64,000 nt of DNA from Acidovorax sp. sic0104. GTDB taxonomy: Bacteria; Pseudomonadota; Gammaproteobacteria; Burkholderiales; Burkholderiaceae_C. Shown here in pieces: positions 1-64,000 of this stretch. Position 1 is the stretch's first letter, and the number at the start of each line of letters is the position of its first letter. The notes under the pieces are model-generated. The model was not told the origin of the DNA and made no database searches. It saw nothing but the letters and a program-made list of their open reading frames with translations. The position numbers were made by a program, and so were the translations under genes. The DNA lies in the NCBI RefSeq assembly GCF_019219095.1, contig NZ_JAHUWH010000018.1, forward strand, positions 1 through 64,000. Reading direction: 5' to 3'.

Positions 1-72
1 CACTTGTTCAACAACGGCCAGTTTGAAGGCCATCGTGTAGTCACGCTGCGTTCTCTTGATGCCTGTATCCAT
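1..72 (-). CDS. IS3-family transposase OrfA, N-terminal fragment (runs off window)
   Basis: The reverse strand reads an ATG at 72 followed by 24 sense codons to the window edge. The encoded start (KRTQRDYTMAFKLAVVEQV) matches the opening helix of IS3-type OrfA proteins, which carry a helix-turn-helix that binds the element's ends. A GGAAG ribosome-binding site lies just before the ATG. A TGACCC stretch on the reverse strand near 120-128 could be the element's terminal repeat, but the other end lies outside the window. Only the first 24 residues are visible, so the family call rests on a short match. Confidence 0.6.
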   Translation of the reverse strand, partial: MDTGIKRTQRDYTMAFKLAVVEQV

Positions 73-131
73 GGCGTTTCTTCCTTTCGAGCATGGAAAG
101 GTGTCAACGCTGGGCAGGACGGGTCAACGTC

Positions 132-165
132 AAAAAAAAGGCCTCCGCGCAGGAAGCCTTTCTTT
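132..165 (-). terminator. Rho-independent terminator after the Liv-type binding protein
   Basis: AAAGGC (137-142) pairs with GCCTTT (156-161) and TCC pairs with GGA inside, closing a five-base loop. Eight A residues at 132-139 give a U-run for reverse-strand transcripts, and the T-rich right flank could serve forward transcripts. It sits about 50 bp past the stop codon of the binding-protein gene and also insulates it from the transposase. Confidence 0.7.
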
Positions 166-213
166 CCTGGCTCGGCACTATGTGCCGCGCCAAAAGGAAG
201 TCGCTCTGGAGAA

Positions 214-1341
214 TTACAGAGGCGTCTTCTTGCCATCCTTGTAGTTGTACAAAGTGATGGCGGGGTTCTTCATTTCGCCGTTGGGTTCGAAGGCGATCGT
301 GGAAGTCACGCCCTTGAAGTTGGACTTGAGCAGCTCGGGGGTGTAGACCTTGGGGTCCACCGAGTTGGCGCGCTTCATGGCATCCACAATCAGGTACGTA
401 GCGTCATAGGTGTAGGGGCTGTACACCTGGAACTGGTTGGGGTACTTGGCATCGTACTTGGCCTTCCAGGCCGTACCGCCAGGCATCTTGGCCAGCGAAG
501 AGCCGCCTTCAGCGCAGATCACGTTGGCCAGGGTCTTGGCACCGGCAGCCAGCTTGGCGATTTCAGACGTGCAGACGCCGTCACCGCCGAAGTACTTCAC
601 ATTGCCCATGCCCAGCTGTTCCAGCTGGCGCAGCATGGGGCCGGCTTGTGGGTCCATGCCGCCGAAGAAGATGGCGTCGGGGTTCTTGGCCTTGATGGCG
701 GTCAGGATCGCCATGAAGTCGGTGGCCTTGTCGGTCGTGAACTGCTCGTCAACCACCTTCATGCCCTTGGCGGCTGCAGTCTTCTTGAACACGTCTGCCA
801 CGCCCTGGCCGTAAGCGGTACGGTCATCGATGATGGCGACGGTCTTGAGCTTCAGGGTGTCCACGGCATAGAACGCCAGGCCAGCGCCCAGGGCGTTGTC
901 GTTGGCGATGATACGGAACGTGGTCTTGTAGCCGGGCTTGGTCAGGTTGGGGTTGGTGGCGGCGCCGGTCACGTGCGGGATACCGCAGTCGTTGTAAACC
1001 TTGGAAGCGGGGATGGTGGTACCGGAGTTGAGGTGGCCCACAACGCCTGCAACCTTGGAGTCGCACAGCTTTTGTGCGGCGGCCGTGCCCTGCTTTGGAT
1101 CAGCAGCGTCGTCTTCGGCTTGCAGCTCGAACTTGATCTTCTTGCCACCGATGGTGATGCCTTGAGTGTTCAGCTCTTCAATGGCCATGCGGGCGCCATT
1201 TTCGTTGTCCTTGCCGTAGTGGGCTTGGGCGCCGGAAACCGGAGCCACGTGGCCGATCTTGACCACCTGCTCTTGTGCAGAGGCCACACCAGCTGCAGCT
1301 GCGATAGCAGCAACCACGGTCAGTTTCAACTTCAATTGCAT
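214..1341 (-). CDS. Liv-type (branched-chain amino acid) ABC transporter substrate-binding protein
   Basis: The product is 375 aa and periplasmic. It captures a small ligand, in this family usually a branched-chain or other aliphatic amino acid, and delivers it to an ABC permease encoded elsewhere. Residues 1-23 are a classic signal peptide ending ASA. The mature part starts VKIGHVAPVSGAQAHYG, the entry to the type-1 periplasmic-binding fold, and later holds the DDRTAYGQG segment. The start at 1341 is preferred over an upstream in-frame codon because GGAG precedes it by about seven bases and the signal peptide then begins correctly. No permease or ATPase is adjacent, so this is an orphan receptor whose ligand cannot be read from sequence. 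Confidence 0.85.
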   Translation of the reverse strand: MQLKLKLTVVAAIAAAAGVASAQEQVVKIGHVAPVSGAQAHYGKDNENGARMAIEELNTQGITIGGKKIKFELQAEDDAADPKQGTAAAQKLCDSKVAGVVGHLNSGTTIPASKVYNDCGIPHVTGAATNPNLTKPGYKTTFRIIANDNALGAGLAFYAVDTLKLKTVAIIDDRTAYGQGVADVFKKTAAAKGMKVVDEQFTTDKATDFMAILTAIKAKNPDAIFFGGMDPQAGPMLRQLEQLGMGNVKYFGGDGVCTSEIAKLAAGAKTLANVICAEGGSSLAKMPGGTAWKAKYDAKYPNQFQVYSPYTYDATYLIVDAMKRANSVDPKVYTPELLKSNFKGVTSTIAFEPNGEMKNPAITLYNYKDGKKTPL

Positions 1342-1472
1342 ATCAATCTCCAGTAAAGATAAACGCTGAGAATGGTTCTTGTGTCTCAACGCAGGGGAAC
1401 ATATCGCAATTTACGGGCCAGATCATTAGGGAACACGATTAAATGCGAGGGAAACCACAGGGGAATACCCTG

Positions 1473-2219
1473 TTAACCCTTTCGCATCGGCGGCGTCCCG
1501 CTCGCCAGTTCGTCGGCCACGGCTTCGTAGACCGCGTGCCGCACCACCGACTCGATCTCTTCGCGCAAACGCGGTAGCACCGATCTTGTCTGTTCCTGCA
1601 CCACCGTGGCGATCGCTTCGCGCAATCGTTGATCCAGCACAACGTCCACGCGCTGCATGACGCGGTGCACCATGTATTCCTCGAATCCATCGGGGACCGA
1701 CGCAGTGCGTGTTGCAGTCGGCGCAGGCGCGGGGGACACCGGTGCACTGTGCAATGCCGCAGCAGGTGCGGGTCCGGCGATGGTTGCAGCAGCAGCAGTT
1801 GGGGCGACGACGGCCGGCGCGGCGCGCAGGCTTGGATCGACACGAGCTGCCGACGGCGGAGCACTCGAAGCCGGGCTTGCGCTTGCGGCCGGCGCGAGCC
1901 CCGCACCCGCCGCCACGCTGGCTCCCGCCCTGATCTCCGCTTGACCTCCCGACGGGATGGCCGTTGTTGCAGCGGGGCGGTGCGCCATCACCGCCGGTGG
2001 CTGCGCGCTCGGCAGTGGCGGGCGCGCGGCAGACACCTGAACCGCCGACGTTGCGGTACCCGCCACCGGCCGCACGATGGGCGGCAGTTGCGACGGCGAC
2101 ATCACCGTGGTGCGACCTGGTGCAGCCGACGCTCCTGAAGAAGGCGCAGGGTCAGTTGTTTGCACCACTTCGGTGAGCGTAGGGACGAAGCGCGGCGGGG
2201 TGCGGGGAGGTTGCGCCAT
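1473..2219 (-). CDS. Conserved hypothetical, Pro/Ala-rich with charged C-terminal domain (possibly DUF2486)
   Basis: The product is 248 aa and its function is not recognised. Residues 1-30 contain FVPTLTEVV, which resembles the start of the Burkholderiales DUF2486 family. Residues about 30-165 are a low-complexity Pro/Ala/Ser linker. The last 80 residues are a charged helical domain (FEEYMVHRVMQRVDVVLDQ onward) that looks like an oligomerising or docking helix. Its ATG overlaps the holC stop in TGATG, so it is translationally coupled to the clamp-loader chi subunit. The family name is tentative; the coupling to holC is direct observation. Confidence 0.6.
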   Translation of the reverse strand: MAQPPRTPPRFVPTLTEVVQTTDPAPSSGASAAPGRTTVMSPSQLPPIVRPVAGTATSAVQVSAARPPLPSAQPPAVMAHRPAATTAIPSGGQAEIRAGASVAAGAGLAPAASASPASSAPPSAARVDPSLRAAPAVVAPTAAAATIAGPAPAAALHSAPVSPAPAPTATRTASVPDGFEEYMVHRVMQRVDVVLDQRLREAIATVVQEQTRSVLPRLREEIESVVRHAVYEAVADELASGTPPMRKG

Positions 2220-2653
2220 CAGCCTGCCTTCAACACCAGGTCGTGGCGGGTGATGGCATAGCCGCGCGACGCATAGTGCTTCCAGCGCGCACGCGCCTTC
2301 GCCCGATCGGACTCATCCTGCGCGCTCACCACTTCAACGAGCTTGTCGAACCGGCCAAAGCCTTCCGGCACGTCGGCATGCAGGTTCAACAGGACCTCAT
2401 GTTGTGGCGCGGAACGGGAATCGGCAGCAAGCAGCACCGGAGACGCGTGAACAAGCTCTTCGTCCGCGTCATCCCGGCAATGCGCCACGAAGTCTTGCGC
2501 AGCCAGGGTCCACAGCATGCGGTCGAGCGTGACCAGCGTTTCTGCGGGCGCAGAGATCACCAGTCTGGCGCCGCTGCGCTGCACCTTGCGTGCAAAGCGG
2601 CATGCATAAGCCAGTCTGTCCGGCGCGTTGAAATGAAAGGCTATTTCGGTCAT
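2219..2653 (-). CDS. holC: DNA polymerase III subunit chi
   Basis: The product is 144 aa. Chi links the clamp-loader (with psi) to single-stranded DNA-binding protein at the replication fork. The protein begins MTEIAFHFNAPDRLAYACRF, the standard chi opening, and has the expected length. An in-frame TTG at 2671 would add six residues, but the ATG at 2653 gives the canonical N-terminus. It lies 23 bp after pepA, the same order as pepA-holC in E. coli, and its stop overlaps the next gene. The paired psi gene (holD) is not visible here. Confidence 0.88.
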   Translation of the reverse strand: MTEIAFHFNAPDRLAYACRFARKVQRSGARLVISAPAETLVTLDRMLWTLAAQDFVAHCRDDADEELVHASPVLLAADSRSAPQHEVLLNLHADVPEGFGRFDKLVEVVSAQDESDRAKARARWKHYASRGYAITRHDLVLKAG

Positions 2654-2676
2654 CAAATTGCAGTCGGCCAAATGCC

Positions 2677-4254
2677 TCAGGCTGCGCCGGACTTTGGAGC
2701 GCGCACGGCCGGTGCGGCCTTGCCAGTCCTGGCACGCAATGGAGAGAGCGAAGGCGAGCCAACGGCAGTCGCCGGTCGGTCGGCCTTGGGCAGCTTGGGG
2801 GCCTTAGGCGCTTTCGCCTGCGACTGTTTGAGCAGGTACTGCACCAACAACCCGACGGGGCGACCGGTCGAGCCTTTGGCGGCGCCACCCTTCCAGGCCG
2901 TGCCGGCAATGTCCAGGTGCGCCCAGGGCAGCTCGCCCACGTACTTCTGCAAGAACTTGGCCGCGGTGATCGAGCCGCCGGCGCGACCAGCCACGTTGCC
3001 CATGTCCGCAAAATTGCTCTTGAGGCCGTCCGCGTAGTCATCGTCCAGGGGCATGCGCCAGCAAGGGTCCTGAGCGGATTCGCCGGCTTCCTGCAGCGCC
3101 GCGGCCAGTGCATCGTTGTTGGCGAACAGGCCGCTGCGCACGCCGCCCAATGCAATAACGCAGGCCCCTGTCAGGGTGGCGATATCCACCACGGCGGCGG
3201 GCTTGAAGCGGGCGGCATATGTCAGCGCGTCGCACAGCACCAGGCGCCCTTCGGCGTCGGTATTGAGAATCTCGATGGTCTGGCCGCTCATGCTGGTGAC
3301 GACGTCGCCGGGCTTGACCGCGCGGCCGTCGGGCATGTTCTCGCAGGCGGGCACCAGACCCACGACATTGATCTCGGGCTGCATCTCGCCCAGCGCGCGA
3401 AACACGCCCAGCACGCTGGCGGCACCGCACATGTCGAACTTCATCTCATCCATCTCAGGGGCCGGCTTGATGGAGATTCCGCCCGTATCGAACGTGATGC
3501 CCTTGCCCACCAGCACCACCGGAGCCTTGTCCTTGGCCGCGCCGTTGTAGCGCAATTCGATGAAGCGCAGTGGCTCTTCGGACCCGCGGGCCACCGCGAG
3601 GAAGGCACCCATCCCCATGCGGGCCACTTCGGCCGGCCCATGCACCTTGCACTGGATTCGCGGCAGCTTGGCCAAGCCCTTGGCGGCGTCTGCCAGCAAG
3701 GTGGGCGTGGCGTGGTTGGCGGGGCGATTGCCCCATTCGCGCGCGAACTCGATGCCGGCCACCAGTGCCACTGCGGTATCGAAAGCTTCGCGCACATCGG
3801 GTGCGCTGTGCACGCCCACCACGCAGCGGCTCAGGCTGCGCGCTTCCGCCTTGGACTTGGTGGTGGTGTAGACATAGCTGGCCTCCGCCACCGCCTGCAC
3901 CGCGGCGCTCACAGCATCGGCCTGCGCCTTGCCTGCAAAACACACCACGACGCGCTTGGTCTGCGGCGCCTTGATCGCGCCCGCTACGGCCAGCAGCGCC
4001 TGGCGCACTGCGCGGGCCGCTCCGTCGCCAGCGCCCACCAGCGCGACCCGGCGCGCCGCGGCGCCACCAGGTTGGTACAGCTGCAAGCTCTTGCCCGCCT
4101 TGGTGGCCAGATCTCCATTCTTGAGCGCCTGCGCAGCCAGGGTGGACAGGGGGTCCTTCCCGGGCTTGAACCCCTCGGGTATCAGCGCGATCAGCAGATC
4201 GCATTTTTCCGACGCGGCCGCAGTGAGTTCAAGGGTCTTGAGATCAAAGTTCAT
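2677..4254 (-). CDS. pepA: Leucyl aminopeptidase
   Basis: The product is 525 aa, a cytosolic M17 dinuclear-zinc peptidase that removes N-terminal residues from peptides. Lys251 and Asp256 in KGITFDTGG and the signature NTDAEGRL (331-338, with Asp333 and Glu335) are the metal and catalytic residues. The family core ends near residue 475. The remaining 50 residues form an unusual Ala/Pro/Lys/Arg-rich tail that begins after LLVQYLL. The gene is first in a pepA-holC-orf operon and diverges from lptF with only 45 bp between the two start codons, so both promoters must be packed there. Confidence 0.95.
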   Translation of the reverse strand: MNFDLKTLELTAAASEKCDLLIALIPEGFKPGKDPLSTLAAQALKNGDLATKAGKSLQLYQPGGAAARRVALVGAGDGAARAVRQALLAVAGAIKAPQTKRVVVCFAGKAQADAVSAAVQAVAEASYVYTTTKSKAEARSLSRCVVGVHSAPDVREAFDTAVALVAGIEFAREWGNRPANHATPTLLADAAKGLAKLPRIQCKVHGPAEVARMGMGAFLAVARGSEEPLRFIELRYNGAAKDKAPVVLVGKGITFDTGGISIKPAPEMDEMKFDMCGAASVLGVFRALGEMQPEINVVGLVPACENMPDGRAVKPGDVVTSMSGQTIEILNTDAEGRLVLCDALTYAARFKPAAVVDIATLTGACVIALGGVRSGLFANNDALAAALQEAGESAQDPCWRMPLDDDYADGLKSNFADMGNVAGRAGGSITAAKFLQKYVGELPWAHLDIAGTAWKGGAAKGSTGRPVGLLVQYLLKQSQAKAPKAPKLPKADRPATAVGSPSLSPLRARTGKAAPAVRAPKSGAA

Positions 4255-4299
4255 AATCGATGTTTTCCTTTTTCAGCGTGCTGTACAGGCTCTGAGCCA

Positions 4300-5406
4300 A
4301 TGTTATTCGATTCATCCATCCGCAAGGAGCTGGCGCGCAGCTTCGGTGCGACGCTCGTCGTGCTGGTGACCGTGGTCATGACCATGATGCTCATTCGCAC
4401 CCTGGGGCAGGCATCGCGGGGCAGCGTCAGTCCGTCCGATGTGATGCTGGTCATGGGCTTCACCGTTCTGGGACAGTTGCCCACCATCCTGAGTCTGAGC
4501 CTGTTCATTGCCGTCGTCGGCACGCTCTCGCGCATGTACCGTGACAGCGAGATGGTCATCTGGTTTGCCAGCGGCCGCGGCCTCATCAGCCTGCTCAGGC
4601 CGCTGGTGCGGTTCGCCTGGCCCGTCATGGTGGTGATCGCCGTGCTGTCCCTCCTGGTCTGGCCCTGGGCCAACTCGCAGATCCAGGAATTGAAGACCCG
4701 CTACGAGCAGCGCAGCGACATCGACCGCATCGCCCCGGGTGAATTCCAGGAATCTTCCAACGGCAGCCGCGTCTTCTTCATCGACAAGGAAAGCGCGGAC
4801 ACCCAAACCGGCAACAACATCTTCATCGCCGCCACCGACAACCAGCGGGAGTCGGTCACCTCGGCGCGCAGCGCCCGGCTGGAGACACAGAACGGTGAGC
4901 GCATGGCGCTGCTGACCGACGGCCAGCGGCTGGAGACGACGCGCGACAAGCCGGGCATGAAGGTGAGCGAATTCTCCGAATACGGGACGCGCATCGGCTC
5001 GGCCCCACCGGGGTCCGCCGAAGAGCTGTCTGTCAAGACCCGCGCCACGCATGAACTGGTGATGAAGCCGCTGCCCGCCTACCAAGCCGAACTGGGCTGG
5101 CGCATCGGCCTGGCGCTGGCCGCCCTGAACTTCGTGGTGCTGGGCCTGGCCGTGGCCAGCGTCAACCCGCGCGCGGCGCGCAGCACCAGCCTGGTGTTCG
5201 CGCTGTTCGCCTTCATCGTTTACTACAACCTCATGACCCTGGGGCAAAGCTGGGTCGGGGCTGGCAGGCTGGGCCTGGTCAGCTTCATGGTGCTGCTGCA
5301 TGGCGGCATGCTGCTGATGTCGCTGCTGGTGCTGGCCGCACGCCACAACCAGTGGACCATCCGCCGACTGTGGCAGGCCAGCCCACCGCCCGGGAGCGCT
5401 GCATGA
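4300..5406 (+). CDS. lptF: LPS export ABC transporter permease LptF
   Basis: The product is 368 aa, an inner-membrane subunit that with LptG and LptB extracts lipopolysaccharide and feeds the LptC-A-D bridge. The pattern is typical: three membrane segments in residues about 15-120, a periplasmic beta-jellyroll domain about 125-265, and three more membrane segments from about 270. The ATG at 4300 gives the expected start MLFDSSIRKELARSF. Longer open reading upstream runs through pepA on the other strand and is not coding. The stop overlaps the lptG start as ATGA. Confidence 0.95.
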   Translation: MLFDSSIRKELARSFGATLVVLVTVVMTMMLIRTLGQASRGSVSPSDVMLVMGFTVLGQLPTILSLSLFIAVVGTLSRMYRDSEMVIWFASGRGLISLLRPLVRFAWPVMVVIAVLSLLVWPWANSQIQELKTRYEQRSDIDRIAPGEFQESSNGSRVFFIDKESADTQTGNNIFIAATDNQRESVTSARSARLETQNGERMALLTDGQRLETTRDKPGMKVSEFSEYGTRIGSAPPGSAEELSVKTRATHELVMKPLPAYQAELGWRIGLALAALNFVVLGLAVASVNPRAARSTSLVFALFAFIVYYNLMTLGQSWVGAGRLGLVSFMVLLHGGMLLMSLLVLAARHNQWTIRRLWQASPPPGSAA

Positions 5407-6509
5407 AAACCATTCGCCGACTCATCCATCGCGAGGCCCTGCTGGCCGTCACCTTCGTGACCGCGGGCTTCCTTGCGTTGTTCTTCTTCTTTGACCTGGT
5501 GGACGAACTGCGCTGGGTGGGCCGCACGGGTGCCGAGGGCTACCAGCTCTCTCACGCGTTCCTGTTCGTGGTGCTGAGCATTCCCAGCCATCTGTACGAA
5601 CTGCTGCCCATCACGGTGCTCATCGGCACCATCTTCGTGATGGCACGGCTGGCGCAAAGCTCCGAATTCACCATCATGCGCACCAGCGGCATGGGGCCCT
5701 GGCGGGCGCTGCGCACCTTGCTGACCCTGGGCGGCGTGTTCGTGCTGTTCACTTTCGCGGTGGGCGACTACATTGCACCGCTGACCGACCGTGCGGCGCA
5801 GCTGGTGAAGGTACGCTACCTCGGCCGACTGACCACGGGCGCCACGGGTGCCTGGCTCAAGGAGCGCCAGGAAGACCACTCCTTCGCGGTCAACGTGCGC
5901 GCCATCACTCCCAACGGCGGCATGCTGGACGTGCGGATCTTCGAGTTCGACGCCAAGGGGCGCCTCGCGTCGCAGACGCGCGCAGCATCGGGCCAGTTCG
6001 GCACCGACGGGGCCTGGAGACTCGAGCAAGTGCAGCGCAGCAAGTTCGAGCAGCGGGGCACCAATGAAGCGCGCGTCGAGCACCTGGACGCTCCCGCGCT
6101 CGAATGGCCCACCCGCATCAGCGCAGACATGGTGGCTGCATCGCTTCTCAAGCCCGACCGCATGGCCACCATCGACCTGTTCCAGTACATCCGCCACCTG
6201 GACGCCAATGGGCAGTCCGCCCAGCGCTACGAAATCGAGTTCTGGCGCAAGGTGTTCTACCCCCTGTCGTGCCTGGTGATGGTGGTGCTTGCGCTGCCCT
6301 TTGCCTACCTGCACTTCCGCTCGGGCGGCATTGCGGGCTATGTGTTCGGAGGCGTGATGGCGGGCATCAGCTTCTTCCTGCTCAACAACGTGTTCGGCTA
6401 CGCGGGCAACCTGCAAAACTGGTCGCCGTGGTTGACGGCCGCCGCGCCCGGGCTGATCTACTCCGTGCTGTCCCTGGCCGCGTTCGGCTGGCTGGTGCTC
6501 AGGCGCTAG
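5403..6509 (+). CDS. lptG: LPS export ABC transporter permease LptG
   Basis: The product is 368 aa and partners LptF in the LptB2FG transporter. It starts MKTIRRLIHREALL, has membrane segments near residues 15-35, 60-80 and 100-120, a periplasmic domain in the middle, and three C-terminal membrane segments beginning near FWRKVFYPLSCLVMVVLALP. The ATG lies inside the lptF stop (4-bp overlap), so the two are translationally coupled. The ATPase lptB is not in this window, which is normal. Confidence 0.95.
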   Translation: MKTIRRLIHREALLAVTFVTAGFLALFFFFDLVDELRWVGRTGAEGYQLSHAFLFVVLSIPSHLYELLPITVLIGTIFVMARLAQSSEFTIMRTSGMGPWRALRTLLTLGGVFVLFTFAVGDYIAPLTDRAAQLVKVRYLGRLTTGATGAWLKERQEDHSFAVNVRAITPNGGMLDVRIFEFDAKGRLASQTRAASGQFGTDGAWRLEQVQRSKFEQRGTNEARVEHLDAPALEWPTRISADMVAASLLKPDRMATIDLFQYIRHLDANGQSAQRYEIEFWRKVFYPLSCLVMVVLALPFAYLHFRSGGIAGYVFGGVMAGISFFLLNNVFGYAGNLQNWSPWLTAAAPGLIYSVLSLAAFGWLVLRR

Positions 6510-6538
6510 TGGGCCATGCTGCGACAAGCCACCCTGCC

Positions 6539-6916
6539 ATGAGCCTCAGCGCCATCATCCTGTTCTCCCACGGATCACGCGACCCCCTGTGGCGCGCGCC
6601 CATGGAAGCGGTCGCCACCCGCATCGCGGCCGCCCACCCCGAGCGGCCCGTGGCCTGCGCCTACCTGGAGCTGTGCACACCGGGCCTCGCCGAGGCCGCT
6701 GCCCAGCTGGTGGCGCAGGGCGCCACAGAGGTCACCGTGGTACCTATGTTCCTCGGCACCGGAAAACATGCTCGGGAAGACCTTCCGGTGCTGGTGCAGG
6801 CTCTGCGCGGCGCCCACCCTGCCACGCGGTTCCATGTACAGCAGGCCATCGGCGAAGATCCGCGTATGACTGCGCTGATGGCAGACATCGCCTGCGAGAG
6901 CCGGGCCTCGCGATAA
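6539..6916 (+). CDS. Short CbiX/SirB-type sirohydrochlorin chelatase
   Basis: The product is 125 aa, the half-length form of the class II chelatases that insert Fe or Co into sirohydrochlorin. His11 in FSHGSRDP and His77 in GTGKHAREDLP are the metal-handling histidines of the family. Homodimerisation is expected for this short form. It follows lptG by 29 bp and precedes a CysB regulator by 71 bp. That context favours iron insertion for sirohaem (sulfite reductase) over cobalt insertion, but the sequence alone does not decide the metal. Confidence 0.85.
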   Translation: MSLSAIILFSHGSRDPLWRAPMEAVATRIAAAHPERPVACAYLELCTPGLAEAAAQLVAQGATEVTVVPMFLGTGKHAREDLPVLVQALRGAHPATRFHVQQAIGEDPRMTALMADIACESRASR

Positions 6917-6947
6917 ATCCCGCCCGGTTGTCTGATTTCTTTAGATG

Positions 6948-6968
6948 GTTGCAGCATAATGATGCAAC
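6948..6968. promoter_or_regulatory. 21-bp near-perfect palindrome before cysB
   Basis: GTTGCAGCAT (6948-6957) and ATGATGCAAC (6959-6968) are inverted copies around one central A, with a single mismatch. The element ends 19 bp before the cysB ATG and contains a CATAAT that could act as a -10 box. Its position suggests an operator that blocks or modulates cysB transcription, possibly autoregulatory. No matching -35 was convincing. Confidence 0.45.
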
Positions 6969-6987
6969 TCTTTAGGCGATATCAGAT

Positions 6988-7929
6988 ATGAATCTGCACC
7001 AATTCCGTTTTGTGCAAGAGGCCGCGCGCCGCAACCTCAACCTCACCGAGGCGGCCAAGGCCCTGCACACATCCCAGCCCGGCGTCTCCAAGGCCATCAT
7101 CGAGCTGGAAGAGGAACTGGGCGTGGACATCTTCGCGCGCCATGGCAAGCGCCTCAAGCGCATTACCGAACCCGGCCAGCATGTGCTCAAGAGCATCGAG
7201 GTCATCATGCGAGAAGTGGGCAACCTCAAGCGCATCGGCGAACAGTTCAGCGCGCAAGACAGCGGCACCCTCAGCATCGCTACCACCCACACCCAGGCCC
7301 GCTACGTGCTGCCGGTGCCGGTGGCCCGCCTGCGCGAGGCCTACCCCAAGGTCAACGTGAGCCTGCACCAGGCCACTCCGCACGAAGTGGCCCGCATGAT
7401 CATCGACGAGGTGGCCGAGATCGGCATGGCCACCGAATCCCTGGCGGACTACCCCGAACTCGTCACCCTGCCCTGCTACGAATGGCAGCACGTGCTGGTG
7501 GTGCCCAACGACCACCCTCTGGCGCAAAAAGAACGCATCGGTCTGGACGACCTCGCGCACGAAGCGCTGATCACCTACCACCCCTCGTTCACCGGGCGCG
7601 GCAAGATCGACCACGCCTTTGCGGCGCGCAAGCTCACGCCCCGCATCGTGCTCGAAGCCATCGACTCGGACGTGATCAAGACCTATGTGCGCCTGGGCCT
7701 GGGCATCGGCATCGTGGCCGAGATGGCCATGCGCGACGACCCGGTGGGCGACCTGGCCGTGCGCCCCGTAGGCCACCTGTTCGGCCAGAGCGTGGCCCGC
7801 GTGGCCTTCAAGCGCGGCGCCTACCTGCGCAACTTTGTCTACAAGTTTGCCGAGCTGCTCAGCGACCGCCTGAGCCGCGAGCTGATTGCCCGCGCGATGA
7901 CGGGCCATGTCAACGACTACGAACTTTGA
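6988..7929 (+). CDS. cysB: CysB-family LysR-type regulator of sulfur assimilation
   Basis: The product is 313 aa. It begins MNLHQFRFVQEAARRNLNLTE, the CysB/Cbl opening, with the winged helix-turn-helix in residues about 5-65 (AAKALHTSQPGVSKAI is the recognition region). The C-terminal effector domain spans about 90-290. CysB proteins activate sulfate uptake and cysteine synthesis genes and sense N-acetylserine; Cbl and similar paralogues handle alkanesulfonates. The preceding chelatase gene fits a sirohaem link. Telling CysB from Cbl is not possible from sequence alone. Confidence 0.85.
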   Translation: MNLHQFRFVQEAARRNLNLTEAAKALHTSQPGVSKAIIELEEELGVDIFARHGKRLKRITEPGQHVLKSIEVIMREVGNLKRIGEQFSAQDSGTLSIATTHTQARYVLPVPVARLREAYPKVNVSLHQATPHEVARMIIDEVAEIGMATESLADYPELVTLPCYEWQHVLVVPNDHPLAQKERIGLDDLAHEALITYHPSFTGRGKIDHAFAARKLTPRIVLEAIDSDVIKTYVRLGLGIGIVAEMAMRDDPVGDLAVRPVGHLFGQSVARVAFKRGAYLRNFVYKFAELLSDRLSRELIARAMTGHVNDYEL

Positions 7930-8065
7930 AACACCCCCTGAGCCACTTCGCGACTTCCCCCTCCAGGGGGACGCCGCCGGTGGCCTGGCAAAGCCAGTTC
8001 CACGGCGTCCGCTGGCTTGGCCTGCTCCGCGGCCCTCGGGCCGACAAACGCCGCGCTGATTTTCC
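7930..8065 (+). repeat. Stop-adjacent dispersed repeat, family B, copy 1
   Basis: It begins directly after the cysB stop codon: CCCCCTGAGCCACTTCGCG, then a CCCCCTCCAGGGGG hairpin, then GGTGGCCTGGCAAAGCCAG. The same order of blocks recurs after yebC, maf and rlmB. The internal palindromes could terminate or protect the 3' end of the cysB transcript. Confidence 0.7.
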
Positions 8066-8082
8066 ATGATTGACACCACGCG

Positions 8083-9234
8083 ATGAGCACTCCGTCCTTC
8101 CCCAGCAAGCTGCCCAACGTCGGCACCACCATCTTCACCGTGATGTCTGCCCTGGCCACCGAACACAAGGCCGTCAACCTGGGCCAGGGCTTTCCGGACT
8201 TTGAATGCGCCCCCGAGCTGGTGAACGCCGTCACCGCTGCCATGCAGGCCGGCCACAACCAATACCCGCCCATGCCCGGCGTGCCCGCGCTGCGCGAGGC
8301 CGTGGCCCGCAAGATCGAGGCGCTGCACGGACGCGCCTACAACCCCCACACCGAAATCACCATCACCGCAGGCGCCACGCAGGCCATCATCACCGCGATT
8401 CTGGCCATCGTGCACGCAGGCGATGAGGTCATCGTGCTCGACCCCTGCTACGACAGCTATGTGCCCAACATCGAGCTGGCCGGTGGCAAGGCCGTGCGCG
8501 TGCCGCTCACACCCGGCAGCTTCCGCCCCGACTTCGCCAAGATCAGCGCCGCCATCACGCCCCGCACCCGCGCCATCCTCATCAACAGCCCGCACAACCC
8601 CAGCGCCACCATCTGGACGGACGAGGAAATGCGCCAGCTCGAAGACCTGCTCGCCCCCACCGACATCCTGCTCATCAGCGACGAGGTGTACGAGCACATG
8701 GTGTTCGACGGCGCCGAGCACCAGAGCGCCGCGCGCTTTGCAGGCCTCGCCTCACGGGCCTTCATCGTCTCGAGCTTTGGCAAGACCTTCCACGTCACCG
8801 GCTGGAAAGTCGGCACCGTGGCCGCCCCCGCAGCCCTGACGGCCGAATTCCGCAAGGTGCACCAGTTCAACGTGTTCACTGTCAACACGCCCATGCAGCA
8901 CGGCCTGGCCGCCTACCTGCAAGACCCCACGCCCTACCTGCAGCTGCCCGCGTTCTACCAGGCCAAGCGCGATCTTTTCCGCGAAGGGCTGGCAGGCTCA
9001 CGCTTCAAGCTGCTGCCCAGCACGGGCAGCTATTTCCAGTGCGTGGACATTTCGGCGATCAGCGATTTGAACGAGGCCGATTTCTGCCAGTGGCTCACCC
9101 GCGAGGTGGGCGTGGCGGCGATTCCGCTGTCAGCGTTCTATGGCGACGGGTTTGACCAGCGCGTGGTGCGGTTCTGCTTTGCCAAGAAGGACGAGACGCT
9201 GCGCGCTGCGCTGGAGCGTTTGCGCAAGCTGTGA
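8083..9234 (+). CDS. PLP-dependent aminotransferase (YbdL/methionine aminotransferase-like)
   Basis: The product is 383 aa, fold-type I subgroup. Lys234 in SSFGKTFHVTGWKVG binds pyridoxal phosphate. NSPHNPSA is the substrate-carboxylate and PLP-binding region, and SDEVYEHMVFD holds the conserved Asp and Tyr. The protein resembles YbdL and KAT-like enzymes, which transaminate methionine, aromatic residues or kynurenine, rather than AspC. It stands alone downstream of cysB, separated by the repeat. The exact amino donor is not determinable. Confidence 0.85.
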   Translation: MSTPSFPSKLPNVGTTIFTVMSALATEHKAVNLGQGFPDFECAPELVNAVTAAMQAGHNQYPPMPGVPALREAVARKIEALHGRAYNPHTEITITAGATQAIITAILAIVHAGDEVIVLDPCYDSYVPNIELAGGKAVRVPLTPGSFRPDFAKISAAITPRTRAILINSPHNPSATIWTDEEMRQLEDLLAPTDILLISDEVYEHMVFDGAEHQSAARFAGLASRAFIVSSFGKTFHVTGWKVGTVAAPAALTAEFRKVHQFNVFTVNTPMQHGLAAYLQDPTPYLQLPAFYQAKRDLFREGLAGSRFKLLPSTGSYFQCVDISAISDLNEADFCQWLTREVGVAAIPLSAFYGDGFDQRVVRFCFAKKDETLRAALERLRKL

Positions 9235-9244
9235 GGGGCTGACC

Positions 9245-9679
9245 GTGGGTGCACTGAATTTTTCGGCCCCGCGCATCGTCGCGCCGACGCCGGCCAACAA
9301 GCTGTTGCCGTTTGAAAAGGCGCTGCTTGATGCCACGGCTGCCGCACTGCCCGCCGCCGATGCCCGCCTGCTGGCGCAGCAGGTGCTCTGCATCAACAAC
9401 ATCCGCCGCGTCTCGGACTGGAAGCAGATCGAGCTCTACAGCAAACGCTGGCTGTGGCACCGGTGGCCAGCGGGCGTGCTGTTTGTCCGCAAGGAAAAGT
9501 TTCGCTTGGCCACCGTGTCGTGCAGGTTCGGCGTCCAAGACGCGCACATCGAGGTCTGGGCGGTGGATGGCCATGTGTCTGCGCTCAGCGCCTCCACGGG
9601 CCTGAGCGGCCTGTCCATCGCCGGGCCGCTGAGCATCCTGGCGGTAGATCCGGGCGTTCAGAAAACCCGCATCTCATAA
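9245..9679 (+). CDS. Conserved hypothetical protein, soluble, 144 aa
   Basis: I do not recognise the family. The GTG at 9245 is chosen because GAGGGG lies six bases before it; an ATG-initiated longer frame would run deep into the aminotransferase gene. The protein has no signal peptide or membrane segment. It carries a helical first half (FEKALLDATAAALPAADARLLAQQ) and a beta-rich second half with ELYSKRW, FRLATVSCRFG and HIEVWAVDG. It starts 10 bp after the aminotransferase stop and is probably cotranscribed with it. Confidence 0.65.
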   Translation: MGALNFSAPRIVAPTPANKLLPFEKALLDATAAALPAADARLLAQQVLCINNIRRVSDWKQIELYSKRWLWHRWPAGVLFVRKEKFRLATVSCRFGVQDAHIEVWAVDGHVSALSASTGLSGLSIAGPLSILAVDPGVQKTRIS

Positions 9680-9733
9680 AAATGGGCTGTACCGCGCTCC
9701 CAATGGGCGCCAACAGCTACTAGATAGATAGCA
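9679..9733. repeat. Dispersed hairpin repeat, family A, copy 1
   Basis: A GCGC...GCGC stem is followed by AGCTACTAGATAGATAGC, one of nine related elements in the window. It starts at the stop codon of the 144-aa gene and lies between convergent genes, where it may contribute to termination. Confidence 0.7.
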
Positions 9734-9774
9734 AACACCTGCACAGCCCGCAGGTGCCTGCAGCGCCGGCCCCC

Positions 9775-10680
9775 TCACCGGGCAGTCTGCCTGGCCAGCC
9801 ACACCCCCGCAGCCGCCAGCGCCATGCCCGCCAGCGCCCAGCCGCTGAGCGTCTCTCCAAACACGGCCCAGGCGATCAGCGCGGTCGTGGGCGGGGTCAG
9901 GTAGAACAGGCTGGCCACGTTCACCGCGCCGCCGCGGCGGATCAGCACATTCAGCAAACTGACGGCGCCCAGGGACAGCACCAGCACCAGCCAGCCCAGT
10001 GCGAACAGGAACTCGCCGCTCCATGTGATCGCCATGGTTTCGGTGGCATAGGCCAGCACCGCCATGGCAACCGCACACGGCAGGTACTGGATCACCGAGC
10101 CCGTGCGCAGGTCGAACGAGGGGCAGAACCGCTTTTGGTACAGCGTTCCCGCCGTGATGCCCAGCAACGCCACCAGGGCGGGCAGCAGCATGCCCGCCAA
10201 GGCACCGGCGGGCACGGTCGCCACCTTGCCCGCCACCACCAGCGCCACGCCGCTGAACCCCAACCCCAGCCCAACCCACTGCGCGGGCCCCACCTTCTCG
10301 CCCAGCAAGGCGCCCGCGACCAGCGCGGTCAACAGAGGCTGCAAGCCCACGACGAGTGCCGTGATGCCCGACGGCAACCCGTGGCCGATGGCCATGAACA
10401 CCCCGCCCAGGTACAGGCCATGCACCAGCAGGCCCGACATTGCGATGTGCCCCCAGGCCCTGCCTGCCGGGGGCCAGGGCGCGCGCGCCAGGGCCACCAC
10501 GGCCAGCATGAGCACGGTGACGATGGCAAAGCGCAGCCCCAGGAAGGTCAGCGGCTCGATGTAGGGCAAGCCCAGCTTGGCACCGATGAAGCCCGTGCTC
10601 CAGAGCGCGACAAACAGCAACGGGGCGATTGAATCCAGCGGATTCGAGACGGGGGACTGGTGCGGTGTTGCCTGGGTCAT
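9775..10680 (-). CDS. EamA/DMT-family transporter
   Basis: The product is 301 aa, an inner-membrane protein with about ten hydrophobic segments arranged as two EamA repeats (first about residues 20-150, second about 165-295). Family members export amino acids or other metabolites or take up small polar solutes. PLLFVALWSTGFIGAKLGLPYIEPLTF contains the usual WSTGF and PLTF-like motifs of the first repeat. It is convergent with the upstream hypothetical gene and followed upstream by a long gene-free stretch. The substrate is unknown. Confidence 0.85.
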   Translation of the reverse strand: MTQATPHQSPVSNPLDSIAPLLFVALWSTGFIGAKLGLPYIEPLTFLGLRFAIVTVLMLAVVALARAPWPPAGRAWGHIAMSGLLVHGLYLGGVFMAIGHGLPSGITALVVGLQPLLTALVAGALLGEKVGPAQWVGLGLGFSGVALVVAGKVATVPAGALAGMLLPALVALLGITAGTLYQKRFCPSFDLRTGSVIQYLPCAVAMAVLAYATETMAITWSGEFLFALGWLVLVLSLGAVSLLNVLIRRGGAVNVASLFYLTPPTTALIAWAVFGETLSGWALAGMALAAAGVWLARQTAR

Positions 10681-11163
10681 GGGGTGTGAAGATGAAGCGC
10701 CTGCCTGCGGCGGTCACACCGGACTTGGGAGAAGACCAAGGCAGCGGGAGTACGGCTGAGGGCCAGCCAATCATCGCACCGTCTGCCCGGTCACTGGGGC
10801 TGCGCCCGCATGCACTGGTCGCACACCCATTCACCATCCAGGCACAAGCAACTGCCAGAACGCCGTGATGAACCGGCCCAATGCCCCCGCCGGGCCCACA
10901 CATGTGCAGACTGCGCGGTATAAAGGCGCAGGACCAGCGCTGTGGGTGAGCGCGGCACAGGCACAAGCCAAAAAATACAAGAAAAAACACTGCCTTGCGC
11001 GCATCCGCAAAGCGCCGAAAGCTACTTATTTGATAGCGCATCAATAGCACACTTCCGCGTCCCCAGCAGAAAGAGCGGGTGTGAACAGCCCCACCATCTG
11101 CCCACACCCTCCCTTTGCAAACGAGCCAACGGCAGGTGCCGACGCGCCAACGGACAACACGCG
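10681..11163. other. Gene-free stretch between EamA and the ATP-grasp operon
   Basis: About 480 bp lie between the start of the EamA gene and the stop of the ATP-grasp gene. It holds one family A repeat (10981-11036) and presumably the EamA promoter. Short frames here lack coding character, and no further gene or structured RNA is evident. Confidence 0.5.
10981..11036. repeat. Dispersed hairpin repeat, family A, copy 2
   Basis: It shows the GCGC...GCGC block followed by GCTACTTATTTGATAGC, identical in its core to the copy at 37955. An A-rich flank precedes it. Confidence 0.7.
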
Positions 11164-12699
11164 CTAGCCCGCAGCCACCGCCAGGCCCAGGGCGGGCTGG
11201 TGATCCAGGCCGCCCATCACGCGGCTGTTGCTGAAGCGCTGCTCCACCTGCCTGAGGAAATGGGTGAGCAGCAAGCGGTACAGGCCATCGCCCAAGGCTG
11301 CGTCCTCCACCCCCACATCGAGGTTCGGGTTGTCATTGATCTCGATCACGTACACCCCGGACGCCGTGGCCTTCAGGTCCACGCCATAGAAACCATGGCC
11401 CACCAGGCGGGCAGAGCTGACTGCCGCCGCCAACACCTGCGGGGGCACCTGGTCCAGCGGCACGGCCTGCACCCGGCCTTCGGTGTACTTGCCGTTGGCC
11501 GTGTGTTGCAGGATCTGCCAGTGGCCGTCGCACATGAAGTACTTCGCTGCAAAGATGGCCTGGCCTGCCAGCACGCCGATGCGCCAGTCGAAGTCGGTGT
11601 ACATGAACTCCTGCACGAGGATGATTTCCGACTCCTTGAGCATCTCCCGGGCGATGCCATGCAGCTGTTCAAAGTTCTCCGCCTTTTTCACACTGCGGCT
11701 GAACGCGCCGTCCGGCACCTTCACCACCACCGGGTAGGCCAGCCGGTGCTGCATGTCGGCCAGCGTGCGGCGGCTGACCATGTGCGTGAGCGGGGTGGCA
11801 ATGGCATGCTCGCGAAGCAGCTCCGCCAGAAAAGCCTTGTTGGTGCAGCGCAGGATGGACGCGGGATCGTCGATGACCGGCATGCCCTCCGCCATGGCTT
11901 TGCGCGCGAACTGGAAGGTGTGGTGGGTCACGGCCGTGGTCTCGCGGATGAAGAGTGCATCAAACTGGGTCAGCCGCGCCAAGTCCTTTTTTTCGATCAG
12001 CTCCACGGCAATGCCCATCTCCTGCCCCACATCGACCAGCTTGCGCAGGGTCTTGAGGTTGGACGGCGGCAAACGATCGTGCGGGTCGTGCAGCACCGCC
12101 AGGTCCATGCGCGGCTGGGGCATCGCGATCATGGGGCGCCAGCTACGCCGTGTGTACTGGAGCAGGGCTTGCACAAAGACCTCGTCGCGCGCGGCATCGA
12201 CATCGCGCAGGTCCAGCGCCTGCAGGCCACCGATCTGCCAATGGGCCGAGTGCTCCTGCCTCTCCAGCGTGACCTCCATCAGCGGGCAACGGAACAGCTC
12301 GAAGCTTTTGCGAGCCAGCGCGGCCAGTGCCGGGTCGTCCATGATCCCGAAGAAGACATGCAGCGTCAGTGTGTTCACCGAGCGCGGTATCTCCTTGAGA
12401 GGGCCAATCAGCCGGTTCAGCTGCGCCAGCGCCGACGGCTCGATGCGTTTGCGCTGCAGGCTCAGGATGGTGTCCACACTCGGCGTTACGCGGTCACCAC
12501 GCGCCTCGGCCAGCAGCGAGCAGTAGTAGCCCATGCTGAGGTAGCCGTAGCTCCTGCACAGGTTGGTGACCTTGCGCACGCGCCCACGGTGCAGCGGCTG
12601 TTCTGCAACGAATTGCTCTGCCGTGATGACCTTGATGTCGGGCTGGCTCCATCGAAAGTCGGCCAGCTTCTCCACCACGATGACATGTTCTGAGGACAA
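11164..12699 (-). CDS. RLAN-domain RimK-type ATP-grasp ligase
   Basis: The product is 511 aa. Residues 1 to about 165 match the RLAN domain (RimK-like ATP-grasp N-terminal) with KVTNLCRSYGYLSMGYYCS (43-61). The ATP-grasp fold covers about 285-490, with candidate ATP-binding Lys288 and Lys327, QEF near 363-365 and the Mg-binding EINDNPN (Glu453, Asn455, Asn457). RimK-type enzymes form amide bonds between an acyl phosphate and an amino group on peptides or small metabolites. The TTG start at 12699 follows GGAAAG and lies 1 bp past the upstream stop. The gene is last in a five-gene overlapping operon whose GNAT/C39 partner recurs with RLAN proteins. The substrate is unknown. Confidence 0.85.
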   Translation of the reverse strand: MSSEHVIVVEKLADFRWSQPDIKVITAEQFVAEQPLHRGRVRKVTNLCRSYGYLSMGYYCSLLAEARGDRVTPSVDTILSLQRKRIEPSALAQLNRLIGPLKEIPRSVNTLTLHVFFGIMDDPALAALARKSFELFRCPLMEVTLERQEHSAHWQIGGLQALDLRDVDAARDEVFVQALLQYTRRSWRPMIAMPQPRMDLAVLHDPHDRLPPSNLKTLRKLVDVGQEMGIAVELIEKKDLARLTQFDALFIRETTAVTHHTFQFARKAMAEGMPVIDDPASILRCTNKAFLAELLREHAIATPLTHMVSRRTLADMQHRLAYPVVVKVPDGAFSRSVKKAENFEQLHGIAREMLKESEIILVQEFMYTDFDWRIGVLAGQAIFAAKYFMCDGHWQILQHTANGKYTEGRVQAVPLDQVPPQVLAAAVSSARLVGHGFYGVDLKATASGVYVIEINDNPNLDVGVEDAALGDGLYRLLLTHFLRQVEQRFSNSRVMGGLDHQPALGLAVAAG

Positions 12700-12700
12700 T

Positions 12701-13819
12701 TTATTTCTTTCCAGAAAGGATGACGGCCGCAGTGCGCCCACGGCGCCCATACCTTGCGACTTTCTTGAATTCGCTCCAGCTGATGGACACACCGCCGTCC
12801 GGATCACCGGAACGTGCCATGGGGTCCAGCAGGCGAAACACCGCACCGTCGAAGCCTGTGATGACCACCCAGTGCGGCGTCTTTTCCCGGTGCAGGCGCC
12901 ACAAGCTGATGGGCACAATGGGCAGGCGCCCCGCCCGCAACTGCTCGATCACGCTGTCGGGCGACACCGGCCGCGCATGGATAGGCACCTGGCGCGCCTC
13001 CAGCGCCGCCCTGAAGTCGTTCTCCACCAACTGGATCACGTCCTTCTTGCGGGGGTCGCGCACGCTGTCCATGAACAGCGAGGCACCGGCAGCCGCATAC
13101 ACCGACACCTCAAAGCCGTGGGCCAGCGCGGCATGCGCCAACCCAAAAGGCCCACACCCGCCATGGCCTGCGGCCATGAACACCGTGGTGGCCTCGCGCC
13201 ACAGGCGGATCTCGGCCGCCTGGTTCACCGGCATGGCCGGGTCCATGGCGGACATCGCCATCAGCAGCGCACAGGGGCCGCAGGTGAAGTCCAGCGTCTG
13301 CGCATAGTGGCGCACCTGGAGCGACGCCGCTGCCTGGGCCAATGCGCCATCGAACAGGTCCTTCTGAAAGCACAGGGCCTGTTCGCCATCCTCGTAGTAA
13401 GCGGTTTTGCAACCGGTGTGCACAAAGCCGTGGCGCGCAAACAGACGGTGCGCCGACAGGTTGCGAGCCCTGCTCTCCAGCCGCAGCACCGCGCAGCCCG
13501 CATCACGCGCACCCTGGATTGCCGCCGCCAGCAGCCGGCTGGCCACGCCCGCGCGCCGCACGGACGGTGCCACTGCAATGGAGTACAGGCGTGCCACGGA
13601 CGATCCTTCGCGGCGCAATACCACGCAGGCTCCACCCAATGTCTGCCCCGATCGGACCACCAGCACGCGGGCCGAGGGGCTCAACAACAGATGCCCCCAG
13701 CTCCTGCGCGAAATCCTGTCGCTGGAGAACGCGGCGTTTTCCAGCTGTTCCAATGCCGGCAAATCCGCAGGGCACGCCGTTGAGACGCCCCGCACATCGG
13801 TCGATGGTTGACGCTTCAC
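12701..13819 (-). CDS. GNAT acetyltransferase fused to C39-like papain-fold peptidase
   Basis: The product is 372 aa with two domains. Residues 15-155 are a GNAT N-acetyltransferase with the acetyl-CoA loop VAPSVRRAGVASRLL (83-97). Residues 165-370 are a C39/papain-like domain with Cys180 in FTCGPCALLMA, His316 in TPHWVVITG and Asp332 in LLDPM as a plausible triad. The GTG start overlaps the stop of the preceding membrane peptide (GTGA), with GAGGA six bases upstream. It is translationally coupled at both sides and paired with an RLAN ATP-grasp ligase. The combination suggests acetylation, ligation and trimming of one peptide or amino-acid conjugate, although the reaction is unproven. Confidence 0.85.
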   Translation of the reverse strand: MKRQPSTDVRGVSTACPADLPALEQLENAAFSSDRISRRSWGHLLLSPSARVLVVRSGQTLGGACVVLRREGSSVARLYSIAVAPSVRRAGVASRLLAAAIQGARDAGCAVLRLESRARNLSAHRLFARHGFVHTGCKTAYYEDGEQALCFQKDLFDGALAQAAASLQVRHYAQTLDFTCGPCALLMAMSAMDPAMPVNQAAEIRLWREATTVFMAAGHGGCGPFGLAHAALAHGFEVSVYAAAGASLFMDSVRDPRKKDVIQLVENDFRAALEARQVPIHARPVSPDSVIEQLRAGRLPIVPISLWRLHREKTPHWVVITGFDGAVFRLLDPMARSGDPDGGVSISWSEFKKVARYGRRGRTAAVILSGKK

Positions 13820-13938
13820 GGGCAGTCCTCACGGGGCCGCTGCGCCTTGCGGTCAGACAGCTTCAATGCCACCCACCCCACCCCGATCGGAACCACGAGC
13901 ACCAGCACGGCCATCAGCAATGCGATCCAATCAGCCAT
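13816..13938 (-). CDS. 40-aa single-pass membrane peptide coupled to the GNAT/C39 gene
   Basis: This small frame starts MADWIALLMAVLVLVVPIG, a hydrophobic segment of about 24 residues, and ends in a charged tail (KLSDRKAQRPREDCP). Its stop overlaps the GTG of the GNAT/C39 gene by 4 bp, and its ATG overlaps the stop of the frame upstream by 8 bp. GGAG lies about ten bases before the ATG. The chained overlaps and membrane-peptide composition support a real gene. It may anchor the soluble enzymes at the membrane, or be their substrate or regulator; neither is shown. Confidence 0.65.
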   Translation of the reverse strand: MADWIALLMAVLVLVVPIGVGWVALKLSDRKAQRPREDCP

Positions 13939-14035
13939 GGCGCACCAGCTCCGGGCCCATGCCACGCAGGGCGCTGCGCACAAAGCCAGCCTCAATGGTT
14001 TGGCACCTTTGCGCGCTGCAATCGTTCAATGACAT
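13931..14035 (-). CDS. 34-aa small ORF in the ATP-grasp operon
   Basis: The frame starts MSLNDCSAQRCQTIEAGFV and ends LVRHG. It overlaps the 112-aa frame by 10 bp and the 40-aa membrane frame by 8 bp. A GGGGG stretch lies about seven bases upstream. It has two cysteines near the N-terminus and no membrane segment. Its frame stays open upstream through the 112-aa gene, so openness alone is weak evidence. It is supported mainly by the unbroken chain of coupled starts and stops. Its short size makes it a candidate substrate peptide for the ligase, which is inference. Confidence 0.42.
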   Translation of the reverse strand: MSLNDCSAQRCQTIEAGFVRSALRGMGPELVRHG

Positions 14036-14364
14036 GAAAGCGCCCCCGCGCAAGAACCGCTGGCCGCGCAGCCAATCTCGAGCTGCGGCAGGCCAGAGGC
14101 CAGGCAACGCTTGGCACTCTCCAGGTCGCGCCTCAGGATGTACAAGGTGCCCTTGGCCGTGTGGCGGGGCACGTCGAACGCCAGGCTGTATCCGCGCAGC
14201 TGTCGCCCCAGCACGGCCTGCAGCCTTGCACGCAGGCTTTGCCCATCGGCAAACGGCGTGGTGAACGCAACGAGCACCAACGCGGTGGGCTCGCCATCGC
14301 TCTCGCCCAGAGGCAACAGGGATATCCGGTGCAAGCCCATACTGGGACAACTCTTCATGAGCAT
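14026..14364 (-). CDS. Hypothetical protein, 112 aa, Cys-containing C-terminus
   Basis: This is the first gene of the ATP-grasp operon. Possible starts are ATG at 14364, 14358 or 14340; none has a strong ribosome-binding site, and 14340 gives MGLHRISLLPLGESDGEP. The middle (GQSLRARLQAVLGRQLRGYSLAFDVP) looks like a mixed alpha/beta fold, and the end is Cys-rich (LEIGCAASGSCAGALSCH). The family is not recognised. GC-rich third positions favour coding. It begins 76 bp after a KdpE-like tandem repeat, which may control the whole operon. Confidence 0.5.
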   Translation of the reverse strand: MLMKSCPSMGLHRISLLPLGESDGEPTALVLVAFTTPFADGQSLRARLQAVLGRQLRGYSLAFDVPRHTAKGTLYILRRDLESAKRCLASGLPQLEIGCAASGSCAGALSCH

Positions 14365-14370
14365 GTTTTC

Positions 14371-14404
14371 GCCACACGGAGCCCCCGGCGGGGGCGCTTG
14401 TGGC
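14371..14404 (-). promoter_or_regulatory. Stem-loop in the leader of the ATP-grasp operon
   Basis: GCCACA (14371-14376) pairs with TGTGGC (14399-14404), and GCCCCC pairs with GGGGGC inside around a three-base loop. The hairpin lies 6 bp before the earliest start codon. It could act as an attenuator or sequester the translation start. No U-run follows, so simple termination is unlikely. Confidence 0.45.
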
Positions 14405-14439
14405 CGGTGTTGAACATGCTTTCAGTCTAGGAAATCCGG

Positions 14440-14460
14440 CGTAAATCGTTCGTAAAAAAT
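14440..14460 (-). promoter_or_regulatory. Putative KdpE box upstream of the ATP-grasp operon
   Basis: The forward strand reads CGTAAATCGTTCGTAAAAA; on the transcribed strand it is two TTTACG half-sites with an 11-bp period. The same arrangement precedes the kdp operon. It ends 76 bp upstream of the first ATG, against 79 bp for kdp. A TAGACT hexamer downstream is a possible -10. The regulator assignment is inferred from the match and from adjacency to kdpE. Confidence 0.55.
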
Positions 14461-14524
14461 GCGGGGGCCAACATCAAATCGCTGTCAATCCAGCGGGGCT
14501 CCCCACGCATGTGCGCGGGTGCGC

Positions 14525-14542
14525 AGGGCTGGCGCCAGCCCT
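14525..14542. terminator. Palindrome at the kdpE stop codon
   Basis: AGGGCTGGCGCCAGCCCT is a perfect 18-bp palindrome that overlaps the kdpE stop. It has no loop and no U-run, so it may only pause or protect the transcript end, leaving read-through into the next operon possible. Confidence 0.35.
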
Positions 14543-15245
14543 ACACCGCCAGCCGGTATCCCACCCCCGACTCGGTGAGCAGATGGCGGGGCTGCGCGGG
14601 GTCGGCCTCCAGCTTTTGGCGCAGGTGCCCCATGTAGATGCGCAGGTAGTGGCTCTGGTCCGACCGCATGGGCCCCCACACCTCGCGCAGCAGCTGCTTT
14701 TGGGTGATGACCCGCCCCGCATTGGCCACCAGCACCATGAGCATGCGGTACTCGGTGGGGGTCAGGTGCACCTCCACACCCGCCTTGCGCACCAGGCGCG
14801 CACTGCGGTCCACCTCGACATCGCCGAAATGGAACAGGGGCTCCGCCGCCTCCTGCACCAGCCCGTTGCCGGTGGCGGCGCGGGGCCTGCGCAGGTTGGC
14901 CCGCACCCGCGCCAGCAACTCGCCGGTGCCAAAGGGTTTGGTGAGGTAGTCGTCAGCACCCGCGTCGAGTGCCGCGATCTTGTCGGTCTCATCGGTGCGT
15001 GCGGACAGCACGATGATGGGCACGGCGGACCAGCCCCGCACATCGCGGATGAGCTCCACCCCATCGCCATCGGGCAGCCCCAGGTCCAGCACCAGCAGGT
15101 CGGGGTGGCGGGTGCCTGCGGCAGACAGGCCCTCGCGCAGGGTTCCCGCCTCGTGCACCTGCCAGCCCTCGGCCTCCAGCGCGCTGCGCACAAAGCGCCG
15201 GATCTGCGGCTCATCCTCGATCACCAAAACGGTACGTATCTGCAT
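14541..15245 (-). CDS. kdpE: Potassium-responsive response regulator
   Basis: The product is 234 aa, OmpR/PhoB class. The receiver domain has the acidic pair in VIEDEP, phospho-acceptor Asp54 in LLVLDLGLPDGDG, and Lys in TKPFG. The winged-helix DNA-binding domain covers about 130-234 (HLTPTEYRMLMVLV, VWGPMRSDQSHYLRIYMGHLRQKLE). When phosphorylated by KdpD it activates kdpFABC under K+ limitation or osmotic upshift. It starts 7 bp after the kdpD stop. Tandem repeats suited to this class occur upstream of the kdp operon and again just downstream of kdpE. Confidence 0.95.
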   Translation of the reverse strand: MQIRTVLVIEDEPQIRRFVRSALEAEGWQVHEAGTLREGLSAAGTRHPDLLVLDLGLPDGDGVELIRDVRGWSAVPIIVLSARTDETDKIAALDAGADDYLTKPFGTGELLARVRANLRRPRAATGNGLVQEAAEPLFHFGDVEVDRSARLVRKAGVEVHLTPTEYRMLMVLVANAGRVITQKQLLREVWGPMRSDQSHYLRIYMGHLRQKLEADPAQPRHLLTESGVGYRLAV

Positions 15246-15252
15246 TGTTTTC

Positions 15253-18024
15253 TCAAGGGGCAGAAACGCCCCGCTCCATCTCGCTCAAACCGGGGTCGGG
15301 CGGCGGCTCGCGCCGCGCCAGGGTCACCGTGAATTCCGCCCCGCCCCCTTCCGCACTGGCGGCAGAGATCGCACCGCCATGCGCTTGCACGACGGCCTTG
15401 CAGATCGCCAGCCCCAGGCCCACGCCCGGGGTGGCGGATTCCGCCTGGCCCCGGGTGAATTTTTCAAACAGGGTGTGCTCTTTGCCACGCACCGAGGCGG
15501 GCAGGCCCGGGCCATGGTCCCGCACCTTCAGCACCAGCATGTTGTCGGTGGTGGATGCTTTCACCACCACCGGTCCCGCGCCGTATTTGGCCGCATTCTC
15601 CAGAAGGTTGACCAGCACGCGCTCAATGAGCACGGGGTCGAACTCCACCAGCGGCAGGTCGGCGGGCACCTCGGTGCGCACAGGCATGTCGCCCAGTGCT
15701 GGTCGAGCGGCCCGGATGGCGGAGCCAACCACCTCCTCCACGGACTGCCAGTCCCGCCGCAGATGAACGCTCTGCCCCGACACATCGCTCTCCAGGCGCG
15801 CCATGTCCAGCAGGTTGCTGACCAGCGCATTGAGCTGGTGCGCCTGGCGCACGATGGCCTTGGCCACGGTGTTTGTCTCTTGCGGCGGCGCGACCTGCAA
15901 CGATTCGGCGAGCGTGATCAGGGCCGTGAGGGGGGTGCGCACATCGTGCGATACCGCGCCCAGCAGGGCATTGCGCAGGCGTTCAGACTCCATGTCCACC
16001 ACGGCCTGCTGCGCAATGTCCACGTAGTGCACACGCTCCAGGGCAATGGCGATCTGCCGGGCGAGGGTGTCGAGCTGCTGCGCCTGTTCCGGGATCAGCA
16101 GCCAGCGGGGCTGTGCAGGCTCCAGCGCCAGCACACCACGCACGCGCATGGGGGCCTTCAGGGGCTCATAGCGCCAGGCCTGCGCGGCCAGGGTGTTGGT
16201 GGCCAGGCCCGCGCTCTGCCCCTGGCGCAGCGTCCAGTCCGCCACGCTTTTGTCGAAGCCCGGCGGCACATCGTCGGGGTACTGAAGACGGTCCGACGCG
16301 TCCAGCGCCACCACCACGGCGCGGCCCCCAAAGTGCCCCTGCACGGCCGCCGCGCCGATCTCGATGACCTGGCTGGTCTCCAGCGCCGCTGACAGCTCGC
16401 GCGTCAGCTCAAACAGGGACTGGGCCCGCCGCTCCCGGCTGATCGACACCCCGGCGGCAAACCGCAACCCGGCCGTGAGCTGCCCCACCAGCAGCCCCAC
16501 GCCCAGCATCACCGCAAAAGTGACGACGTACTGCACATCGCTCACCGCGAACGACAGGCGCGGCGAGACGAAGAAGAAGTCGAACGCCAGCACATTCAGC
16601 AAGGCCGCCATCGCTGCGGGCACGCGCCCAAAACGCATGGCCACCGCGACAACCCCCACCAGGTAGAGCATCACGATGTTGGTGAGCTCCAGCACACCAT
16701 GCAGCGGTGTCGCCAGCACCGTGACGGCAACGCTGGCGCCCAGTGCCCACAAAAACCCCTGCCAGCGATAGCGCCCTGCGCCGGGCTCGCCCACATCCCC
16801 GTCATCGTCCAGGCTCATGTTGCGGTCCCACAGCGCCCGAGGCAGGCGCCGCGAGCTACCCGCATGCGCTGCCTCGACGATGTCGAGCGAAGGCGCCCGT
16901 TCGGCCAACTCGCGCGCAACACCCTTGGAAGCGAGAAGTTTGCGCCAGCCCGCCCGCGCGGCGGGGCGCCCCAGCACCAGGGTGGCGCAGTTCAGATGCA
17001 GCGCCTGGGCCGCCAGGGCCGGCGCCACGCGGTCGCCCGTGAGCACGGCCGTTTCGGCACCCAGCTCCTGCGCCAGTTGCAGCACGGCCAGAATTCTGTC
17101 GCGCTGGGCTGCGCCCAGGCGCTGCAGCCTTGGCGTCTCCACATAGGCGGCATGCCACTTCACATTGAGCTGCCCCGCCAGGCGGGCAGCTGTGCGCACC
17201 GTCTGTGCCGCGTCTTCGTGGGGCCCGACACAGGCCAGGATGCTGCCCGAGGTGTTCCAGGCACTGGCCACGCGGCTGCCGGAAGCACCCGACTGCTCCA
17301 CCCGCCAGCCCAGCACATCGTCTTCCACGTGCTCCGCCGTGCGCCGCAGCGCAATCTCCCGCAGGGCGATCAGGTTCCCCTTGCGGAAAAAGCTCTGCGC
17401 CGCACGCTCGGCCTGCTGGCGCACGTAGACCTTGCCAGCGTCCAGGCGGGCGATCAGCTCGTCGGGCGTGGCATCGACCAGCACCACTTCGTCGGCGTTG
17501 TCCAGAACGGTGTCGGGCACCGTTTCGTGCACGCGCACGCCGGTGATGGCCCCCACCGTGCCGTTCAGGCTCTCCAGATGCTGAACATTGAGTGCGGTCC
17601 ACACGTCGATGCCAGCGGCCAGCAGCTCCTGCACATCCTGCCAGCGCTTGGCGTGGCGGGAACCCTGCACGTTGGAGTGCGCAAGTTCATCCACCAGCAA
17701 GATGGCAGGCTTTCGGGCCAGGGCCGCATCCAGATCGAACTCGGAGAGCGTCCGGCCCCGGTACTCCACCTGCTTCAGGGGCAGCGACTCCAATCCCTCC
17801 AGCAGCGCAGCCGTTTCGGCCCGGCCATGGGTTTCCACCACGCCGATGAGGATGTCGCGCCCGGCGCGCCGCTCGCGCTGCGCGGCGCTGAGCATGGCCC
17901 AGGTCTTGCCGACCCCGGCATTGGCACCAAAGTAGATGCGCAGCTTGCCCCGCTGGGTCTGCTCTTCCTGGGCGCGCAGTTGCGCAATCAAGGCATCGGG
18001 GTCGGGGCGCTGGATGTCAGTCAT
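15253..18024 (-). CDS. kdpD: Sensor histidine kinase for K+/osmotic stress
   Basis: The product is 923 aa and inner-membrane. The order is an N-terminal KdpD domain with Walker A GANAGVGKT (33-41), a USP domain about 250-375, four closely spaced membrane segments about 420-525, a GAF-like region, then the kinase core with LLGAVSHDVRTPLTAL (phospho-acceptor His near 692), LENAAKYG and GLGLAICKAVVQAHGG. It senses intracellular K+ and ionic state and controls KdpE. The gene follows kdpC by 36 bp and precedes kdpE by 7 bp. Length and domains are complete. Confidence 0.95.
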   Translation of the reverse strand: MTDIQRPDPDALIAQLRAQEEQTQRGKLRIYFGANAGVGKTWAMLSAAQRERRAGRDILIGVVETHGRAETAALLEGLESLPLKQVEYRGRTLSEFDLDAALARKPAILLVDELAHSNVQGSRHAKRWQDVQELLAAGIDVWTALNVQHLESLNGTVGAITGVRVHETVPDTVLDNADEVVLVDATPDELIARLDAGKVYVRQQAERAAQSFFRKGNLIALREIALRRTAEHVEDDVLGWRVEQSGASGSRVASAWNTSGSILACVGPHEDAAQTVRTAARLAGQLNVKWHAAYVETPRLQRLGAAQRDRILAVLQLAQELGAETAVLTGDRVAPALAAQALHLNCATLVLGRPAARAGWRKLLASKGVARELAERAPSLDIVEAAHAGSSRRLPRALWDRNMSLDDDGDVGEPGAGRYRWQGFLWALGASVAVTVLATPLHGVLELTNIVMLYLVGVVAVAMRFGRVPAAMAALLNVLAFDFFFVSPRLSFAVSDVQYVVTFAVMLGVGLLVGQLTAGLRFAAGVSISRERRAQSLFELTRELSAALETSQVIEIGAAAVQGHFGGRAVVVALDASDRLQYPDDVPPGFDKSVADWTLRQGQSAGLATNTLAAQAWRYEPLKAPMRVRGVLALEPAQPRWLLIPEQAQQLDTLARQIAIALERVHYVDIAQQAVVDMESERLRNALLGAVSHDVRTPLTALITLAESLQVAPPQETNTVAKAIVRQAHQLNALVSNLLDMARLESDVSGQSVHLRRDWQSVEEVVGSAIRAARPALGDMPVRTEVPADLPLVEFDPVLIERVLVNLLENAAKYGAGPVVVKASTTDNMLVLKVRDHGPGLPASVRGKEHTLFEKFTRGQAESATPGVGLGLAICKAVVQAHGGAISAASAEGGGAEFTVTLARREPPPDPGLSEMERGVSAP

Positions 18025-18060
18025 GCATCAACAAGTATCGGTGCCAAAAGTCAGAGCATG

Positions 18061-18633
18061 TCAGCGCAAGCCGTCGAGCGCCAGGTTCAGCGCCAGCACG
18101 TTCACCCGGGGTTCGCCCAGCAGCCCCCACAAGGGTTGCTCCGCGTACTGGCCAATCACGGCATTCACGCTGGCCACCGGCAGGCTGCGGGCCCGCGCCA
18201 CGCGCCCTGCCTGGTACTGCGCCGCAGCCAGGCTGATGTGCGGGTCCAGGCCACTGGCCGAGGCCGTGACCAGATCCACCGGCACGGGGGCTGTGTTGCC
18301 GGGGTCGGCCGCGCGCAGGGCTTGTACGCGCGCTTTCACGGCATCGGCCAGCGCCGGATTGAGCGGCCCCTGGTTGGAACCGCTGGACGCTGCCGCGTTG
18401 TACGGCATGGGTGCCGTGGCCGATGGGCGGCCCCAGAAATGCCCGGGGTCTGAAAAGTTCTGGCCGATCAGCGACGAACCGACGGTCTGGCCATTGCGCT
18501 GTACCAGGCTGCCCGCTGCCTGCTGAGGGAACACCGCCTGGGCGGCGCCCGTCACCGCCAGCGGATAGAGCAGCCCGGTCAGCACGCTCAACAAGGCAAA
18601 CAGCACCAGCGCGGGGCGAAGAATGTTTTTCAT
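18061..18633 (-). CDS. kdpC: K+-transporting ATPase subunit C
   Basis: The product is 190 aa, a single-span inner-membrane protein that stabilises KdpA-KdpB coupling. A membrane segment sits at residues about 8-30, followed by a periplasmic domain with the family signatures [27 protein letters not shown] and [10 protein letters not shown]. It begins 10 bp after the kdpB stop and ends 36 bp before kdpD. Confidence 0.95.
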
Positions 18634-18643
18634 CAGAATCTCC

Positions 18644-20749
18644 TCAGATCAGCCCGACGGCCACAAGTATCCAGTCAATCAGCTTGATGCCCACAAACGG
18701 CACCAGCAGCCCGCCCAGCCCATAGATGGCCAGGTTGCGCCGCAGCAGCGCAGCCGCACCCACCGGGCGGTAGCGCACGCCGCGCAAGGCCAGGGGAATC
18801 AGGAACACGATCACCAGCGCATTGAAGATCACGGCCGACAGGATGGCGGACGACGGACTTGCCAGCCGCATGACGTTGAGCGCCGACAGCTGCGGGTAGG
18901 TGGACACGAAGATGGCCGGCACGATGGCGAAGTATTTCGCTACATCGTTCGCGATGGAGAAGGTGGTGAGCGAGCCGCGCGTCATCAAGAGCGCCTTGCC
19001 GGTCTCCACCACTTCCAGCAACTTGGTGGGGTTGGAGTCCAGGTCCACCATGTTGCCCGCCTCCTTGGCGGCCTGCGTGCCGCTGCCCATGGCCACAGCC
19101 ACGTCGGCCTGGGCCAGCGCAGGGGCGTCGTTGGTGCCGTCGCCGGTCATCGCCACCAGGCGGCCTTCGGCCTGGTACTTGCGGATCAGCTGCAGCTTGT
19201 CTTCGGGCGTGGCTTCGGCCAGGAAGTCGTCCACCCCCGCCTCGGCCGCGATGGCCGCTGCCGTGAGCTTGTTGTCGCCGGTGATCATCACGGTCTTGAT
19301 GCCCATGCGGCGCAGCTCGATGAAGCGCTCCTTGATGCCCGCCTTGACGATGTCCTTGAGCTCGACGATGCCCAGCACATGGCTGCCCTCGGCCACCGCC
19401 AGGGGCGTGCTGCCGCGCAGGGCCACCTGGTCGGCCGCGCTCATGACGTCCTGGGGCATCTTGCCGCCCAGGGCTTCCACATGCTTGGCCAGTGCCAGCA
19501 CGGCCCCCTTGCGCAGCATGGTGAGAGCAGACTCCGGCTGCCCCTCGCCTGCGGGCAGGTCCACGCCGCTCATGCGGGTCTGGGCTGTGAAGGGCACCAG
19601 CTTGACGCCCTGCGGGTTCTGGCCATCCACGCCAGCGCGGCGGGCCAGCTCCACAATGCTGCGGCCTTCCGGCGTTTCATCTGCCAGCGACGCCAGCAAG
19701 GCGGCGCGCGCAAGGCGCTCCTTGGACACACCCGGCGCAGGCAAAAATGCGCTGGCCTGGCGGTTGCCATGGGTGATGGTGCCGGTCTTGTCCAGCAACA
19801 GCACGTCCACGTCGCCTGCGGCCTCCACGGCCCGGCCCGAGGTGGCGATCACATTGGCCTGCATCATGCGGCTCATGCCAGCCACCCCCACGGCAGACAG
19901 CAGGCCGCCAATGGTGGTGGGGATCAGGCACACCAGCAGGGCCACCAGCGCGGTCAGCGAGACCACCGTGCCCGCGCCCGACGCCTGCACGCTGAAGATC
20001 GAAAACGGCAGCAGGGTCACGGTAACGACCAGGAACACGATGGTCAGCGCCACGAGCAAAATGGTCAGCGCGATCTCGTTGGGCGTCTTCTGGCGCTTGG
20101 CGGCTTCCACCATGCCGATCATCCGGTCGAGGAACGACTCGCCCGGGTTCACCGCCACGCGCACCACCAGCCAGTCGGACAACACCCGGGTGCCGCCGGT
20201 CACGGCAGAAAAATCGCCACCGGACTCACGCACCACGGAGGCCGATTCGCCGGTGATGGCGCTCTCGTCCACCGAGGCCACGCCCTCGATCACCTCGCCG
20301 TCCAGCGGGATCACATCGCCAGCCTCCACCAGCACCACATCGCCCCGGCGCAGGTTGGTGGCCAGCTCGGGCAAGAACGCAGAACCGTGCACGGGCTCCT
20401 TGAGCTTCTTGGCCCAGGTTTCCTTGCGCAACCCGCGCAGCGATGCGGCTTGCGCCTTGCTGCGCCCTTCTGCCAGCGCTTCGGCAAAATTGGCAAACAG
20501 CACGGTGAACCACAGCCAGACCGTGATGGCCAACACAAACGCTGGACGCATGCTCGCATCCTCAGGCGCATTGAGTGCATGCAGCCACAGCAGCGTGGTG
20601 AAGATGCTGCCGATATACACGATGAACATCACCGGGTTGCGCCACTGCACCAACGGACTGAGCTTGGCCAGCGCGCCCCAGAGCGCGGTCTTGATCAACG
20701 CTGCATCCAGCAGCGAAACGGAAGAAGTTTTTTTCTTGGTCATTGCCAT
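18644..20749 (-). CDS. kdpB: K+-transporting P-type ATPase catalytic subunit
   Basis: The product is 701 aa. It hydrolyses ATP to drive K+ uptake through KdpA. Asp320 in DKTGTIT is the phosphorylated residue, TGES (166-169) is the dephosphorylation loop, and [24 protein letters not shown] is split across the P domain hinge. Seven or so membrane segments are present, with the expected Ile-Pro-Thr-Thr-Ile-Gly in the fourth region. It lies 3 bp downstream of kdpA. All catalytic elements are intact. Confidence 0.97.
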
Positions 20750-20752
20750 ACC

Positions 20753-22558
20753 TCACTGAACCCGGAGCATCAGGTGCTCCACCATCGGACCCAGGGCCAG
20801 GGAGGGCACGTAATTGAGAAGACCCACCAGAAGCACGGTGCCGATCAGCAGCGTGACAAACAAGGGACCGTGTGTGGGCATGGTGCCCGCCGTGACTGGC
20901 AAGCGCTTCTTGGCCGCCAGCGAACCCGCAATGGCCAGCACCGGCACGATCACGCCGAAACGGCCCAGCCACATCGCGAGCCCCAACAACACGTTGTAGA
21001 ACGGCGTGTTGGCCGACAGGCCCGCAAAGGCGCTGCCGTTGTTGTTGGCGGCAGACGTCAGCGCATACAGAATTTCAGAGAACCCGTGCGCACCCGGGTT
21101 GGCGATGCCCGCCCTGCCCGCGTCCGTGGCCACGGCAATCGCCGTGCCCACCAGCACCAGAATGGGCGTGACCAGGATGGCCGCCGAGGTGAGCTTCATC
21201 TCACGCACCTCGATCTTCTTGCCCAGGTACTCCGGCGTGCGGCCAATCATGAGGCCCGCCATGAAGACGGCGAGGATGGCAAACACCAGCATGCCGTAGA
21301 GGCCCGTGCCAACGCCACCAAACACCACTTCGCCCAGTTGCATCAGCACCAGCGGCACCATGCCGCCCAGGGGCGTGAAGGAGTCGTGCATGGAGTTCAC
21401 GGCACCACACGAGGCGGCAGTGGTCACGGCAGCGAACAGTGCCGACGCATTGATGCCGAACCGTACCTCCTTGCCTTCCATGTTGCCGCCCGCTTGCAGG
21501 GCACTGGCGGTTTGCTCCACGCCCAGTCCCACCCATTGCGGATTGCCGACTTTCTCGGCGGAAACCACAGCGATCACGGCCACCACGAACATCACCGTCA
21601 TGGCCGCCAGGATCGCAAACCCCTGGCGCTGGTCGCCCACAACGCGGCCAAACGCAAAACACAGCGCGGCGGGAATCAGGAAAATCGCCAGCATCTGCAC
21701 GAAGTTGGTCAGGGCCGTCGGGTTCTCATAGGGATGGGCGGAGTTGGCATTGAAAAAGCCACCGCCGTTGGTGCCCAGCATCTTGATGGCTTCCTGCGAT
21801 GCCACCGGGCCCATGGCCAGGGTCTGGGTGTTGCTTGTCTTGGCTTCCATCACCGGCGCGCCATCGCTGCCCACCACCGGCTGGCCCGATGCGTCGAGCT
21901 TGGGCACTTCGTAGGCTGTAGGCTCCAGCGTCGCCACGTCCTTGTAGGCGTCAAAGTTCTGGATCACGCCCTGCCCGACCAGCACGATGGAAATCACAAA
22001 CGCGATGGGCATGAGCACCCAGGCCGTGATGCGCGTGACATCGGCCCAGAAGTTGCCCACAAAACCCTGGCCATCGGTGCTGCGTGCTGCAAAGCCGCGC
22101 GCCAGCGCAAACGCCACGGCGATGCCGGTGGCCGCCGAGAAGAAGTTCTGCACCGACAGGCCCAGCATCTGCGTGAGGTAGCTCATGGTGGACTCGCCCC
22201 CATAGCCCTGCCAGTTGGTGTTGGAGACAAAGCTGATGGCGGTGTTGAACGAAGAATCGCCCGACACCCCGGCCATGCCCTGCGGATTGAGCGGCAGCAG
22301 GTGCTGCAAACGCTGCAGGCCATACACCGCAAAAGCGCCGATGGCATTGAAAGCCAGCAGCGCCAGCGCGTAGCTGCGCCAGTGCATCATCTGATCCGGC
22401 GCAACCCCGGCAAGTTGGTACAAAGGTTTTTCGATGGCATGCATCCACCTTGGCAGGCGGCCATCACAGACTGCAGCCAGCCATTTGCCAAGCGGCCACG
22501 CCAGCACGCCCAGCACGATCAGGAAGAGCCCCAGCAGGCTCCAGGCAGAGGTATCCAT
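20753..22558 (-). CDS. kdpA: K+-transporting ATPase subunit A
   Basis: The product is 601 aa, a channel-like inner-membrane subunit with four selectivity-filter repeats derived from K+ channels. Visible filter-type segments include [46 protein letters not shown] and [15 protein letters not shown]+ is selected here and handed to KdpB. It is 1 bp past the kdpF stop and 3 bp before kdpB, a tight operon. Confidence 0.97.
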
Positions 22559-22559
22559 C

Positions 22560-22658
22560 TCAGAACTCCTCCGCGCAGATCAGCGCAAACACCAGGTAGG
22601 CCAGCAGCACCAGGGCCACGATGGCGCCAAAGCCGTAGAGCATTTCCATGCCGATCAT
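22560..22658 (-). CDS. kdpF: Small K+-ATPase stabilising subunit
   Basis: The product is 32 aa, essentially one membrane helix ([20 protein letters not shown]) followed by CAEEF. It is the expected size and position for KdpF, which stabilises the KdpABC complex in the membrane. Its ATG overlaps the stop of another tiny membrane ORF (ATGA), and it ends 1 bp before kdpA. Three Met codons near the start (1, 4 and 6) leave a small start ambiguity. Confidence 0.85.
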
Positions 22659-22759
22659 GAACGCTCCCCCTTGGCCGGACCGAACTTGCCCAGCAAAACC
22701 ACGGCTTCGGCCATGACCACCCACAACGCCGCCAGTGCGGCAATCCATAACACGTCCAT
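22655..22759 (-). CDS. 34-aa membrane peptide at the head of the kdp operon
   Basis: The frame starts MDVLWIAALAALWVVMAEAV and ends [11 protein letters not shown]: one hydrophobic helix with a basic tail. GCAGGAG lies seven bases before the ATG, and its stop overlaps the kdpF ATG as ATGA, so it is well placed to be translated and coupled to kdpF. E. coli kdp has no such gene. It may be a second stabilising peptide or a regulator of the pump. It is too small for routine gene calling. Confidence 0.7.
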   Translation of the reverse strand: MDVLWIAALAALWVVMAEAVVLLGKFGPAKGERS

Positions 22760-22805
22760 CGACAACTCCTGCATCAAAACGTATGTTTGATTCTCAGAAG
22801 GTGGC

Positions 22806-22857
22806 CGTAAAAAGTGTGCACAGGTTGTGGAGGGCGCCGTAAAAATGGCGTAAAAAT
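22806..22857 (-). promoter_or_regulatory. Putative KdpE box of the kdp operon
   Basis: The forward strand has CGTAAAAAT at 22838-22846 and 22849-22857 (11-bp period) plus a single CGTAAAAA at 22806-22813. On the transcribed strand these are TTTTTACG direct repeats, the tandem half-site layout used by OmpR-class regulators and resembling the T-rich kdp operator of E. coli. The pair lies 79-98 bp upstream of the first ATG of the operon. Confidence 0.65.
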
Positions 22858-22887
22858 GCCTGCCCGGTCAGCAGATCGCACACGGGC

Positions 22888-23862
22888 CTACAACCAGCCT
22901 GCCTTGCGAAAGCGGTAGTACAGATAGCCACAGGTGCTGGCGATGAGCGCGAGCGCAGCCGCGTAGCCATAGCGCCATTTCAGCTCGGGCATGCTGTCAA
23001 AGTTCATGCCCCAGATGCCCGCAAACGCCGTGCACACGGCAAACAGGCTGGCCCACGCCGCCAGGCGCTTGACGACCTCCCCATCCTCGATCGTGACCAT
23101 GGAGAGGTTGACGTGGATGGCGGTGCCGATCGTGTCGCGGATGGAATCTATCGAGGTGTTGATCCGGCTCAGGTGGTCCACCACGTCACGAAAGTACTCC
23201 TGCGAGCCCATGCAGATCTGCGGAACACGCCCGCCATGCAGCTTGGCCGCCCCTTCCAGCAACGGGGCGACTGCATGCTTGAGCACCGTGAGGCGCTGTT
23301 TGAGTTCGTACAACCGCCGGATGCTGGCTCGGGCAGCGCCCTGCGTAAAGATCTGCTGTTCGATGGTTTCCAGCTCCACCTCCAGCGCATCGATGACCGG
23401 GAAATAGCGGTCCACCACCGCATCCATGAGTGCGTACAGCACGAAGCCCGGCCCATTGCGCAACAGCTCGGGTTCCTGCTCGCAGCGCGCACGCACATCC
23501 ACAAAGCCACGTTGACTGCGGTTGCGCACCGACACCACATAGTTCTTGCCAACAAAAACATTGAGCTCACCAGGCCGTGACACCGGATCGGCAGCACCGC
23601 TGGATTCAAGCAAGTGCAGCACCACGAAGAGAGAGGACGCGTACTCCTCGACCTTGGGCCGCTGATGGCCATGCCGGGCATCTTCTACCGCCAGTGGGTG
23701 CAGGCCGAACTCGGCCTGCAGTTCATCCAGCTCCTGTGGAGTCGCATCCTGCAGTGCCACCCACACGAAACACCCTGGCAGCGAAACGTGCTCGCTGATC
23801 TCGCTGACGGCGATGTCGGCCAGCTTGGTGCCGTCCTCGTACACAACACAATTGATCAACAC
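22888..23862 (-). CDS. CorA-family divalent cation transporter
   Basis: The product is 324 aa. A large cytoplasmic N-terminal domain is followed by two C-terminal membrane helices, the first ending in the CorA signature GMN (285-287, in AGIWGMNFDSMPELKW). The family forms pentameric Mg2+ (Co2+, Ni2+) channels. The GTG at 23862 is chosen because AAGGGG precedes it and it yields MLINCVVYEDGTKLADI, the usual start; upstream in-frame codons add an atypical leader. It is next to, and upstream of, the kdp operon on the same strand, with the kdp control region between them. Confidence 0.88.
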   Translation of the reverse strand: MLINCVVYEDGTKLADIAVSEISEHVSLPGCFVWVALQDATPQELDELQAEFGLHPLAVEDARHGHQRPKVEEYASSLFVVLHLLESSGAADPVSRPGELNVFVGKNYVVSVRNRSQRGFVDVRARCEQEPELLRNGPGFVLYALMDAVVDRYFPVIDALEVELETIEQQIFTQGAARASIRRLYELKQRLTVLKHAVAPLLEGAAKLHGGRVPQICMGSQEYFRDVVDHLSRINTSIDSIRDTIGTAIHVNLSMVTIEDGEVVKRLAAWASLFAVCTAFAGIWGMNFDSMPELKWRYGYAAALALIASTCGYLYYRFRKAGWL

Positions 23863-24035
23863 CGCAGCACCCCTTGCAACACTGAAATGGAAGATACAGG
23901 CAATCTTGCCATTGCCACAGTGCCCCAGATCCACGGGCTTGCGCAACATTTACGGCGTGGGCTGCAATTTTTGCGAACTTTATACGCGGGCTTTTCTACG
24001 CTTGCGCTCTTGTCTTTTTCTCAACAATTGTTGCC

Positions 24036-24767
24036 ATGAATCCCGCCTCTCACAAAGTACTTGCCGTCGCCGTGCTGGCCACGCTTCCCATGCTGGCCAG
24101 CGCCCAGCTCACAGGCAACGTCAGCCTGACCACCAACTACAAGTTCCGCGGCCAGGACCAGGACGCCTCCAAGTCCAAGGCCGTCAAGCCTGCGCTGCAG
24201 GGCGGCTTTGACTACACGTTCGGCGAGACCGGCTGGTACGTGGGCAACTGGAACTCCAGCGTGGACTGGCTGGCCAACAACTCGCTCGAATCCGACCTGT
24301 ACGGCGGCTACAAGTTCAAGGCCGCCGGCGCCGACTTCGATGTGGGCGCACTGACCTACATCTACCCCGGCAACAGCAACGGCAACACCACCGAGCTGTA
24401 TGGCGCGGCCACCATGGGACCCTTCACCGCCAAGTACTCGCACACCATCTCCAAGGACTACTTCGGTTTCGCAGGCGCCAAGGCGGGCTCGGGCCTGAAG
24501 GGCACCAACACCGGCTACCTGAACCTGGCGTTCGCGCAGGAAGTGGCCCCCAGCATCACGCTGAAGGCATCGGTGGGCTTCACCCGCTTTGCCAGCGACA
24601 TCAAGGACACGGGCGTGCCCAACTACATGGACTACAGCGTGGGCGGCGCGTATGACTTCGGCAGCGGCCTGTCGCTCGGCGCTGCCGTGGTGGGCGCCAA
24701 CAAGAAGGCCTTCTTTGGCCACGTGAACAAGTCGCGCGTGATCGTCACGCTCACCAAGACCCTGTGA
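24036..24767 (+). CDS. TIGR02001-type outer-membrane beta-barrel protein
   Basis: The product is 243 aa. Residues 1-24 are a signal peptide ending in ASA. The mature protein opens LTGNVSLTTNYKFRGQDQD, the hallmark of the TIGR02001 family, whose function is unknown. Alternating beta strands (WYVGNWNSSVDW, YGGYKF, ALTYIYPG) and the C-terminal VIVTLTKTL fit an outer-membrane barrel. It diverges from the CorA gene. The substrate or role cannot be assigned. Confidence 0.82.
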   Translation: MNPASHKVLAVAVLATLPMLASAQLTGNVSLTTNYKFRGQDQDASKSKAVKPALQGGFDYTFGETGWYVGNWNSSVDWLANNSLESDLYGGYKFKAAGADFDVGALTYIYPGNSNGNTTELYGAATMGPFTAKYSHTISKDYFGFAGAKAGSGLKGTNTGYLNLAFAQEVAPSITLKASVGFTRFASDIKDTGVPNYMDYSVGGAYDFGSGLSLGAAVVGANKKAFFGHVNKSRVIVTLTKTL

Positions 24768-24795
24768 GCCCGTCCTCCAAGGACGAGCAACGGGC
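24768..24795. terminator. Hairpin between convergent genes
   Basis: CGTCC (24771-24775) pairs with GGACG (24781-24785), with a possible outer GCCCG/CGGGC pairing. It fills the 30-bp gap between the outer-membrane protein stop and the WYL regulator stop and may serve both strands. No clear U-run is present. Confidence 0.45.
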
Positions 24796-24797
24796 CT

Positions 24798-25751
24798 TCA
24801 GAGCGCGCACCGCGTCGCCCGCGCGCCCGCTACCCGCAGCCGCTCTTTCAGCGCGGCGGGTGCCAGCACCTCGAATTCCACATTGAGCGCCATCAGCCAG
24901 TACACCAGCGAATCGCTGGCCGCGCATTCCAGCTGGCTGCGCTGGCCACCGTCGACGCTGGACACCACGCCCGCGAACTGGGGGATACGGCGCGACATCA
25001 CCGCATAGGGCGCGTGCAGCACAACGCGCGCCTGCTCAGCGTGAGACGGTGCAGAGATCGAGCGGGATACATAGCCCTTCAGGTCGCCACCGTCGGGCGA
25101 TGCCCGCGGCGCGAAATGCGCGCCCACCTGCGGGCTGCCCACGATGCGGTCGATGCGGAAGGTGCGCCAGTCGCCCCGCACGCAGTCCCAGGCCACCAGG
25201 TACCAGCGCTCGCCGGTATGTACCACGCCTTGCGGCTCCACGCTGCGCTGCGCGCTGCGGCCCTGCGCGTCTTCATAGCTGAACTCGGCGCGCAACTGGT
25301 CGCGGCATGCTGTGGCGAGCGTGGCCAGCACCGAGGCCTCGACCACGGGGCCGATGCGGTCGAGCGGCAGGATGGCCGAGCGCAGCGCGTCCACCCGCTT
25401 GCGCAGGCGCGCGGGCATCGCCTGCTCCAGCTTGACCAGGGCGCGCAGCGCGGGCTCTTCGATGCCGCCCACCGCACCGGCCGTGGCGGTGCGCAGCGCA
25501 ATCGACACAGCCAGGGCCTCGTCGTCGTCCAGCAGCAGGGGCGGCAGCGCCTGCCCGGCCCGGAACGCGTAGCCGCCCGCCACGCCGCTGCTGGCATGCA
25601 CCGGGTAGCCCAGTTGGCGCAAGCGGTCCACGTCGCGCCGCACGGTGCGCGGGTGCACCTCCAGCCGCTCGGCCAGCTCGGGGCCCATCCAGTGGGTGCG
25701 GGTCTGCAGCAGGGAAAGCAGCCGCAAAAGACGCGTCGATGAACTCAACAT
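24798..25751 (-). CDS. YafY-type HTH/WYL-domain transcriptional regulator
   Basis: The product is 317 aa. The N-terminal winged helix (residues about 5-55, LAERLEVHPRTVRRDVDRL) binds DNA. The WYL domain follows with ERWYLVAWDCVRGDWRTFRIDRI, a ligand-sensing module. A C-terminal WCX-like region completes it. The ATG at 25751 is preferred over an upstream start because MLSSSTRLLRLLSLLQ is the family opening. It is divergent from a GST gene with 97 bp between the starts, so the GST is its likely target. Confidence 0.85.
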   Translation of the reverse strand: MLSSSTRLLRLLSLLQTRTHWMGPELAERLEVHPRTVRRDVDRLRQLGYPVHASSGVAGGYAFRAGQALPPLLLDDDEALAVSIALRTATAGAVGGIEEPALRALVKLEQAMPARLRKRVDALRSAILPLDRIGPVVEASVLATLATACRDQLRAEFSYEDAQGRSAQRSVEPQGVVHTGERWYLVAWDCVRGDWRTFRIDRIVGSPQVGAHFAPRASPDGGDLKGYVSRSISAPSHAEQARVVLHAPYAVMSRRIPQFAGVVSSVDGGQRSQLECAASDSLVYWLMALNVEFEVLAPAALKERLRVAGARATRCAL

Positions 25752-25774
25752 GGCGCCACTGTACTTTTTATTGA

Positions 25775-25789
25775 GGACCAAAACTGTCC
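25775..25789. promoter_or_regulatory. GGAC-N7-GTCC dyad between WYL regulator and GST
   Basis: GGAC (25775-25778) and GTCC (25786-25789) form an inverted repeat in the divergent promoter region. It lies 24 bp from the regulator ATG and about 60 bp from the GST ATG. It is a candidate operator; assignment rests on position only. Confidence 0.4.
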
Positions 25790-25848
25790 GCAATGGTTTC
25801 TACAGTGGAGACACCTTTTCTTTCACCCCCAACCCAAAGGAGTTCTCC

Positions 25849-26457
25849 ATGTCCATCGTCCTCTACTGGCACCCCATGTCCAGCGCCAGCCCCATCGCCT
25901 GCGCACTGGCCGAACTGGGCGTGCCCCACGAACGCGTGAAGGTAGACATCCGCACTGGCGAGCAGCACCGCCCGGAATACCTGGCACTCAACCCCAACGG
26001 CAAGGTCCCCACCCTGACGGTGGACGGCGCCCCGATGTTCGAGACCCTGGCCATCCATATGTGGCTGGGCCACCGCTTTGGCATCGAGCGCGGTCTGTGG
26101 CCCGCGGCGGGCACGCCCGAGGCGCTGCAGGCGCTGTCGTGGTGTGCATGGTCGTATGTGACCTACGGCGCCTTGATGGTGCGCCTGAATGTGGCCACGC
26201 GGGGCGACGAGGCCTTGCACAGCGACATCCATGCGCAGGCCGCCAAGGCGGGCCTGAATGACCTGCTGGCGGTGCTGGACGCGCGCCTGGCCGCGCAGCC
26301 CTGGATGCTGGGCGCCGACTACTCGCTGGTGGACCTGGTCGTCGGCTCGGTGCTCGGCTACAGCGTGTTTCTGGGCGCACCGGTGAATGAGCACCCGCAC
26401 GTGCAGGCCTGGTTGGCGCGGGTGCAGGCGCGGCCGGCGATGCAGATCGAGTCCTGA
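25849..26457 (+). CDS. Glutathione S-transferase family protein
   Basis: The product is 202 aa, cytosolic. The N-terminal thioredoxin-like domain (1-80) starts MSIVLYWHPMSSASP, where Ser11 or Ser12 is the likely catalytic residue, and contains NPNGKVPTL with the cis-Pro and FETLAIHMWL for glutathione binding. The all-helical C-terminal domain carries GADYSLVDLVVG, the folding N-capping motif. AAGGAG precedes the ATG by seven bases. The divergent WYL regulator probably controls it. Its substrate, likely an electrophile, is unknown. Confidence 0.85.
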   Translation: MSIVLYWHPMSSASPIACALAELGVPHERVKVDIRTGEQHRPEYLALNPNGKVPTLTVDGAPMFETLAIHMWLGHRFGIERGLWPAAGTPEALQALSWCAWSYVTYGALMVRLNVATRGDEALHSDIHAQAAKAGLNDLLAVLDARLAAQPWMLGADYSLVDLVVGSVLGYSVFLGAPVNEHPHVQAWLARVQARPAMQIES

Positions 26458-26496
26458 GACGGATTGGCGGTCGCCCCGCCGATCCGCTGGGACGGG

Positions 26497-26554
26497 CCGT
26501 TCAACAGACTTGCCGAAGCGTCGCGCGGCGCTTCGACAAGCTCAGCGTGAACGG
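26497..26554. repeat. Large palindromic repeat, family C, copy 1 (terminator-like)
   Basis: CCGTTC and CCGAAGC on the left pair with GCTTCGACAAG and GAACGG on the right, giving an imperfect 58-bp inverted repeat. A run of T residues at 26559-26564 follows on the forward strand, so it can terminate the GST transcript. A near-identical palindrome lies at 35767. Confidence 0.65.
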
Positions 26555-26628
26555 ACTCTTTTTTCTCCGAAGCGCTGCGACAGCGCCGACCGTCAGCGTG
26601 TGCGCAGGGCCGTGGCGATGCTGCGGCG

Positions 26629-28116
26629 CTACAGCAGCACGATGTCGTACTGCTCCTGCCCCACCGCGCTCTCGGCCTGCAGGGAGATGGGCTTGCCGAT
26701 GAAGTCCGACAGCCCGGCCAGGTGCTGGCTTTCTTCGTCCAGGAACAGCTCCACCACCCGCGCCGATGCAACCACGCGGAATTCGCGGGGGTTGAACTGG
26801 CGGGCCTCGCGCAGGATCTCCCGCAGGATGTCGTAGCAGACACTGCGCGCGGTCTTGACGCTGCCCTTGCCCTGGCAGGCCTCGCACGGTTCGCACAGCA
26901 TGTGGGCGAGCGACTCGCGGGTGCGCTTGCGCGTCATCTCGACCAGGCCCAGCTGCGAGAATCCTCCCGCCATGGTCTTCACGCGGTCGCGCGAGAGCTG
27001 CTTCCTGAATTCGGTGAGCACCGCGTCCTGGTGGCCCGCCTGCACCATGTCGATGAAGTCCACGATGATGATGCCGCCCAGGTTGCGCAGCCGCAGCTGG
27101 CGCGCGATGGCCTGCGCTGCCTCCAGGTTGGTCTTGAAGATGGTGTCGTCGAAGTTGCGCGCACCCACGTATCCGCCGGTGTTCACGTCGATGGTGGTGA
27201 GCGCCTCGGTCTGGTCCACGATGAGATAGCCGCCGGACTTCAGGTCCACCCGACGGCCCAGGGCCTTGGCGACCTCTTCGTCGATGGAATACAGGTCGAA
27301 GATGGGGCGCTCACCTTTGTAGTGCTGCAGCTTGGGGGAGGCTGCGGGCATGAACTCCTGCCCGAAGGCGCGCAACCGCTGGAACTGCTCCAGCGAGTCG
27401 ATCCGGATGGTCTGGGTATGGTCACCCACCAGGTCGCGCAGCACGCGCTGCAGCAGGTCCAGGTCCTGGTGCAGCAGCGACGTGGCGGGCAACTTGAGCG
27501 ATGCCTCCTTGATGCGCGCCCAGGTCTTGCGCAGGTAGGCGATGTCTTCGGCCAGTTCTTCGTCGGTGGAGTCTTCGCCATTGGTGCGCAGAATGAACCC
27601 GCCGCCACCGCCCGTGGACTTGTCGCCCACCAGCGCCTGCAGGCGCGCGCGCAGGGCGTCGCGCTCTGCGCCGGGAATCTTCTGCGACACCCCCACGTGG
27701 TCGTCCTGCGGCAAGAACACCAGCAGCCGGCCCGCAACGCTGATCTGGGTGGACAGGCGCGCACCCTTGGTGCCGATGGGGTCCTTGATGACCTGCACCA
27801 TGAGGGACTGCCCCTCGAACACCTGCTTTTCGATGGGGATCTGCGGCTCGGTCTTGCGGGCGAATGCGGGCGGCTCGCCATCGGGCTGGCGATGCCACAC
27901 ATCGGCCACGTGCAGAAAGGCCGCGCGCTCCAGGCCAATGTCGATGAAGGCGGACTGCATGCCGGGCAGCACGCGCGATACCTTGCCCAGGTAGACATTG
28001 CCAACCAGGCCGCGCTCCAGCGTGCGCTCGATGTGCAGTTCCTGCACCGCGCCGTGCTCCACGATGGCCACGCGCGTCTCCTGCGGGGACCAGTTGATCA
28101 GGATGTCTTGTTGCAT
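26629..28116 (-). CDS. rng: Ribonuclease G
   Basis: The product is 495 aa. This endonuclease matures the 5' end of 16S rRNA and degrades some mRNAs. It shows the RNase E/G plan: S1-like domain in residues about 35-125 (GNVYLGKVSRVLPGMQSAFIDIG), the 5' sensor and RNase H-like parts, catalytic acidic residues near TTIDVNTGG and IIVDFIDM, and a zinc-link-like CEPCEACQGKG near 408. Its length is that of RNase G, without the RNase E scaffold. It ends the rsfS-rlmH-maf-rng group. Confidence 0.95.
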   Translation of the reverse strand: MQQDILINWSPQETRVAIVEHGAVQELHIERTLERGLVGNVYLGKVSRVLPGMQSAFIDIGLERAAFLHVADVWHRQPDGEPPAFARKTEPQIPIEKQVFEGQSLMVQVIKDPIGTKGARLSTQISVAGRLLVFLPQDDHVGVSQKIPGAERDALRARLQALVGDKSTGGGGGFILRTNGEDSTDEELAEDIAYLRKTWARIKEASLKLPATSLLHQDLDLLQRVLRDLVGDHTQTIRIDSLEQFQRLRAFGQEFMPAASPKLQHYKGERPIFDLYSIDEEVAKALGRRVDLKSGGYLIVDQTEALTTIDVNTGGYVGARNFDDTIFKTNLEAAQAIARQLRLRNLGGIIIVDFIDMVQAGHQDAVLTEFRKQLSRDRVKTMAGGFSQLGLVEMTRKRTRESLAHMLCEPCEACQGKGSVKTARSVCYDILREILREARQFNPREFRVVASARVVELFLDEESQHLAGLSDFIGKPISLQAESAVGQEQYDIVLL

Positions 28117-28159
28117 GGCTTCTTCTTTTCCGGATTGGGTCGCGTTCTTGCTGCCGTTG

Positions 28160-28262
28160 GAATCACCGAGGCACCAGGCCAGGGCCCCCGGGGAACTGGC
28201 GTTGCCAGGCCCCTGGCAGCGCCCCCTTCAGGGAAAGGCACCGCAGGCGACTCAGGAGGGTC
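28160..28262 (-). repeat. Stop-adjacent dispersed repeat, family B, copy 2
   Basis: Read on the reverse strand it begins at the maf stop (TGACCCTCCTGAGTCGCCTG) and continues with CTTTCCCTGAAGGGGG and GGGCCTGGCAACGCCAG. The block order matches the copies after cysB and yebC. It separates maf from rng. Confidence 0.7.
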
Positions 28263-28875
28263 ATATCTGAAACCCAGCTGCGCGCAGCAACTGCGCCGTC
28301 TCGTACATGGGCAACCCCATGATGCCCGAATAACTGCCCGCAAGGTGCTCCACATATGCAGCTGCACGCCCCTGGATGCCGTAGGCGCCGGCCTTGCCCA
28401 GCGGCTCGCCGGTGGCCACGTAGGCATCGATCTGCGCCGCCGTCATGGGCGCGAACGTGACCCGCGATACCGACAGCGCCGCCAGCCGCTTGGTGCCCAC
28501 CTGCAGCGCCACGGCGGTGAGCACGCGGTGCTCGTGCCCTGCCAGCTCGCCCAGCATGCGCGCGGCGTGCGCGGCGTCGTCGGGCTTGCCGTAGATGGTG
28601 CGGCCCAGGGCCACGGTGGTGTCGGAGCATAGGATGGGCGCATCGGGCAGCTGCCGCCGTGCGCGCCGCGCCACGGCAGCGTCGAGCTTGAGGCCGGTCA
28701 CGCGCTCGACATAGGCCGTGGGCGCCTCGCCGGGCAGCACGGCCTCGATGGCTTCGGCGTCCTCGGGCTCGTCGCCATCGACATTGGGCAGCAGCAGTTC
28801 ATGGCGCACGCCCAACTGTTCGAGCAGTTGGCGGCGGCGCGGGCTCTGGGAGGCGAGGTAGAGGAAGTCAGGCAT
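28261..28875 (-). CDS. maf: Maf-family nucleotide pyrophosphatase
   Basis: The product is 204 aa. Maf proteins hydrolyse non-canonical or excess nucleoside triphosphates (dTTP/UTP or m7GTP types). It begins [22 protein letters not shown] with the phosphate-binding [10 protein letters not shown], and has CSDTTVALG and KAGAYGIQG, the metal and catalytic regions. The position between rlmH and rng is conserved across betaproteobacteria. The YhdE subtype (dTTP/UTP) is likely from the context, which is inference. Confidence 0.9.
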
Positions 28876-28890
28876 GAACGGATTCGATCA

Positions 28891-28945
28891 AAAATCGGCC
28901 CCAGCGCTGATCCATCAAGCGCTGGCAGCTATCACATCAATAGCA
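28891..28945. repeat. Dispersed hairpin repeat, family A, copy 3
   Basis: AGCGCTGATCCATCAAGCGCT is followed by AGCTATCACATCAATAGC, inverted relative to copies 1 and 2. It lies between rlmH and maf. Confidence 0.7.
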
Positions 28946-28979
28946 AAGGACAGGTAGGCCATGGTGCGCTCTGGCCTGC

Positions 28980-29447
28980 TCATTCGCGGTGGTAGGGGTG
29001 GCCGGCGTTCACCGACCAGGCACGGTAGAGCTGCTCGATGAGCAGCACGCGCACCATGGCGTGGGGCAAGGTCAGGTCCGACAGGCGGATGCGTTCGTGC
29101 GCAGCCTGGCGGAAGGCCGGGTCCAGCCCGTCGGGGCCTCCGATGACCAGCGCGACGTCGTCGCCGCCCAGCTGCCAGCCCTTGAGCCGCTCGGCCAGGG
29201 CCTTGGTGGTGAGGCTGGTGCCGCGCTCGTCCAGCGCCACCACGCGGGTGCCTCGGGGAATGGCGGCCTCGATGCGCTCACGCTCGGCGGCGTACAGCGT
29301 CTCCAGCGTCTTGGAGCCCCGCGGCTCGGTCTTGACGGCCTTGAGCTCGACCTTGAGCTCCGGCGGAAATCGCTTGGCGTAGTCGTCGTAGGCGGTCTGT
29401 GCCCACTCGGGCACGCGCTGGCCCACCGCCACGATCAGCAGTCTCAT
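28980..29447 (-). CDS. rlmH: 23S rRNA (pseudouridine1915-N3)-methyltransferase
   Basis: The product is 155 aa, a SPOUT methyltransferase acting on helix 69 of 23S rRNA in assembled 70S ribosomes. The knot region has [12 protein letters not shown] and the C-terminus ends [18 protein letters not shown], nearly the E. coli sequence. It sits between rsfS and maf as usual. Family B and A repeats flank this neighbourhood but do not interrupt the gene. Confidence 0.95.
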
Positions 29448-29502
29448 GGAAATGCGTTACCGAAAAGGGTTGCGCCCGTCCGTTCAGCCGTGCCGCCTGG
29501 CG

Positions 29503-30429
29503 TCAGGCCCGACCGCTGCCGCGCGATGGCGACTTCTTGGCGGCGGGCTTGGCGCCTGCCTTGGCCGGGGCGCTGGCCGCAGGCTTGGCAGCAGACCGGG
29601 CACCCGCACCGCGTGCAGGTGCTGCAGCACCCTTGGCGCCGGTCGACTTGGCGGCTGCGGGCTTCTTGGCGCCACCCGGCTTCACCACCACGGTCTTGAT
29701 CGGGGTCTTGGGGGCCGATGGTTTCTTGGCGGCTGCGGTGCTGCCGGTGGTCTTGGCTGCCGGCTTGCTGCCGGCGCGGGCCGCAGGCTTGGTCGCGCTG
29801 GTCTTGGCGGCCGGCCTTGCCGATGGCTTGGCGGTTGCCGACTTGGCGGGCGCTCCTGCCGCTGCGGTCTTGGCCGCAGTCTTGGCCACAGCCTTCACGG
29901 TGGCCTTGCCGGAGCGGGCAGCCACGGACGGAGCTGCAGCAGCCTTCTTGGCCGGAGCCTTCGCAGCGGCTTTGGCACCCGACTTGGCCGCCTTCTGGGC
30001 CGACTTCTTTTCGGCCAGATCGGCGGCGGCGCTCGACGCCGGCTTGGCGGCACCCAGCTTCAGGCGCACGGGGGTTTCGCCCCACAGTTCTTCCAGGCGG
30101 TAGTACTGGCGGATGGCGGGCTGCATGATGTGCGCCACGGCCGGGCCGCAGTCCACGATGATCCATTCGCCGTTGTCTTCACCTTCGATGCGGGGCTTGG
30201 AGAAGCCTGCCTCCTTCACCGCGTCACGCACGCTGGCGGCCAGCGCCTTGGTCTGCCGGTTGGAGGTGCCCGATGCCACGATCACCCGTTCAAACAACGG
30301 CGAGAGATTCTCGGTGTTGAAGACCTGGATGTCTTGCGCCTTGACGTCCTCCAGCCCATCGACGATGGCGCGCTGCAGCTTGGTAACGTCTTTCTTGGCG
30401 GCGGATTCCGATTTGGTGGAGGTGGTCAT
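29503..30429 (-). CDS. rsfS: Ribosome silencing factor RsfS with long histone H1-like tail
   Basis: The product is 308 aa, whereas RsfS is usually 105-130 aa. Residues about 12-125 are the RsfS domain (LQRAIVDGLEDVKAQDIQVF, IEGEDNGEWIIVDCG, YYRLEELW), which binds uL14 and blocks subunit joining in stationary phase. Residues about 130-308 are almost entirely Ala, Lys, Pro, Ser and Thr in AAK/PAAK repeats, like the C-terminal tail of eukaryotic H1 or Bordetella-type histone homologues. The tail should bind nucleic acid non-specifically. nadD, which usually precedes rsfS, is absent. Confidence 0.9.
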   Translation of the reverse strand: MTTSTKSESAAKKDVTKLQRAIVDGLEDVKAQDIQVFNTENLSPLFERVIVASGTSNRQTKALAASVRDAVKEAGFSKPRIEGEDNGEWIIVDCGPAVAHIMQPAIRQYYRLEELWGETPVRLKLGAAKPASSAAADLAEKKSAQKAAKSGAKAAAKAPAKKAAAAPSVAARSGKATVKAVAKTAAKTAAAGAPAKSATAKPSARPAAKTSATKPAARAGSKPAAKTTGSTAAAKKPSAPKTPIKTVVVKPGGAKKPAAAKSTGAKGAAAPARGAGARSAAKPAASAPAKAGAKPAAKKSPSRGSGRA

Positions 30430-30550
30430 CAGGTGGTGAATAGAAAGGGAATGGAATCAATATAGCGTGCAACGCAGCGCGCAGCCAGTGGGGCCGCGCC
30501 TTGGGTGTTGCGCCGGTGTCGCGCTGGGGCGCTGCGGCAGTTCGAGATGT

Positions 30551-30605
30551 TTTGGGCCTCTGGCGCTTTTGTGAAAAGCGCACACAGCTATTGAAATTAT
30601 AGCTT
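30551..30605. repeat. Dispersed hairpin repeat, family A, copy 4
   Basis: TGGCGCTTTTGTGAAAAGCGC is followed by AGCTATTGAAATTATAGC. It occupies the hemF-rsfS gap, where nadD would be expected. Confidence 0.7.
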
Positions 30606-30645
30606 TGGTGCCTTTCGAGCCATCTGTAGCAGCATCTTCGCGGCG

Positions 30646-31626
30646 TCAGGCGCCTGCCTGCGCCCCGCTGCCCAGCCAGTCGCGCCGCACCAGGAACCGC
30701 TGCGCCAGCTGCGCTTCGGCAGAGTCGGCGGCGTCCGATCGCTGGTACGACCACGCCACCAGCGGCGGCATGGACAGCAGAATGGACTCGGTGCGCCCGC
30801 CGGACTGCAGCCCGAAATGCGTGCCCCGGTCCCAGACCAGGTTGAACTCGACATACCGGCCCCGGCGGTAGAGCTGAAACTCCCGCTCGCGCTCGCCAAA
30901 GGCCATGTGCTGGCGCTTTTCCACGATGGGCAGGTAGGCCGCCAGGAAGGCGTCGCCCACCGACTGCGTCATCGCCAGGCTCTGCGCGAAGCCCAGCTCC
31001 GAGAAGTCGTCGTAGAACACGCCGCCCACGCCGCGCTGCTCGCTGCGGTGTTTCAGATAGAAATACTCGTCGCACCACGCTTTGAAGCGGGGGTACTTGT
31101 CGTCGCCAAAGGGCGCCAGCGCATCGCGGCAGGTGCGGTGAAAGTGCACCGCGTCCTCCTCGAAGCCGTAGTACGGCGTGAGGTCCATACCCCCGCCGAA
31201 CCAGCAGGTGGGCGCCTGGCCCGGGTGGCCGGCTGCGATCATGCGCACGTTCATGTGGACCGTGGGCACATACGGGTTGCGAGGGTGGAACACCAGCGAC
31301 ACGCCCATGGCCTCGAACGGCGCCCCGGCGAGTTCGGGCCGGTGCTGCGTGGCCGACGGCGGCAGCTGCGGGCCGCGCACGTGGCTGAAGCCGCATCCAG
31401 CGCGCTCGAACACGCGGCCGTTCTCCAGGATCTTGGTGATGCCGTCACCCTGCAGCGCCTCGCCGGGTGCCTTGCGCCAGGCGTCGGCCAGGAAGCGCGC
31501 GCCGCCCTGCTCCTGCGCCCCTTCCACAGCCTCCAGCGCACCGGTGATGCGCGCCTGCAGGCCTTGCAGATAGGCCCTCACGCGTTCCACCGTATCGACC
31601 GTGTTCAGGCTTTGCGCGCTTGCCAT
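30646..31626 (-). CDS. hemF: Oxygen-dependent coproporphyrinogen III oxidase
   Basis: The product is 326 aa, a cytosolic homodimer that converts coproporphyrinogen III to protoporphyrinogen IX using O2. The signature regions [34 protein letters not shown] and [18 protein letters not shown] are intact. The ATG at 31626 overlaps the purD stop (TGATG), so translation is coupled. An upstream in-frame extension runs through purD and is not coding. Confidence 0.95.
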
Positions 31627-32906
31627 CAGCTCTTCAGCGCCCGAAAGCCGATATCGCGGCGGTACTGGGCGCCATCGAAGTGGATGCCGCGCGCCACGTC
31701 GTAGGCACGCTGCTGCGCCTGCTTGACGCTGTCGGCCAGCACGGTCACGCACAGCACGCGACCGCCGGTCACGCTGACCACGCCGTCCTTGAGCTGCGTG
31801 CCGGCGTGGAACACCACGGCATCGTCCGCGTCCTGGGGCAGGCCGGTGATGGCGTCGCCCTTGCGGGGGCTTTCAGGGTAGCCGTGGGCGGCCATGACCA
31901 CCCCCAGGGCCGTGCGGCGGTCCCACTGCAGTTCGATCTGGTCGAGCTTGCCGTCCACGGCGGCAGTCATGACGTCCACCATGTCGCTCTTGAGGCGCAT
32001 CAGGATGGGCTGCGTCTCCGGGTCGCCCATGCGGCAATTGAACTCGAGCGTCTTGGGGTGGCCCTTGGCGTCGATCATGAGGCCCGCGTACAGGAAGCCT
32101 GTGTAGGGAATGCCGTCTTTTTCCATGCCGCGGATGGTGGGCAAGATGATCTCGCGCATGGCGCGGGCGTGCACGTCGGCCGTGACCACGGGCGCGGGCG
32201 AGTACGCGCCCATGCCGCCGGTGTTGGGGCCTTCGTCGCCGTCTTTCAGACGCTTGTGGTCCTGGCTCGTGGCCAGGGCCAGCACGTTCTTGCCGTCGCA
32301 CAGCACGATGAACGAGGCTTCCTCGCCCTCAAGGAACGCCTCGATCACCACACGCGCCCCGCCTTCGTTGTGCGTCACGCCGTACTTGTTGTCCACCAGC
32401 ATGAAGTCGACCGCGTCATGGGCTTCCTGCAGCGTCATGGCCACGACCACGCCCTTGCCCGCCGCCAGGCCATCGGCCTTGATGACGATGGGCGCCCCCA
32501 GGCGGTCCACGAAGGCGTGGGCCGCGGCCGGGTCGGTGAAGGTGTCGTAGTCCGCCGTGGGGATACCGTGGCGGCGCATGAAGGCCTTGCTGAAGGCCTT
32601 GGAGCTTTCAAGCTGGGCGGCAGCCTGCGTGGGACCGAAGATCTTGAGACCATGCGCGCGGAATTCATCCACCACGCCAGCAGCCAGGGGCGCCTCGGGG
32701 CCGACCACCGTGAGGGCGATCTTCTGCTCCTGTGCCCAGACGCGCAGGGCCTGCACGTCGGTGATCGCCACGTTCTCCAGCTTGGCGTTGAGCGCCGTGC
32801 CGCCATTGCCAGGCGCGACAAACACCTTGTTGACCTTGGGGGACTGGGCCAGCTTCCAGGCCATCGCGTGTTCACGGCCGCCGCCACCAATCACAAGTAC
32901 TTTCAT
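31626..32906 (-). CDS. purD: Phosphoribosylamine-glycine ligase
   Basis: The product is 426 aa. It catalyses the second step of purine synthesis, joining glycine to phosphoribosylamine. It starts [19 protein letters not shown], the PurD N-domain. The ATP-grasp region includes [30 protein letters not shown] and [13 protein letters not shown], the Mg-binding loop. It is first in a purD-hemF operon, with purD coupled to hemF by a 1-bp overlap. Confidence 0.97.
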
Positions 32907-32999
32907 AGGGACCTTTGTGAACCCCTGGCGCAGCGCTGGGCCACGTGCAGGGGTTCGGGGAAAACATCTCGATCGCAGTTATTCAACATTCTTTGCGCC

Positions 33000-33133
33000 G
33001 GGCCATGAGCGCCAGCAACCGGCGCGGCCCATCGCCAGTGCACCCGTGGATCTGGCTTTGCCAGGCCACCGGGTGCGTCCCCCTCCCGCGCAGCGAGAGA
33101 GGGGGAAGGCGCGCAGCGCCTCAGGGGGTGATC
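33000..33133 (-). repeat. Stop-adjacent dispersed repeat, family B, copy 3
   Basis: On the reverse strand it starts just after the yebC stop with CCCCCTGAGGCGCTGCGCG, continues CCCCCTCTCTCGCTGCGCG and GGTGGCCTGGCAAAGCCAG, and ends GGCGATGGGCC. It is the best-preserved copy in the window and can fold into several GC-rich hairpins between yebC and purD. Confidence 0.75.
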
Positions 33134-33853
33134 TCAAAGTGCCGCGTTGTGATACACCTCTTGAGCGTCATCCAGATCTTCCAGCACGTCCAGCAGTTTT
33201 TGCATGCGCACGGCATCGTCGCCAGTCAGCTCGATGGTGTTTTCGGCCCGCATCGTGACCTCGGCCAATTCAGGCGTGAGGCCCGCGGCCTGCAGGGCGT
33301 CCTTGACGGCTTCGAAGTCCGTGGGGCTGGTCAGCACCTCGATGGCGCCGTCCTCGCCGGTCACGACGTCGTCCGCCCCCGCCTCCAGCGCCACTTCCAT
33401 GACCTGGTCCTCGCTCGTGCCGGGCGCAAAGATCAACTGGCCGCAGTGCTTGAACTGGAACACCACCGAACCTTCGGTGCCCATGCTGCCGCCGTGCTTG
33501 CTGAATGCGTGGCGCACTTCTGCCACAGTGCGCACGCGGTTGTCGGTCATGGTGTCGATCATGATGGCCACACCGCCGATGCCGTAGCCTTCGTAGCGGA
33601 TTTCCTCGTACGTCAAGCCTTCGGCGTTGCCCGTGGCCTTGTCGATGTTGTACTTGATGCGGTCGGCCGGCATGTTGGCCGCCTTGGCCTTGTCCACCGC
33701 CAGGCGCAGGCGGGGGTTGGCAGACAGGTCGCCGCCGCCGGAGCGGGCAGCCACGGTGATTTCGCGAATGATGCGGGTCCAGATCTTGCCGCGCTTTTCA
33801 TCCTGCCGCCCCTTGCGGTGCTGGATATTCGCCCATTTGCTGTGTCCTGCCAC
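33134..33853 (-). CDS. YebC/PmpR-family protein (TACO1-like)
   Basis: The product is 239 aa. It begins [23 protein letters not shown], the invariant YebC opening, with GFGPGG-type region replaced by [20 protein letters not shown] sequence and the acidic C-terminal domain present. Members act as transcriptional regulators, and recent work places YebC proteins at the ribosome relieving stalling at proline-rich stretches. It is divergent from the YjgR-like ATPase gene. The regulator and ribosome roles cannot be separated from sequence. Confidence 0.9.
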
Positions 33854-34112
33854 GAGAAGTCCTTTTGTATTGATTTAATCTAGCCATGCTTGTTGGGGCC
33901 CGGCGCGGCGGCAAACCGTGTCTTTCGCGCCACGGCGCCAGCGCAAACCGGTGCCAACGCCCGAAAAATCGCGTGCCGCGGCAGGAGTTTCGGCCCCGCA
34001 GTGGCACAAAATCCGGCCGTTTCGCCCTTGCCGCACCTTTGCCGAGCACCGTGCCGAACAAGTCATCTGCCGATTTTACTTTTTGCCGACCCCGCCCCCG
34101 AGGAAACCCGAA

Positions 34113-35648
34113 ATGGCCGAACCCCTTCTGATCGCCAAGCACGACACCACCGAATGCCACCTGCTGCCCGGCCTGGCCAACCGCCACGGGCTGATCACCG
34201 GGGCAACCGGCACGGGCAAGACCGTCACGCTGCAGACCCTGGCCGAAAACTTCTCGCGCATCGGCGTTCCGGTGTTCATGGCCGACGTGAAGGGCGACCT
34301 CACCGGGGCCAGCCAGCCCGGCAAGATCGGCGACAAGCTGGCCGGCGTACTGAAAGAGCGGGGTCTGGACCTGCCCACCCCCCTGGCCTGCCCCACCACG
34401 CTGTGGGACGTGTTCGGCCAGCAGGGCCACCCGGTGCGCGCCACGGTGTCCGACATGGGTCCGCTGCTGCTGGGCCGCATGCTCAACCTGAACGAGACGC
34501 AGCTGGGCGTGCTGAACATGGTGTTCAAGATCGCCGACGACAGCGGCATGCTCCTGCTGGACCTCAAGGACCTGCGCGCCATGCTCACTTTCGTGGGCGA
34601 CAACGCCAAGGAGTTCACCACCGAGTACGGCAACGTGAGCGCCGCCAGCGTGGGCGCCATCCAGCGCGGGCTGCTGCAGATCGAGCAGCAGGGCGGCAGC
34701 GAGTTCTTCGGCGAGCCCATGCTCAATATCCAGGACTTCATGCAGACGGTGGACGGCCACGGCGTGGTCAATATCCTGGCGGCCGACAAGCTCATGAACT
34801 CGCCGCGCCTGTACGCCACGTTCCTCTTGTGGATGCTGTCCGAGCTGTTCGAGCAACTGCCCGAGATCGGCGACCCCGACCAGCCCAAGCTGGTGTTCTT
34901 CTTCGACGAGGCCCACCTGTTGTTCAACGAGGCGCCCAAGGTGCTCATCGAGCGCATCGAGCTGGTGGTGCGCCTGGTGCGGTCCAAGGGCGTGGGCGTG
35001 TACTTCGTCACGCAGAACCCGCTGGACATCCCCGACAGCGTACTGGCCCAGCTGGGCAACCGCGTGCAGCACGCGCTGCGCGCCTTCACCCCCCGCGACC
35101 AGAAGGCCGTGAAGGCCACGGCCACCACCATGCGGCAAAAGCCGGGCCTCGATATCGAAACCGCCATCACCGAGCTGGCCGTGGGCGAGGCGCTGGTGAG
35201 TTTTCTGGACGCCAAGGGCCGCCCCAGCGTGACCGAGCGCGTGTTCGTGCTGCCCCCGGGCAGCCAGCTCGGGCCCATCACCCCGCAGCAGCGCCAGGCG
35301 CTCATGGCGAATTCGCTGGTGGCCGGCGTGTACGAGACCACCGTGGACCGCGAGTCCGCCTACGAAAAGCTCAAGGGCCGCGCCGAAAGCGCCCCTGCCG
35401 CACCGGCCGGTACGCCCGCTGCACGCAGTGGTGGTGGCACGCCCGTGGGCACGGCGGGCGGCGCCCAGCCGCAGGAAAGCAGCTTCCTCAACGACCTGCT
35501 CTTCGGCACCACCGGCCCGCGCGGCGGACGCAAGGACGGCCTGGTGCAGACCATGGCGAAGTCGGCGGTGCGCACCGTGGGTACCAACGTGGGCAAGGAG
35601 ATTCTGCGCGGGGTGCTCGGTGGCATCTTCGGTAACAAAAAGAGGTAG
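34113..35648 (+). CDS. YjgR-like DUF853 ATPase (HerA/FtsK-like fold)
   Basis: The product is 511 aa. Walker A is [10 protein letters not shown] (about 30-39) and Walker B is [13 protein letters not shown] (about 264-276), both typical of HerA-type P-loop ATPases. Family members are widely conserved and poorly characterised. The ATG at 34113 follows GAGGAAAC and gives [20 protein letters not shown]. An open extension back to 33918 is not conserved-looking and is rejected. The C-terminal 80 residues include an Ala/Gly/Pro linker ([14 protein letters not shown]) and a conserved basic end ([10 protein letters not shown]). Confidence 0.88.
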
Positions 35649-35766
35649 CTCGCCCTGAGGTGCTGCCTGCCCTCTTCCTGGCATCGTTGTCGAAGCGGCA
35701 GGCCACGGCGAGCAAGAACAGCCGTGTCCGCTGATGCCGGTGCTGAGCAGCGCCTCTCCAATTCAG

Positions 35767-35826
35767 CCGTTCGGGCTGAGCTTGTCGAAGCCTCACGCGG
35801 CGCTTCGACAAGCTCAGCGTGAACGG
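35767..35826. repeat. Large palindromic repeat, family C, copy 2 (terminator-like)
   Basis: GAGCTTGTCGAAGC and GCTTCGACAAGCTC are perfect inverted arms, with outer CCGTTC/GAACGG pairing, totalling 60 bp. T-rich sequence follows (TTGTTTTGTTTTT). It probably terminates the YjgR transcript. Confidence 0.7.
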
Positions 35827-35908
35827 TTGTTTTGTTTTTGACTGGCGGTGGACACACGGCGCCAGGCTTTCTTTGCGGCCTGAAGCAAAGAACATCATCG
35901 CCGACATT

Positions 35909-35960
35909 GAAAATAGCCTCTACCGCTTACCCACCAAGCGCCAGGCGCTATCAATTGGTG
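35909..35960. repeat. Dispersed hairpin repeat, family A, copy 5
   Basis: AATAGCCTCTACCGCTTACC, then AAGCGCCAGGCGCTATCAATT: a diverged copy with both hairpin halves recognisable. Confidence 0.55.
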
Positions 35961-36060
35961 AGCAAATTGCATCCTCGCCACAGCCTTCAAATTCTTCTCC
36001 CGCTGTGCGTGCAGGCATGGCACCATGCGCGCACAAAACAACACACAACAGGAGGATGGG

Positions 36061-36894
36061 ATGGGTCGCATCGACAACCTTCTCGTGCGCTGGGGGCCGC
36101 GCACGGTGATGCTGGCCACGGGCATCTGGATGCTGGTCTTCGTGGGCATGCTCGCGGGGCTGTGGCGCATGCACTGGACCTGGGCTGTGTACGTGGTCGC
36201 CACCGTGGTGCTGGCCGCCGTCGTGATCCAGTGGACCAACGCGGTACGCGAGCGCTATGTGCGCGAGGCCGCGCTGCCCCAATTCTTGAAGCGCAAACTG
36301 CGCGAGGCGTACCCCCACCTGAACCAGAAGGACTGCGAACTGGTCGAGCGCGGGCTGCGCCAGTTCTTCATGGCCTGCATGCGCAGCCGCAAGCAATTCG
36401 TGGCCATGCCATCCAAGGCGGTGGATGCCATGTGGCACGAATTCATCCTGCACACCCAGGCCTACAAGACCTGGTGCGAACGTGCGCTGGGTTTCTTCTT
36501 GCACCACACGCCTGCCGAGGCCCTGGGCGCCCGGGCCAGGAACAACGACGGCCTGCGCCGCGCGTGGTACTGGGCGTGCAAGGATGAGGGCATCAACCCC
36601 AAATCGCCCTCGCGGCTGCCCCTGCTGTTCGCGCTGGATGCCAAGCTCGCGATTGCCGGTGGCTTCAACTATGTACCCAACTGCGGCGACATCGCCCGCA
36701 AGAACGAAGCCGGCGGCGACGCCAGCGGCACCTACTGCGGCACCCACTTTGCCGACAGCGGCTACAGCGGCAGCGCGGGCGACTTCGGCGGTGCAGAAAG
36801 CTCCAGCTCCAGCAGCGATGGAAGCAGCAGCAGCGACAGCGGCGGTGACGGGGGCAGCTGCGGTAGCGGATGTGGTGGCGGGGGCGGCGACTGA
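36061..36894 (+). CDS. GRDP-like (DUF1399-type) membrane protein with Ser/Gly/Cys tail
   Basis: The product is 277 aa. Two hydrophobic segments (about 15-34 and 38-57) anchor it. The cytosolic part carries VDAMWHEFILHTQAYKTWC (121-139), matching the D-x-x-W-H...H...Y...C signature of glycine-rich domain proteins known mainly from plants and some bacteria. The last 60 residues are Ser/Gly/Asp-rich and end GSGCGGGGGD. AGGAGG sits shortly before the ATG. The function is unknown; the His/Cys motif suggests metal binding. It stands alone. Confidence 0.65.
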   Translation: MGRIDNLLVRWGPRTVMLATGIWMLVFVGMLAGLWRMHWTWAVYVVATVVLAAVVIQWTNAVRERYVREAALPQFLKRKLREAYPHLNQKDCELVERGLRQFFMACMRSRKQFVAMPSKAVDAMWHEFILHTQAYKTWCERALGFFLHHTPAEALGARARNNDGLRRAWYWACKDEGINPKSPSRLPLLFALDAKLAIAGGFNYVPNCGDIARKNEAGGDASGTYCGTHFADSGYSGSAGDFGGAESSSSSSDGSSSSDSGGDGGSCGSGCGGGGGD

Positions 36895-37008
36895 GCGAGC
36901 GCGCCACGCGCCTCAACCCGCAGCCCGGCGCCCATCGACGCCGCACCGGATGGCCAAGTCGCCCACGCGACGACATGGCGCCCCCTGCCGGGTCTACAGT
37001 GACTGCCC

Positions 37009-37857
37009 ATGAACACCCCCTCCCTGACCTGCTTCTCGCTCAGCATCACCGACCATGTGGCCCACCTGGTGCTGAACCGGCCCGAGGCCATGAACACCAT
37101 GCACCCCACTTTCTGGCGCGAGCTGGACGAGGTGCTGGCCCAGCTGAACAAGGCGGGCGATGCGCGGGTGCTGGTGGTCAGCAGCACCGGCAAGCACTTC
37201 AGCGCGGGCATGGCGCTTGAAACCTTCGGAGGCGCCATCACCCTGGACGACCGGAGCCCCGAGGGGCGTGCCGCCGTCTTCGACCTGCTCACCGACATGC
37301 AGGCCACCTTCAGCCGCATCGAGAGCCTGCGCATTCCCGTCATCATGGCCATTCAGGGCGGCTGCATCGGCGGCGCGGTGGATTTGGTCACCACCGCCTG
37401 CGTGCGCTACGCCACGGCCGACGCGTTCTTCTGCATCCAGGAGATCAACATCGGCATGGTGGCCGACGTGGGCACGCTGCAGCGCCTGCCCAAGCTCATC
37501 CCGCTGGGCGTGGTCAAGGAGCTGGCCTACACCGGCCGTCGCCTGGGGGCGGACAAGGCCCTGGGCTATGGCCTGGTCAATGAGGTCTTCGACACGCCGC
37601 AGACCATGCTGGCCGCCGCGCTGCAATGCGCCCGCGAGATCGCTGCCAAGCCCCCTGTGGCCATCTGGGGTACCAAGCAGGCCGTGAACTATGCCCGCGA
37701 CCACAGTGTGGAAGACAGCCTGCGCCAGATGGGCTGGCTGCAGGGCGCGATCTGGAGCAACCGGCACGTGCGCGAGTCCGTCACCGCGATGAAGGAAAAG
37801 CGCACCGGCGAGTTCCCGCCGCTCGCGCCACTGATCCGGTTCAGCGAACAGGGCTGA
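37009..37857 (+). CDS. Crotonase, dienoyl-CoA isomerase-like (ECH1-type)
   Basis: The product is 282 aa. The crotonase fold has oxyanion-hole segments SSTGKHFSAGMALE (58-71) and QGGCIGGAVDLV (116-127). Glu145 and Asp153 in QEINIGMVADVGTLQRLPK are spaced eight apart, like the catalytic Glu/Asp pair of delta3,5-delta2,4-dienoyl-CoA isomerase. That predicts isomerisation of dienoyl-CoA during beta-oxidation of odd-position unsaturated fatty acids rather than simple hydration. It stands alone, with no other beta-oxidation gene beside it. Confidence 0.85.
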   Translation: MNTPSLTCFSLSITDHVAHLVLNRPEAMNTMHPTFWRELDEVLAQLNKAGDARVLVVSSTGKHFSAGMALETFGGAITLDDRSPEGRAAVFDLLTDMQATFSRIESLRIPVIMAIQGGCIGGAVDLVTTACVRYATADAFFCIQEINIGMVADVGTLQRLPKLIPLGVVKELAYTGRRLGADKALGYGLVNEVFDTPQTMLAAALQCAREIAAKPPVAIWGTKQAVNYARDHSVEDSLRQMGWLQGAIWSNRHVRESVTAMKEKRTGEFPPLAPLIRFSEQG

Positions 37858-37893
37858 CCACCGGCTGCGCGGCCGACCCCTTGCGCCCGCAAC

Positions 37894-37920
37894 CCGTTCG
37901 GGGCTGAGCCTGTGGAAGCC
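37894..37920. repeat. Half copy of palindromic repeat family C
   Basis: CCCGTTCGGGGCTGAGCCTG followed by TGGAAGCC matches the left arm of the 35767 palindrome without its partner arm. It lies after the crotonase stop. Confidence 0.5.
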
Positions 37921-37954
37921 AGGTCGCTGGGCCGCCGCATCCACCACGTCTATT

Positions 37955-38016
37955 CGCTACTTATTTGATAGCTGCTGGCGCTTTCCCAACAAGCGCCAGC
38001 AGCCCATTTCACCCCA
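37955..38016. repeat. Dispersed hairpin repeat, family A, copy 6
   Basis: GCTACTTATTTGATAGC is followed by GCTGGCGCTTTCCCAACAAG and GCGCCAGC. Both hairpins are intact, which makes this the clearest copy of the family. Confidence 0.8.
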
Positions 38017-38084
38017 AAATCAGGGCCGACGGGCTATCATGTGGCAACCAGGGGCAGGCCGCGCCCCGCAGCGAGGACGCCACC

Positions 38085-39077
38085 ATGACAGTGACCAGCC
38101 TGCCTCTCCCCACCTACCACGACGTGGCCGCCGCAGCCGAGCGGCTCGCAGGCGTCGCGCACCACACGCCCGTGATGCGCTGCACCACCATCGACGAGCA
38201 GTTGGGCGCAAAGCTGTTCTTCAAGTGCGAGAACCTGCAGCGCACCGGCGCCTTCAAGTTCCGCGGGGCCTACAACGCACTGGCCCAGTTCACCGATGCG
38301 CAGCGTGAAGGCGGCGTGCTCACCTTCTCCGCCGGCAACCATGCCCAGGCCGTCGCCCTGTCGGCACGCCTGCTCGACATGCCGGCGCTGGTAGTGATGC
38401 CAGAGGATGCAGCGGTCTCCAAGATGACGGCCACGCGCGACTTCGGCGCCCAGGTCGTCACCTACAACCGCCACACCGAAGACCGCGAAGCCATCAGCCG
38501 CCAGCTTGCACGCGAGCGCGGCATGACGCTGGTGCCGCCGTTCGACCACCCCCATGTCATTGCCGGCCAGGGCACCGCCGCGCTGGAGTTGCTGCAGGAG
38601 GTGCCCGACCTCGACTACCTCTTCATCAGCCTGGGCGGTGGCGGCCTGCTGTCGGGCGCGCTGCTCGCGGCGCAAGTGCTGGCACCGCGGTGCAAGGTCA
38701 TCGGCGTGGAGCCAGAGACCGCCAACGATGCCCAGCAGTCCCTGCGCGCAGGGCACATCGTGCGCATTCCCCACCCGCAAACCATCGCCGACGGCGCCCA
38801 GACACAGTCGCTGGGCGAGCTCACGTTTCCCATCATCCGCGACCATGCCGAGGACATCATCACCGTGAGCGACGAACAGCTGATCGATGCGCTGCGCTTC
38901 TTTGCGGGGCGCATGAAGATCACCGTCGAGCCCACCGGAGCGCTGGGCCTGGCGGGGGTGCAGGCCTTTTCTGGAGAAGACAGCGGCGCCAAGCTGCTGC
39001 ACGGCGAACGCGTGGGCGTCATCGTGAGCGGAGGCAACGTGGACCTGGCCCGCTACGCGCGCTTTCTGGCGGACTAG
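38085..39077 (+). CDS. Threonine/serine dehydratase-like PLP enzyme (fold type II)
   Basis: The product is 330 aa. Lys58 in [13 protein letters not shown] binds pyridoxal phosphate, [10 protein letters not shown] binds the substrate carboxylate, and [10 protein letters not shown] cradles the phosphate. At this length it lacks the ACT regulatory domain of IlvA, so it groups with catabolic threonine dehydratase, serine racemase or threo-3-hydroxyaspartate ammonia-lyase. GAGG lies eight bases before the ATG at 38085. It is a stand-alone gene after a family A repeat. The substrate is not decided. Confidence 0.87.
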
Positions 39078-39229
39078 ACCCCCGCTCCACCCGATGCGGC
39101 GGACCGGACCGCCGGTTTCACGGCGGCGTGGCACGTGTGCACGGCAGTTTCCGCGCACCATTGCGAAGGGAGGCGAAAATACAGCCACCGCCATTCATTC
39201 ACCCTTGTAGAACCAACACAGGCCGCGCC

Positions 39230-39874
<645 letters not shown>

Positions 39875-39926
39875 GGGAGCTGCCTGGCGCAGACACGCAG
39901 CCCGCGCCACCCTGCCCACGCAGCCA

Positions 39927-39949
39927 GCCACCCTTAGGGTGGCTTTTTT
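39927..39949 (+). terminator. Rho-independent terminator of upp
   Basis: GCCACCC (39927-39933) pairs with GGGTGGC (39937-39943) around a TTA loop and is followed by six T residues (39944-39949). It is a textbook intrinsic terminator 53 bp past the upp stop. Confidence 0.92.
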
Positions 39950-40001
39950 CATGGGCGCCACGCGCGCCGCACTGATTTTTACCACCTGGTGGCTTTCCTC
40001 T

Positions 40002-40070
40002 GGCAGACTGGCGCGCAGTCTGCCGCCGTGCTGGCACCGACTGGCGCGCTCCTTGCTTGGGAGCCAAGCA
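40002..40070 (+). promoter_or_regulatory. Structured leader of the nucleoside importer gene
   Basis: Two stem-loops stand in series: GGCAGACT (40002-40009) with AGTCTGCC (40017-40024), and TGCTTGG (40054-40060) with CCAAGCA (40064-40070). GACTGGCGCGC is directly repeated at 40006 and 40039. They lie 52-120 bp before the ATG, so they may be in the 5' UTR or be operator sites. No known riboswitch class is recognised. Confidence 0.4.
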
Positions 40071-40121
40071 TCCAAGCACCCTCTTGCTGGCCATTCTTTT
40101 CTGAACTGAAGGAACCCCACC

Positions 40122-41132
40122 ATGACCACCCGCCGCATCTTCACCGGACGCCTGCTCTGCACCTCCATCGCCCTCTCAGCCGCATTGGCTATTGCGCCGT
40201 CGATGGCGGGGGCGCAAACCAAGCTCAAGGTGGCAGCGATCTACACGGTGCCTTACGAGCAGCAGTGGGTAAGCCGCATCCACAAGGCCCTGAAGGCCGC
40301 GGAGGCGCGGGGCGAGATCGAATACAAGTCGAGCGAGAACGTCTCCAACGCCGACTACGAGCGCGTGATGCGCGAGTACGCGACGGGGGGCAACCAGTTG
40401 ATCGTGGGCGAAGCTTTCGCAGTGGAGGCCGCCGCGCGCAAGGTGGCCAAGGACTTCCCCAAGACGTCCTTCCTGCTGGGCTCGTCGGGCAAGCCCCAGG
40501 CGCCCAACTTCAGCGTGTTCGACAACTACATCCAGGAGCCCGCCTATCTGTCGGGCATGGTGGCGGGGGGCATGACCAAGACGAACAAGATCGGCATGGT
40601 GGGTGGCTTTCCCATCCCCGAGGTGAACCGCCTCATGCACGCTTTCATGGCGGGCGCCAAGGAAACCAACCCGAAGGTCGAGTTCACCGTGAGCTTCATC
40701 AACAGCTGGTTCGACCCACCGAAAGCCAAGGAAGCGACGTTTGCCATGATCGACAAGGGCGCCGACGTGCTCTATGCCGAGCGTTTCGGCGTGTCCGATG
40801 CGGCCAAGGAAAAGGGCAAGCTTGCCATCGGCAATGTGATCAACACCCAGGACAAGTACCCCGACACCGTCGTGGCGTCGGCCCTGTGGCACATGGAGCC
40901 CAGCATCGACCGCGCGCTCAAGCTGGTGAAGGAAGGCAAGTTCACTCCGGAGGACTACGGCCCGTATTCGATGATGAAGCACAAGGGCTCCGAACTGGCG
41001 CCGCTGGGCACGTTCGAGAAGAAGGTGCCTGCCGACATCGTGGCCAAGGTCAAGGCCCGGGAGGCCGACATCCTGGCCGGCAAGTTCACGGTGAAGGTGG
41101 ACGACAGCCAGCCCAAGTCCACGGCAAAGTGA
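40122..41132 (+). CDS. BMP-family (purine nucleoside) ABC substrate-binding protein
   Basis: The product is 336 aa and periplasmic. Residues 1-31 are a signal peptide ending AGAQ. The BMP (basic membrane protein/PnrA) fold follows, with KVAAIYTVPYEQQWVSRIH, SGMVAGGMTKTNKIGMVGGFP and YAERFG. PnrA-type receptors bind purine nucleosides; some relatives bind other ligands. The matching ATPase and two permeases follow within 6 kb, separated by a lipoprotein nucleosidase, which supports nucleoside import. Confidence 0.88.
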   Translation: MTTRRIFTGRLLCTSIALSAALAIAPSMAGAQTKLKVAAIYTVPYEQQWVSRIHKALKAAEARGEIEYKSSENVSNADYERVMREYATGGNQLIVGEAFAVEAAARKVAKDFPKTSFLLGSSGKPQAPNFSVFDNYIQEPAYLSGMVAGGMTKTNKIGMVGGFPIPEVNRLMHAFMAGAKETNPKVEFTVSFINSWFDPPKAKEATFAMIDKGADVLYAERFGVSDAAKEKGKLAIGNVINTQDKYPDTVVASALWHMEPSIDRALKLVKEGKFTPEDYGPYSMMKHKGSELAPLGTFEKKVPADIVAKVKAREADILAGKFTVKVDDSQPKSTAK

Positions 41133-41141
41133 GCCGGCGCC

Positions 41142-41176
41142 GCGTGACGGTGGTGGACCACCCGCCACCGTCACGC
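41142..41176 (+). terminator. Long stem-loop after the binding-protein gene
   Basis: GCGTGACGGTGG (41142-41153) pairs perfectly with CCACCGTCACGC (41165-41176) around an 11-base loop. No T-run follows. It probably stabilises the abundant binding-protein mRNA or partially terminates, a common device for differential expression in ABC operons. Confidence 0.6.
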
Positions 41177-41344
41177 ACCGGGGGGGTGCACAGGCCCTTG
41201 CAGCCGCCCGCGCCTCATCAATAAAAAAGCCGACGGCGCCCTGCCCCGCAAGTGCTTGCTTGCCAGGGGCCTGCGTGCCTCTGCCACGAACTTCGCACTT
41301 GCGCTAGGCTGCAGCATTTGCGCCATCTTCACCAGGACTTGACC

Positions 41345-42331
41345 ATGCCCTCTTCCCGCCGCACTGCGATCCGCACCACCACCCTCGCCCGGCATGGGCT
41401 GCGCGTGGTGGCGACGTTCGCACTGGCCGCTGCACTGGCAGCGTGCAGCACCGCGCCCAACCGGCCATCGGGGGCGTCGGTGGTGCAGCTCGATGCCACA
41501 CCGCGCATCGCCGTCATCTCCGCCTTCGAGCCCGAGCTGACGGTGCTGCTGCCACAGGTGCAGCAGCCAGTGAAGCACCGCCTCAATGGCGTGGAGTTCA
41601 CCACCGGCACCTTGTCGGGCCAACCGGTCGTGGTGTTCCTGTCAGGCATCAGCATGACCAATGCGGCCATGAACACCCAGCTGGCGCTGGATCGATTCAA
41701 CGTGAGCCACATCGTCTTTTCGGGCATCGCGGGCGGCGTGAACCCGCGCCTGCACATCGGCGACGTGACGGTGCCCGCGCAGTGGGGCCAGTACATGGAG
41801 TGGCTGATGGCCCGCGAGGACAAACCCGGCCAGTACAGTGCCCCGGCGTGGATGAAGAGCGAGCTGACCCTGCCCTCCTTCGGCATGATGCACCCGCGCC
41901 CGGTAGAGGTGCGCAGCGCCGCGAACCCCGCCCTCACCAAGCAGTTCTGGTTCGCGGCCGACGCCCGCATGCTGGCCGTGGCGCGCAGCCTGGGCACCAG
42001 CGTCGCGCTGGACCATTGCCATGCTGACAAGTGCCTGAAGGAGCGCCCCCGCATGGTGGTGGGCGGCAATGGCGTCTCGGGCCAGGCCTTCGTGGACAAC
42101 AAGGCCTTCCGCGAATACGCGTTCAAGACCTTCGACGCCAACGTGCTCGACATGGAGACCGCCGCCACGGCCATGGTGGCGCACAGCAATGGCGTGCCCT
42201 ACATCGCATTCCGCTCGCTGAGCGATCTGGCCGGTGGAGGCGATGGCGAGAACGAGATGGATACCTTCATGCACCTGGCCGCAGCCAATTCGGCCAAGGT
42301 GCTGCAGGCGTTTCTGGCCAGCTGGAAGTGA
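41345..42331 (+). CDS. Lipoprotein nucleosidase/phosphorylase (MTA/SAH nucleosidase-like)
   Basis: The product is 328 aa, PNP/UDP phosphorylase superfamily. The N-terminus has a hydrophobic segment ending in the lipobox LAAC, so it should be a lipoprotein outside the cytoplasm. The fold shows RIAVISAFEPEL, FSGIAGGVNPRLHIGDV and NVLDMETAATAMVAHSNGVP with the substrate-binding Glu, then FRSLSD with the catalytic Asp. It is embedded in a nucleoside ABC operon, which suggests nucleoside cleavage in the periplasm before or instead of uptake. Confidence 0.83.
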   Translation: MPSSRRTAIRTTTLARHGLRVVATFALAAALAACSTAPNRPSGASVVQLDATPRIAVISAFEPELTVLLPQVQQPVKHRLNGVEFTTGTLSGQPVVVFLSGISMTNAAMNTQLALDRFNVSHIVFSGIAGGVNPRLHIGDVTVPAQWGQYMEWLMAREDKPGQYSAPAWMKSELTLPSFGMMHPRPVEVRSAANPALTKQFWFAADARMLAVARSLGTSVALDHCHADKCLKERPRMVVGGNGVSGQAFVDNKAFREYAFKTFDANVLDMETAATAMVAHSNGVPYIAFRSLSDLAGGGDGENEMDTFMHLAAANSAKVLQAFLASWK

Positions 42332-42368
42332 TGCCATGAACCTGGGGCGTGCACTGGGTGCCTGGAGC

Positions 42369-42396
42369 CCCTCTCCTCTCGCGCGAGAGGAGAGGG
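42369..42396. repeat. 28-bp perfect palindrome, family B-like remnant
   Basis: CCCTCTCCTCTCGC is followed immediately by its exact reverse complement, with no loop. The CCCTCTC...GAGAGGG core resembles the middle of the stop-adjacent family B repeat, and it lies 37 bp after the nucleosidase stop. Confidence 0.55.
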
Positions 42397-42449
42397 AGTG
42401 GCGTGCATTGAACAGGCATTGCGAATAACGCACACCATCGCACCCCACC

Positions 42450-44036
42450 ATGCCCGACGCCGTCCTCCACCTGAAGAACATCACCAAGCGTTTTGGCAAG
42501 CTGGTCGCCAACGACGGCATCAGCCTGACCCTGCAGCCCGGTGAGGTGCTGGCGCTGCTGGGCGAAAACGGCGCGGGCAAGTCCACGCTGATGTCCATCC
42601 TGTTCGGGCACTACGTGGCGGACGCAGGGCACATCGAGGCCTTCGGCCAGTCGCTGCCGCCAGGGCAGCCGCGCGCAGCGCTGGCGGCAGGCATCGGCAT
42701 GGTGCACCAGCATTTCGCGCTGGCCGACAACCTCTCTGTGCTCGACAACGTGCTGCTGGGCACCGAGCCTCTGTGGCAGCCCTTCTCGCGGCGCCGCGAG
42801 GCGCGGTCCCGGCTGCTGGCGGTGGCGGGGCAATTCGGTCTGCCTGTCAACCCGGATGCGCGGGTGGGCAGCCTCTCGGTGGGCGAGCGCCAGCGGGTCG
42901 AGATTCTGAAGGCGCTGTACCGGGGCGCGCGCATCCTCATCCTGGACGAACCCACCGCCGTGCTCACCCCGCAGGAGAGCGAGGCGCTGTTCGCCACGCT
43001 GGCACACATGGTGGCACAGGGCCTGTCCATCATCTTCATCAGCCACAAGCTGGCCGAGGTGCTGCGCGTATCGCACCGTGTGGCCGTGTTGCGCCAGGGC
43101 AAGCTGGTGGCCGAAGCCGCGACGCGGGACACGACACAAGGGCAGCTTGCGCAATGGATGGTGGGCCATGCGGTCCAAGCCGCAGAGCGCAGGCCGGCGC
43201 GCAATGTGGGCGGAGCGGTGTGCGAGCTGCAAAGTGTCAGCACCGCCGCAGAGGGGCAAGACCGGCTGCGTGATGTCTCGCTGACCCTGCGCGCGGGCGA
43301 GATCGTGGCCATTGCGGGTGTGTCGGGCAACGGGCAGGTCGCGCTGGCCGATGTGTTGTGCGGCATGCGCCGGGCCACGGCAGGCCAGGTCACGCTGCGC
43401 GGTGCACCGCTGCCAGCGCGGCCTGCGTGGCTGGTCAGCCAGGGCGTTGCCCGCATCCCCGAAGACCGGCACGCCGTGGGCGTGGTGGGCGATCTGCCCG
43501 TGTGGGAGAACGCTGTGTCCGAGCGCCTGCGCAGCCACTGGTTTGCGCAACCCTGGTTCAAAGGCTTGTGGATCAAGCGCCGCGCTGCCCGCGCACACGC
43601 GCAACGCCTGGCCGAGATGTTCGATGTGCGGGGCGGAGGGTCTGACACGCCGGCGCGTGCGCTGTCCGGCGGCAACATGCAAAAGCTCATCCTCGGGCGG
43701 GCGCTGATGCCTCCGCAGGACGCATCGCTGGCAGCACCGCATCCCCAGCTGATCGTGGCCCATCAGCCCACCTGGGGCCTGGATATCGGCGCGGTGAGCT
43801 TTGTGCAGCAGCAGCTCATCAATGCTCGCGATGGCGGTGCGGCCGTGCTGCTGATTTCGGACGACCTGGACGAGGTGCTGTCACTGGGCGACCGCGTGGC
43901 GGTGATGCACGCGGGCCATCTGAGCGAGGCACGGCCTGCCGAGAACTGGTCGCGCGAAGCCATCGGGCTCGCGATGGCGGGTGCGGGTGCGGGTGCGGGT
44001 GCGGGTGCACAAAGCCCAGCCGGAGACGCGCCATGA
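42450..44036 (+). CDS. Nucleoside/sugar-type ABC transporter ATPase (two-domain)
   Basis: The product is 528 aa with two tandem nucleotide-binding domains. The first has Walker A LLGENGAGKST (about 36-46), signature LSVGERQRVEI and Walker B ILILDEPTAVLTP. The second has the degenerate Walker A AGVSGNGQVAL and signature LSGGNMQKL, as in RbsA/YufO-type ATPases. It powers the permeases encoded downstream for the BMP-bound ligand. The C-terminus carries five Ala-Gly repeats from a hexanucleotide repeat. An opposite-strand gene separates it from the permeases. Confidence 0.9.
   Translation: MPDAVLHLKNITKRFGKLVANDGISLTLQPGEVLALLGENGAGKSTLMSILFGHYVADAGHIEAFGQSLPPGQPRAALAAGIGMVHQHFALADNLSVLDNVLLGTEPLWQPFSRRREARSRLLAVAGQFGLPVNPDARVGSLSVGERQRVEILKALYRGARILILDEPTAVLTPQESEALFATLAHMVAQGLSIIFISHKLAEVLRVSHRVAVLRQGKLVAEAATRDTTQGQLAQWMVGHAVQAAERRPARNVGGAVCELQSVSTAAEGQDRLRDVSLTLRAGEIVAIAGVSGNGQVALADVLCGMRRATAGQVTLRGAPLPARPAWLVSQGVARIPEDRHAVGVVGDLPVWENAVSERLRSHWFAQPWFKGLWIKRRAARAHAQRLAEMFDVRGGGSDTPARALSGGNMQKLILGRALMPPQDASLAAPHPQLIVAHQPTWGLDIGAVSFVQQQLINARDGGAAVLLISDDLDEVLSLGDRVAVMHAGHLSEARPAENWSREAIGLAMAGAGAGAGAGAQSPAGDAP
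43977..44006 (+). repeat. Hexanucleotide repeat (GCGGGT)x5
   Basis: Five perfect tandem copies encode (Ala-Gly)5 near the ATPase C-terminus. Copy changes stay in frame, so slippage would lengthen or shorten the tail without a frameshift. Confidence 0.85.
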
Positions 44037-44079
44037 ACCACGCGGAGCACAGCGCGCGCCACCCAGCCCCATCCGTGCG

Positions 44080-44601
44080 CTACTTGCCCGCGCCCTGGTT
44101 CGCCAGCCCCGCCAAAACGGAGAACACGGTCCACAGCCCCCCGGCAGCGCACACGTACAACGCGGAGGCGGTGCACAGTTCCCGCCAAGACAGCGCCCTC
44201 GTCCACCACACCCACAACAGCGCGGGCGCCAGCGCAATGGCCGCCAGCAGCGATGGCGGAAACCACCAGGCACTCGCCAGCAGGAAACACGGCGCCCACA
44301 GCACCACGCGGCTGCGCTTGAACACCGGCGGCCGCTCGCTGCGCCAGGTTCGCCACACCAAGGTGACGAATCCCGCCGCCAGTGCCAGAAACACCGCTGC
44401 CGAGACCCATCTGTCCCGCACCCTCGATGCCTCCTGCGCCGCGCGTTTTGCATCCAGCCATGCGTTGATCTCGGCGGTGCGCGCCAGCTCATCGGCCGTC
44501 GGGGGCGGCATCAAAACCGGCTCCGGGCTGTTGGCTGCCATGGCCGTCTGCCACGCCAGCAGCGTGGCGACCAAGGCAAGAATGGCGGCGAAGTGTTTCA
44601 T
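44080..44601 (-). CDS. Membrane protein of unknown function, inserted antisense in the ABC operon
   Basis: The product is 173 aa. Residues 1-22 look like a signal peptide (MKHFAAILALVATLLAWQ, cleavage after AMA). A short charged helix (DELARTAEINAWLDAKRAAQE) follows, then four hydrophobic segments from about residue 65 to the end. The family is not recognised. It lies on the reverse strand in the 658-bp space between the ATPase and first permease, genes that are normally contiguous. Membrane-protein composition on this strand supports coding. It could be a late insertion into the operon. Confidence 0.6.
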   Translation of the reverse strand: MKHFAAILALVATLLAWQTAMAANSPEPVLMPPPTADELARTAEINAWLDAKRAAQEASRVRDRWVSAAVFLALAAGFVTLVWRTWRSERPPVFKRSRVVLWAPCFLLASAWWFPPSLLAAIALAPALLWVWWTRALSWRELCTASALYVCAAGGLWTVFSVLAGLANQGAGK

Positions 44602-44694
44602 GCAAGACGGGCGGCAAATACGGGCTGCGCGCATTCTCTGCCGCCCGCCTCTGGCGCACAACCACCGGCACCCTGCCAATCTGTCCACCGCACC

Positions 44695-45756
44695 ATGCGC
44701 CTAGAAAAACGCAATCACACCTCCACCATCGCCTACTTGCTGGCGCCCGTGGGCGCGGTGCTCTTCACACTGCTCATCAGTGGCCTGCTGGTGCTGTGGG
44801 CCGGCGCGCCGGTGGCGCAGACCTATGCGCTGCTGCTGCAGGGCGCGTTCGGCTCGGTGTTTGCGCTGACCGAAACGCTCACGCGGGCTACGCCGCTGAT
44901 CCTGACCGGGCTGGCGGCGGCGGTGGCGTTTCGGGCGCGGCTGTTCAACATCGGGGCGGAAGGCCAGCTCTATGCCGGCGCGCTGGCCGCCGTGGCCGTG
45001 GGTGGCATGCATGGGGGCACGGGGCTGGAATGGTCACCCTATGTGCTTTTCCCACTGATGATGCTGGCGGCTGCGCTGGCGGGCGCCGCGTTGTTGCTGG
45101 GCCCAGCGCTGATGAAGGCGCGGCTGGGGGTGGACGAGGTGGTGACCACGCTGCTGCTCAACTTCATCATGCTGCTGCTGGTGTCGGCCCTGCTCGACGG
45201 ACTGATGAAAGACCCCCTCTCCATGGGCTGGCCGCAGAGCGTGGCGCTGCAGGGCGAGCTGGAGCTGTCACGGCTGGTACCGCAGACGCGGTTGCACACG
45301 GGGCTGCTGTGGGCCGTGTCGCTGGCGGTGATGCTGTGGGCGCTGCTGGCGCGCACGGTGCCGGGCTTCGACATCCGCGCGGCGGGGGCCAATGCGCGGG
45401 CTGCGGCGTTCGCGGGGGTCCCCGTCACGCGCACCGTGGTGCTGGTGGCCCTGCTCTCTGGCGGACTGGCGGGCCTGGCGGGGGCCATCGAGGTGGCTGG
45501 CCGAACCGGCTATGTCACGCTGGACATGTCGCCGGGCTACGGCTACAGCGGCATCGTGATCGCCATGCTGGCCGGGCTGAACCCGCTGGGCGTGGTGGCG
45601 GCGGGGGTTTTTGTGGCCGGCGTGCTGGTGGGGGCCGACAGCATGAGCCGTGCGGTGGGCGTACCCACCTACATGGCGGACGTGATCGTGGCCACCTCGC
45701 TGATCGCAGTGCTGGTGGCGGGGCTCCTCACGCAGTACCGGGTTCGGTGGAAATGA
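44695..45756 (+). CDS. Nucleoside-type ABC transporter permease 1
   Basis: The product is 353 aa with about nine membrane helices. FNIGAEGQLYAGALAA and GVDEVVTTLLLNFIMLLLV are the conserved blocks of the BPD_transp_2/YufP (NupP-like) permeases, and GANARAAAFAGVPVTR is the coupling-helix region that contacts the ATPase. The ATG at 44695 gives MRLEKRNHTSTIAYLLAPVGA. It works with permease 2 and the upstream ATPase. Confidence 0.9.
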   Translation: MRLEKRNHTSTIAYLLAPVGAVLFTLLISGLLVLWAGAPVAQTYALLLQGAFGSVFALTETLTRATPLILTGLAAAVAFRARLFNIGAEGQLYAGALAAVAVGGMHGGTGLEWSPYVLFPLMMLAAALAGAALLLGPALMKARLGVDEVVTTLLLNFIMLLLVSALLDGLMKDPLSMGWPQSVALQGELELSRLVPQTRLHTGLLWAVSLAVMLWALLARTVPGFDIRAAGANARAAAFAGVPVTRTVVLVALLSGGLAGLAGAIEVAGRTGYVTLDMSPGYGYSGIVIAMLAGLNPLGVVAAGVFVAGVLVGADSMSRAVGVPTYMADVIVATSLIAVLVAGLLTQYRVRWK

Positions 45757-45770
45757 ACCCGTCATGAACT

Positions 45771-45838
45771 CAAAATTTGAACAAAAAGTGCCTCCACCGC
45801 TTGCCTATACAGCGCAGACAGCTACTTATTTCATAGCA
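45771..45838. repeat. Dispersed hairpin repeat, family A, copy 7
   Basis: Degenerate first half (GCCTCCACCGCTTGCC...GCGCAGAC), then AGCTACTTATTTCATAGC. It lies between the two permease genes, so it is probably transcribed with them. Confidence 0.65.
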
Positions 45839-45858
45839 ACCACCCGGAGAGCAGCCCC

Positions 45859-46782
45859 ATGACCGAACTGCTCGACATCCTCGCCAACCCCGCGTTCTGG
45901 ATCGCGACCCTGCGCGTGGCCACGCCGCTCATCCTGGGCACGCTGGGCGTGCTGCTGTGCGAACGTGCGGGCGTGCTCAACCTGGGAATCGAAGGGATCA
46001 TGGTGGCGGGTGCGTTCACCGGCTGGCTCACGGTGTATGCCGGGAACGGTCTGTGGACGGGTGTACTGGTGGCGGCGCTCACGGGCGCTGTGTTCGGACT
46101 GCTGCATGCCTGGCTGACGGTGGGCCTGGCGCTCTCGCAGCACGTGTCGGGCCTGGGGATCACGCTGCTGGCCACCGCGCTCAGCTACTTCGGCTACCGC
46201 GTGAGCTTCCCGAAGGTGACCACGCCGCCCACCATCGAGCCGTTTGCGCCCATGCAGTGGCTGGGCCTGCCCATCCTGTCGGCGCAGACGCCGCTCACTC
46301 TGCTGGCGCTGCTGCTGGTGCCGCTTCTGGCCTGGGCGCTGATGCGCACCCCGCTGGGCCTGGCCGTGCGCATGGTGGGCGAGAACCCGCAGGCGGCCGA
46401 GGGCCAGGGCATTCCGGTGGCGGCGACACGCACCGGCGCCATCGTGGCGGGCTCGGCGCTGATGGGGGTGGCGGGCGCGTTTCTCACGCTGTCGGCGTTC
46501 AACGCGTTCTTCTTCAACATGGTGAACGGGCGCGGCTGGATCTGCGTGGCGCTGGTGGTGTTTGCCTCGTGGCGGCCAGGCAAGGCGCTGCTGGGCGCGC
46601 TGCTGTTCGCCTTCTTCGACGCGCTGCAGTTGCGGTTGCAGCAGGCGGGCGATGCGTGGCTGCCTTACCAGGTCTACCTGATGCTGCCGTACGTGCTGTC
46701 CATCGTGGCGCTGGTGCTGGTGGCGCGCAAGGCGGCGTATCCTCAGGCACTGATGAAGCCCTACCGCAAAGGAGAACGCTGA
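45859..46782 (+). CDS. Nucleoside-type ABC transporter permease 2
   Basis: The product is 307 aa with about nine membrane helices. Conserved blocks include LCERAGVLNLGIEGIMVAGA, LSQHVSGLGITLLATALSYFG and MVGENPQAAEGQGIPV (coupling region), typical of YufQ/NupQ-like permeases that pair with the YufP type. It starts after the family A repeat and its stop directly abuts the LysE start (TGA-ATG). Confidence 0.9.
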   Translation: MTELLDILANPAFWIATLRVATPLILGTLGVLLCERAGVLNLGIEGIMVAGAFTGWLTVYAGNGLWTGVLVAALTGAVFGLLHAWLTVGLALSQHVSGLGITLLATALSYFGYRVSFPKVTTPPTIEPFAPMQWLGLPILSAQTPLTLLALLLVPLLAWALMRTPLGLAVRMVGENPQAAEGQGIPVAATRTGAIVAGSALMGVAGAFLTLSAFNAFFFNMVNGRGWICVALVVFASWRPGKALLGALLFAFFDALQLRLQQAGDAWLPYQVYLMLPYVLSIVALVLVARKAAYPQALMKPYRKGER

Positions 46783-47421
46783 ATGCCGACCCTGCAGACA
46801 CTGCTGATGTTCGCCGCCGCCTCGCTGGCGCTGGCCGTGATCCCCGGCCCCACGATGCTGCTGGCGCTGTCCAACGGCATGGCCGGCGGCATGCGCCGCG
46901 CGGCCTGGGGCATGGCGGGCGCGGGGCTGGGGGCGGGCATCCTGATCGCCGTGGTGGCCGTGGGCCTGGGCTCGCTGCTCAATGCATCGGCCACGCTGTT
47001 CAACGTGGTGCGCATTGCCGGCGTGCTCTACCTGCTGTGGCTGGCCGTGCAACTGTGGCGCAGCCCGCCGGTGGACATGCAAACGGCCCTCGCCCAGGTG
47101 CCGGGCCGGCAGGCCGTGGGGCGCGCGGCCTTTGTGCGCAGCCTGGGCGTGGCGCTGTCCAACCCCAAGACGCTGTTGTTCTTTGCGGCCTTTCTGCCGC
47201 AGTTCGTTAACCCAGCGCAACCGCAGGCGCTGCAGTACGCCGTGCTGGGCTCTCTCTTCGTGGGGCTCGACACCCTCGTCATGGTGGCCTATGCCGCCGC
47301 AGGGTGGCAGGCCGTGCGGTGGCTGTCGCAGCGCGGGCTGCGCTGGCTCAACCGCAGCTGTGCGGTGGGCATGGGCGTGCTGGCCGCATTGCTGGCGGGC
47401 TACCGGCGCCACGGCGCCTGA
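46783..47421 (+). CDS. LysE/RhtB-family amino acid exporter
   Basis: The product is 212 aa with six hydrophobic segments. VIPGPTMLLALSNGMAGGMRRA is the family signature (PGP-x4-L-x3-G), and FVRSLGVALSNPKTLLFFAAFLPQFV is the second conserved block. It exports amino acids or derivatives. Zero-gap junction with permease 2 and a 3-bp gap to the next gene imply cotranscription, although a link to nucleoside transport is not obvious. Confidence 0.88.
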   Translation: MPTLQTLLMFAAASLALAVIPGPTMLLALSNGMAGGMRRAAWGMAGAGLGAGILIAVVAVGLGSLLNASATLFNVVRIAGVLYLLWLAVQLWRSPPVDMQTALAQVPGRQAVGRAAFVRSLGVALSNPKTLLFFAAFLPQFVNPAQPQALQYAVLGSLFVGLDTLVMVAYAAAGWQAVRWLSQRGLRWLNRSCAVGMGVLAALLAGYRRHGA

Positions 47422-47424
47422 ACC

Positions 47425-48084
47425 GTGGCGGAGCCTGTCATCTCCACGCAGCCCCGCACACCGATGGCCGCGGCCATCGCCGGTGCGGCCCTGGGCGCCG
47501 TACTGGGAGGCCTGGGCCTGTGGCTGGTGCTGTACAACAAGCCTGCGGCGCCCCTGCCCCCGCCGGCCCTGCTGGCGCTGGAGGACATGGGCCACCTGGT
47601 CTCGGTCAAGGTGCGGTATGCCAACGTCATCGAGTTCACGCAGAAGATCACGCAGGGCATTCCCTGGACGCAGTGGGAGCTGCGGCTGGGCGGCACGCAG
47701 GTGCTGCTGGTGGCACGCGGCGACTGCCTGGTAGGCGCCGACATGCGGCAGGCGCGGTATGACGCGGTGGACCCCGCGGCCCGCACCGCAGTGCTGTTGC
47801 TGCCCGCGCCCACCACGCTGTCGGCCCGGGTGGACCATGCCCCGCGCGAGCAGGGCGGCTCCTACTTCTACGCCGTGCAGGGCACGGGCATCGAACCGCT
47901 GATTCCGGGCTCGGCCAATCGCACGCAGGCCATCGACGCGGCCCTGCAGCGCGCGCAGCAGGATGTGGAGCGTACCTGCGAGGCCGCCAGCACCGTGGCC
48001 ACGGCCAAGGAGAACGCCGAGGCAGTGCTCAAGCCCCTGTTCTCTGCCACCGGGTGGACGGTACAGGTCCGCTGGCAATCGTGA
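47425..48084 (+). CDS. DUF4230-like membrane-anchored protein
   Basis: The product is 219 aa. One membrane helix sits at about residues 15-37 (AAIAGAALGAVLGGLGLWLVLY). The rest is predicted extracytoplasmic with LLVARGDCLVGADMRQARYD, resembling DUF4230 proteins. The GTG start at 47425 is 3 bp after LysE, and the stop overlaps the next GTG (GTGA). The function is unknown; the family name is by resemblance only. Confidence 0.6.
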   Translation: MAEPVISTQPRTPMAAAIAGAALGAVLGGLGLWLVLYNKPAAPLPPPALLALEDMGHLVSVKVRYANVIEFTQKITQGIPWTQWELRLGGTQVLLVARGDCLVGADMRQARYDAVDPAARTAVLLLPAPTTLSARVDHAPREQGGSYFYAVQGTGIEPLIPGSANRTQAIDAALQRAQQDVERTCEAASTVATAKENAEAVLKPLFSATGWTVQVRWQS

Positions 48085-48578
48085 GCAAGCCCGTGCCGAG
48101 CCCTGCGCTGCCCCGATGTCTGGCCGTCGTTTGCGGCAGCGTGGCGTGGGTTCTTGCCGTGGCAGGCAATGCGCATGCGCTGGGCACCGACATGCCCTAC
48201 AGCGCGTTCGCCACGGCGCCGGATGTGGACTGGCTGCAGGTATGCGGCGAATGGCCGGCGCCGCCCGCGCGGGACGGGAGCCAACGGGGCACGTACCGCA
48301 TCGTCCATGCCAGCCGGTACGCGCAGTCGTTCCTGTTCGTGCAATGGCTGCGGCATGACGACACCGACAGCGCGCAAGAAGTCAAGACGCTAGGCGTGCC
48401 CGCGCTCAACAACGACCACGCCGCCATCTCACTGAGCCAGATGCGCTGCCAGGCCACGCCCCGGGGCATCCGCCTGACGGCCCGGGCCGCCTCGGGGCAC
48501 GACGGCTCCGTCTTTCGCATCACCATCGACGCAGGGCACAAGCCCGGCGACCTGCGCTATCGCAGCACGGGCAGGTAG
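48081..48578 (+). CDS. Secreted protein of unknown function, 165 aa
   Basis: The GTG start overlaps the stop of the DUF4230-like gene by 4 bp. Residues 1-34 form a signal peptide ending NAHA. The mature part has WLQVCGEWPAPPARDG, YAQSFLFVQWLRHDD and MRCQATPRGIRLTARA, with two cysteines that could form a disulfide. The family is not recognised. Translational coupling with the DUF4230-like gene suggests the two products act together in the envelope. Confidence 0.6.
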   Translation: MSKPVPSPALPRCLAVVCGSVAWVLAVAGNAHALGTDMPYSAFATAPDVDWLQVCGEWPAPPARDGSQRGTYRIVHASRYAQSFLFVQWLRHDDTDSAQEVKTLGVPALNNDHAAISLSQMRCQATPRGIRLTARAASGHDGSVFRITIDAGHKPGDLRYRSTGR

Positions 48579-48611
48579 CACGGCCGCCTGCCCGGACACG
48601 CAAGGCAAAGG

Positions 48612-49778
48612 TCAGCTGATCCGCCGCCCGTTCTCCGCGTACACCGCCAGGTAGATCGCGTCCGACCCGATGTAAGGGGCCTTGTTGCCAAAGCCCACGT
48701 TGAAGTCGCCGAACGACAGCGAGCGGATGCCTGCCAGGCCAGCGCGCAGGCGCTCGCGCGTGAGGTCCTTGCCCGCGTTCTTCAGGCCTTCGATCATGAT
48801 CTGGCCGTTGAACCAGCCTTCGAGCGCGCTGCCGCTGTTCAGGTAGGCCGCTTCGGCGCCCACGGCCTTCATGGTGGTCTGGAACTTGCGCACCGCCACC
48901 GATTTCTGCGAATTGGCGTCCGGGAACACCTGCACCAGCGCCAGGCCGCGCGTGGAGGCCGCGAGCTTGGGCATCTCGGAGGCGATCACCGTGACCGATA
49001 GGCCCGCCAGCGGCACGCCCTGCGCCTTGGCGCGGAAGGCCTGCACAAAGGCGGTATTGGCCGTGCCGGTGGTGGCCAGCAGCACCGCACCTGGACGCTC
49101 GGCAGCCACCTTGTCGGCCAGCTCGGCACCGTTCTTGCCGTCCACCGCCAGCGCGAACTCGCCCCCGCGCTCGACCTTGATCTCATCGAGCGCTGTGGAC
49201 ATGTCCTTGAGCACTTCCTTGCCGAAAGGGTTGTCAAGGTACACCACGGCAATGCGCTTGAGGCCCATGTCCACGATCTGCTTGACCAGGCGCTGCGTCT
49301 CTTCGCGGTAGCTCGGGCGCAGGAAGAACACATGGCGGTTGCCGGCCGCGCGCAGCGATGTGGCCCCCGTGACGGGCCCCACGGTGGGGATACCCTTGGA
49401 CTCCACCAGCGGAAGGATGGACGCGGTGTTGGCCGTGCCCAGGGGCGAGATCAGCGCGAACACCGATTGCGCGTCCACCATCTCCGTCACGTTCTTGAGC
49501 GTGCGGGCGGCCACGTAACCGTCGTCCTTGACCTCCATGCGCACTTCGCGGCCATGCACGCCGCCGGCGGCATTCACCTCGGCAAACGCGGCCTTCATGC
49601 CCGCCAGCTGCTCGATGCCCGCCTGGCCCAGAGGGCCCGTCAGGGCAATGGAGCACCCCAGCGTCACCGACCGGGCCGTGAGCGCCTCTTCGGCCGCCAT
49701 CGCGGTATGGGCCCATGCAGGAAGCCCGGTGGCAGCGACGGCCTGGGTGGCGCGCAGGAGGAATTGACGACGGCTCAT
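48612..49778 (-). CDS. Liv-type ABC substrate-binding protein with Tat-like signal
   Basis: The product is 388 aa. The signal begins MSRRQFLLRATQAVAATGL, a twin-arginine (SRRQFLL) motif, so folding may precede export. The mature protein is a type-1 periplasmic-binding fold with LGCSIALTGPLGQAGIEQLAG, GPVTGATSLR and AVVYLDNPFGKEV. Such orphans bind amino acids, aromatic acids or other small anions. No permease is nearby. An upstream in-frame start would hide the Tat motif and is rejected. Confidence 0.83.
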   Translation of the reverse strand: MSRRQFLLRATQAVAATGLPAWAHTAMAAEEALTARSVTLGCSIALTGPLGQAGIEQLAGMKAAFAEVNAAGGVHGREVRMEVKDDGYVAARTLKNVTEMVDAQSVFALISPLGTANTASILPLVESKGIPTVGPVTGATSLRAAGNRHVFFLRPSYREETQRLVKQIVDMGLKRIAVVYLDNPFGKEVLKDMSTALDEIKVERGGEFALAVDGKNGAELADKVAAERPGAVLLATTGTANTAFVQAFRAKAQGVPLAGLSVTVIASEMPKLAASTRGLALVQVFPDANSQKSVAVRKFQTTMKAVGAEAAYLNSGSALEGWFNGQIMIEGLKNAGKDLTRERLRAGLAGIRSLSFGDFNVGFGNKAPYIGSDAIYLAVYAENGRRIS

Positions 49779-49943
49779 GGTGTGAAAGACCCCAAGGTAG
49801 GCAGAAACAAAATGTGAAAAGGTGGCGCAGGCTACAGGCAAGGCCAGGCGCACCGTGTCAGCTTTGCGACAGAAAGCGGCGTTGCCGCCACGAAATGGCT
49901 AGGGGTTGCTCTCTAGCAAGGAGGGGGCGCCGTCCGCCCGATG

Positions 49944-50669
49944 TCAGCCCGCCAGCAGGTGCGGCAGCAAGGTGCCCGCAGCACCGCGCAGCACGGCGTG
50001 GGCGGCGTCGTCCAGCTCGCTGGGCGCCGGGTTGAGCACCACCACCCGCGCACCCGCCGCCCGGGCCTGCCGCGCCAGGCCCGCTGCGGGGTAGACCGCG
50101 CCTGCCGTGCCGACGACCAGCATCAGCGCGCACTGGTGGGCGGCTTGTTCGGCGGCCTCGAAGGTGGCAGAGGGCAAGGCCTCGCCAAACCACACCACGC
50201 CAGGGCGCACCAGGTTGCCGCAGCGGTCGCAGTACGGCGGGTGGCCCGGGGCGGCATGCTCGATGCGGCAGCACGCCCGGGGGGCATCGAGCCAGCGGTT
50301 CTCGAAGATGCCGCCATGCAGGCACAGCACGCCGGTGCTGCCGGCACGCTGGTGCAGCCCATCGACGTTCTGCGTGATCAGGGTCAGCCGGCCAGGGTGG
50401 CGCTGCTGGAACTCGGCGAGCGCCTGGTGGGCGGCATTGGGGTGCACGCCGGCGAGCAGGTCGCGCCGGTACTGGTACCAGTCCCACACGCGCTCAGGGT
50501 GCGCGCGAAACCCCTCTTCCGTGGCCATGTCCTCGGCGCGGAACTGCGCCCAGTAGCCGGTCTGCGCGTCACGGAAAGTGGGCACACCCGACTCGGCACT
50601 GACACCGGCCCCCGTCAGCACCGCAATGCGCTGCGACTGCTGCACCCAGGACCTGGCGATATCGAGCAT
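49944..50669 (-). CDS. Sir2-family NAD+-dependent protein deacylase
   Basis: The product is 241 aa. GAGVSAESGVPTFRD (20-34) and QNVDGLHQRAG bind NAD+, and His118 in LHGGIFENRW is catalytic. Tyr65 and Arg68 in WDWYQYRRD match the Y-x-x-R pair that lets SIRT5/CobB-type sirtuins remove succinyl and malonyl groups. A Cys cluster (ACCRIEH, YCDRCG) is the zinc site. The ATG at 50669 follows AAAGGA. It lies after rlmB across a family B repeat. Confidence 0.88.
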   Translation of the reverse strand: MLDIARSWVQQSQRIAVLTGAGVSAESGVPTFRDAQTGYWAQFRAEDMATEEGFRAHPERVWDWYQYRRDLLAGVHPNAAHQALAEFQQRHPGRLTLITQNVDGLHQRAGSTGVLCLHGGIFENRWLDAPRACCRIEHAAPGHPPYCDRCGNLVRPGVVWFGEALPSATFEAAEQAAHQCALMLVVGTAGAVYPAAGLARQARAAGARVVVLNPAPSELDDAAHAVLRGAAGTLLPHLLAG

Positions 50670-50696
50670 GTCATTCCTTTGCGACACGAAGCACTG

Positions 50697-50768
50697 GCTG
50701 GCCCATTGACAATCCCCTGCGCCTCAGGCCCTCAGCGGAAGGTGCCGCAGGCGGGCCAGCAGGGGTCA
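50697..50768 (-). repeat. Stop-adjacent dispersed repeat, family B, copy 4 (truncated)
   Basis: On the reverse strand it starts at the rlmB stop (TGACCCCTGCTGGCCCGCC), continues GGCACCTTCCGCTGAGGG and ends GTCAATGGGCC. It lacks the central GGCCTGGCAAAGCCAG block of the longer copies. Confidence 0.55.
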
Positions 50769-51512
50769 CGTCCTTTGCCGCAGCGCCTCGTACAGGCACA
50801 CGCCGCTGGCCACCGAGACATTGAGGCTTTCGACCGCGCCCTTCATGGGGATGCTGACCAGCTCGTCGCAGGTCTTGCGGGTGAGCTGCCGCATGCCGTC
50901 GCCTTCGGCGCCCAGGACCAGCGCCACAGGGCCTTTCAGGTCCACCTGGTAGATGGTCTTGGGCGCATCGTCGCTCGTGCCTATGCACCAGATGTTGCGC
51001 TCCTTGAGTTCGTTCAGCGTGCGCGACAGGTTGGTCACCATGAAGTACGGCATGGTCTCGGCAGCACCGCTGGCCACCTTGGCCACGGTGGCGTTGATGC
51101 CCACGGCATGGTCCTTGGGGGCTATCACGGCGTGCGCGCCCGCGCCATCGGCCACGCGCAGGCAGGCGCCCAGGTTGTGCGGGTCGGTCACGCCGTCGAG
51201 CACCAGCAGCAGGGGGTTTTCGACGCCGGCGGCTTCCAGGTTCTCGAGCAACTCATCGAGCGATGTGATCTGCGCCACGGGCTCGACGCGTGCGGCCACG
51301 CCCTGGTGGCCGTGGCTGCCCGCCAGCTTGGCAATGCGCTCGCTGTCGGCTTCGATCAAACGGGCACCGGCCTCGCGGGCGCGGTCGAGAAACTGGCGCA
51401 TGCGGGCGTCGCGCCGCGTGACTTCGTAGTAAATCTCGATGACGGATTTCGGCGCGGTCTTCAGACGCACGCCCACGGCGTGAAAGCCGAAGAGAACTTT
51501 GGGGCTGGACAT
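50766..51512 (-). CDS. rlmB: 23S rRNA (guanosine2251-2'-O)-methyltransferase
   Basis: The product is 248 aa. The N-terminal L30e-like RNA-binding domain (1-75) starts SSPKVLFGFHAVGVRLK, and the SPOUT/TrmH domain has LVLDGVTDPHNLGACLR, LVLGAEGDGMRQLT and IPMKGAVESLNVSVASG, the SAM-binding knot. It methylates the P-loop of 23S rRNA. It is followed by the sirtuin gene. Confidence 0.95.
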   Translation of the reverse strand: MSSPKVLFGFHAVGVRLKTAPKSVIEIYYEVTRRDARMRQFLDRAREAGARLIEADSERIAKLAGSHGHQGVAARVEPVAQITSLDELLENLEAAGVENPLLLVLDGVTDPHNLGACLRVADGAGAHAVIAPKDHAVGINATVAKVASGAAETMPYFMVTNLSRTLNELKERNIWCIGTSDDAPKTIYQVDLKGPVALVLGAEGDGMRQLTRKTCDELVSIPMKGAVESLNVSVASGVCLYEALRQRT

Positions 51513-51536
51513 GCAGCGATTATCCGCCGCGACTGG

Positions 51537-51591
51537 ATGCTATTTTTTCGATAGCTTGCAGCGCTTATGGATCAAGCGGTGCGGGCCAAAA
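51537..51591. repeat. Dispersed hairpin repeat, family A, copy 8
   Basis: GATGCTATTTTTTCGATAGC, then GCAGCGCTTATGGATCAAGC and GGGCC. It lies between the ybbA-like stop and the rlmB start. Confidence 0.7.
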
Positions 51592-51602
51592 ACATCCGCA
51601 AA

Positions 51603-52319
51603 TCAGGCAACCCGCCCGGCTTCGATGGTGATGCGCCGCTCGCACTGCGCCGCGATGGCGCGGTCGTGCGTGACCAGCACGAGGGTCGTGCCCTGCTCGC
51701 GGTTCAGGTCGAACATCAGCTGCATGATGGTCTCGCCGGTGGCGAAATCCAGGCTGCCCGTGGGCTCGTCGGCCAGCAGCACGGCCGGGTGGACCACGAA
51801 GGCCCGCGCCAGTGCCACGCGCTGCTGCTCGCCGCCCGATAGCACCTTGGGGTAGTGCGACAGGCGCTGGCCCAGCCCCACGCGCTCGAGCATGTCGGCG
51901 GCGGCCTTGCGCGCGTCGCGGCGGTTGGCCAGCTCCAGCGGCAGCATCACGTTTTCCAGTGCAGTCAGGTTGCCCATGAGCTGGAAGCTCTGAAAGACAA
52001 AGCCCACCTTCTGCGCCCGCAGCGCGGCGCGTGCGTCCTCGTCCATGGCGAAAAGGTCGTGCCCGTCCAGCCGCACGGTGCCGCGCGTCGGGGTGTCGAG
52101 CCCCGCGATGATGGACAGCAGCGTGCTCTTGCCCGAGCCCGATGCGCCCACGATGGCCGCCGTTTCCCTGGGTGCCAGGCGGAAATCGATATCCCGCAGA
52201 ATGTCGAGCGTGCCCGTGGAATCCGTCACCGACTTGAACACGTGCTCGACGGCAATAATCGGTGTCGCAGATGGAGCCGCAGTGGCCGAGGCCACGGAAG
52301 ATGAGAGGGGTTCGGACAT
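51603..52319 (-). CDS. YbbA-like ABC transporter ATPase (MacB/LolD type)
   Basis: The product is 238 aa. Walker A is GASGSGKST, the signature LSGGEQQRVALARA and Walker B VLLADEPTGSLD. It starts with a Ser/Ala-rich leader of about 20 residues. YbbA pairs with the FtsX-like permease YbbP in E. coli, beside tesA. Here no permease follows; rlmB comes next. The start is 15 bp from the divergent tesA start, so the promoters must overlap coding sequence. Confidence 0.86.
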   Translation of the reverse strand: MSEPLSSSVASATAAPSATPIIAVEHVFKSVTDSTGTLDILRDIDFRLAPRETAAIVGASGSGKSTLLSIIAGLDTPTRGTVRLDGHDLFAMDEDARAALRAQKVGFVFQSFQLMGNLTALENVMLPLELANRRDARKAAADMLERVGLGQRLSHYPKVLSGGEQQRVALARAFVVHPAVLLADEPTGSLDFATGETIMQLMFDLNREQGTTLVLVTHDRAIAAQCERRITIEAGRVA

Positions 52320-52334
52320 GAAAGGCTTTTTACT

Positions 52335-53030
52335 TTGATCGTATTGACGCACCGGCGCCACTTTATCCTGAGCGCCACTCTCGGCCTTGCGGTGGGGATT
52401 TGCGCCCCTGCGGCATTTGCCCAGTCCTCCGCCAAGTCGCCTGTCGCCCCGGCGGTCGCCAAACCGCGCACGCAGCCACTGATTCTCGTGCTGGGGGACT
52501 CGCTGAGTGCCGAGTATGGCCTGGCCCGAGGCACCGGCTGGGTCGCGCTGCTGGAAAAGCAACTGGCTCAGGACAAGCTGCCTGCCACCGTGGTGAATGC
52601 CAGCGTGAGCGGCGAGACCACATCGGGGGGCCGCTCGCGCCTGATGTCGCTGCTGGGGCAGCACCAGCCCACCCATGTGGTGATCGAGCTCGGTGGCAAC
52701 GACGCACTGCGGGGCTTGCCACTCAAGAACACCGAAGAGAATCTGATGTGGATGACGGAGGCCGCCCAGAAAGCGGGCGCCAAGGTCCTGCTGGTGGGCA
52801 TGCAGGTGCCGCCCAACTACGGCACCGACTACGCCAACAAGTTCGCGGGACTGTTCGCCACGGTGGCGCAGGCCCGCAAGGCGGCGGTGGTGCCGTTCTT
52901 CCTGAAAGGCGTGGCGGATGGGCCGGACCCCACCCGCCTTTTTCAGCCCGACCGCATCCACCCGCGCGCCGAGGCACACCCGCAGATGCTGGCCAACGTC
53001 TGGCCAGAGTTGAAGAAGCTGCTGAAATGA
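52335..53030 (+). CDS. SGNH/GDSL esterase-thioesterase (TesA-like arylesterase)
   Basis: The product is 231 aa. A signal peptide (about residues 1-30, ending AFAQ) sends it to the periplasm. The catalytic Ser sits in VLGDSLSAEYG, block III in GGNDALRGL, and Asp-His in FQPDRIHPRAEAH. TesA hydrolyses acyl-CoA and aryl esters and has lysophospholipase activity. The start is a TTG at 52335 or 52344; neither is ATG. Divergent from the ybbA-like gene, the same pairing as in E. coli. Confidence 0.9.
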   Translation: MIVLTHRRHFILSATLGLAVGICAPAAFAQSSAKSPVAPAVAKPRTQPLILVLGDSLSAEYGLARGTGWVALLEKQLAQDKLPATVVNASVSGETTSGGRSRLMSLLGQHQPTHVVIELGGNDALRGLPLKNTEENLMWMTEAAQKAGAKVLLVGMQVPPNYGTDYANKFAGLFATVAQARKAAVVPFFLKGVADGPDPTRLFQPDRIHPRAEAHPQMLANVWPELKKLLK

Positions 53031-53046
53031 AGCTTGGCGCCTGAAC

Positions 53047-53232
53047 TCAAACGGCCGGGCCCTGCTGCTGCGCGTCCGGTGCCTGCTCGCCAGGCTCCTG
53101 GCCATCTTCTTGCTGGGATGCGCCTGGGTCGTCATGCTGGCGCTGCGCTTTGGCGCGGGCCTTCTCTTCCTTCTTCTGTTTCTTGGCCAGTTCGCGCTGA
53201 CGCTTTTCGTATCCGTAGTTAGGTGTTGCCAA
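53047..53232 (-). CDS. Small highly charged conserved protein, 61 aa
   Basis: It begins MATPNYGYEKRQRELAKKQK, a basic helical stretch of about 30 residues rich in Lys/Arg/Glu, then an acidic/Gln-rich tail (SQQEDGQEPGEQAPDAQQQ). Small proteins with this N-terminus occur widely in betaproteobacteria, without known function as far as I recall. Its basic coil suggests RNA or nucleoid binding. It lies between tesA and a DUF2189 gene, convergent with tesA. Confidence 0.7.
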   Translation of the reverse strand: MATPNYGYEKRQRELAKKQKKEEKARAKAQRQHDDPGASQQEDGQEPGEQAPDAQQQGPAV

Positions 53233-53282
53233 GATCGCTGCTTTCTAAAGTTGAAACCACTGTAACAGCATAGACAGCCGCC

Positions 53283-54143
53283 TCAGGCGGCCGCGAGGAT
53301 TTCGCGCGGCGGTGCCACACAGGCCCGATAGGCATGCCAGCTTGCATGGCCGAGCAGCGGCCCGGCCAGCAACAGGGGCAAGCCCCACAGCCACAGCGAC
53401 AGCCCGACGATGGCCGTGATGAGAGCGCCCCACACGAGCATCGCTGCCGGGTTCTCCAGCACCACGCGCACACTGGTGATGCCGGCGGTCAGTGCATCGG
53501 TGTCACGGTCGAGGATCATCGGGATGGACACGACCGAGGTGGAAAAAACCAGCGCGGCAAACACGCCTCCCACCACAGCGTACACCGCCACGAAGCTCCA
53601 GTTCTGCGGGTTGAACACCGCCTGCAGCACGCCGGTGGTCGAAGGCATTCCGGTGTTGAAGAACACCGCAAACACCACGAGCGATGCCCGGCCCCACAGC
53701 AACTCCAGCACCACAAGGACCAGCACGAGCATGCCCATGCTGCCCATGTGGCTGTCCCAGCAGGTGAGGGACTCGCTCAACTGCGGCGCGAGTCCCTCCT
53801 CCCGGCGGCGGCTGGTGTCGTACAGCCCCATGGCAAGGAACGGCCCCACCAGCAGACACCCGCTGGCCAGCGACATCGTGTACTCGGGCCGCGCGCGGAA
53901 TACCCACCCGAGCACCATCGCCATGCCCCAGAAGCACGCCCCATAGAACACCGCGATGCCCGGGGCCGCACGCACGTCCTGCAGTCCCCGCAGCAGCCAG
54001 CGGAAAGGATCGCCCGGATGCAGCCGCTGCAGCGTGACCGGCCGGGCCGTCTCGCGCAACACGCGACCTGCGATCGCTTCTGCGTTCTGGGCTTCCGATG
54101 GCTCGGCCCCTTCGGTCACGGGCTTGGGAGATGTGGCGGTCAT
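53283..54143 (-). CDS. DUF2189 integral membrane protein
   Basis: The product is 286 aa. After a 35-residue hydrophilic start, LQRLHPGDPFRWLLRGLQDVRAAPGIAVFYGACFW shows the DUF2189 beginning, and six or so hydrophobic segments follow. The WLLRGLQD motif and PFLAMGLYDTSRR are typical. The function is unknown in all organisms I know of. It is a lone gene between two unrelated ones. Confidence 0.83.
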   Translation of the reverse strand: MTATSPKPVTEGAEPSEAQNAEAIAGRVLRETARPVTLQRLHPGDPFRWLLRGLQDVRAAPGIAVFYGACFWGMAMVLGWVFRARPEYTMSLASGCLLVGPFLAMGLYDTSRRREEGLAPQLSESLTCWDSHMGSMGMLVLVLVVLELLWGRASLVVFAVFFNTGMPSTTGVLQAVFNPQNWSFVAVYAVVGGVFAALVFSTSVVSIPMILDRDTDALTAGITSVRVVLENPAAMLVWGALITAIVGLSLWLWGLPLLLAGPLLGHASWHAYRACVAPPREILAAA

Positions 54144-54257
54144 GCCACCACACTAAGCCTGCCGACGCAAAGATGCCACTGAGGAAACTACCACCCCGCC
54201 GCCCTGCGTTGCCGCGATGGGGCGCGGCGCGGCCAAGCGGTACGCAGAATGCACATC

Positions 54258-55502
54258 TCAGGCCGCGAATGCCCGGTCCATAGCCTGCAGAAGGTCCTGG
54301 CGCAGGTCCTGCACTGCCTCCAGCCCCACCGAAAAACGCACCAGCGTGCCTGGCTGCAGGTGCGTAGCGGCCTTGCTGCGCATGCTGGGCAACTCGTACG
54401 GCACCACCAGGCTCATGGGTCCGCCCCAGCTGTAGCCCAGCTTGAACAGGCGAAGCCCGTCGCAGAACGCATCAACCTGCTGCTGCGTGTAGCGCGCATC
54501 AAACACCACGCTGAAAAGTCCTGCCGCAGCGCCCTGCCCGCCCTGCGCTGCGCCGCACAGCGCTTTCCAGTGCGCGTGTCCGGGAGACTCTTCCAGCGCC
54601 GGGTGCAGCACCTGCGCCACCGCAGGTTGCTGTTGCATCCAGCGCGCCAGCTGGCGCGCGGCTTCATCGTGCGCCCTGTAGCGCAGGCCGATGCTGGGCA
54701 GCGCACGCAGCACGGCTTCGGCATCGTTGCCGGCCACACCGAGGCCCAGGCGCATGTGGGTGAGCTTGAGCTTCATGTGCAGCCCCGCATCGCGCGTGAT
54801 CACGCTGCCCATGAGCACGTCGCCCCCGCCGCTGGGGTATTTGGTGAGCGCATGCGCCGAGATGTCCACACCCAGCGTGCCCTCGCCCTGCGTTCCGTCA
54901 CCCAGCAGGTCGAAGGGCGAGAACGCCAGCCCGGCGCCCCAGGTGTTGTCGAGCGCCGTGGTCACGCCACGGGCGCGGCAGATGCGGACCTGCTCGCACA
55001 GGTCCGGGAACTCCAGGGTGACCGAGCCCGCAGCCTCCAGCCACACCAGCTTCGTGGCGGGCGTGATGCGCGCCGCCAGGTCCGCAGGGTCAAGCGCGTC
55101 GTAGAAAGCATGCGTGATGCCAAAGCGGCGCAGCTCGCCATTGGCCAGGTCCTTGTTGGGCCCGTAGGCGTTGTCGGGGATCAGCACCTCGTCGCCAGGC
55201 TTGAGCAGTGCCAACGCGACGTTGGCGATGGCCGCCAGGCCGCTGGGCACCAGAAGACACTGCAGCCCACCTTCAAGCGTGCACAGGCGTTCTTCGAGGA
55301 TGAAGGTGGTCGGCGTGCCGTGCAAGCCGTAGGTATAGCCGCTCTTGTCCTTCCACTCGCGCGAGCGCATGGCCGCGACGGTGGGAAAGATGACGGTAGA
55401 GGCCTTGAAGACTCCAGGCTGTGGGGCAACGAAGTCGGCGGGCGGAAGGTAGTCGTGGTGGACGATGCGGGTCGCCAGTTGCGAAGGTTGTGCTTCTTTC
55501 AT
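54258..55502 (-). CDS. Cys/Met-metabolism PLP enzyme (cystathionine beta-lyase-like)
   Basis: The product is 414 aa. Lys221 in SAHALTKYPSGGGD binds pyridoxal phosphate; YGLHGTPTT, LVPSGLAAI and ALDNTWGAG are the cofactor-binding blocks of the MetB/MetC family. The TP pattern at 63-66 and lack of an extended N-terminus resemble MetC-type beta-lyases, which cleave cystathionine to homocysteine. The ATG at 55502 is preferred; upstream in-frame sequence is not conserved-like. It fits the sulfur theme set by cysB and SulP but is not clustered with them. Confidence 0.88.
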   Translation of the reverse strand: MKEAQPSQLATRIVHHDYLPPADFVAPQPGVFKASTVIFPTVAAMRSREWKDKSGYTYGLHGTPTTFILEERLCTLEGGLQCLLVPSGLAAIANVALALLKPGDEVLIPDNAYGPNKDLANGELRRFGITHAFYDALDPADLAARITPATKLVWLEAAGSVTLEFPDLCEQVRICRARGVTTALDNTWGAGLAFSPFDLLGDGTQGEGTLGVDISAHALTKYPSGGGDVLMGSVITRDAGLHMKLKLTHMRLGLGVAGNDAEAVLRALPSIGLRYRAHDEAARQLARWMQQQPAVAQVLHPALEESPGHAHWKALCGAAQGGQGAAAGLFSVVFDARYTQQQVDAFCDGLRLFKLGYSWGGPMSLVVPYELPSMRSKAATHLQPGTLVRFSVGLEAVQDLRQDLLQAMDRAFAA

Positions 55503-55602
55503 CCACCCATGGTAGCGCGCCGCGCGGGGCAGAAACCCCGGGCGGCGCGTGGTGCCTGGCATGCCAGCGGTCGCTGGCATTGCGCGAGTGCCTGGCGGTC
55601 GT

Positions 55603-56094
55603 TTAACTGGCGCTGACCACCAGCTGGTTGTTCACGGCGGTCACGCCGTCCACCGCCTTGGCGATGGTCTCGGCACGGTCCCGGGCCACGGTGGTCGGTG
55701 CTGGGCCGTTCAAGGTCACCTTGCCGTTGACCGTGTCCACGTTGATCTTCAGGGCGCTCAGGTCAGGGTCCTTGGCCAGGCTGGCGTTGACCTTGGCGGT
55801 GATGGCGGCATCGTCGATGGCGCCCTTGGCGTCGGTGGCGGCCTGCTTGGCAGAAGCTTCCGCATTCGCAGCGCTTTGCTCCATCTTGTTTTCGGCGTTC
55901 TGCATGGTGCCTTCAGCCTTCACGCGGGCCTCTGCGGCCGCCTGTTCGGTCTTTTCGACAGCGGAATCCAGGCGCTGGCCCACGGTGGGCTCTTCGTTCT
56001 TGCCGCAGGCCGACAGGCCCAGTGCCAGGGCGCTCACGGCCAGGATGCTGGCGATGCGGTGTGCGGGACGCAGGGTAATCGCGGTAGTGTTCAT
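55603..56094 (-). CDS. BON-domain lipoprotein
   Basis: The product is 163 aa. A signal segment ends in the lipobox LSAC at about residue 30. Residues 35-95 are an Ala/Glu/Lys-rich coiled region (VEKTEQAAAEARVKAEG), and 95-163 form one BON domain (ITAKVNASLAKDPDLSALKINVDTV, GKVTLNGPAPT). BON lipoproteins such as OsmY or DolP relatives stabilise the envelope under osmotic or other stress. It is divergent from the SulP gene. Confidence 0.85.
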   Translation of the reverse strand: MNTTAITLRPAHRIASILAVSALALGLSACGKNEEPTVGQRLDSAVEKTEQAAAEARVKAEGTMQNAENKMEQSAANAEASAKQAATDAKGAIDDAAITAKVNASLAKDPDLSALKINVDTVNGKVTLNGPAPTTVARDRAETIAKAVDGVTAVNNQLVVSAS

Positions 56095-56239
56095 GGTCAG
56101 ACTCCTTGGGTTGGGATATGGAACGAACTGTAGGCAGCTGTCCGCGCCGCCCGGGTCGGACGGAGCCGAACTGCATGTAGGACGCACCCGCCCGGGCCCG
56201 CAGGCCAAAACAGCCACCGCCAGGGGTGACAATCGCAGG

Positions 56240-57925
56240 ATGTTGTCCACGTCCCTGGCCCGCTGGCTCCCGTTTCTCTCCTGGCCCCGCCCCGACCGCC
56301 ACTTGATCAAGGGGGAGTTCTGGGCCGGCATGACGGTCGGCCTGATGCTGGTGCCGCAGGGCGTGGCCTATGCCGCGCTGGCCGGCATGCCCCTGATCAC
56401 GGGTATCTACGCCTCGCTCATCCCGGCGCTGGTGGCGGTGCTGTTCAGTTCCTCGACCCGGCTGGGCGTGGGGCCCACCGCCCTGACCAGCCTGCTGATC
56501 GGCGCTTCGCTGACCGGCCTGGCTGAGCCCGGCAGCGCCCAGTGGGTAGCGATGGCGGCCTGGATGGCGCTGCTGTCCGGCCTGCTCCAACTGGTGATGG
56601 GCCTGGCGCGCTTCGGCTGGCTGCTCAACCTGGTCACCTCGCCCGTCCTCAGCGGGTTCACGCAGGCTGCCGCGCTGCTGATCCTGGGCTCGCAACTGGC
56701 ATCGCTCACCGGCTTACGGGCCGATTGGGGGGCCCTGCTGTCCACGCCGTCCCCGGGGTTGTTCGATCTGACCGCAGCCGCGTTCGGCCTGGGCAGCCTC
56801 GCGCTGCTGGTGCTGGCACGGCGCTGGCGGCCCAACTTTCCGGCCGCCATCGTCGTGGTGGGGGCCGCTGGCGCGCTGAGCTGGGCGTTGGGGTATGCGG
56901 ACGCGGGCGGCGCCGTAGTGGGCGCGCTGCCGTCCGGCCTGCCGGCGCCTTACTGGCCTGGCGCCCTGCCCTGGTCAGGGTTCGGCGCGCTGGTGATGCC
57001 GGTGCTGGTGGTCACGCTGGTGAGCTTCCTGGAGACCGCGTCCAGTGCCAAGGTGGAGAGCCAGCGCTCGGGCGAGCGGTGGAACGAGAACCAGGACCTC
57101 ATCGGCCAGGGCCTGGCCAAGATCAGCAGCGGGCTGTGCGGCAGCTTCGCCACCAGCGCGTCCTTCTCGCGCTCGGCCATCAACCTGTATGCAGGTGCCA
57201 AGAGCGGCTGGGCGACGCTGTTCGCCATCGGCCTCGTGCTGGTGGTGCTGCTGTGGCTTACGCCCGCCCTGTACCACGTGCCCCAGTCGGTGCTGGCGGC
57301 AGTGGTGGTCACGGCCGTGACCAGCCTCATCAAGCCCGGCACGCTGCTGCGCCTGTGGCGCGTGTCCCGGGTGGAGGCGGCAATCGGCGGGGTGACCTTC
57401 GCCCTCACGCTGGCCACCGCGCCGCGCATGTACTGGGGCGTGCTGGTGGGGCTGCTCATGAATCTGAGCCACTTCCTGTACCAGCGATTGCACCCGCGCA
57501 TCATCGAAGTGGGCCTGCACCCCGACGGCAGCCTGCGCGACCGCCACCTGTGGCACCTGCCGCCGCTGGCACCTCATCTTCTGGCGCTGCGCATGGACGC
57601 CGAACTCGACTTCGCGTCGGCCAGCGCGCTGGAGCGGTGGGTGACCGAGCACCTGGCGGCCCATCCCGATGTGGTGCATCTGTGCCTGCTGGCCCAGCCC
57701 ATCAACCGCGTCGACGTGACGGGCGTGGAGACCTTCGCGCAGTTGCTGGCGCTCATGCGCGGACGCGGCGGCACGTTGCACCTGAGTGGCCTGAAGCTGC
57801 CGGCCGAAAAGGTGCTGCGCCAGGCCCGGCTGCTGGAGCCGGGTTCCGGGCTGGCGATGTACCGCACGGACACTGAAGCGTTGATGGCCCTGCAGCAGCT
57901 CTCCCACGCCGAGAGCGGCGCCTGA
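56240..57925 (+). CDS. SulP-family anion transporter with STAS domain
   Basis: The product is 561 aa. About 12 hydrophobic segments cover residues 25-430, with LKGEFWAGMTVGLMLVPQG-like opening, and VSFLETASSAKVESQRSGERWNENQDLIGQGLAK as a conserved block (it contains the GLAKI loop). The C-terminal STAS domain (about 440-550) ends the protein. SulP proteins carry sulfate, bicarbonate or dicarboxylates. The ATG at 56240 follows AGGGGTGACAATCGC. The substrate is not determined here. Confidence 0.88.
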   Translation: MLSTSLARWLPFLSWPRPDRHLIKGEFWAGMTVGLMLVPQGVAYAALAGMPLITGIYASLIPALVAVLFSSSTRLGVGPTALTSLLIGASLTGLAEPGSAQWVAMAAWMALLSGLLQLVMGLARFGWLLNLVTSPVLSGFTQAAALLILGSQLASLTGLRADWGALLSTPSPGLFDLTAAAFGLGSLALLVLARRWRPNFPAAIVVVGAAGALSWALGYADAGGAVVGALPSGLPAPYWPGALPWSGFGALVMPVLVVTLVSFLETASSAKVESQRSGERWNENQDLIGQGLAKISSGLCGSFATSASFSRSAINLYAGAKSGWATLFAIGLVLVVLLWLTPALYHVPQSVLAAVVVTAVTSLIKPGTLLRLWRVSRVEAAIGGVTFALTLATAPRMYWGVLVGLLMNLSHFLYQRLHPRIIEVGLHPDGSLRDRHLWHLPPLAPHLLALRMDAELDFASASALERWVTEHLAAHPDVVHLCLLAQPINRVDVTGVETFAQLLALMRGRGGTLHLSGLKLPAEKVLRQARLLEPGSGLAMYRTDTEALMALQQLSHAESGA

Positions 57926-58007
57926 CGCGGGTTTTACCTATAACGAGGCCAGGCACGCTGCGGGCCGGGGCACTGGTACACTTGCCCAACTTTTCTTGCT
58001 CCGATTT

Positions 58008-58778
58008 GTGTCTGATTCTGCAGCCTCCCATCTTGTAGATCTGCGCGACCTCCGCCTGGATACTGCACACGCGCTGGTGGCCCAGGCCGGCGGCAGCGAA
58101 GCAGCGTTGCACCGGGACGTGCCGTCGCGTTACCTGCAAAGCCTGATCGACGGGCTGTGCGAACTCTCCCTGAAAGACCCGCTCACCGGGCTGGCCAATC
58201 GTCGACATTTCCGGGCCGTGCTCGAGCGGGAGATCGACCGCGTGACGCGTTCCGGCGAAGCCGCCCTGCTGCTCATGCTGGACATCGACCACTTCAAGAA
58301 GGTCAACGACACGCACGGGCACCTGGCGGGTGACATCGTGCTGCAGTCCGTGGCCCGCACCCTCAATGCCTGCGTACGGCCGATGGACACCCTGGCCCGC
58401 TACGGTGGCGAGGAGTTCGCCGTGGTGCTTCCGGCCTGCCAGGCCGGTTTCGGCAGCGTGGTGGCTGAGCGCATCCGCCGGGCGGTGGCCAATACGCCCA
58501 TCAAGGTGTCCGGATCGGTCGAGCTGAACATCACCGTGAGCATCGGCGGCGCATTCGCGATGCAGTGGATCCGCTCCACCACCTTGCTGTGGACGGACCG
58601 CGCCGATCACCAGCTCTACCAAGCCAAGGAGGGTGGGCGCAACTGCATCAGCATCGAGGAGCAACCTGACAGCACCGTCAGTGCGGAAGAGAAAAGCCTG
58701 TTGTTCGGCCCGCTCTACACTCCTTCGGGCTGGGGCGACCTGCCCCCGCTGGATCCACCAACAGGCAGCGCCTACTGA
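58008..58778 (+). CDS. GGDEF-domain diguanylate cyclase
   Basis: The product is 256 aa. GGEEF (133-137) is an active A-site, preceded by the inhibitory I-site RPMD (124-127) exactly five residues upstream, so feedback inhibition by c-di-GMP is expected. LTGLANRRHF and LMLDIDHFKKVNDTHGH complete the domain. The 55-residue N-terminus is helical with no known sensor. The GTG at 58008 (MSDSAASHL) is chosen over a TTG four codons upstream. It starts 10 bp before the FleN-like gene. Confidence 0.87.
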   Translation: MSDSAASHLVDLRDLRLDTAHALVAQAGGSEAALHRDVPSRYLQSLIDGLCELSLKDPLTGLANRRHFRAVLEREIDRVTRSGEAALLLMLDIDHFKKVNDTHGHLAGDIVLQSVARTLNACVRPMDTLARYGGEEFAVVLPACQAGFGSVVAERIRRAVANTPIKVSGSVELNITVSIGGAFAMQWIRSTTLLWTDRADHQLYQAKEGGRNCISIEEQPDSTVSAEEKSLLFGPLYTPSGWGDLPPLDPPTGSAY

Positions 58779-58788
58779 AAGTTAGAAG

Positions 58789-59643
58789 ATGAGCGACGCG
58801 CTGTCCCCCCAACCCACATCGCCAGCAGCACCTGCTGGCTCCGCCACGCCCCAGGCCCCAGCGCCCGGGGGTGCCCGCATCATCGCCATCACCAGCGGCA
58901 AGGGCGGTGTTGGCAAGACCTTCGTTTCGGCCAACCTCGCGGCGGCCCTCACCCGCCGCGGCCACCGTGTGCTGGTGCTGGACGCCGACCTGGGCCTGGC
59001 CAACCTGGACGTGGTGCTGAACCTGCACCCCAAGATCACCCTGCATGATGTCTTCACCGGCAAGGCCACGCTCGACCAGGCCGTGATCCAGGCACCCGGC
59101 GGCTTCAACGTACTGCTGGCCGGCTCGGGCATGGTGGAGTATTCGCGCCTCACGCCCGAGGTACGCGGCCAGTTCCTGAACGTGATCCAGGCCCTCACCC
59201 CGCAGTACGACGTGGTGCTGCTGGACACCGGTGCGGGCATCTCCGACGTGGTGCTGTTCTCCATTTCGCTGGCCTCCGAGGTGCTGGTGGTCGCCACGCC
59301 CGAACCCACCTCGCTGACCGATGCCTACGCCGCCATCAAGGTCCTGGCCATGCAGCAAAAGCGCCAGCACGTACGCATGGTCATCAACCAGGCCGCGCGC
59401 GCTGGTGACGGCCGCGCCATCACCAGCCAACTGCAGCAGGTGCTGGACCGCTTCGTGAGCACCGAGTCCGGCCGTCCGATGCGGCTCATCCACATGGGCG
59501 ACATTCCCGCCGACGCCTCCGTGCGCGACGCCGTGATGCGCCGCCAATTGCTGTTGCTGCAAACGCCCGGCTGCCCTGCCGCCCTGGCGATCGCCCAGTT
59601 GGCCAACAAGATCGAAGGCGCGCTGCTCGCGCCCGTGACCTGA
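58789..59643 (+). CDS. FleN/FlhG-like MinD-type ATPase
   Basis: The product is 284 aa. The deviant Walker A KGGVGKT (38-44) in [18 protein letters not shown] and [15 protein letters not shown] mark the ParA/MinD superfamily, closest in look to FleN, which restricts flagellar number by acting on FleQ. A 30-residue Pro/Ala leader precedes the domain. The gene is 10 bp after the diguanylate cyclase, so it is likely cotranscribed. No flagellar genes are present in the window. Confidence 0.83.
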
Positions 59644-59786
59644 CAATCCGACCCGGCTGCAGGCGCACGGGCGCCAATGCCATGTGCCCCTTGCCGTGGT
59701 GCGTCGTGGCCGGATTCCTGTCCGCGCAGGCCCGCCAGCGCCCGCAAGGCCGCCACACTCACCGCAGCCTCCATGTCCCATTTGCC

Positions 59787-60590
59787 GTGAACGCCACCGA
59801 CACCATCCTCAATATCTCGTGCTACAAATTCGTGCCCCTGCCCGATGCGGCAGCACTGCGCGAGCTGCTGCACGCCCGCGCCACGCAGGCCAGCCTGAAA
59901 GGCACCATCCTGCTGGCCGAGGAAGGCATCAATTTCTTTCTGGCCGGGCCCGCCGATGCGGTGCGCGGCTTCGTCGATGCGTTGCGCGCCGACGCGCGCT
60001 TTGCCGACCTGGAGCCCAAGGAGAGCTGGTCTGCCGCCGTGCCCTTTCGCAAGATGCTGGTCAAGGTCAAGCGCGAGATCATCCGCATGGACCACCCCAC
60101 CATCCGGCCCGCCGCCGGCCGCGCGCCCTCGGTGGACCCGGCCACGCTGCGCCGCTGGCTGGATCAAGGCCACGACGACCAGGGCCGCGAGGTGGTGACT
60201 TTGGACACGCGCAATGCCTTCGAAGTGGACCAGGGCACGTTCGACAACGCCATCGACTGGCGCATCGACAAATTCACCGAATTCCCCCCGGCCTTGCGGG
60301 CCCACAAGGACGAACTGCGAGACAAGACGGTGGTGAGCTTTTGCACCGGCGGCATCCGCTGCGAGAAGGCCGCCATCCTGATGCATGAGGAGGGCCTGCC
60401 GCATGTCTACCAGCTGGAAGGCGGGATCCTCAAGTACTTCGAGCTGACCGACGGCGCCCACTACCATGGCGGTTGTTTCGTGTTCGACGAGCGCGCCGTG
60501 CTGACCAGCGATCTTGCAGCCGATGCCACGACCAGCGTGCGCGACATCGCCAGCAAGGCCGGCCAGGCAGCCGTCAAAGAAAAGCTATGA
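59787..60590 (+). CDS. trhO: tRNA uridine(34) hydroxylase (rhodanese family)
   Basis: The product is 267 aa. TrhO forms 5-hydroxyuridine at U34 of some tRNAs using O2. An N-terminal ferredoxin-like part ([25 protein letters not shown]) leads to a rhodanese domain with Cys186 in [12 protein letters not shown] and [15 protein letters not shown]. The GTG at 59787 gives the canonical start; a longer frame from 59682 adds an atypical leader. The stop codon lies within a family A repeat. Confidence 0.92.
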
Positions 60591-60640
60591 AAATATGAGC
60601 ATCTGGCGCCCTGCCATCAAGCGCCAGAGGCTGTTTTGAC
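60582..60640. repeat. Dispersed hairpin repeat, family A, copy 9 (overlaps trhO stop)
   Basis: AAAGCTATGAAAATATGAGC followed by CTGGCGCCCTGCCATCAAGC and GCCAGAGGC. The first block supplies the last codons (Lys-Leu) and stop of trhO, so the element has become part of the coding sequence. Confidence 0.65.
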
Positions 60641-60711
60641 CCGAAATCGCGGGCTGTTTGGGCACGGCCAGGGCACCACGGCACGCCCCTGGGTGCGGGG
60701 CTGGCCCTGCA

Positions 60712-61602
60712 TCAGGGCTTGAAGCGGCGCTCTGGCAGCGCAATCCACTCCACCTCGCCCGGCACCTGGCCCATCGCCTGGGCCTCCCAGTCATCCGCCG
60801 CCTGCACGATGCGCTCCTTGCGGCTGGAGACGAAGTTCCACCACATGTGGCGCGGGGCATCGAGCGCATCGCCGCCGATCACCATGAGGCGTGCGGGCGC
60901 CTGGCCGGGCACCGACAGATGCATGGCCTGGCCCGCGTCCATCACCGCGAGCAGTTGGGCGCCCACGGCCTCGCCGTTGAGCTGCACCGGGCTGTCCACG
61001 GCGTACACCGCCATCTCCTGCGCCAGCGCGGGAATCTCCAGCGTGGCCCCGGCGGGCAATTGCACGTCCAGGTACACCGTGGGCGAGTAGGTCGCCACTG
61101 GAGAGGTCTGGCCGAACGCGCTGCCGATGAGCACGCGCACCGTGGCGTCGCCCACGCGCACTTCAGGAATGGCGGCCGATGGCGTGTGCACGAACGAAGG
61201 CTCGGCCTCTTCGTGCGCCTGCGGCAGCGCAGTCCACAGCTGGATGCCGTGGTTCACATAGGTCTTGTCCGTCAGGCTCTCGGGGCGGCGCTCCGAATGC
61301 ACGATGCCTCGGCCGGCCGTCATCCAGTTGATGGCGCCCGGCTCGATCTGCTGCACATAGCCCAGGCTGTCACGGTGCATGATCGCGCCCGAAAACAAAT
61401 AGGTCACCGTCGCCAGACCGATGTGCGGGTGCGGGCGCACATCGTGGCTGTCGCCCGGCACCACGGTCACCGGGCCGAAATGGTCGAAGAACAGGAAGGG
61501 GCCGACCGCCTGACGCTGCACGGCGGGCAGCAGGCGGCGCACGGTAAAGCCGCCGCCCAGGTCCTTGGCATGGCCCTTGAGTTGCAGGATGGCATCGGTC
61601 AT
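60712..61602 (-). CDS. Pirin family protein
   Basis: The product is 296 aa, a bicupin. The N-terminal cupin holds the metal-binding His residues in FFDHFGPVTV and RPHPHIGLATVTYLFSG, and IVHSERRPE gives a further His. Bacterial pirins can have quercetin 2,3-dioxygenase activity or modulate metabolism. The ATG at 61602 (MTDAILQLKG) is chosen because GGAG lies nine bases upstream. It heads a minus-strand group with OsmC, WrbA-like, DoxX and another pirin. Confidence 0.9.
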   Translation of the reverse strand: MTDAILQLKGHAKDLGGGFTVRRLLPAVQRQAVGPFLFFDHFGPVTVVPGDSHDVRPHPHIGLATVTYLFSGAIMHRDSLGYVQQIEPGAINWMTAGRGIVHSERRPESLTDKTYVNHGIQLWTALPQAHEEAEPSFVHTPSAAIPEVRVGDATVRVLIGSAFGQTSPVATYSPTVYLDVQLPAGATLEIPALAQEMAVYAVDSPVQLNGEAVGAQLLAVMDAGQAMHLSVPGQAPARLMVIGGDALDAPRHMWWNFVSSRKERIVQAADDWEAQAMGQVPGEVEWIALPERRFKP

Positions 61603-61669
61603 GGTCTGAATCTCCACGCTGCACCCGCAGGTGCGTTTTTTTGTGTTGCTCAGCGGTTCGGCGCGGCGC

Positions 61670-62077
61670 TCAGGCCACGCGCTCCACGGAGGTGCTGATT
61701 TCGGTGGTCACCGTGGTCATGAGCTTGTGCACCGGGCATTTGTGGGCCACGGTTTCCAGCTCGGCGATCTGCGCATCGGTCAGGTCACCACTGATCTGCA
61801 GGCGCGCCGCCAGGCGGTAGGTGCCGGCGCGCTCGGCCGAGGCATCGCGCTCGATCACGGTCTTCACGTCCTGCACCGGCAGGCCCTTGCGCCGGGCGTA
61901 CCACAGCACCGTGAGCGCCTTGCAGGCGCCCAGCGCCGCGTCGTACAGGTCGTGCGGGCTCGGGCCGCCATCGGCACCGCCCTCTTCCACGCTGCCGTCC
62001 GCCACGAATTCATGGGCACGGATGTGCACGGCCTGGGCCATGGGCGCGCCGGGAATGCGCTGCAGTTCGATCGCCAT
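61670..62077 (-). CDS. OsmC-family peroxiredoxin-like protein
   Basis: The product is 135 aa. The two conserved Cys residues lie in ALGACKALTVLWYARRKG (near 60) and VAHKCPVHKLM (near 116), consistent with thiol-dependent peroxidase activity toward organic hydroperoxides. GPSPHDLYDAALGAC is the family core. AGAGGA precedes the ATG at 62077 by seven bases. It lies between the pirin and the WrbA-like gene in the stress group. Confidence 0.88.
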   Translation of the reverse strand: MAIELQRIPGAPMAQAVHIRAHEFVADGSVEEGGADGGPSPHDLYDAALGACKALTVLWYARRKGLPVQDVKTVIERDASAERAGTYRLAARLQISGDLTDAQIAELETVAHKCPVHKLMTTVTTEISTSVERVA

Positions 62078-62171
62078 AGGTATCCTCTGTGGGTCTTTCA
62101 AGACGGTGGCACTGTAGCGCGATTCGACGCGCTCCCGATGCCGTTGCGGCACTCCAGCGGTGCGTCGGTGT

Positions 62172-62726
62172 TCAGCGCGCCCAGCGTTTGGCGGCGACGG
62201 CCACGCGCTCGCCGAACTGGCGCCCGGTTTCCAGGTCGCCCGGGGCCATCTCTGCGGCCGACGCGTCGGAGGGCGACTGGGACATGGCGCCGCTGAACGA
62301 ACCGATCCAGTTCACATCGTTGCGCGTAGCCGCCTTGGAGTTGGCCGGCATCATGCCGTTGCCCACCCACAGGCCGCCGTGCTGCATGGCCAGGTGGTAC
62401 AGGTAGTCCAGCGTGACCTGTTTGTCGCCATTGGTGCTGGCGCTGTTGGTAAAGCCCGCGAAGAGCTTGTCCTTCCAGGCCTGGCCGAACCAGGCCTTGG
62501 ACGACGCGTCGGCAAATTTCTTGAACTGCCAGCTCGGGCCGGCCATGTAGGTGGGCGTGCCGAAGATGATGGCGCTGGCGCCGGCCAGCGTCTCCCAGCC
62601 GCCCTCGGGCAGGTTGCCATCGGGATCAATGGCGATGAGTTCGGCGCCTGCGCCTTCCGCCACGGCCTGGGCCAGGCGTTGCGTGTGGCCGTAGCCGGAA
62701 TGGTAGACAACTGCGATGTGTGCCAT
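62172..62726 (-). CDS. WrbA-like flavodoxin-fold NAD(P)H:quinone oxidoreductase
   Basis: The product is 184 aa. It begins MAHIAVVYHSGYGHTQRLAQAV, whose SGYGHT loop binds FMN phosphate, and has FGTPTYMAGPSWQFKKFAD, FTNSASTNGDKQ and related FMN-binding loops. WrbA enzymes reduce quinones by two electrons, avoiding radicals. It sits between OsmC and DoxX genes and fits a quinone-detoxification role for the group. Confidence 0.87.
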   Translation of the reverse strand: MAHIAVVYHSGYGHTQRLAQAVAEGAGAELIAIDPDGNLPEGGWETLAGASAIIFGTPTYMAGPSWQFKKFADASSKAWFGQAWKDKLFAGFTNSASTNGDKQVTLDYLYHLAMQHGGLWVGNGMMPANSKAATRNDVNWIGSFSGAMSQSPSDASAAEMAPGDLETGRQFGERVAVAAKRWAR

Positions 62727-62858
62727 GGAGGCGCTCCTGGATATTCAGTGGCGAAGAAACGAAAAAATGAAAGCGGTCGGCAGGCCGGCGGGACGCGCGG
62801 GCGCCCTGCACGGGCATTGCCGTGCGCGCCAGGCCGCCCCGGAATGACGTCGAAGATC

Positions 62859-63272
62859 TCAGCGCTCGCCGCGGCGGGCGTCCAGGCTCCAGGCGCCCGC
62901 GCCAAAGGCCACCAGGGCCAGCAAGCCGCCGCTGATGGCCACGTTCTTGAAGAACATCAACTGCTGCATCATTTGCTTGTCCGCTGGCAAGCTCCAGTAC
63001 GCGTGGAAGAAGAAGCTTGCCACCAGCGTGAACACCGCCAGCGCCAGAGCGGCAAAGCGCGTGCCGAAGCCGAAGATCAGCGCCAGGCTGCCCAGCACCT
63101 CGACAGCGGCGGCCAGGGCGGCCGCCACGGTGGGCATGGGCAGGCCGACGGAGGTGATGTAGCCGACCGTGCCGGCAAAGCCCGTGATCTTGCTGATGCC
63201 GGCGGGCAGGAACAGCGCAGCCAGCAGAAAGCGGGATGCCAGGGCGAACGGGTTTTGCAGATTGGCGAACAT
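62859..63272 (-). CDS. DoxX family membrane protein
   Basis: The product is 137 aa with four hydrophobic segments. ASRFLLAALFLPAGISKITGF is the DoxX beginning and VEVLGSLALIFGFGTRFAALAL the second block. DoxX-like proteins are inner-membrane partners of redox enzymes, and in mycobacteria take part in thiol-oxidant resistance complexes. It lies between the WrbA-like gene and the second pirin on the same strand. Confidence 0.88.
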   Translation of the reverse strand: MFANLQNPFALASRFLLAALFLPAGISKITGFAGTVGYITSVGLPMPTVAAALAAAVEVLGSLALIFGFGTRFAALALAVFTLVASFFFHAYWSLPADKQMMQQLMFFKNVAISGGLLALVAFGAGAWSLDARRGER

Positions 63273-63350
63273 GGTGAACTCCTCAGGTTGACGTGTGAAT
63301 GAAGCGAAAGAAAGACAGGCGGTTGCGAAAGGGCGGCGCGTGAAGAATCG

Positions 63351-64000
63351 TCAGGCGGCCAGGTCGAACACCAGCACCTCGGCGTTGCGGCCCTGGGTCA
63401 ACGACAAGGCGGTTTCGTTGTCCATCAGCGCGGCATCGCCGCCCGACAGTGGGTGGCCATTGACCTGCAGTGCGCCCCGGATCAGATGCACATAGGTCTT
63501 GCGCGCGGGGTTCAGCGCCAGTGTGACGGCCTCCTGACCATCGAGCAAGGCCGCGTAGACAGCGGCGTCCGCGTGGATGCGCACGGAGCCCCGCGCGCCA
63601 TCGGCGGAGGCCACCAGGCGCAGTGCGCCGCGCTTGTCGGCGTCGGCAAAGCTCTTTTGCTCGTAGCTGGGCGGGATGCCGCGCACGTTGGGCTCGATCC
63701 AGATCTGCAGGAAATGCGTGCTCTGGCCGTCGGCATGGTTGAACTCGCTGTGCATCACACCCGAGCCCGCGCTCATGCGCTGCAGGTCGCCGGGCGGTAT
63801 GGCCACGATGTTGCCCATGCTGTCCTTGTGGGCCAGTTCGCCCGACAGCACGTAGCTGATGATCTCCATATCGCGGTGGCCGTGTTCGCCGAAGCCCGTG
63901 CCCGCAGCGATGCGGTCCTCGTTGATCACGCGCAGGTTGCCAAAGCCCATGTGCTCGGGGTCGTAGTAGCCCGCGAACGAGAAGCTGTGGAAAGACTGGA
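63351..64000 (-). CDS. Second pirin family protein, 5' end outside window
   Basis: The open frame continues to the right edge, covering QSFHSFSFAGYYDPEHMGFG, the pirin N-terminal block just after the first residues. EHGHRDMEIISYVLSGEL carries the cupin metal-binding His and Glu residues, and GSGVMHSEFNHAD the next His. At about 230 aa it is a YhhW-type pirin, shorter than the first pirin. YhhW-type proteins degrade quercetin-like flavonols. It is probably the first gene of the stress group. Confidence 0.88.
   Translation of the reverse strand, partial: QSFHSFSFAGYYDPEHMGFGNLRVINEDRIAAGTGFGEHGHRDMEIISYVLSGELAHKDSMGNIVAIPPGDLQRMSAGSGVMHSEFNHADGQSTHFLQIWIEPNVRGIPPSYEQKSFADADKRGALRLVASADGARGSVRIHADAAVYAALLDGQEAVTLALNPARKTYVHLIRGALQVNGHPLSGGDAALMDNETALSLTQGRNAEVLVFDLAA

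Follow-up and report, generated by a model that had tools for sequence, protein, structure and literature searches.

A predicted KdpE-type promoter layout precedes the kdp operon, a RimK-like ligase operon and a porin gene in Acidovorax sp. sic0104

The stretch of DNA analysed here (the window) comprises 64,000 nucleotides of Acidovorax sp. sic0104 (contig NZ_JAHUWH010000018.1), whose genome assembly has a size of 5.82 Mb in 82 contigs. On the minus strand, a 34-aa ORF is followed in this order by kdpF, kdpA, kdpB, kdpC, kdpD and kdpE, and then by a small ORF (sORF), a 40-aa microprotein gene, a gene for a GNAT acetyltransferase fused to a C39-like peptidase domain and a gene for a RimK-like ligase; the genes from the sORF to the ligase are referred to below as the RimK operon. 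The coordinates of these and the other features are given in Table 1. The sORF has no match in Pfam or NCBIfam. Its structure model predicts a ferredoxin/ACT-like core with a pLDDT near 90, and a Foldseek search with this model returned no PDB match at E <= 0.001, only diverse ferredoxin-like folds. The ligase stays below the cut-off of NCBIfam TIGR00768 (68.2 bits versus 143.4), and the lists of 15 NCBIfam families obtained for each of the two proteins contain no model for NAGGN synthesis. Relatives of the sORF precede kdpD in Rhodoferax and Janthinobacterium MAGs, and small ORFs like the microproteins with one hydrophobic stretch (before GNAT-C39 and before kdpF) open the RimK operon in relatives.

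Table 1. Genes and promoter elements in the window
Feature	Position	Strand	Evidence or description
RimK-like ATP-grasp ligase, RLAN N-terminal domain	11164..12684 (start codon provisional)	-	PF14401 137.7 bits, PF08443 34.1 bits, both over cut-off
GNAT acetyltransferase fused to C39-like peptidase domain (DUF3335)	12701..13819	-	PF00583 55.5 bits, PF11814 214.8 bits, both over cut-off
40-aa microprotein, one hydrophobic stretch	13816..13938	-	4-base overlap with GNAT-C39 start
sORF, 112 aa, first gene of RimK operon	14026..14364	-	predicted beta-alpha-beta-beta-alpha-beta fold
RimK-operon -10-like box TAGACT (predicted), 10 bases past last half-site	14424..14429	-	promoter alignment
Reported pair, proximal half-sites, layout 32/43	TTTACG 14456-14451, TTTACG 14445-14440	-	exact pair search, promoter alignment
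RimK-operon distal pair, layout 0/11	TTGACA 14488-14483, TTGATG 14477-14472	-	promoter alignment
kdpE, response regulator	14541..15245	-	NF007820 343 bits, cut-off 325 (equivalog)
kdpD, sensor kinase	15253..18024	-	PF02702 320.9 bits; NF007793 986.9 bits, below cut-off 1123
kdpC	18061-18633	-	profile match
kdpB	18644-20749	-	named by likeness and order
kdpA	20753-22558	-	named by likeness and order
kdpF	22560-22658	-	
34-aa ORF, one hydrophobic stretch, before kdpF	22655..22759	-	
kdp promoter	22790..22854	-	TTTACG 22854-22849, TTTACG 22843-22838, TGTGCA 22822-22817 (weak), TTTACG 22811-22806, -10-like GAGAAT 22795-22790
Third site of kdp layout, degenerate	23938..24002	+	CTTGCG, TTTACG (23949), TTTGCG (23970), TATACG (23981), -10-like TACGCT (23997-24002)
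TorF-family putative porin gene (Gcw_chp), starts 33 bases past third site	24036..24767	+	PF09694 135.8 bits; TIGR02001 122 bits, cut-off 47.15

The RimK operon is also found next to kdp in relatives. Among the best 80 of the 198 loci with a RimK alignment, 24 have a RimK identity of 59% or more, and kdp genes flank 14 of these, eight of which are Acidovorax loci with one arrangement; some of the ten close loci without flanking kdp genes are short contigs. The flanks of the other 56 loci contain no kdp genes (0/56), bar a 25% match to another P-type ATPase and generic kinase and regulator matches (14/24 versus 0/56, Fisher p 1.3e-9, kinship ignored). Four arrangements occur: the operon lies downstream of kdpE, between kdpC and kdpD, convergent to kdp (L065) or divergent from it (L066, L068). 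Within the genus, KdpA is present in all 15 genomes with RimK versus 33 of 47 overall (p 0.0017, kinship ignored). Both Fisher values overstate independence, because the loci are related. In genomes G480 and G492 kdp is present, and 28 RimK codons remain directly after kdpE (L233:9906-9989 and L234:6089-6172), so the operon has been lost there. An order-wide search found RimK in 15 of 399 genomes, namely our own and 14 relatives at only 39-41% identity, and thus no additional close operons; a class-wide RLAN search gave matches in 63 of 274 genomes. In genome G500 (L235, L213), the operon, the kdp-adjacent porin gene and the kdp operator are all missing, which may reflect joint loss or be an assembly matter.

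The first-pass annotation of this DNA had pointed to two TTTACG half-sites, 11 bp apart, before the RimK operon and again before kdp. Both TTTACG-N5-TTTACG pairs are exact and lie on the minus strand (14440-14456 and 22838-22854), and the distances of 76 bp and 79 bp given for them agree with first start codons at 14364 (sORF) and 22759 (the 34-aa ORF before kdpF). With at most two mismatches allowed, the window holds six matches to the pair versus 0.47 expected, and none of 100 shuffles reached six. The complete genome of 5.82 Mb contains four exact pairs: those of the RimK operon and kdp, one before an OmpR-like regulator gene and one at the 3' end of gpmA. At one mismatch or fewer the pair is not in excess in this genome (7 versus 10 for the reversed pattern), and the signal is therefore carried by the exact pair only. 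Summed over spacings of 0-25 there is no excess either (9 versus 10), yet four of the nine occur at spacing 5.

In the 47 genomes of the genus, 40 exact pairs were found, versus 13 for the reversed control. They are located at kdp promoters (17), at RimK-operon promoters (8) and elsewhere (15, about background); the last group includes five pairs located at the gpmA 3' end and two that precede the gene of the OmpR-like regulator. Since 25 of the 40 fall at the kdp and RimK promoters and the remaining 15 are near background, the excess is explained by these two promoters, which is the concentration that the first-pass annotation had proposed to look for by a genome scan. The exact pairs at the gpmA 3' end recur in several genomes (L004:1501-1517; L284, L302, L303, L304) and are partly produced by the end of the coding sequence. 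Separately, a Nitrosovibrio locus (L314:16924-17082, plus strand) contains a 52-aa one-helix ORF that is transcribed away from kdp and has TTTACG-N5-TTTACG upstream; this ORF resembles the first RimK-operon ORF of L066, and there is no RimK in the stretch examined.

Several lines of evidence connect the pair with KdpE. By its sequence pattern, TTTACG-N5-TTTACG is the predicted operator of kdp in this family, and spacing 5 is the only one at which this holds. KdpA was found in 79 family genomes and 33 genus genomes, and 58 kdpA upstream regions were taken from loci drawn from these (30 per search). With the half-sites at spacing 5, the top match reached at least 10/12 in 34 of the 58, at least 11 in 27 and 12 in 21, and any of the 15 other spacings within 0-15 reached at least 10 in at most 8, at least 11 in at most 1, and 12 in none. 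The pair before the RimK operon has the make-up expected of a KdpE operator, TTTA-type half-sites of 6 bp each and a spacer of 5 bp, and the kdp promoters of this species and of related ones contain this element too. The resemblance to E. coli, given in the first-pass annotation as two TTTA-type half-sites 11 bp apart, holds as well: the available part of the E. coli report gives the KdpE half-sites as TTTATA and TTTACA with 5 bp between them (PMC3264566).

Alignment of the promoters uncovered a longer layout, with half-sites at positions 0, 11, 32 and 43, followed by ten bases and a -10-like hexamer. The kdp promoters have strong half-sites at 0, 11 and 43 (the last in 29/32) and a weak one at 32. 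The strong positions of 13 Acidovorax RimK-operon promoters are 32 and 43, with a TTGAC(A/G)/TTGA(T/C)G-like pair located exactly 32 bp further upstream (mean 11.46 of 12; next offset 7.46). The idea that the RimK-operon repeat matches that of kdp itself holds for the 0/11/32/43 layout, which is common to both, but the two pairs occupy different places in it: distal (0/11) for kdp and proximal (32/43) for the RimK operon. The RimK-operon promoter of a Janthinobacterium MAG (L061) has the kdp form.

We scored this layout with two matrices. The first (69 bp) was trained on 57 of the 58 kdp promoters. The hold-out matrix was trained on the kdp promoters of other genera (25/25), all from genomes in which no GNAT-C39 operon was found; selection was by this operon and not by RimK itself, and L164, L175 and L185 were excluded from training, as the operon or RimK is present in their genomes. 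Across the 127,864 positions scored in the window, the three highest values of the hold-out matrix belong to kdp (49.3), the RimK operon (26.9) and the porin gene (22.3), the next one being -6.3. Of the 30 held-out kdp promoters of the genus, 29 reach at least 38, and only L213 of G500 does not. For the related RimK operons we used 27 upstream regions; L052 (60 bp only), the near-duplicates L049, L068 and L238-L242, and L233 (RimK remnant only) had been dropped and the window, L252 and L039 added, and the set still includes close relatives. With the first matrix, 19 of the 27 outscore all 540 dinucleotide shuffles, and the same 19 score 4.9 or more with the hold-out matrix. The layout was found in none of 56 distant RimK upstream regions with the hold-out matrix (maximum -4.3). 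The comparison of relatives suggested at the outset thus bears out conservation before 19/27 related operons and 0/56 distant ones, with 8/27 related operons lacking the layout.

These eight exceptions (L062, L063, L066, L067, L251, L039, L069, L096) are not all alike. In L062 and L063 the RimK operon is located inside the kdp operon, between kdpC and kdpD; no more than a pair was seen in L066, L067, L251 and L039, and nothing in L069 and L096 (Labrys). The presence of the layout largely follows the kind of KdpE: it occurs in 18 of the 21 loci where the best KdpE of the genome shares about 64% identity or more with that of the window, and in one of the six with a KdpE at 51% or less (L056, L066, L067, L251, L069, L096), namely L056, with the weakest score. 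L039 is a counterexample: its genome, G148, encodes a 79% identical KdpE and carries the layout at its kdp promoter, yet not at the RimK gene. When 14 further kdp upstream regions were scored with the first matrix, seven reached 47 or more and seven were negative, all of the latter with KdpA at 38-48%; kdp promoters of the divergent class are therefore also without the layout.

It might be argued that the pair arose by chance and was retained merely because the operon adjoins kdp, given that the pair is short and that 15 of the 40 genus pairs are about background. However, the stretch examined is free of kdp genes in seven of the 19 layout-bearing RimK loci (L056, L059, L060, L243, L064, L070, L071), and in six of these, all but L056, kdp genes or kdpE lie on another contig; L056 has kdpDE of another class (KdpE 49%) about 26 kb away. 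The layout is moreover missing from the 56 distant RimK upstream regions, and we give a chance origin the least credit of the alternatives considered here.

The window also contains a third site. The first-pass annotation had noticed no other tandem pair, which turned out to be incorrect: a degenerate array of the same layout (23938-24002, plus strand) stands before the TorF-family porin gene, and this site is conserved in relatives. A search of 2.95 Mb of loci with the first matrix (both strands, overlaps included) gave 100 distinct sites at 10 or more, of which 57 belong to kdp, 20 to the RimK operon and 23 to others. Eleven of these 23 are, by sequence, versions of the porin promoter, and the porin gene lies beside the site in all seven loci checked (the window, L042, L233, L234, L237, L238, L240). 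Two more are located between RimK and the sORF homologue before kdpD (L063/L041, L061), and one between the porin gene and kdpE (L065). The remaining nine are unassigned and count against the KdpE reading. In L065, two more sites of the kdp layout (L065:7064 and L065:7874, scores 27.5 and 36.8) lie near an ORF fragment, which we take to resemble the start of a Kup-type K+ transporter.

The most serious competing explanation is that another regulator of the OmpR family, such as the OmpR-like protein encoded at L001:1585-2304, binds the RimK-operon repeat, and that the likeness to KdpE sites stems from 11-bp direct repeats used throughout the family. The gene for this protein, present in 42 of the 47 genomes, has TTTACC/G-N5-TTTACG upstream at 11/12 or better in 30 of 30 loci examined, its pair also occurs in some genomes without KdpA, and two of the 40 exact genus pairs stand before it. 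Many unrelated promoters with the same pair would speak against KdpE; what was found is a weak form of this, namely this one regulator gene, with a like pair in 30/30 loci and without the kdp layout. On the other hand, these loci score at most -8.9 with the first kdp matrix versus 32.1 for the RimK-operon promoter, so that, judged with the kdp matrix, one promoter model does not cover both. The distribution differs too, with the OmpR-like regulator gene in 42 of 47 genomes versus the RimK operon in 15, all of them with KdpA. OmpR-family sites of like sequence do exist, and it is on layout that we set this regulator aside as improbable. The repeat before its own gene (L001:1501-1517) is perhaps autoregulatory. 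A CpxR-type or other envelope-stress regulator could be considered as well, as the CpxR box is close to GTAAA-N6-GTAAA, the opposite-strand reading of the pair. This likeness to a consensus is all that speaks for it, whereas the same repeat is the conserved element of kdp promoters and the full layout is common to kdp; we regard such a regulator as highly improbable, if slightly less so than chance.

In summary of the promoter data, the same layout precedes kdpFABC (the operon of the emergency K+ pump), the sORF-microprotein-GNAT/C39-RimK operon and the TorF-family porin gene, and it recurs in relatives, several of them without nearby kdp. The KdpE-type reading of the RimK-operon repeat, put forward in the first-pass annotation, appears well founded at the level of sequence, genome scan and conservation both agreeing with it. 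We therefore propose, with a probability of about 0.83, that the reported pair makes up the proximal half of an operator-promoter of the KdpE type, and that at low K+ KdpE would activate kdp, the RimK operon and the porin gene as a small regulon. KdpDE is a textbook two-component system: at low K+, KdpD would phosphorylate KdpE, and phosphorylated KdpE would bind the half-sites and activate transcription, with the last half-site probably replacing the -35 box, as in the pho box. Activation through the common layout would place the operon and the porin gene in the KdpE regulon.

What the operon would do under these circumstances can be approached from its protein families. It is conceivable, though doubtful, that a peptide or protein end receives an amino acid, probably glutamate, from the RimK-like ligase, with acetylation by the GNAT domain and trimming by the C39-like domain, and that in this way the operon produces or alters a peptide required under K+ shortage. 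Just as tentatively, K+ starvation might induce, via KdpDE, a peptide-ligase module together with the TorF porin, the product being either an N-acetylated glutamate-rich peptide that replaces part of the K+-glutamate pool or a modified small membrane protein with a tuning effect on the Kdp pump. In the open-licence literature we noticed no report that links KdpE or kdp to RimK or GNAT-C39, and found nothing on RimK together with GNAT and C39 or on the TorF porin with potassium. According to the available part of one study, poly-alpha-glutamate is a product of RimK, which also glutamylates a ribosomal protein, and hypoosmotic tolerance involves the rlo operon, which encodes an ATP-grasp protein (PMC12239564). 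KdpDE has been tied to virulence in several pathogens, as far as the accessible text of PMC3610689 goes. For E. coli KdpE, the accessible part of another study describes kdpFABC as the sole target and adds three further direct targets (PMC7657598). If our proposal is correct, Betaproteobacteria would have a conserved KdpE regulon of at least three promoters, versus the one main target locus described for E. coli in that part (PMC7657598). It would also connect K+ starvation with the RLAN-RimK/GNAT-C39 enzymes, which are uncharacterised, and with a porin family of unknown substrate, and low K+ and a kdpE mutant would be a named condition and background for seeking the product of the enzymes.

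How does the proposed system compare with known ones? The pho box of PhoB promoters has 11-bp direct repeats that end 10 bp before the -10 box and replace the -35 box, and the KdpE-type layout resembles it in the repeats, the 10 bp to the -10-like box and the proposed replacement of the -35 box; the half-site sequence and the regulator differ. The synthesis of the osmolyte NAGGN likewise involves an acetyltransferase and an ATP-grasp ligase acting on a small peptide, together with a peptidase and a tie to osmotic stress, but the protein families are other ones. The Pseudomonas RimK/RimB and rlo (RloA-RloB-RloC) systems share a RimK-type ATP-grasp ligase encoded with a peptidase; they differ in that this is an aspartic peptidase and rlo has an inactive transglutaminase, and no GNAT domain or kdp link was noticed in the available part of the source (PMC12239564). 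Finally, the E. coli kdpFABC operator, as given in the available part of its description, has the same 6-bp TTTA-type half-sites, 5-bp gap and orientation relative to the operon (PMC3264566), whereas the Acidovorax version has TTTACG half-sites and a four-position layout, and also stands before the RimK/GNAT-C39 operon and the porin gene.
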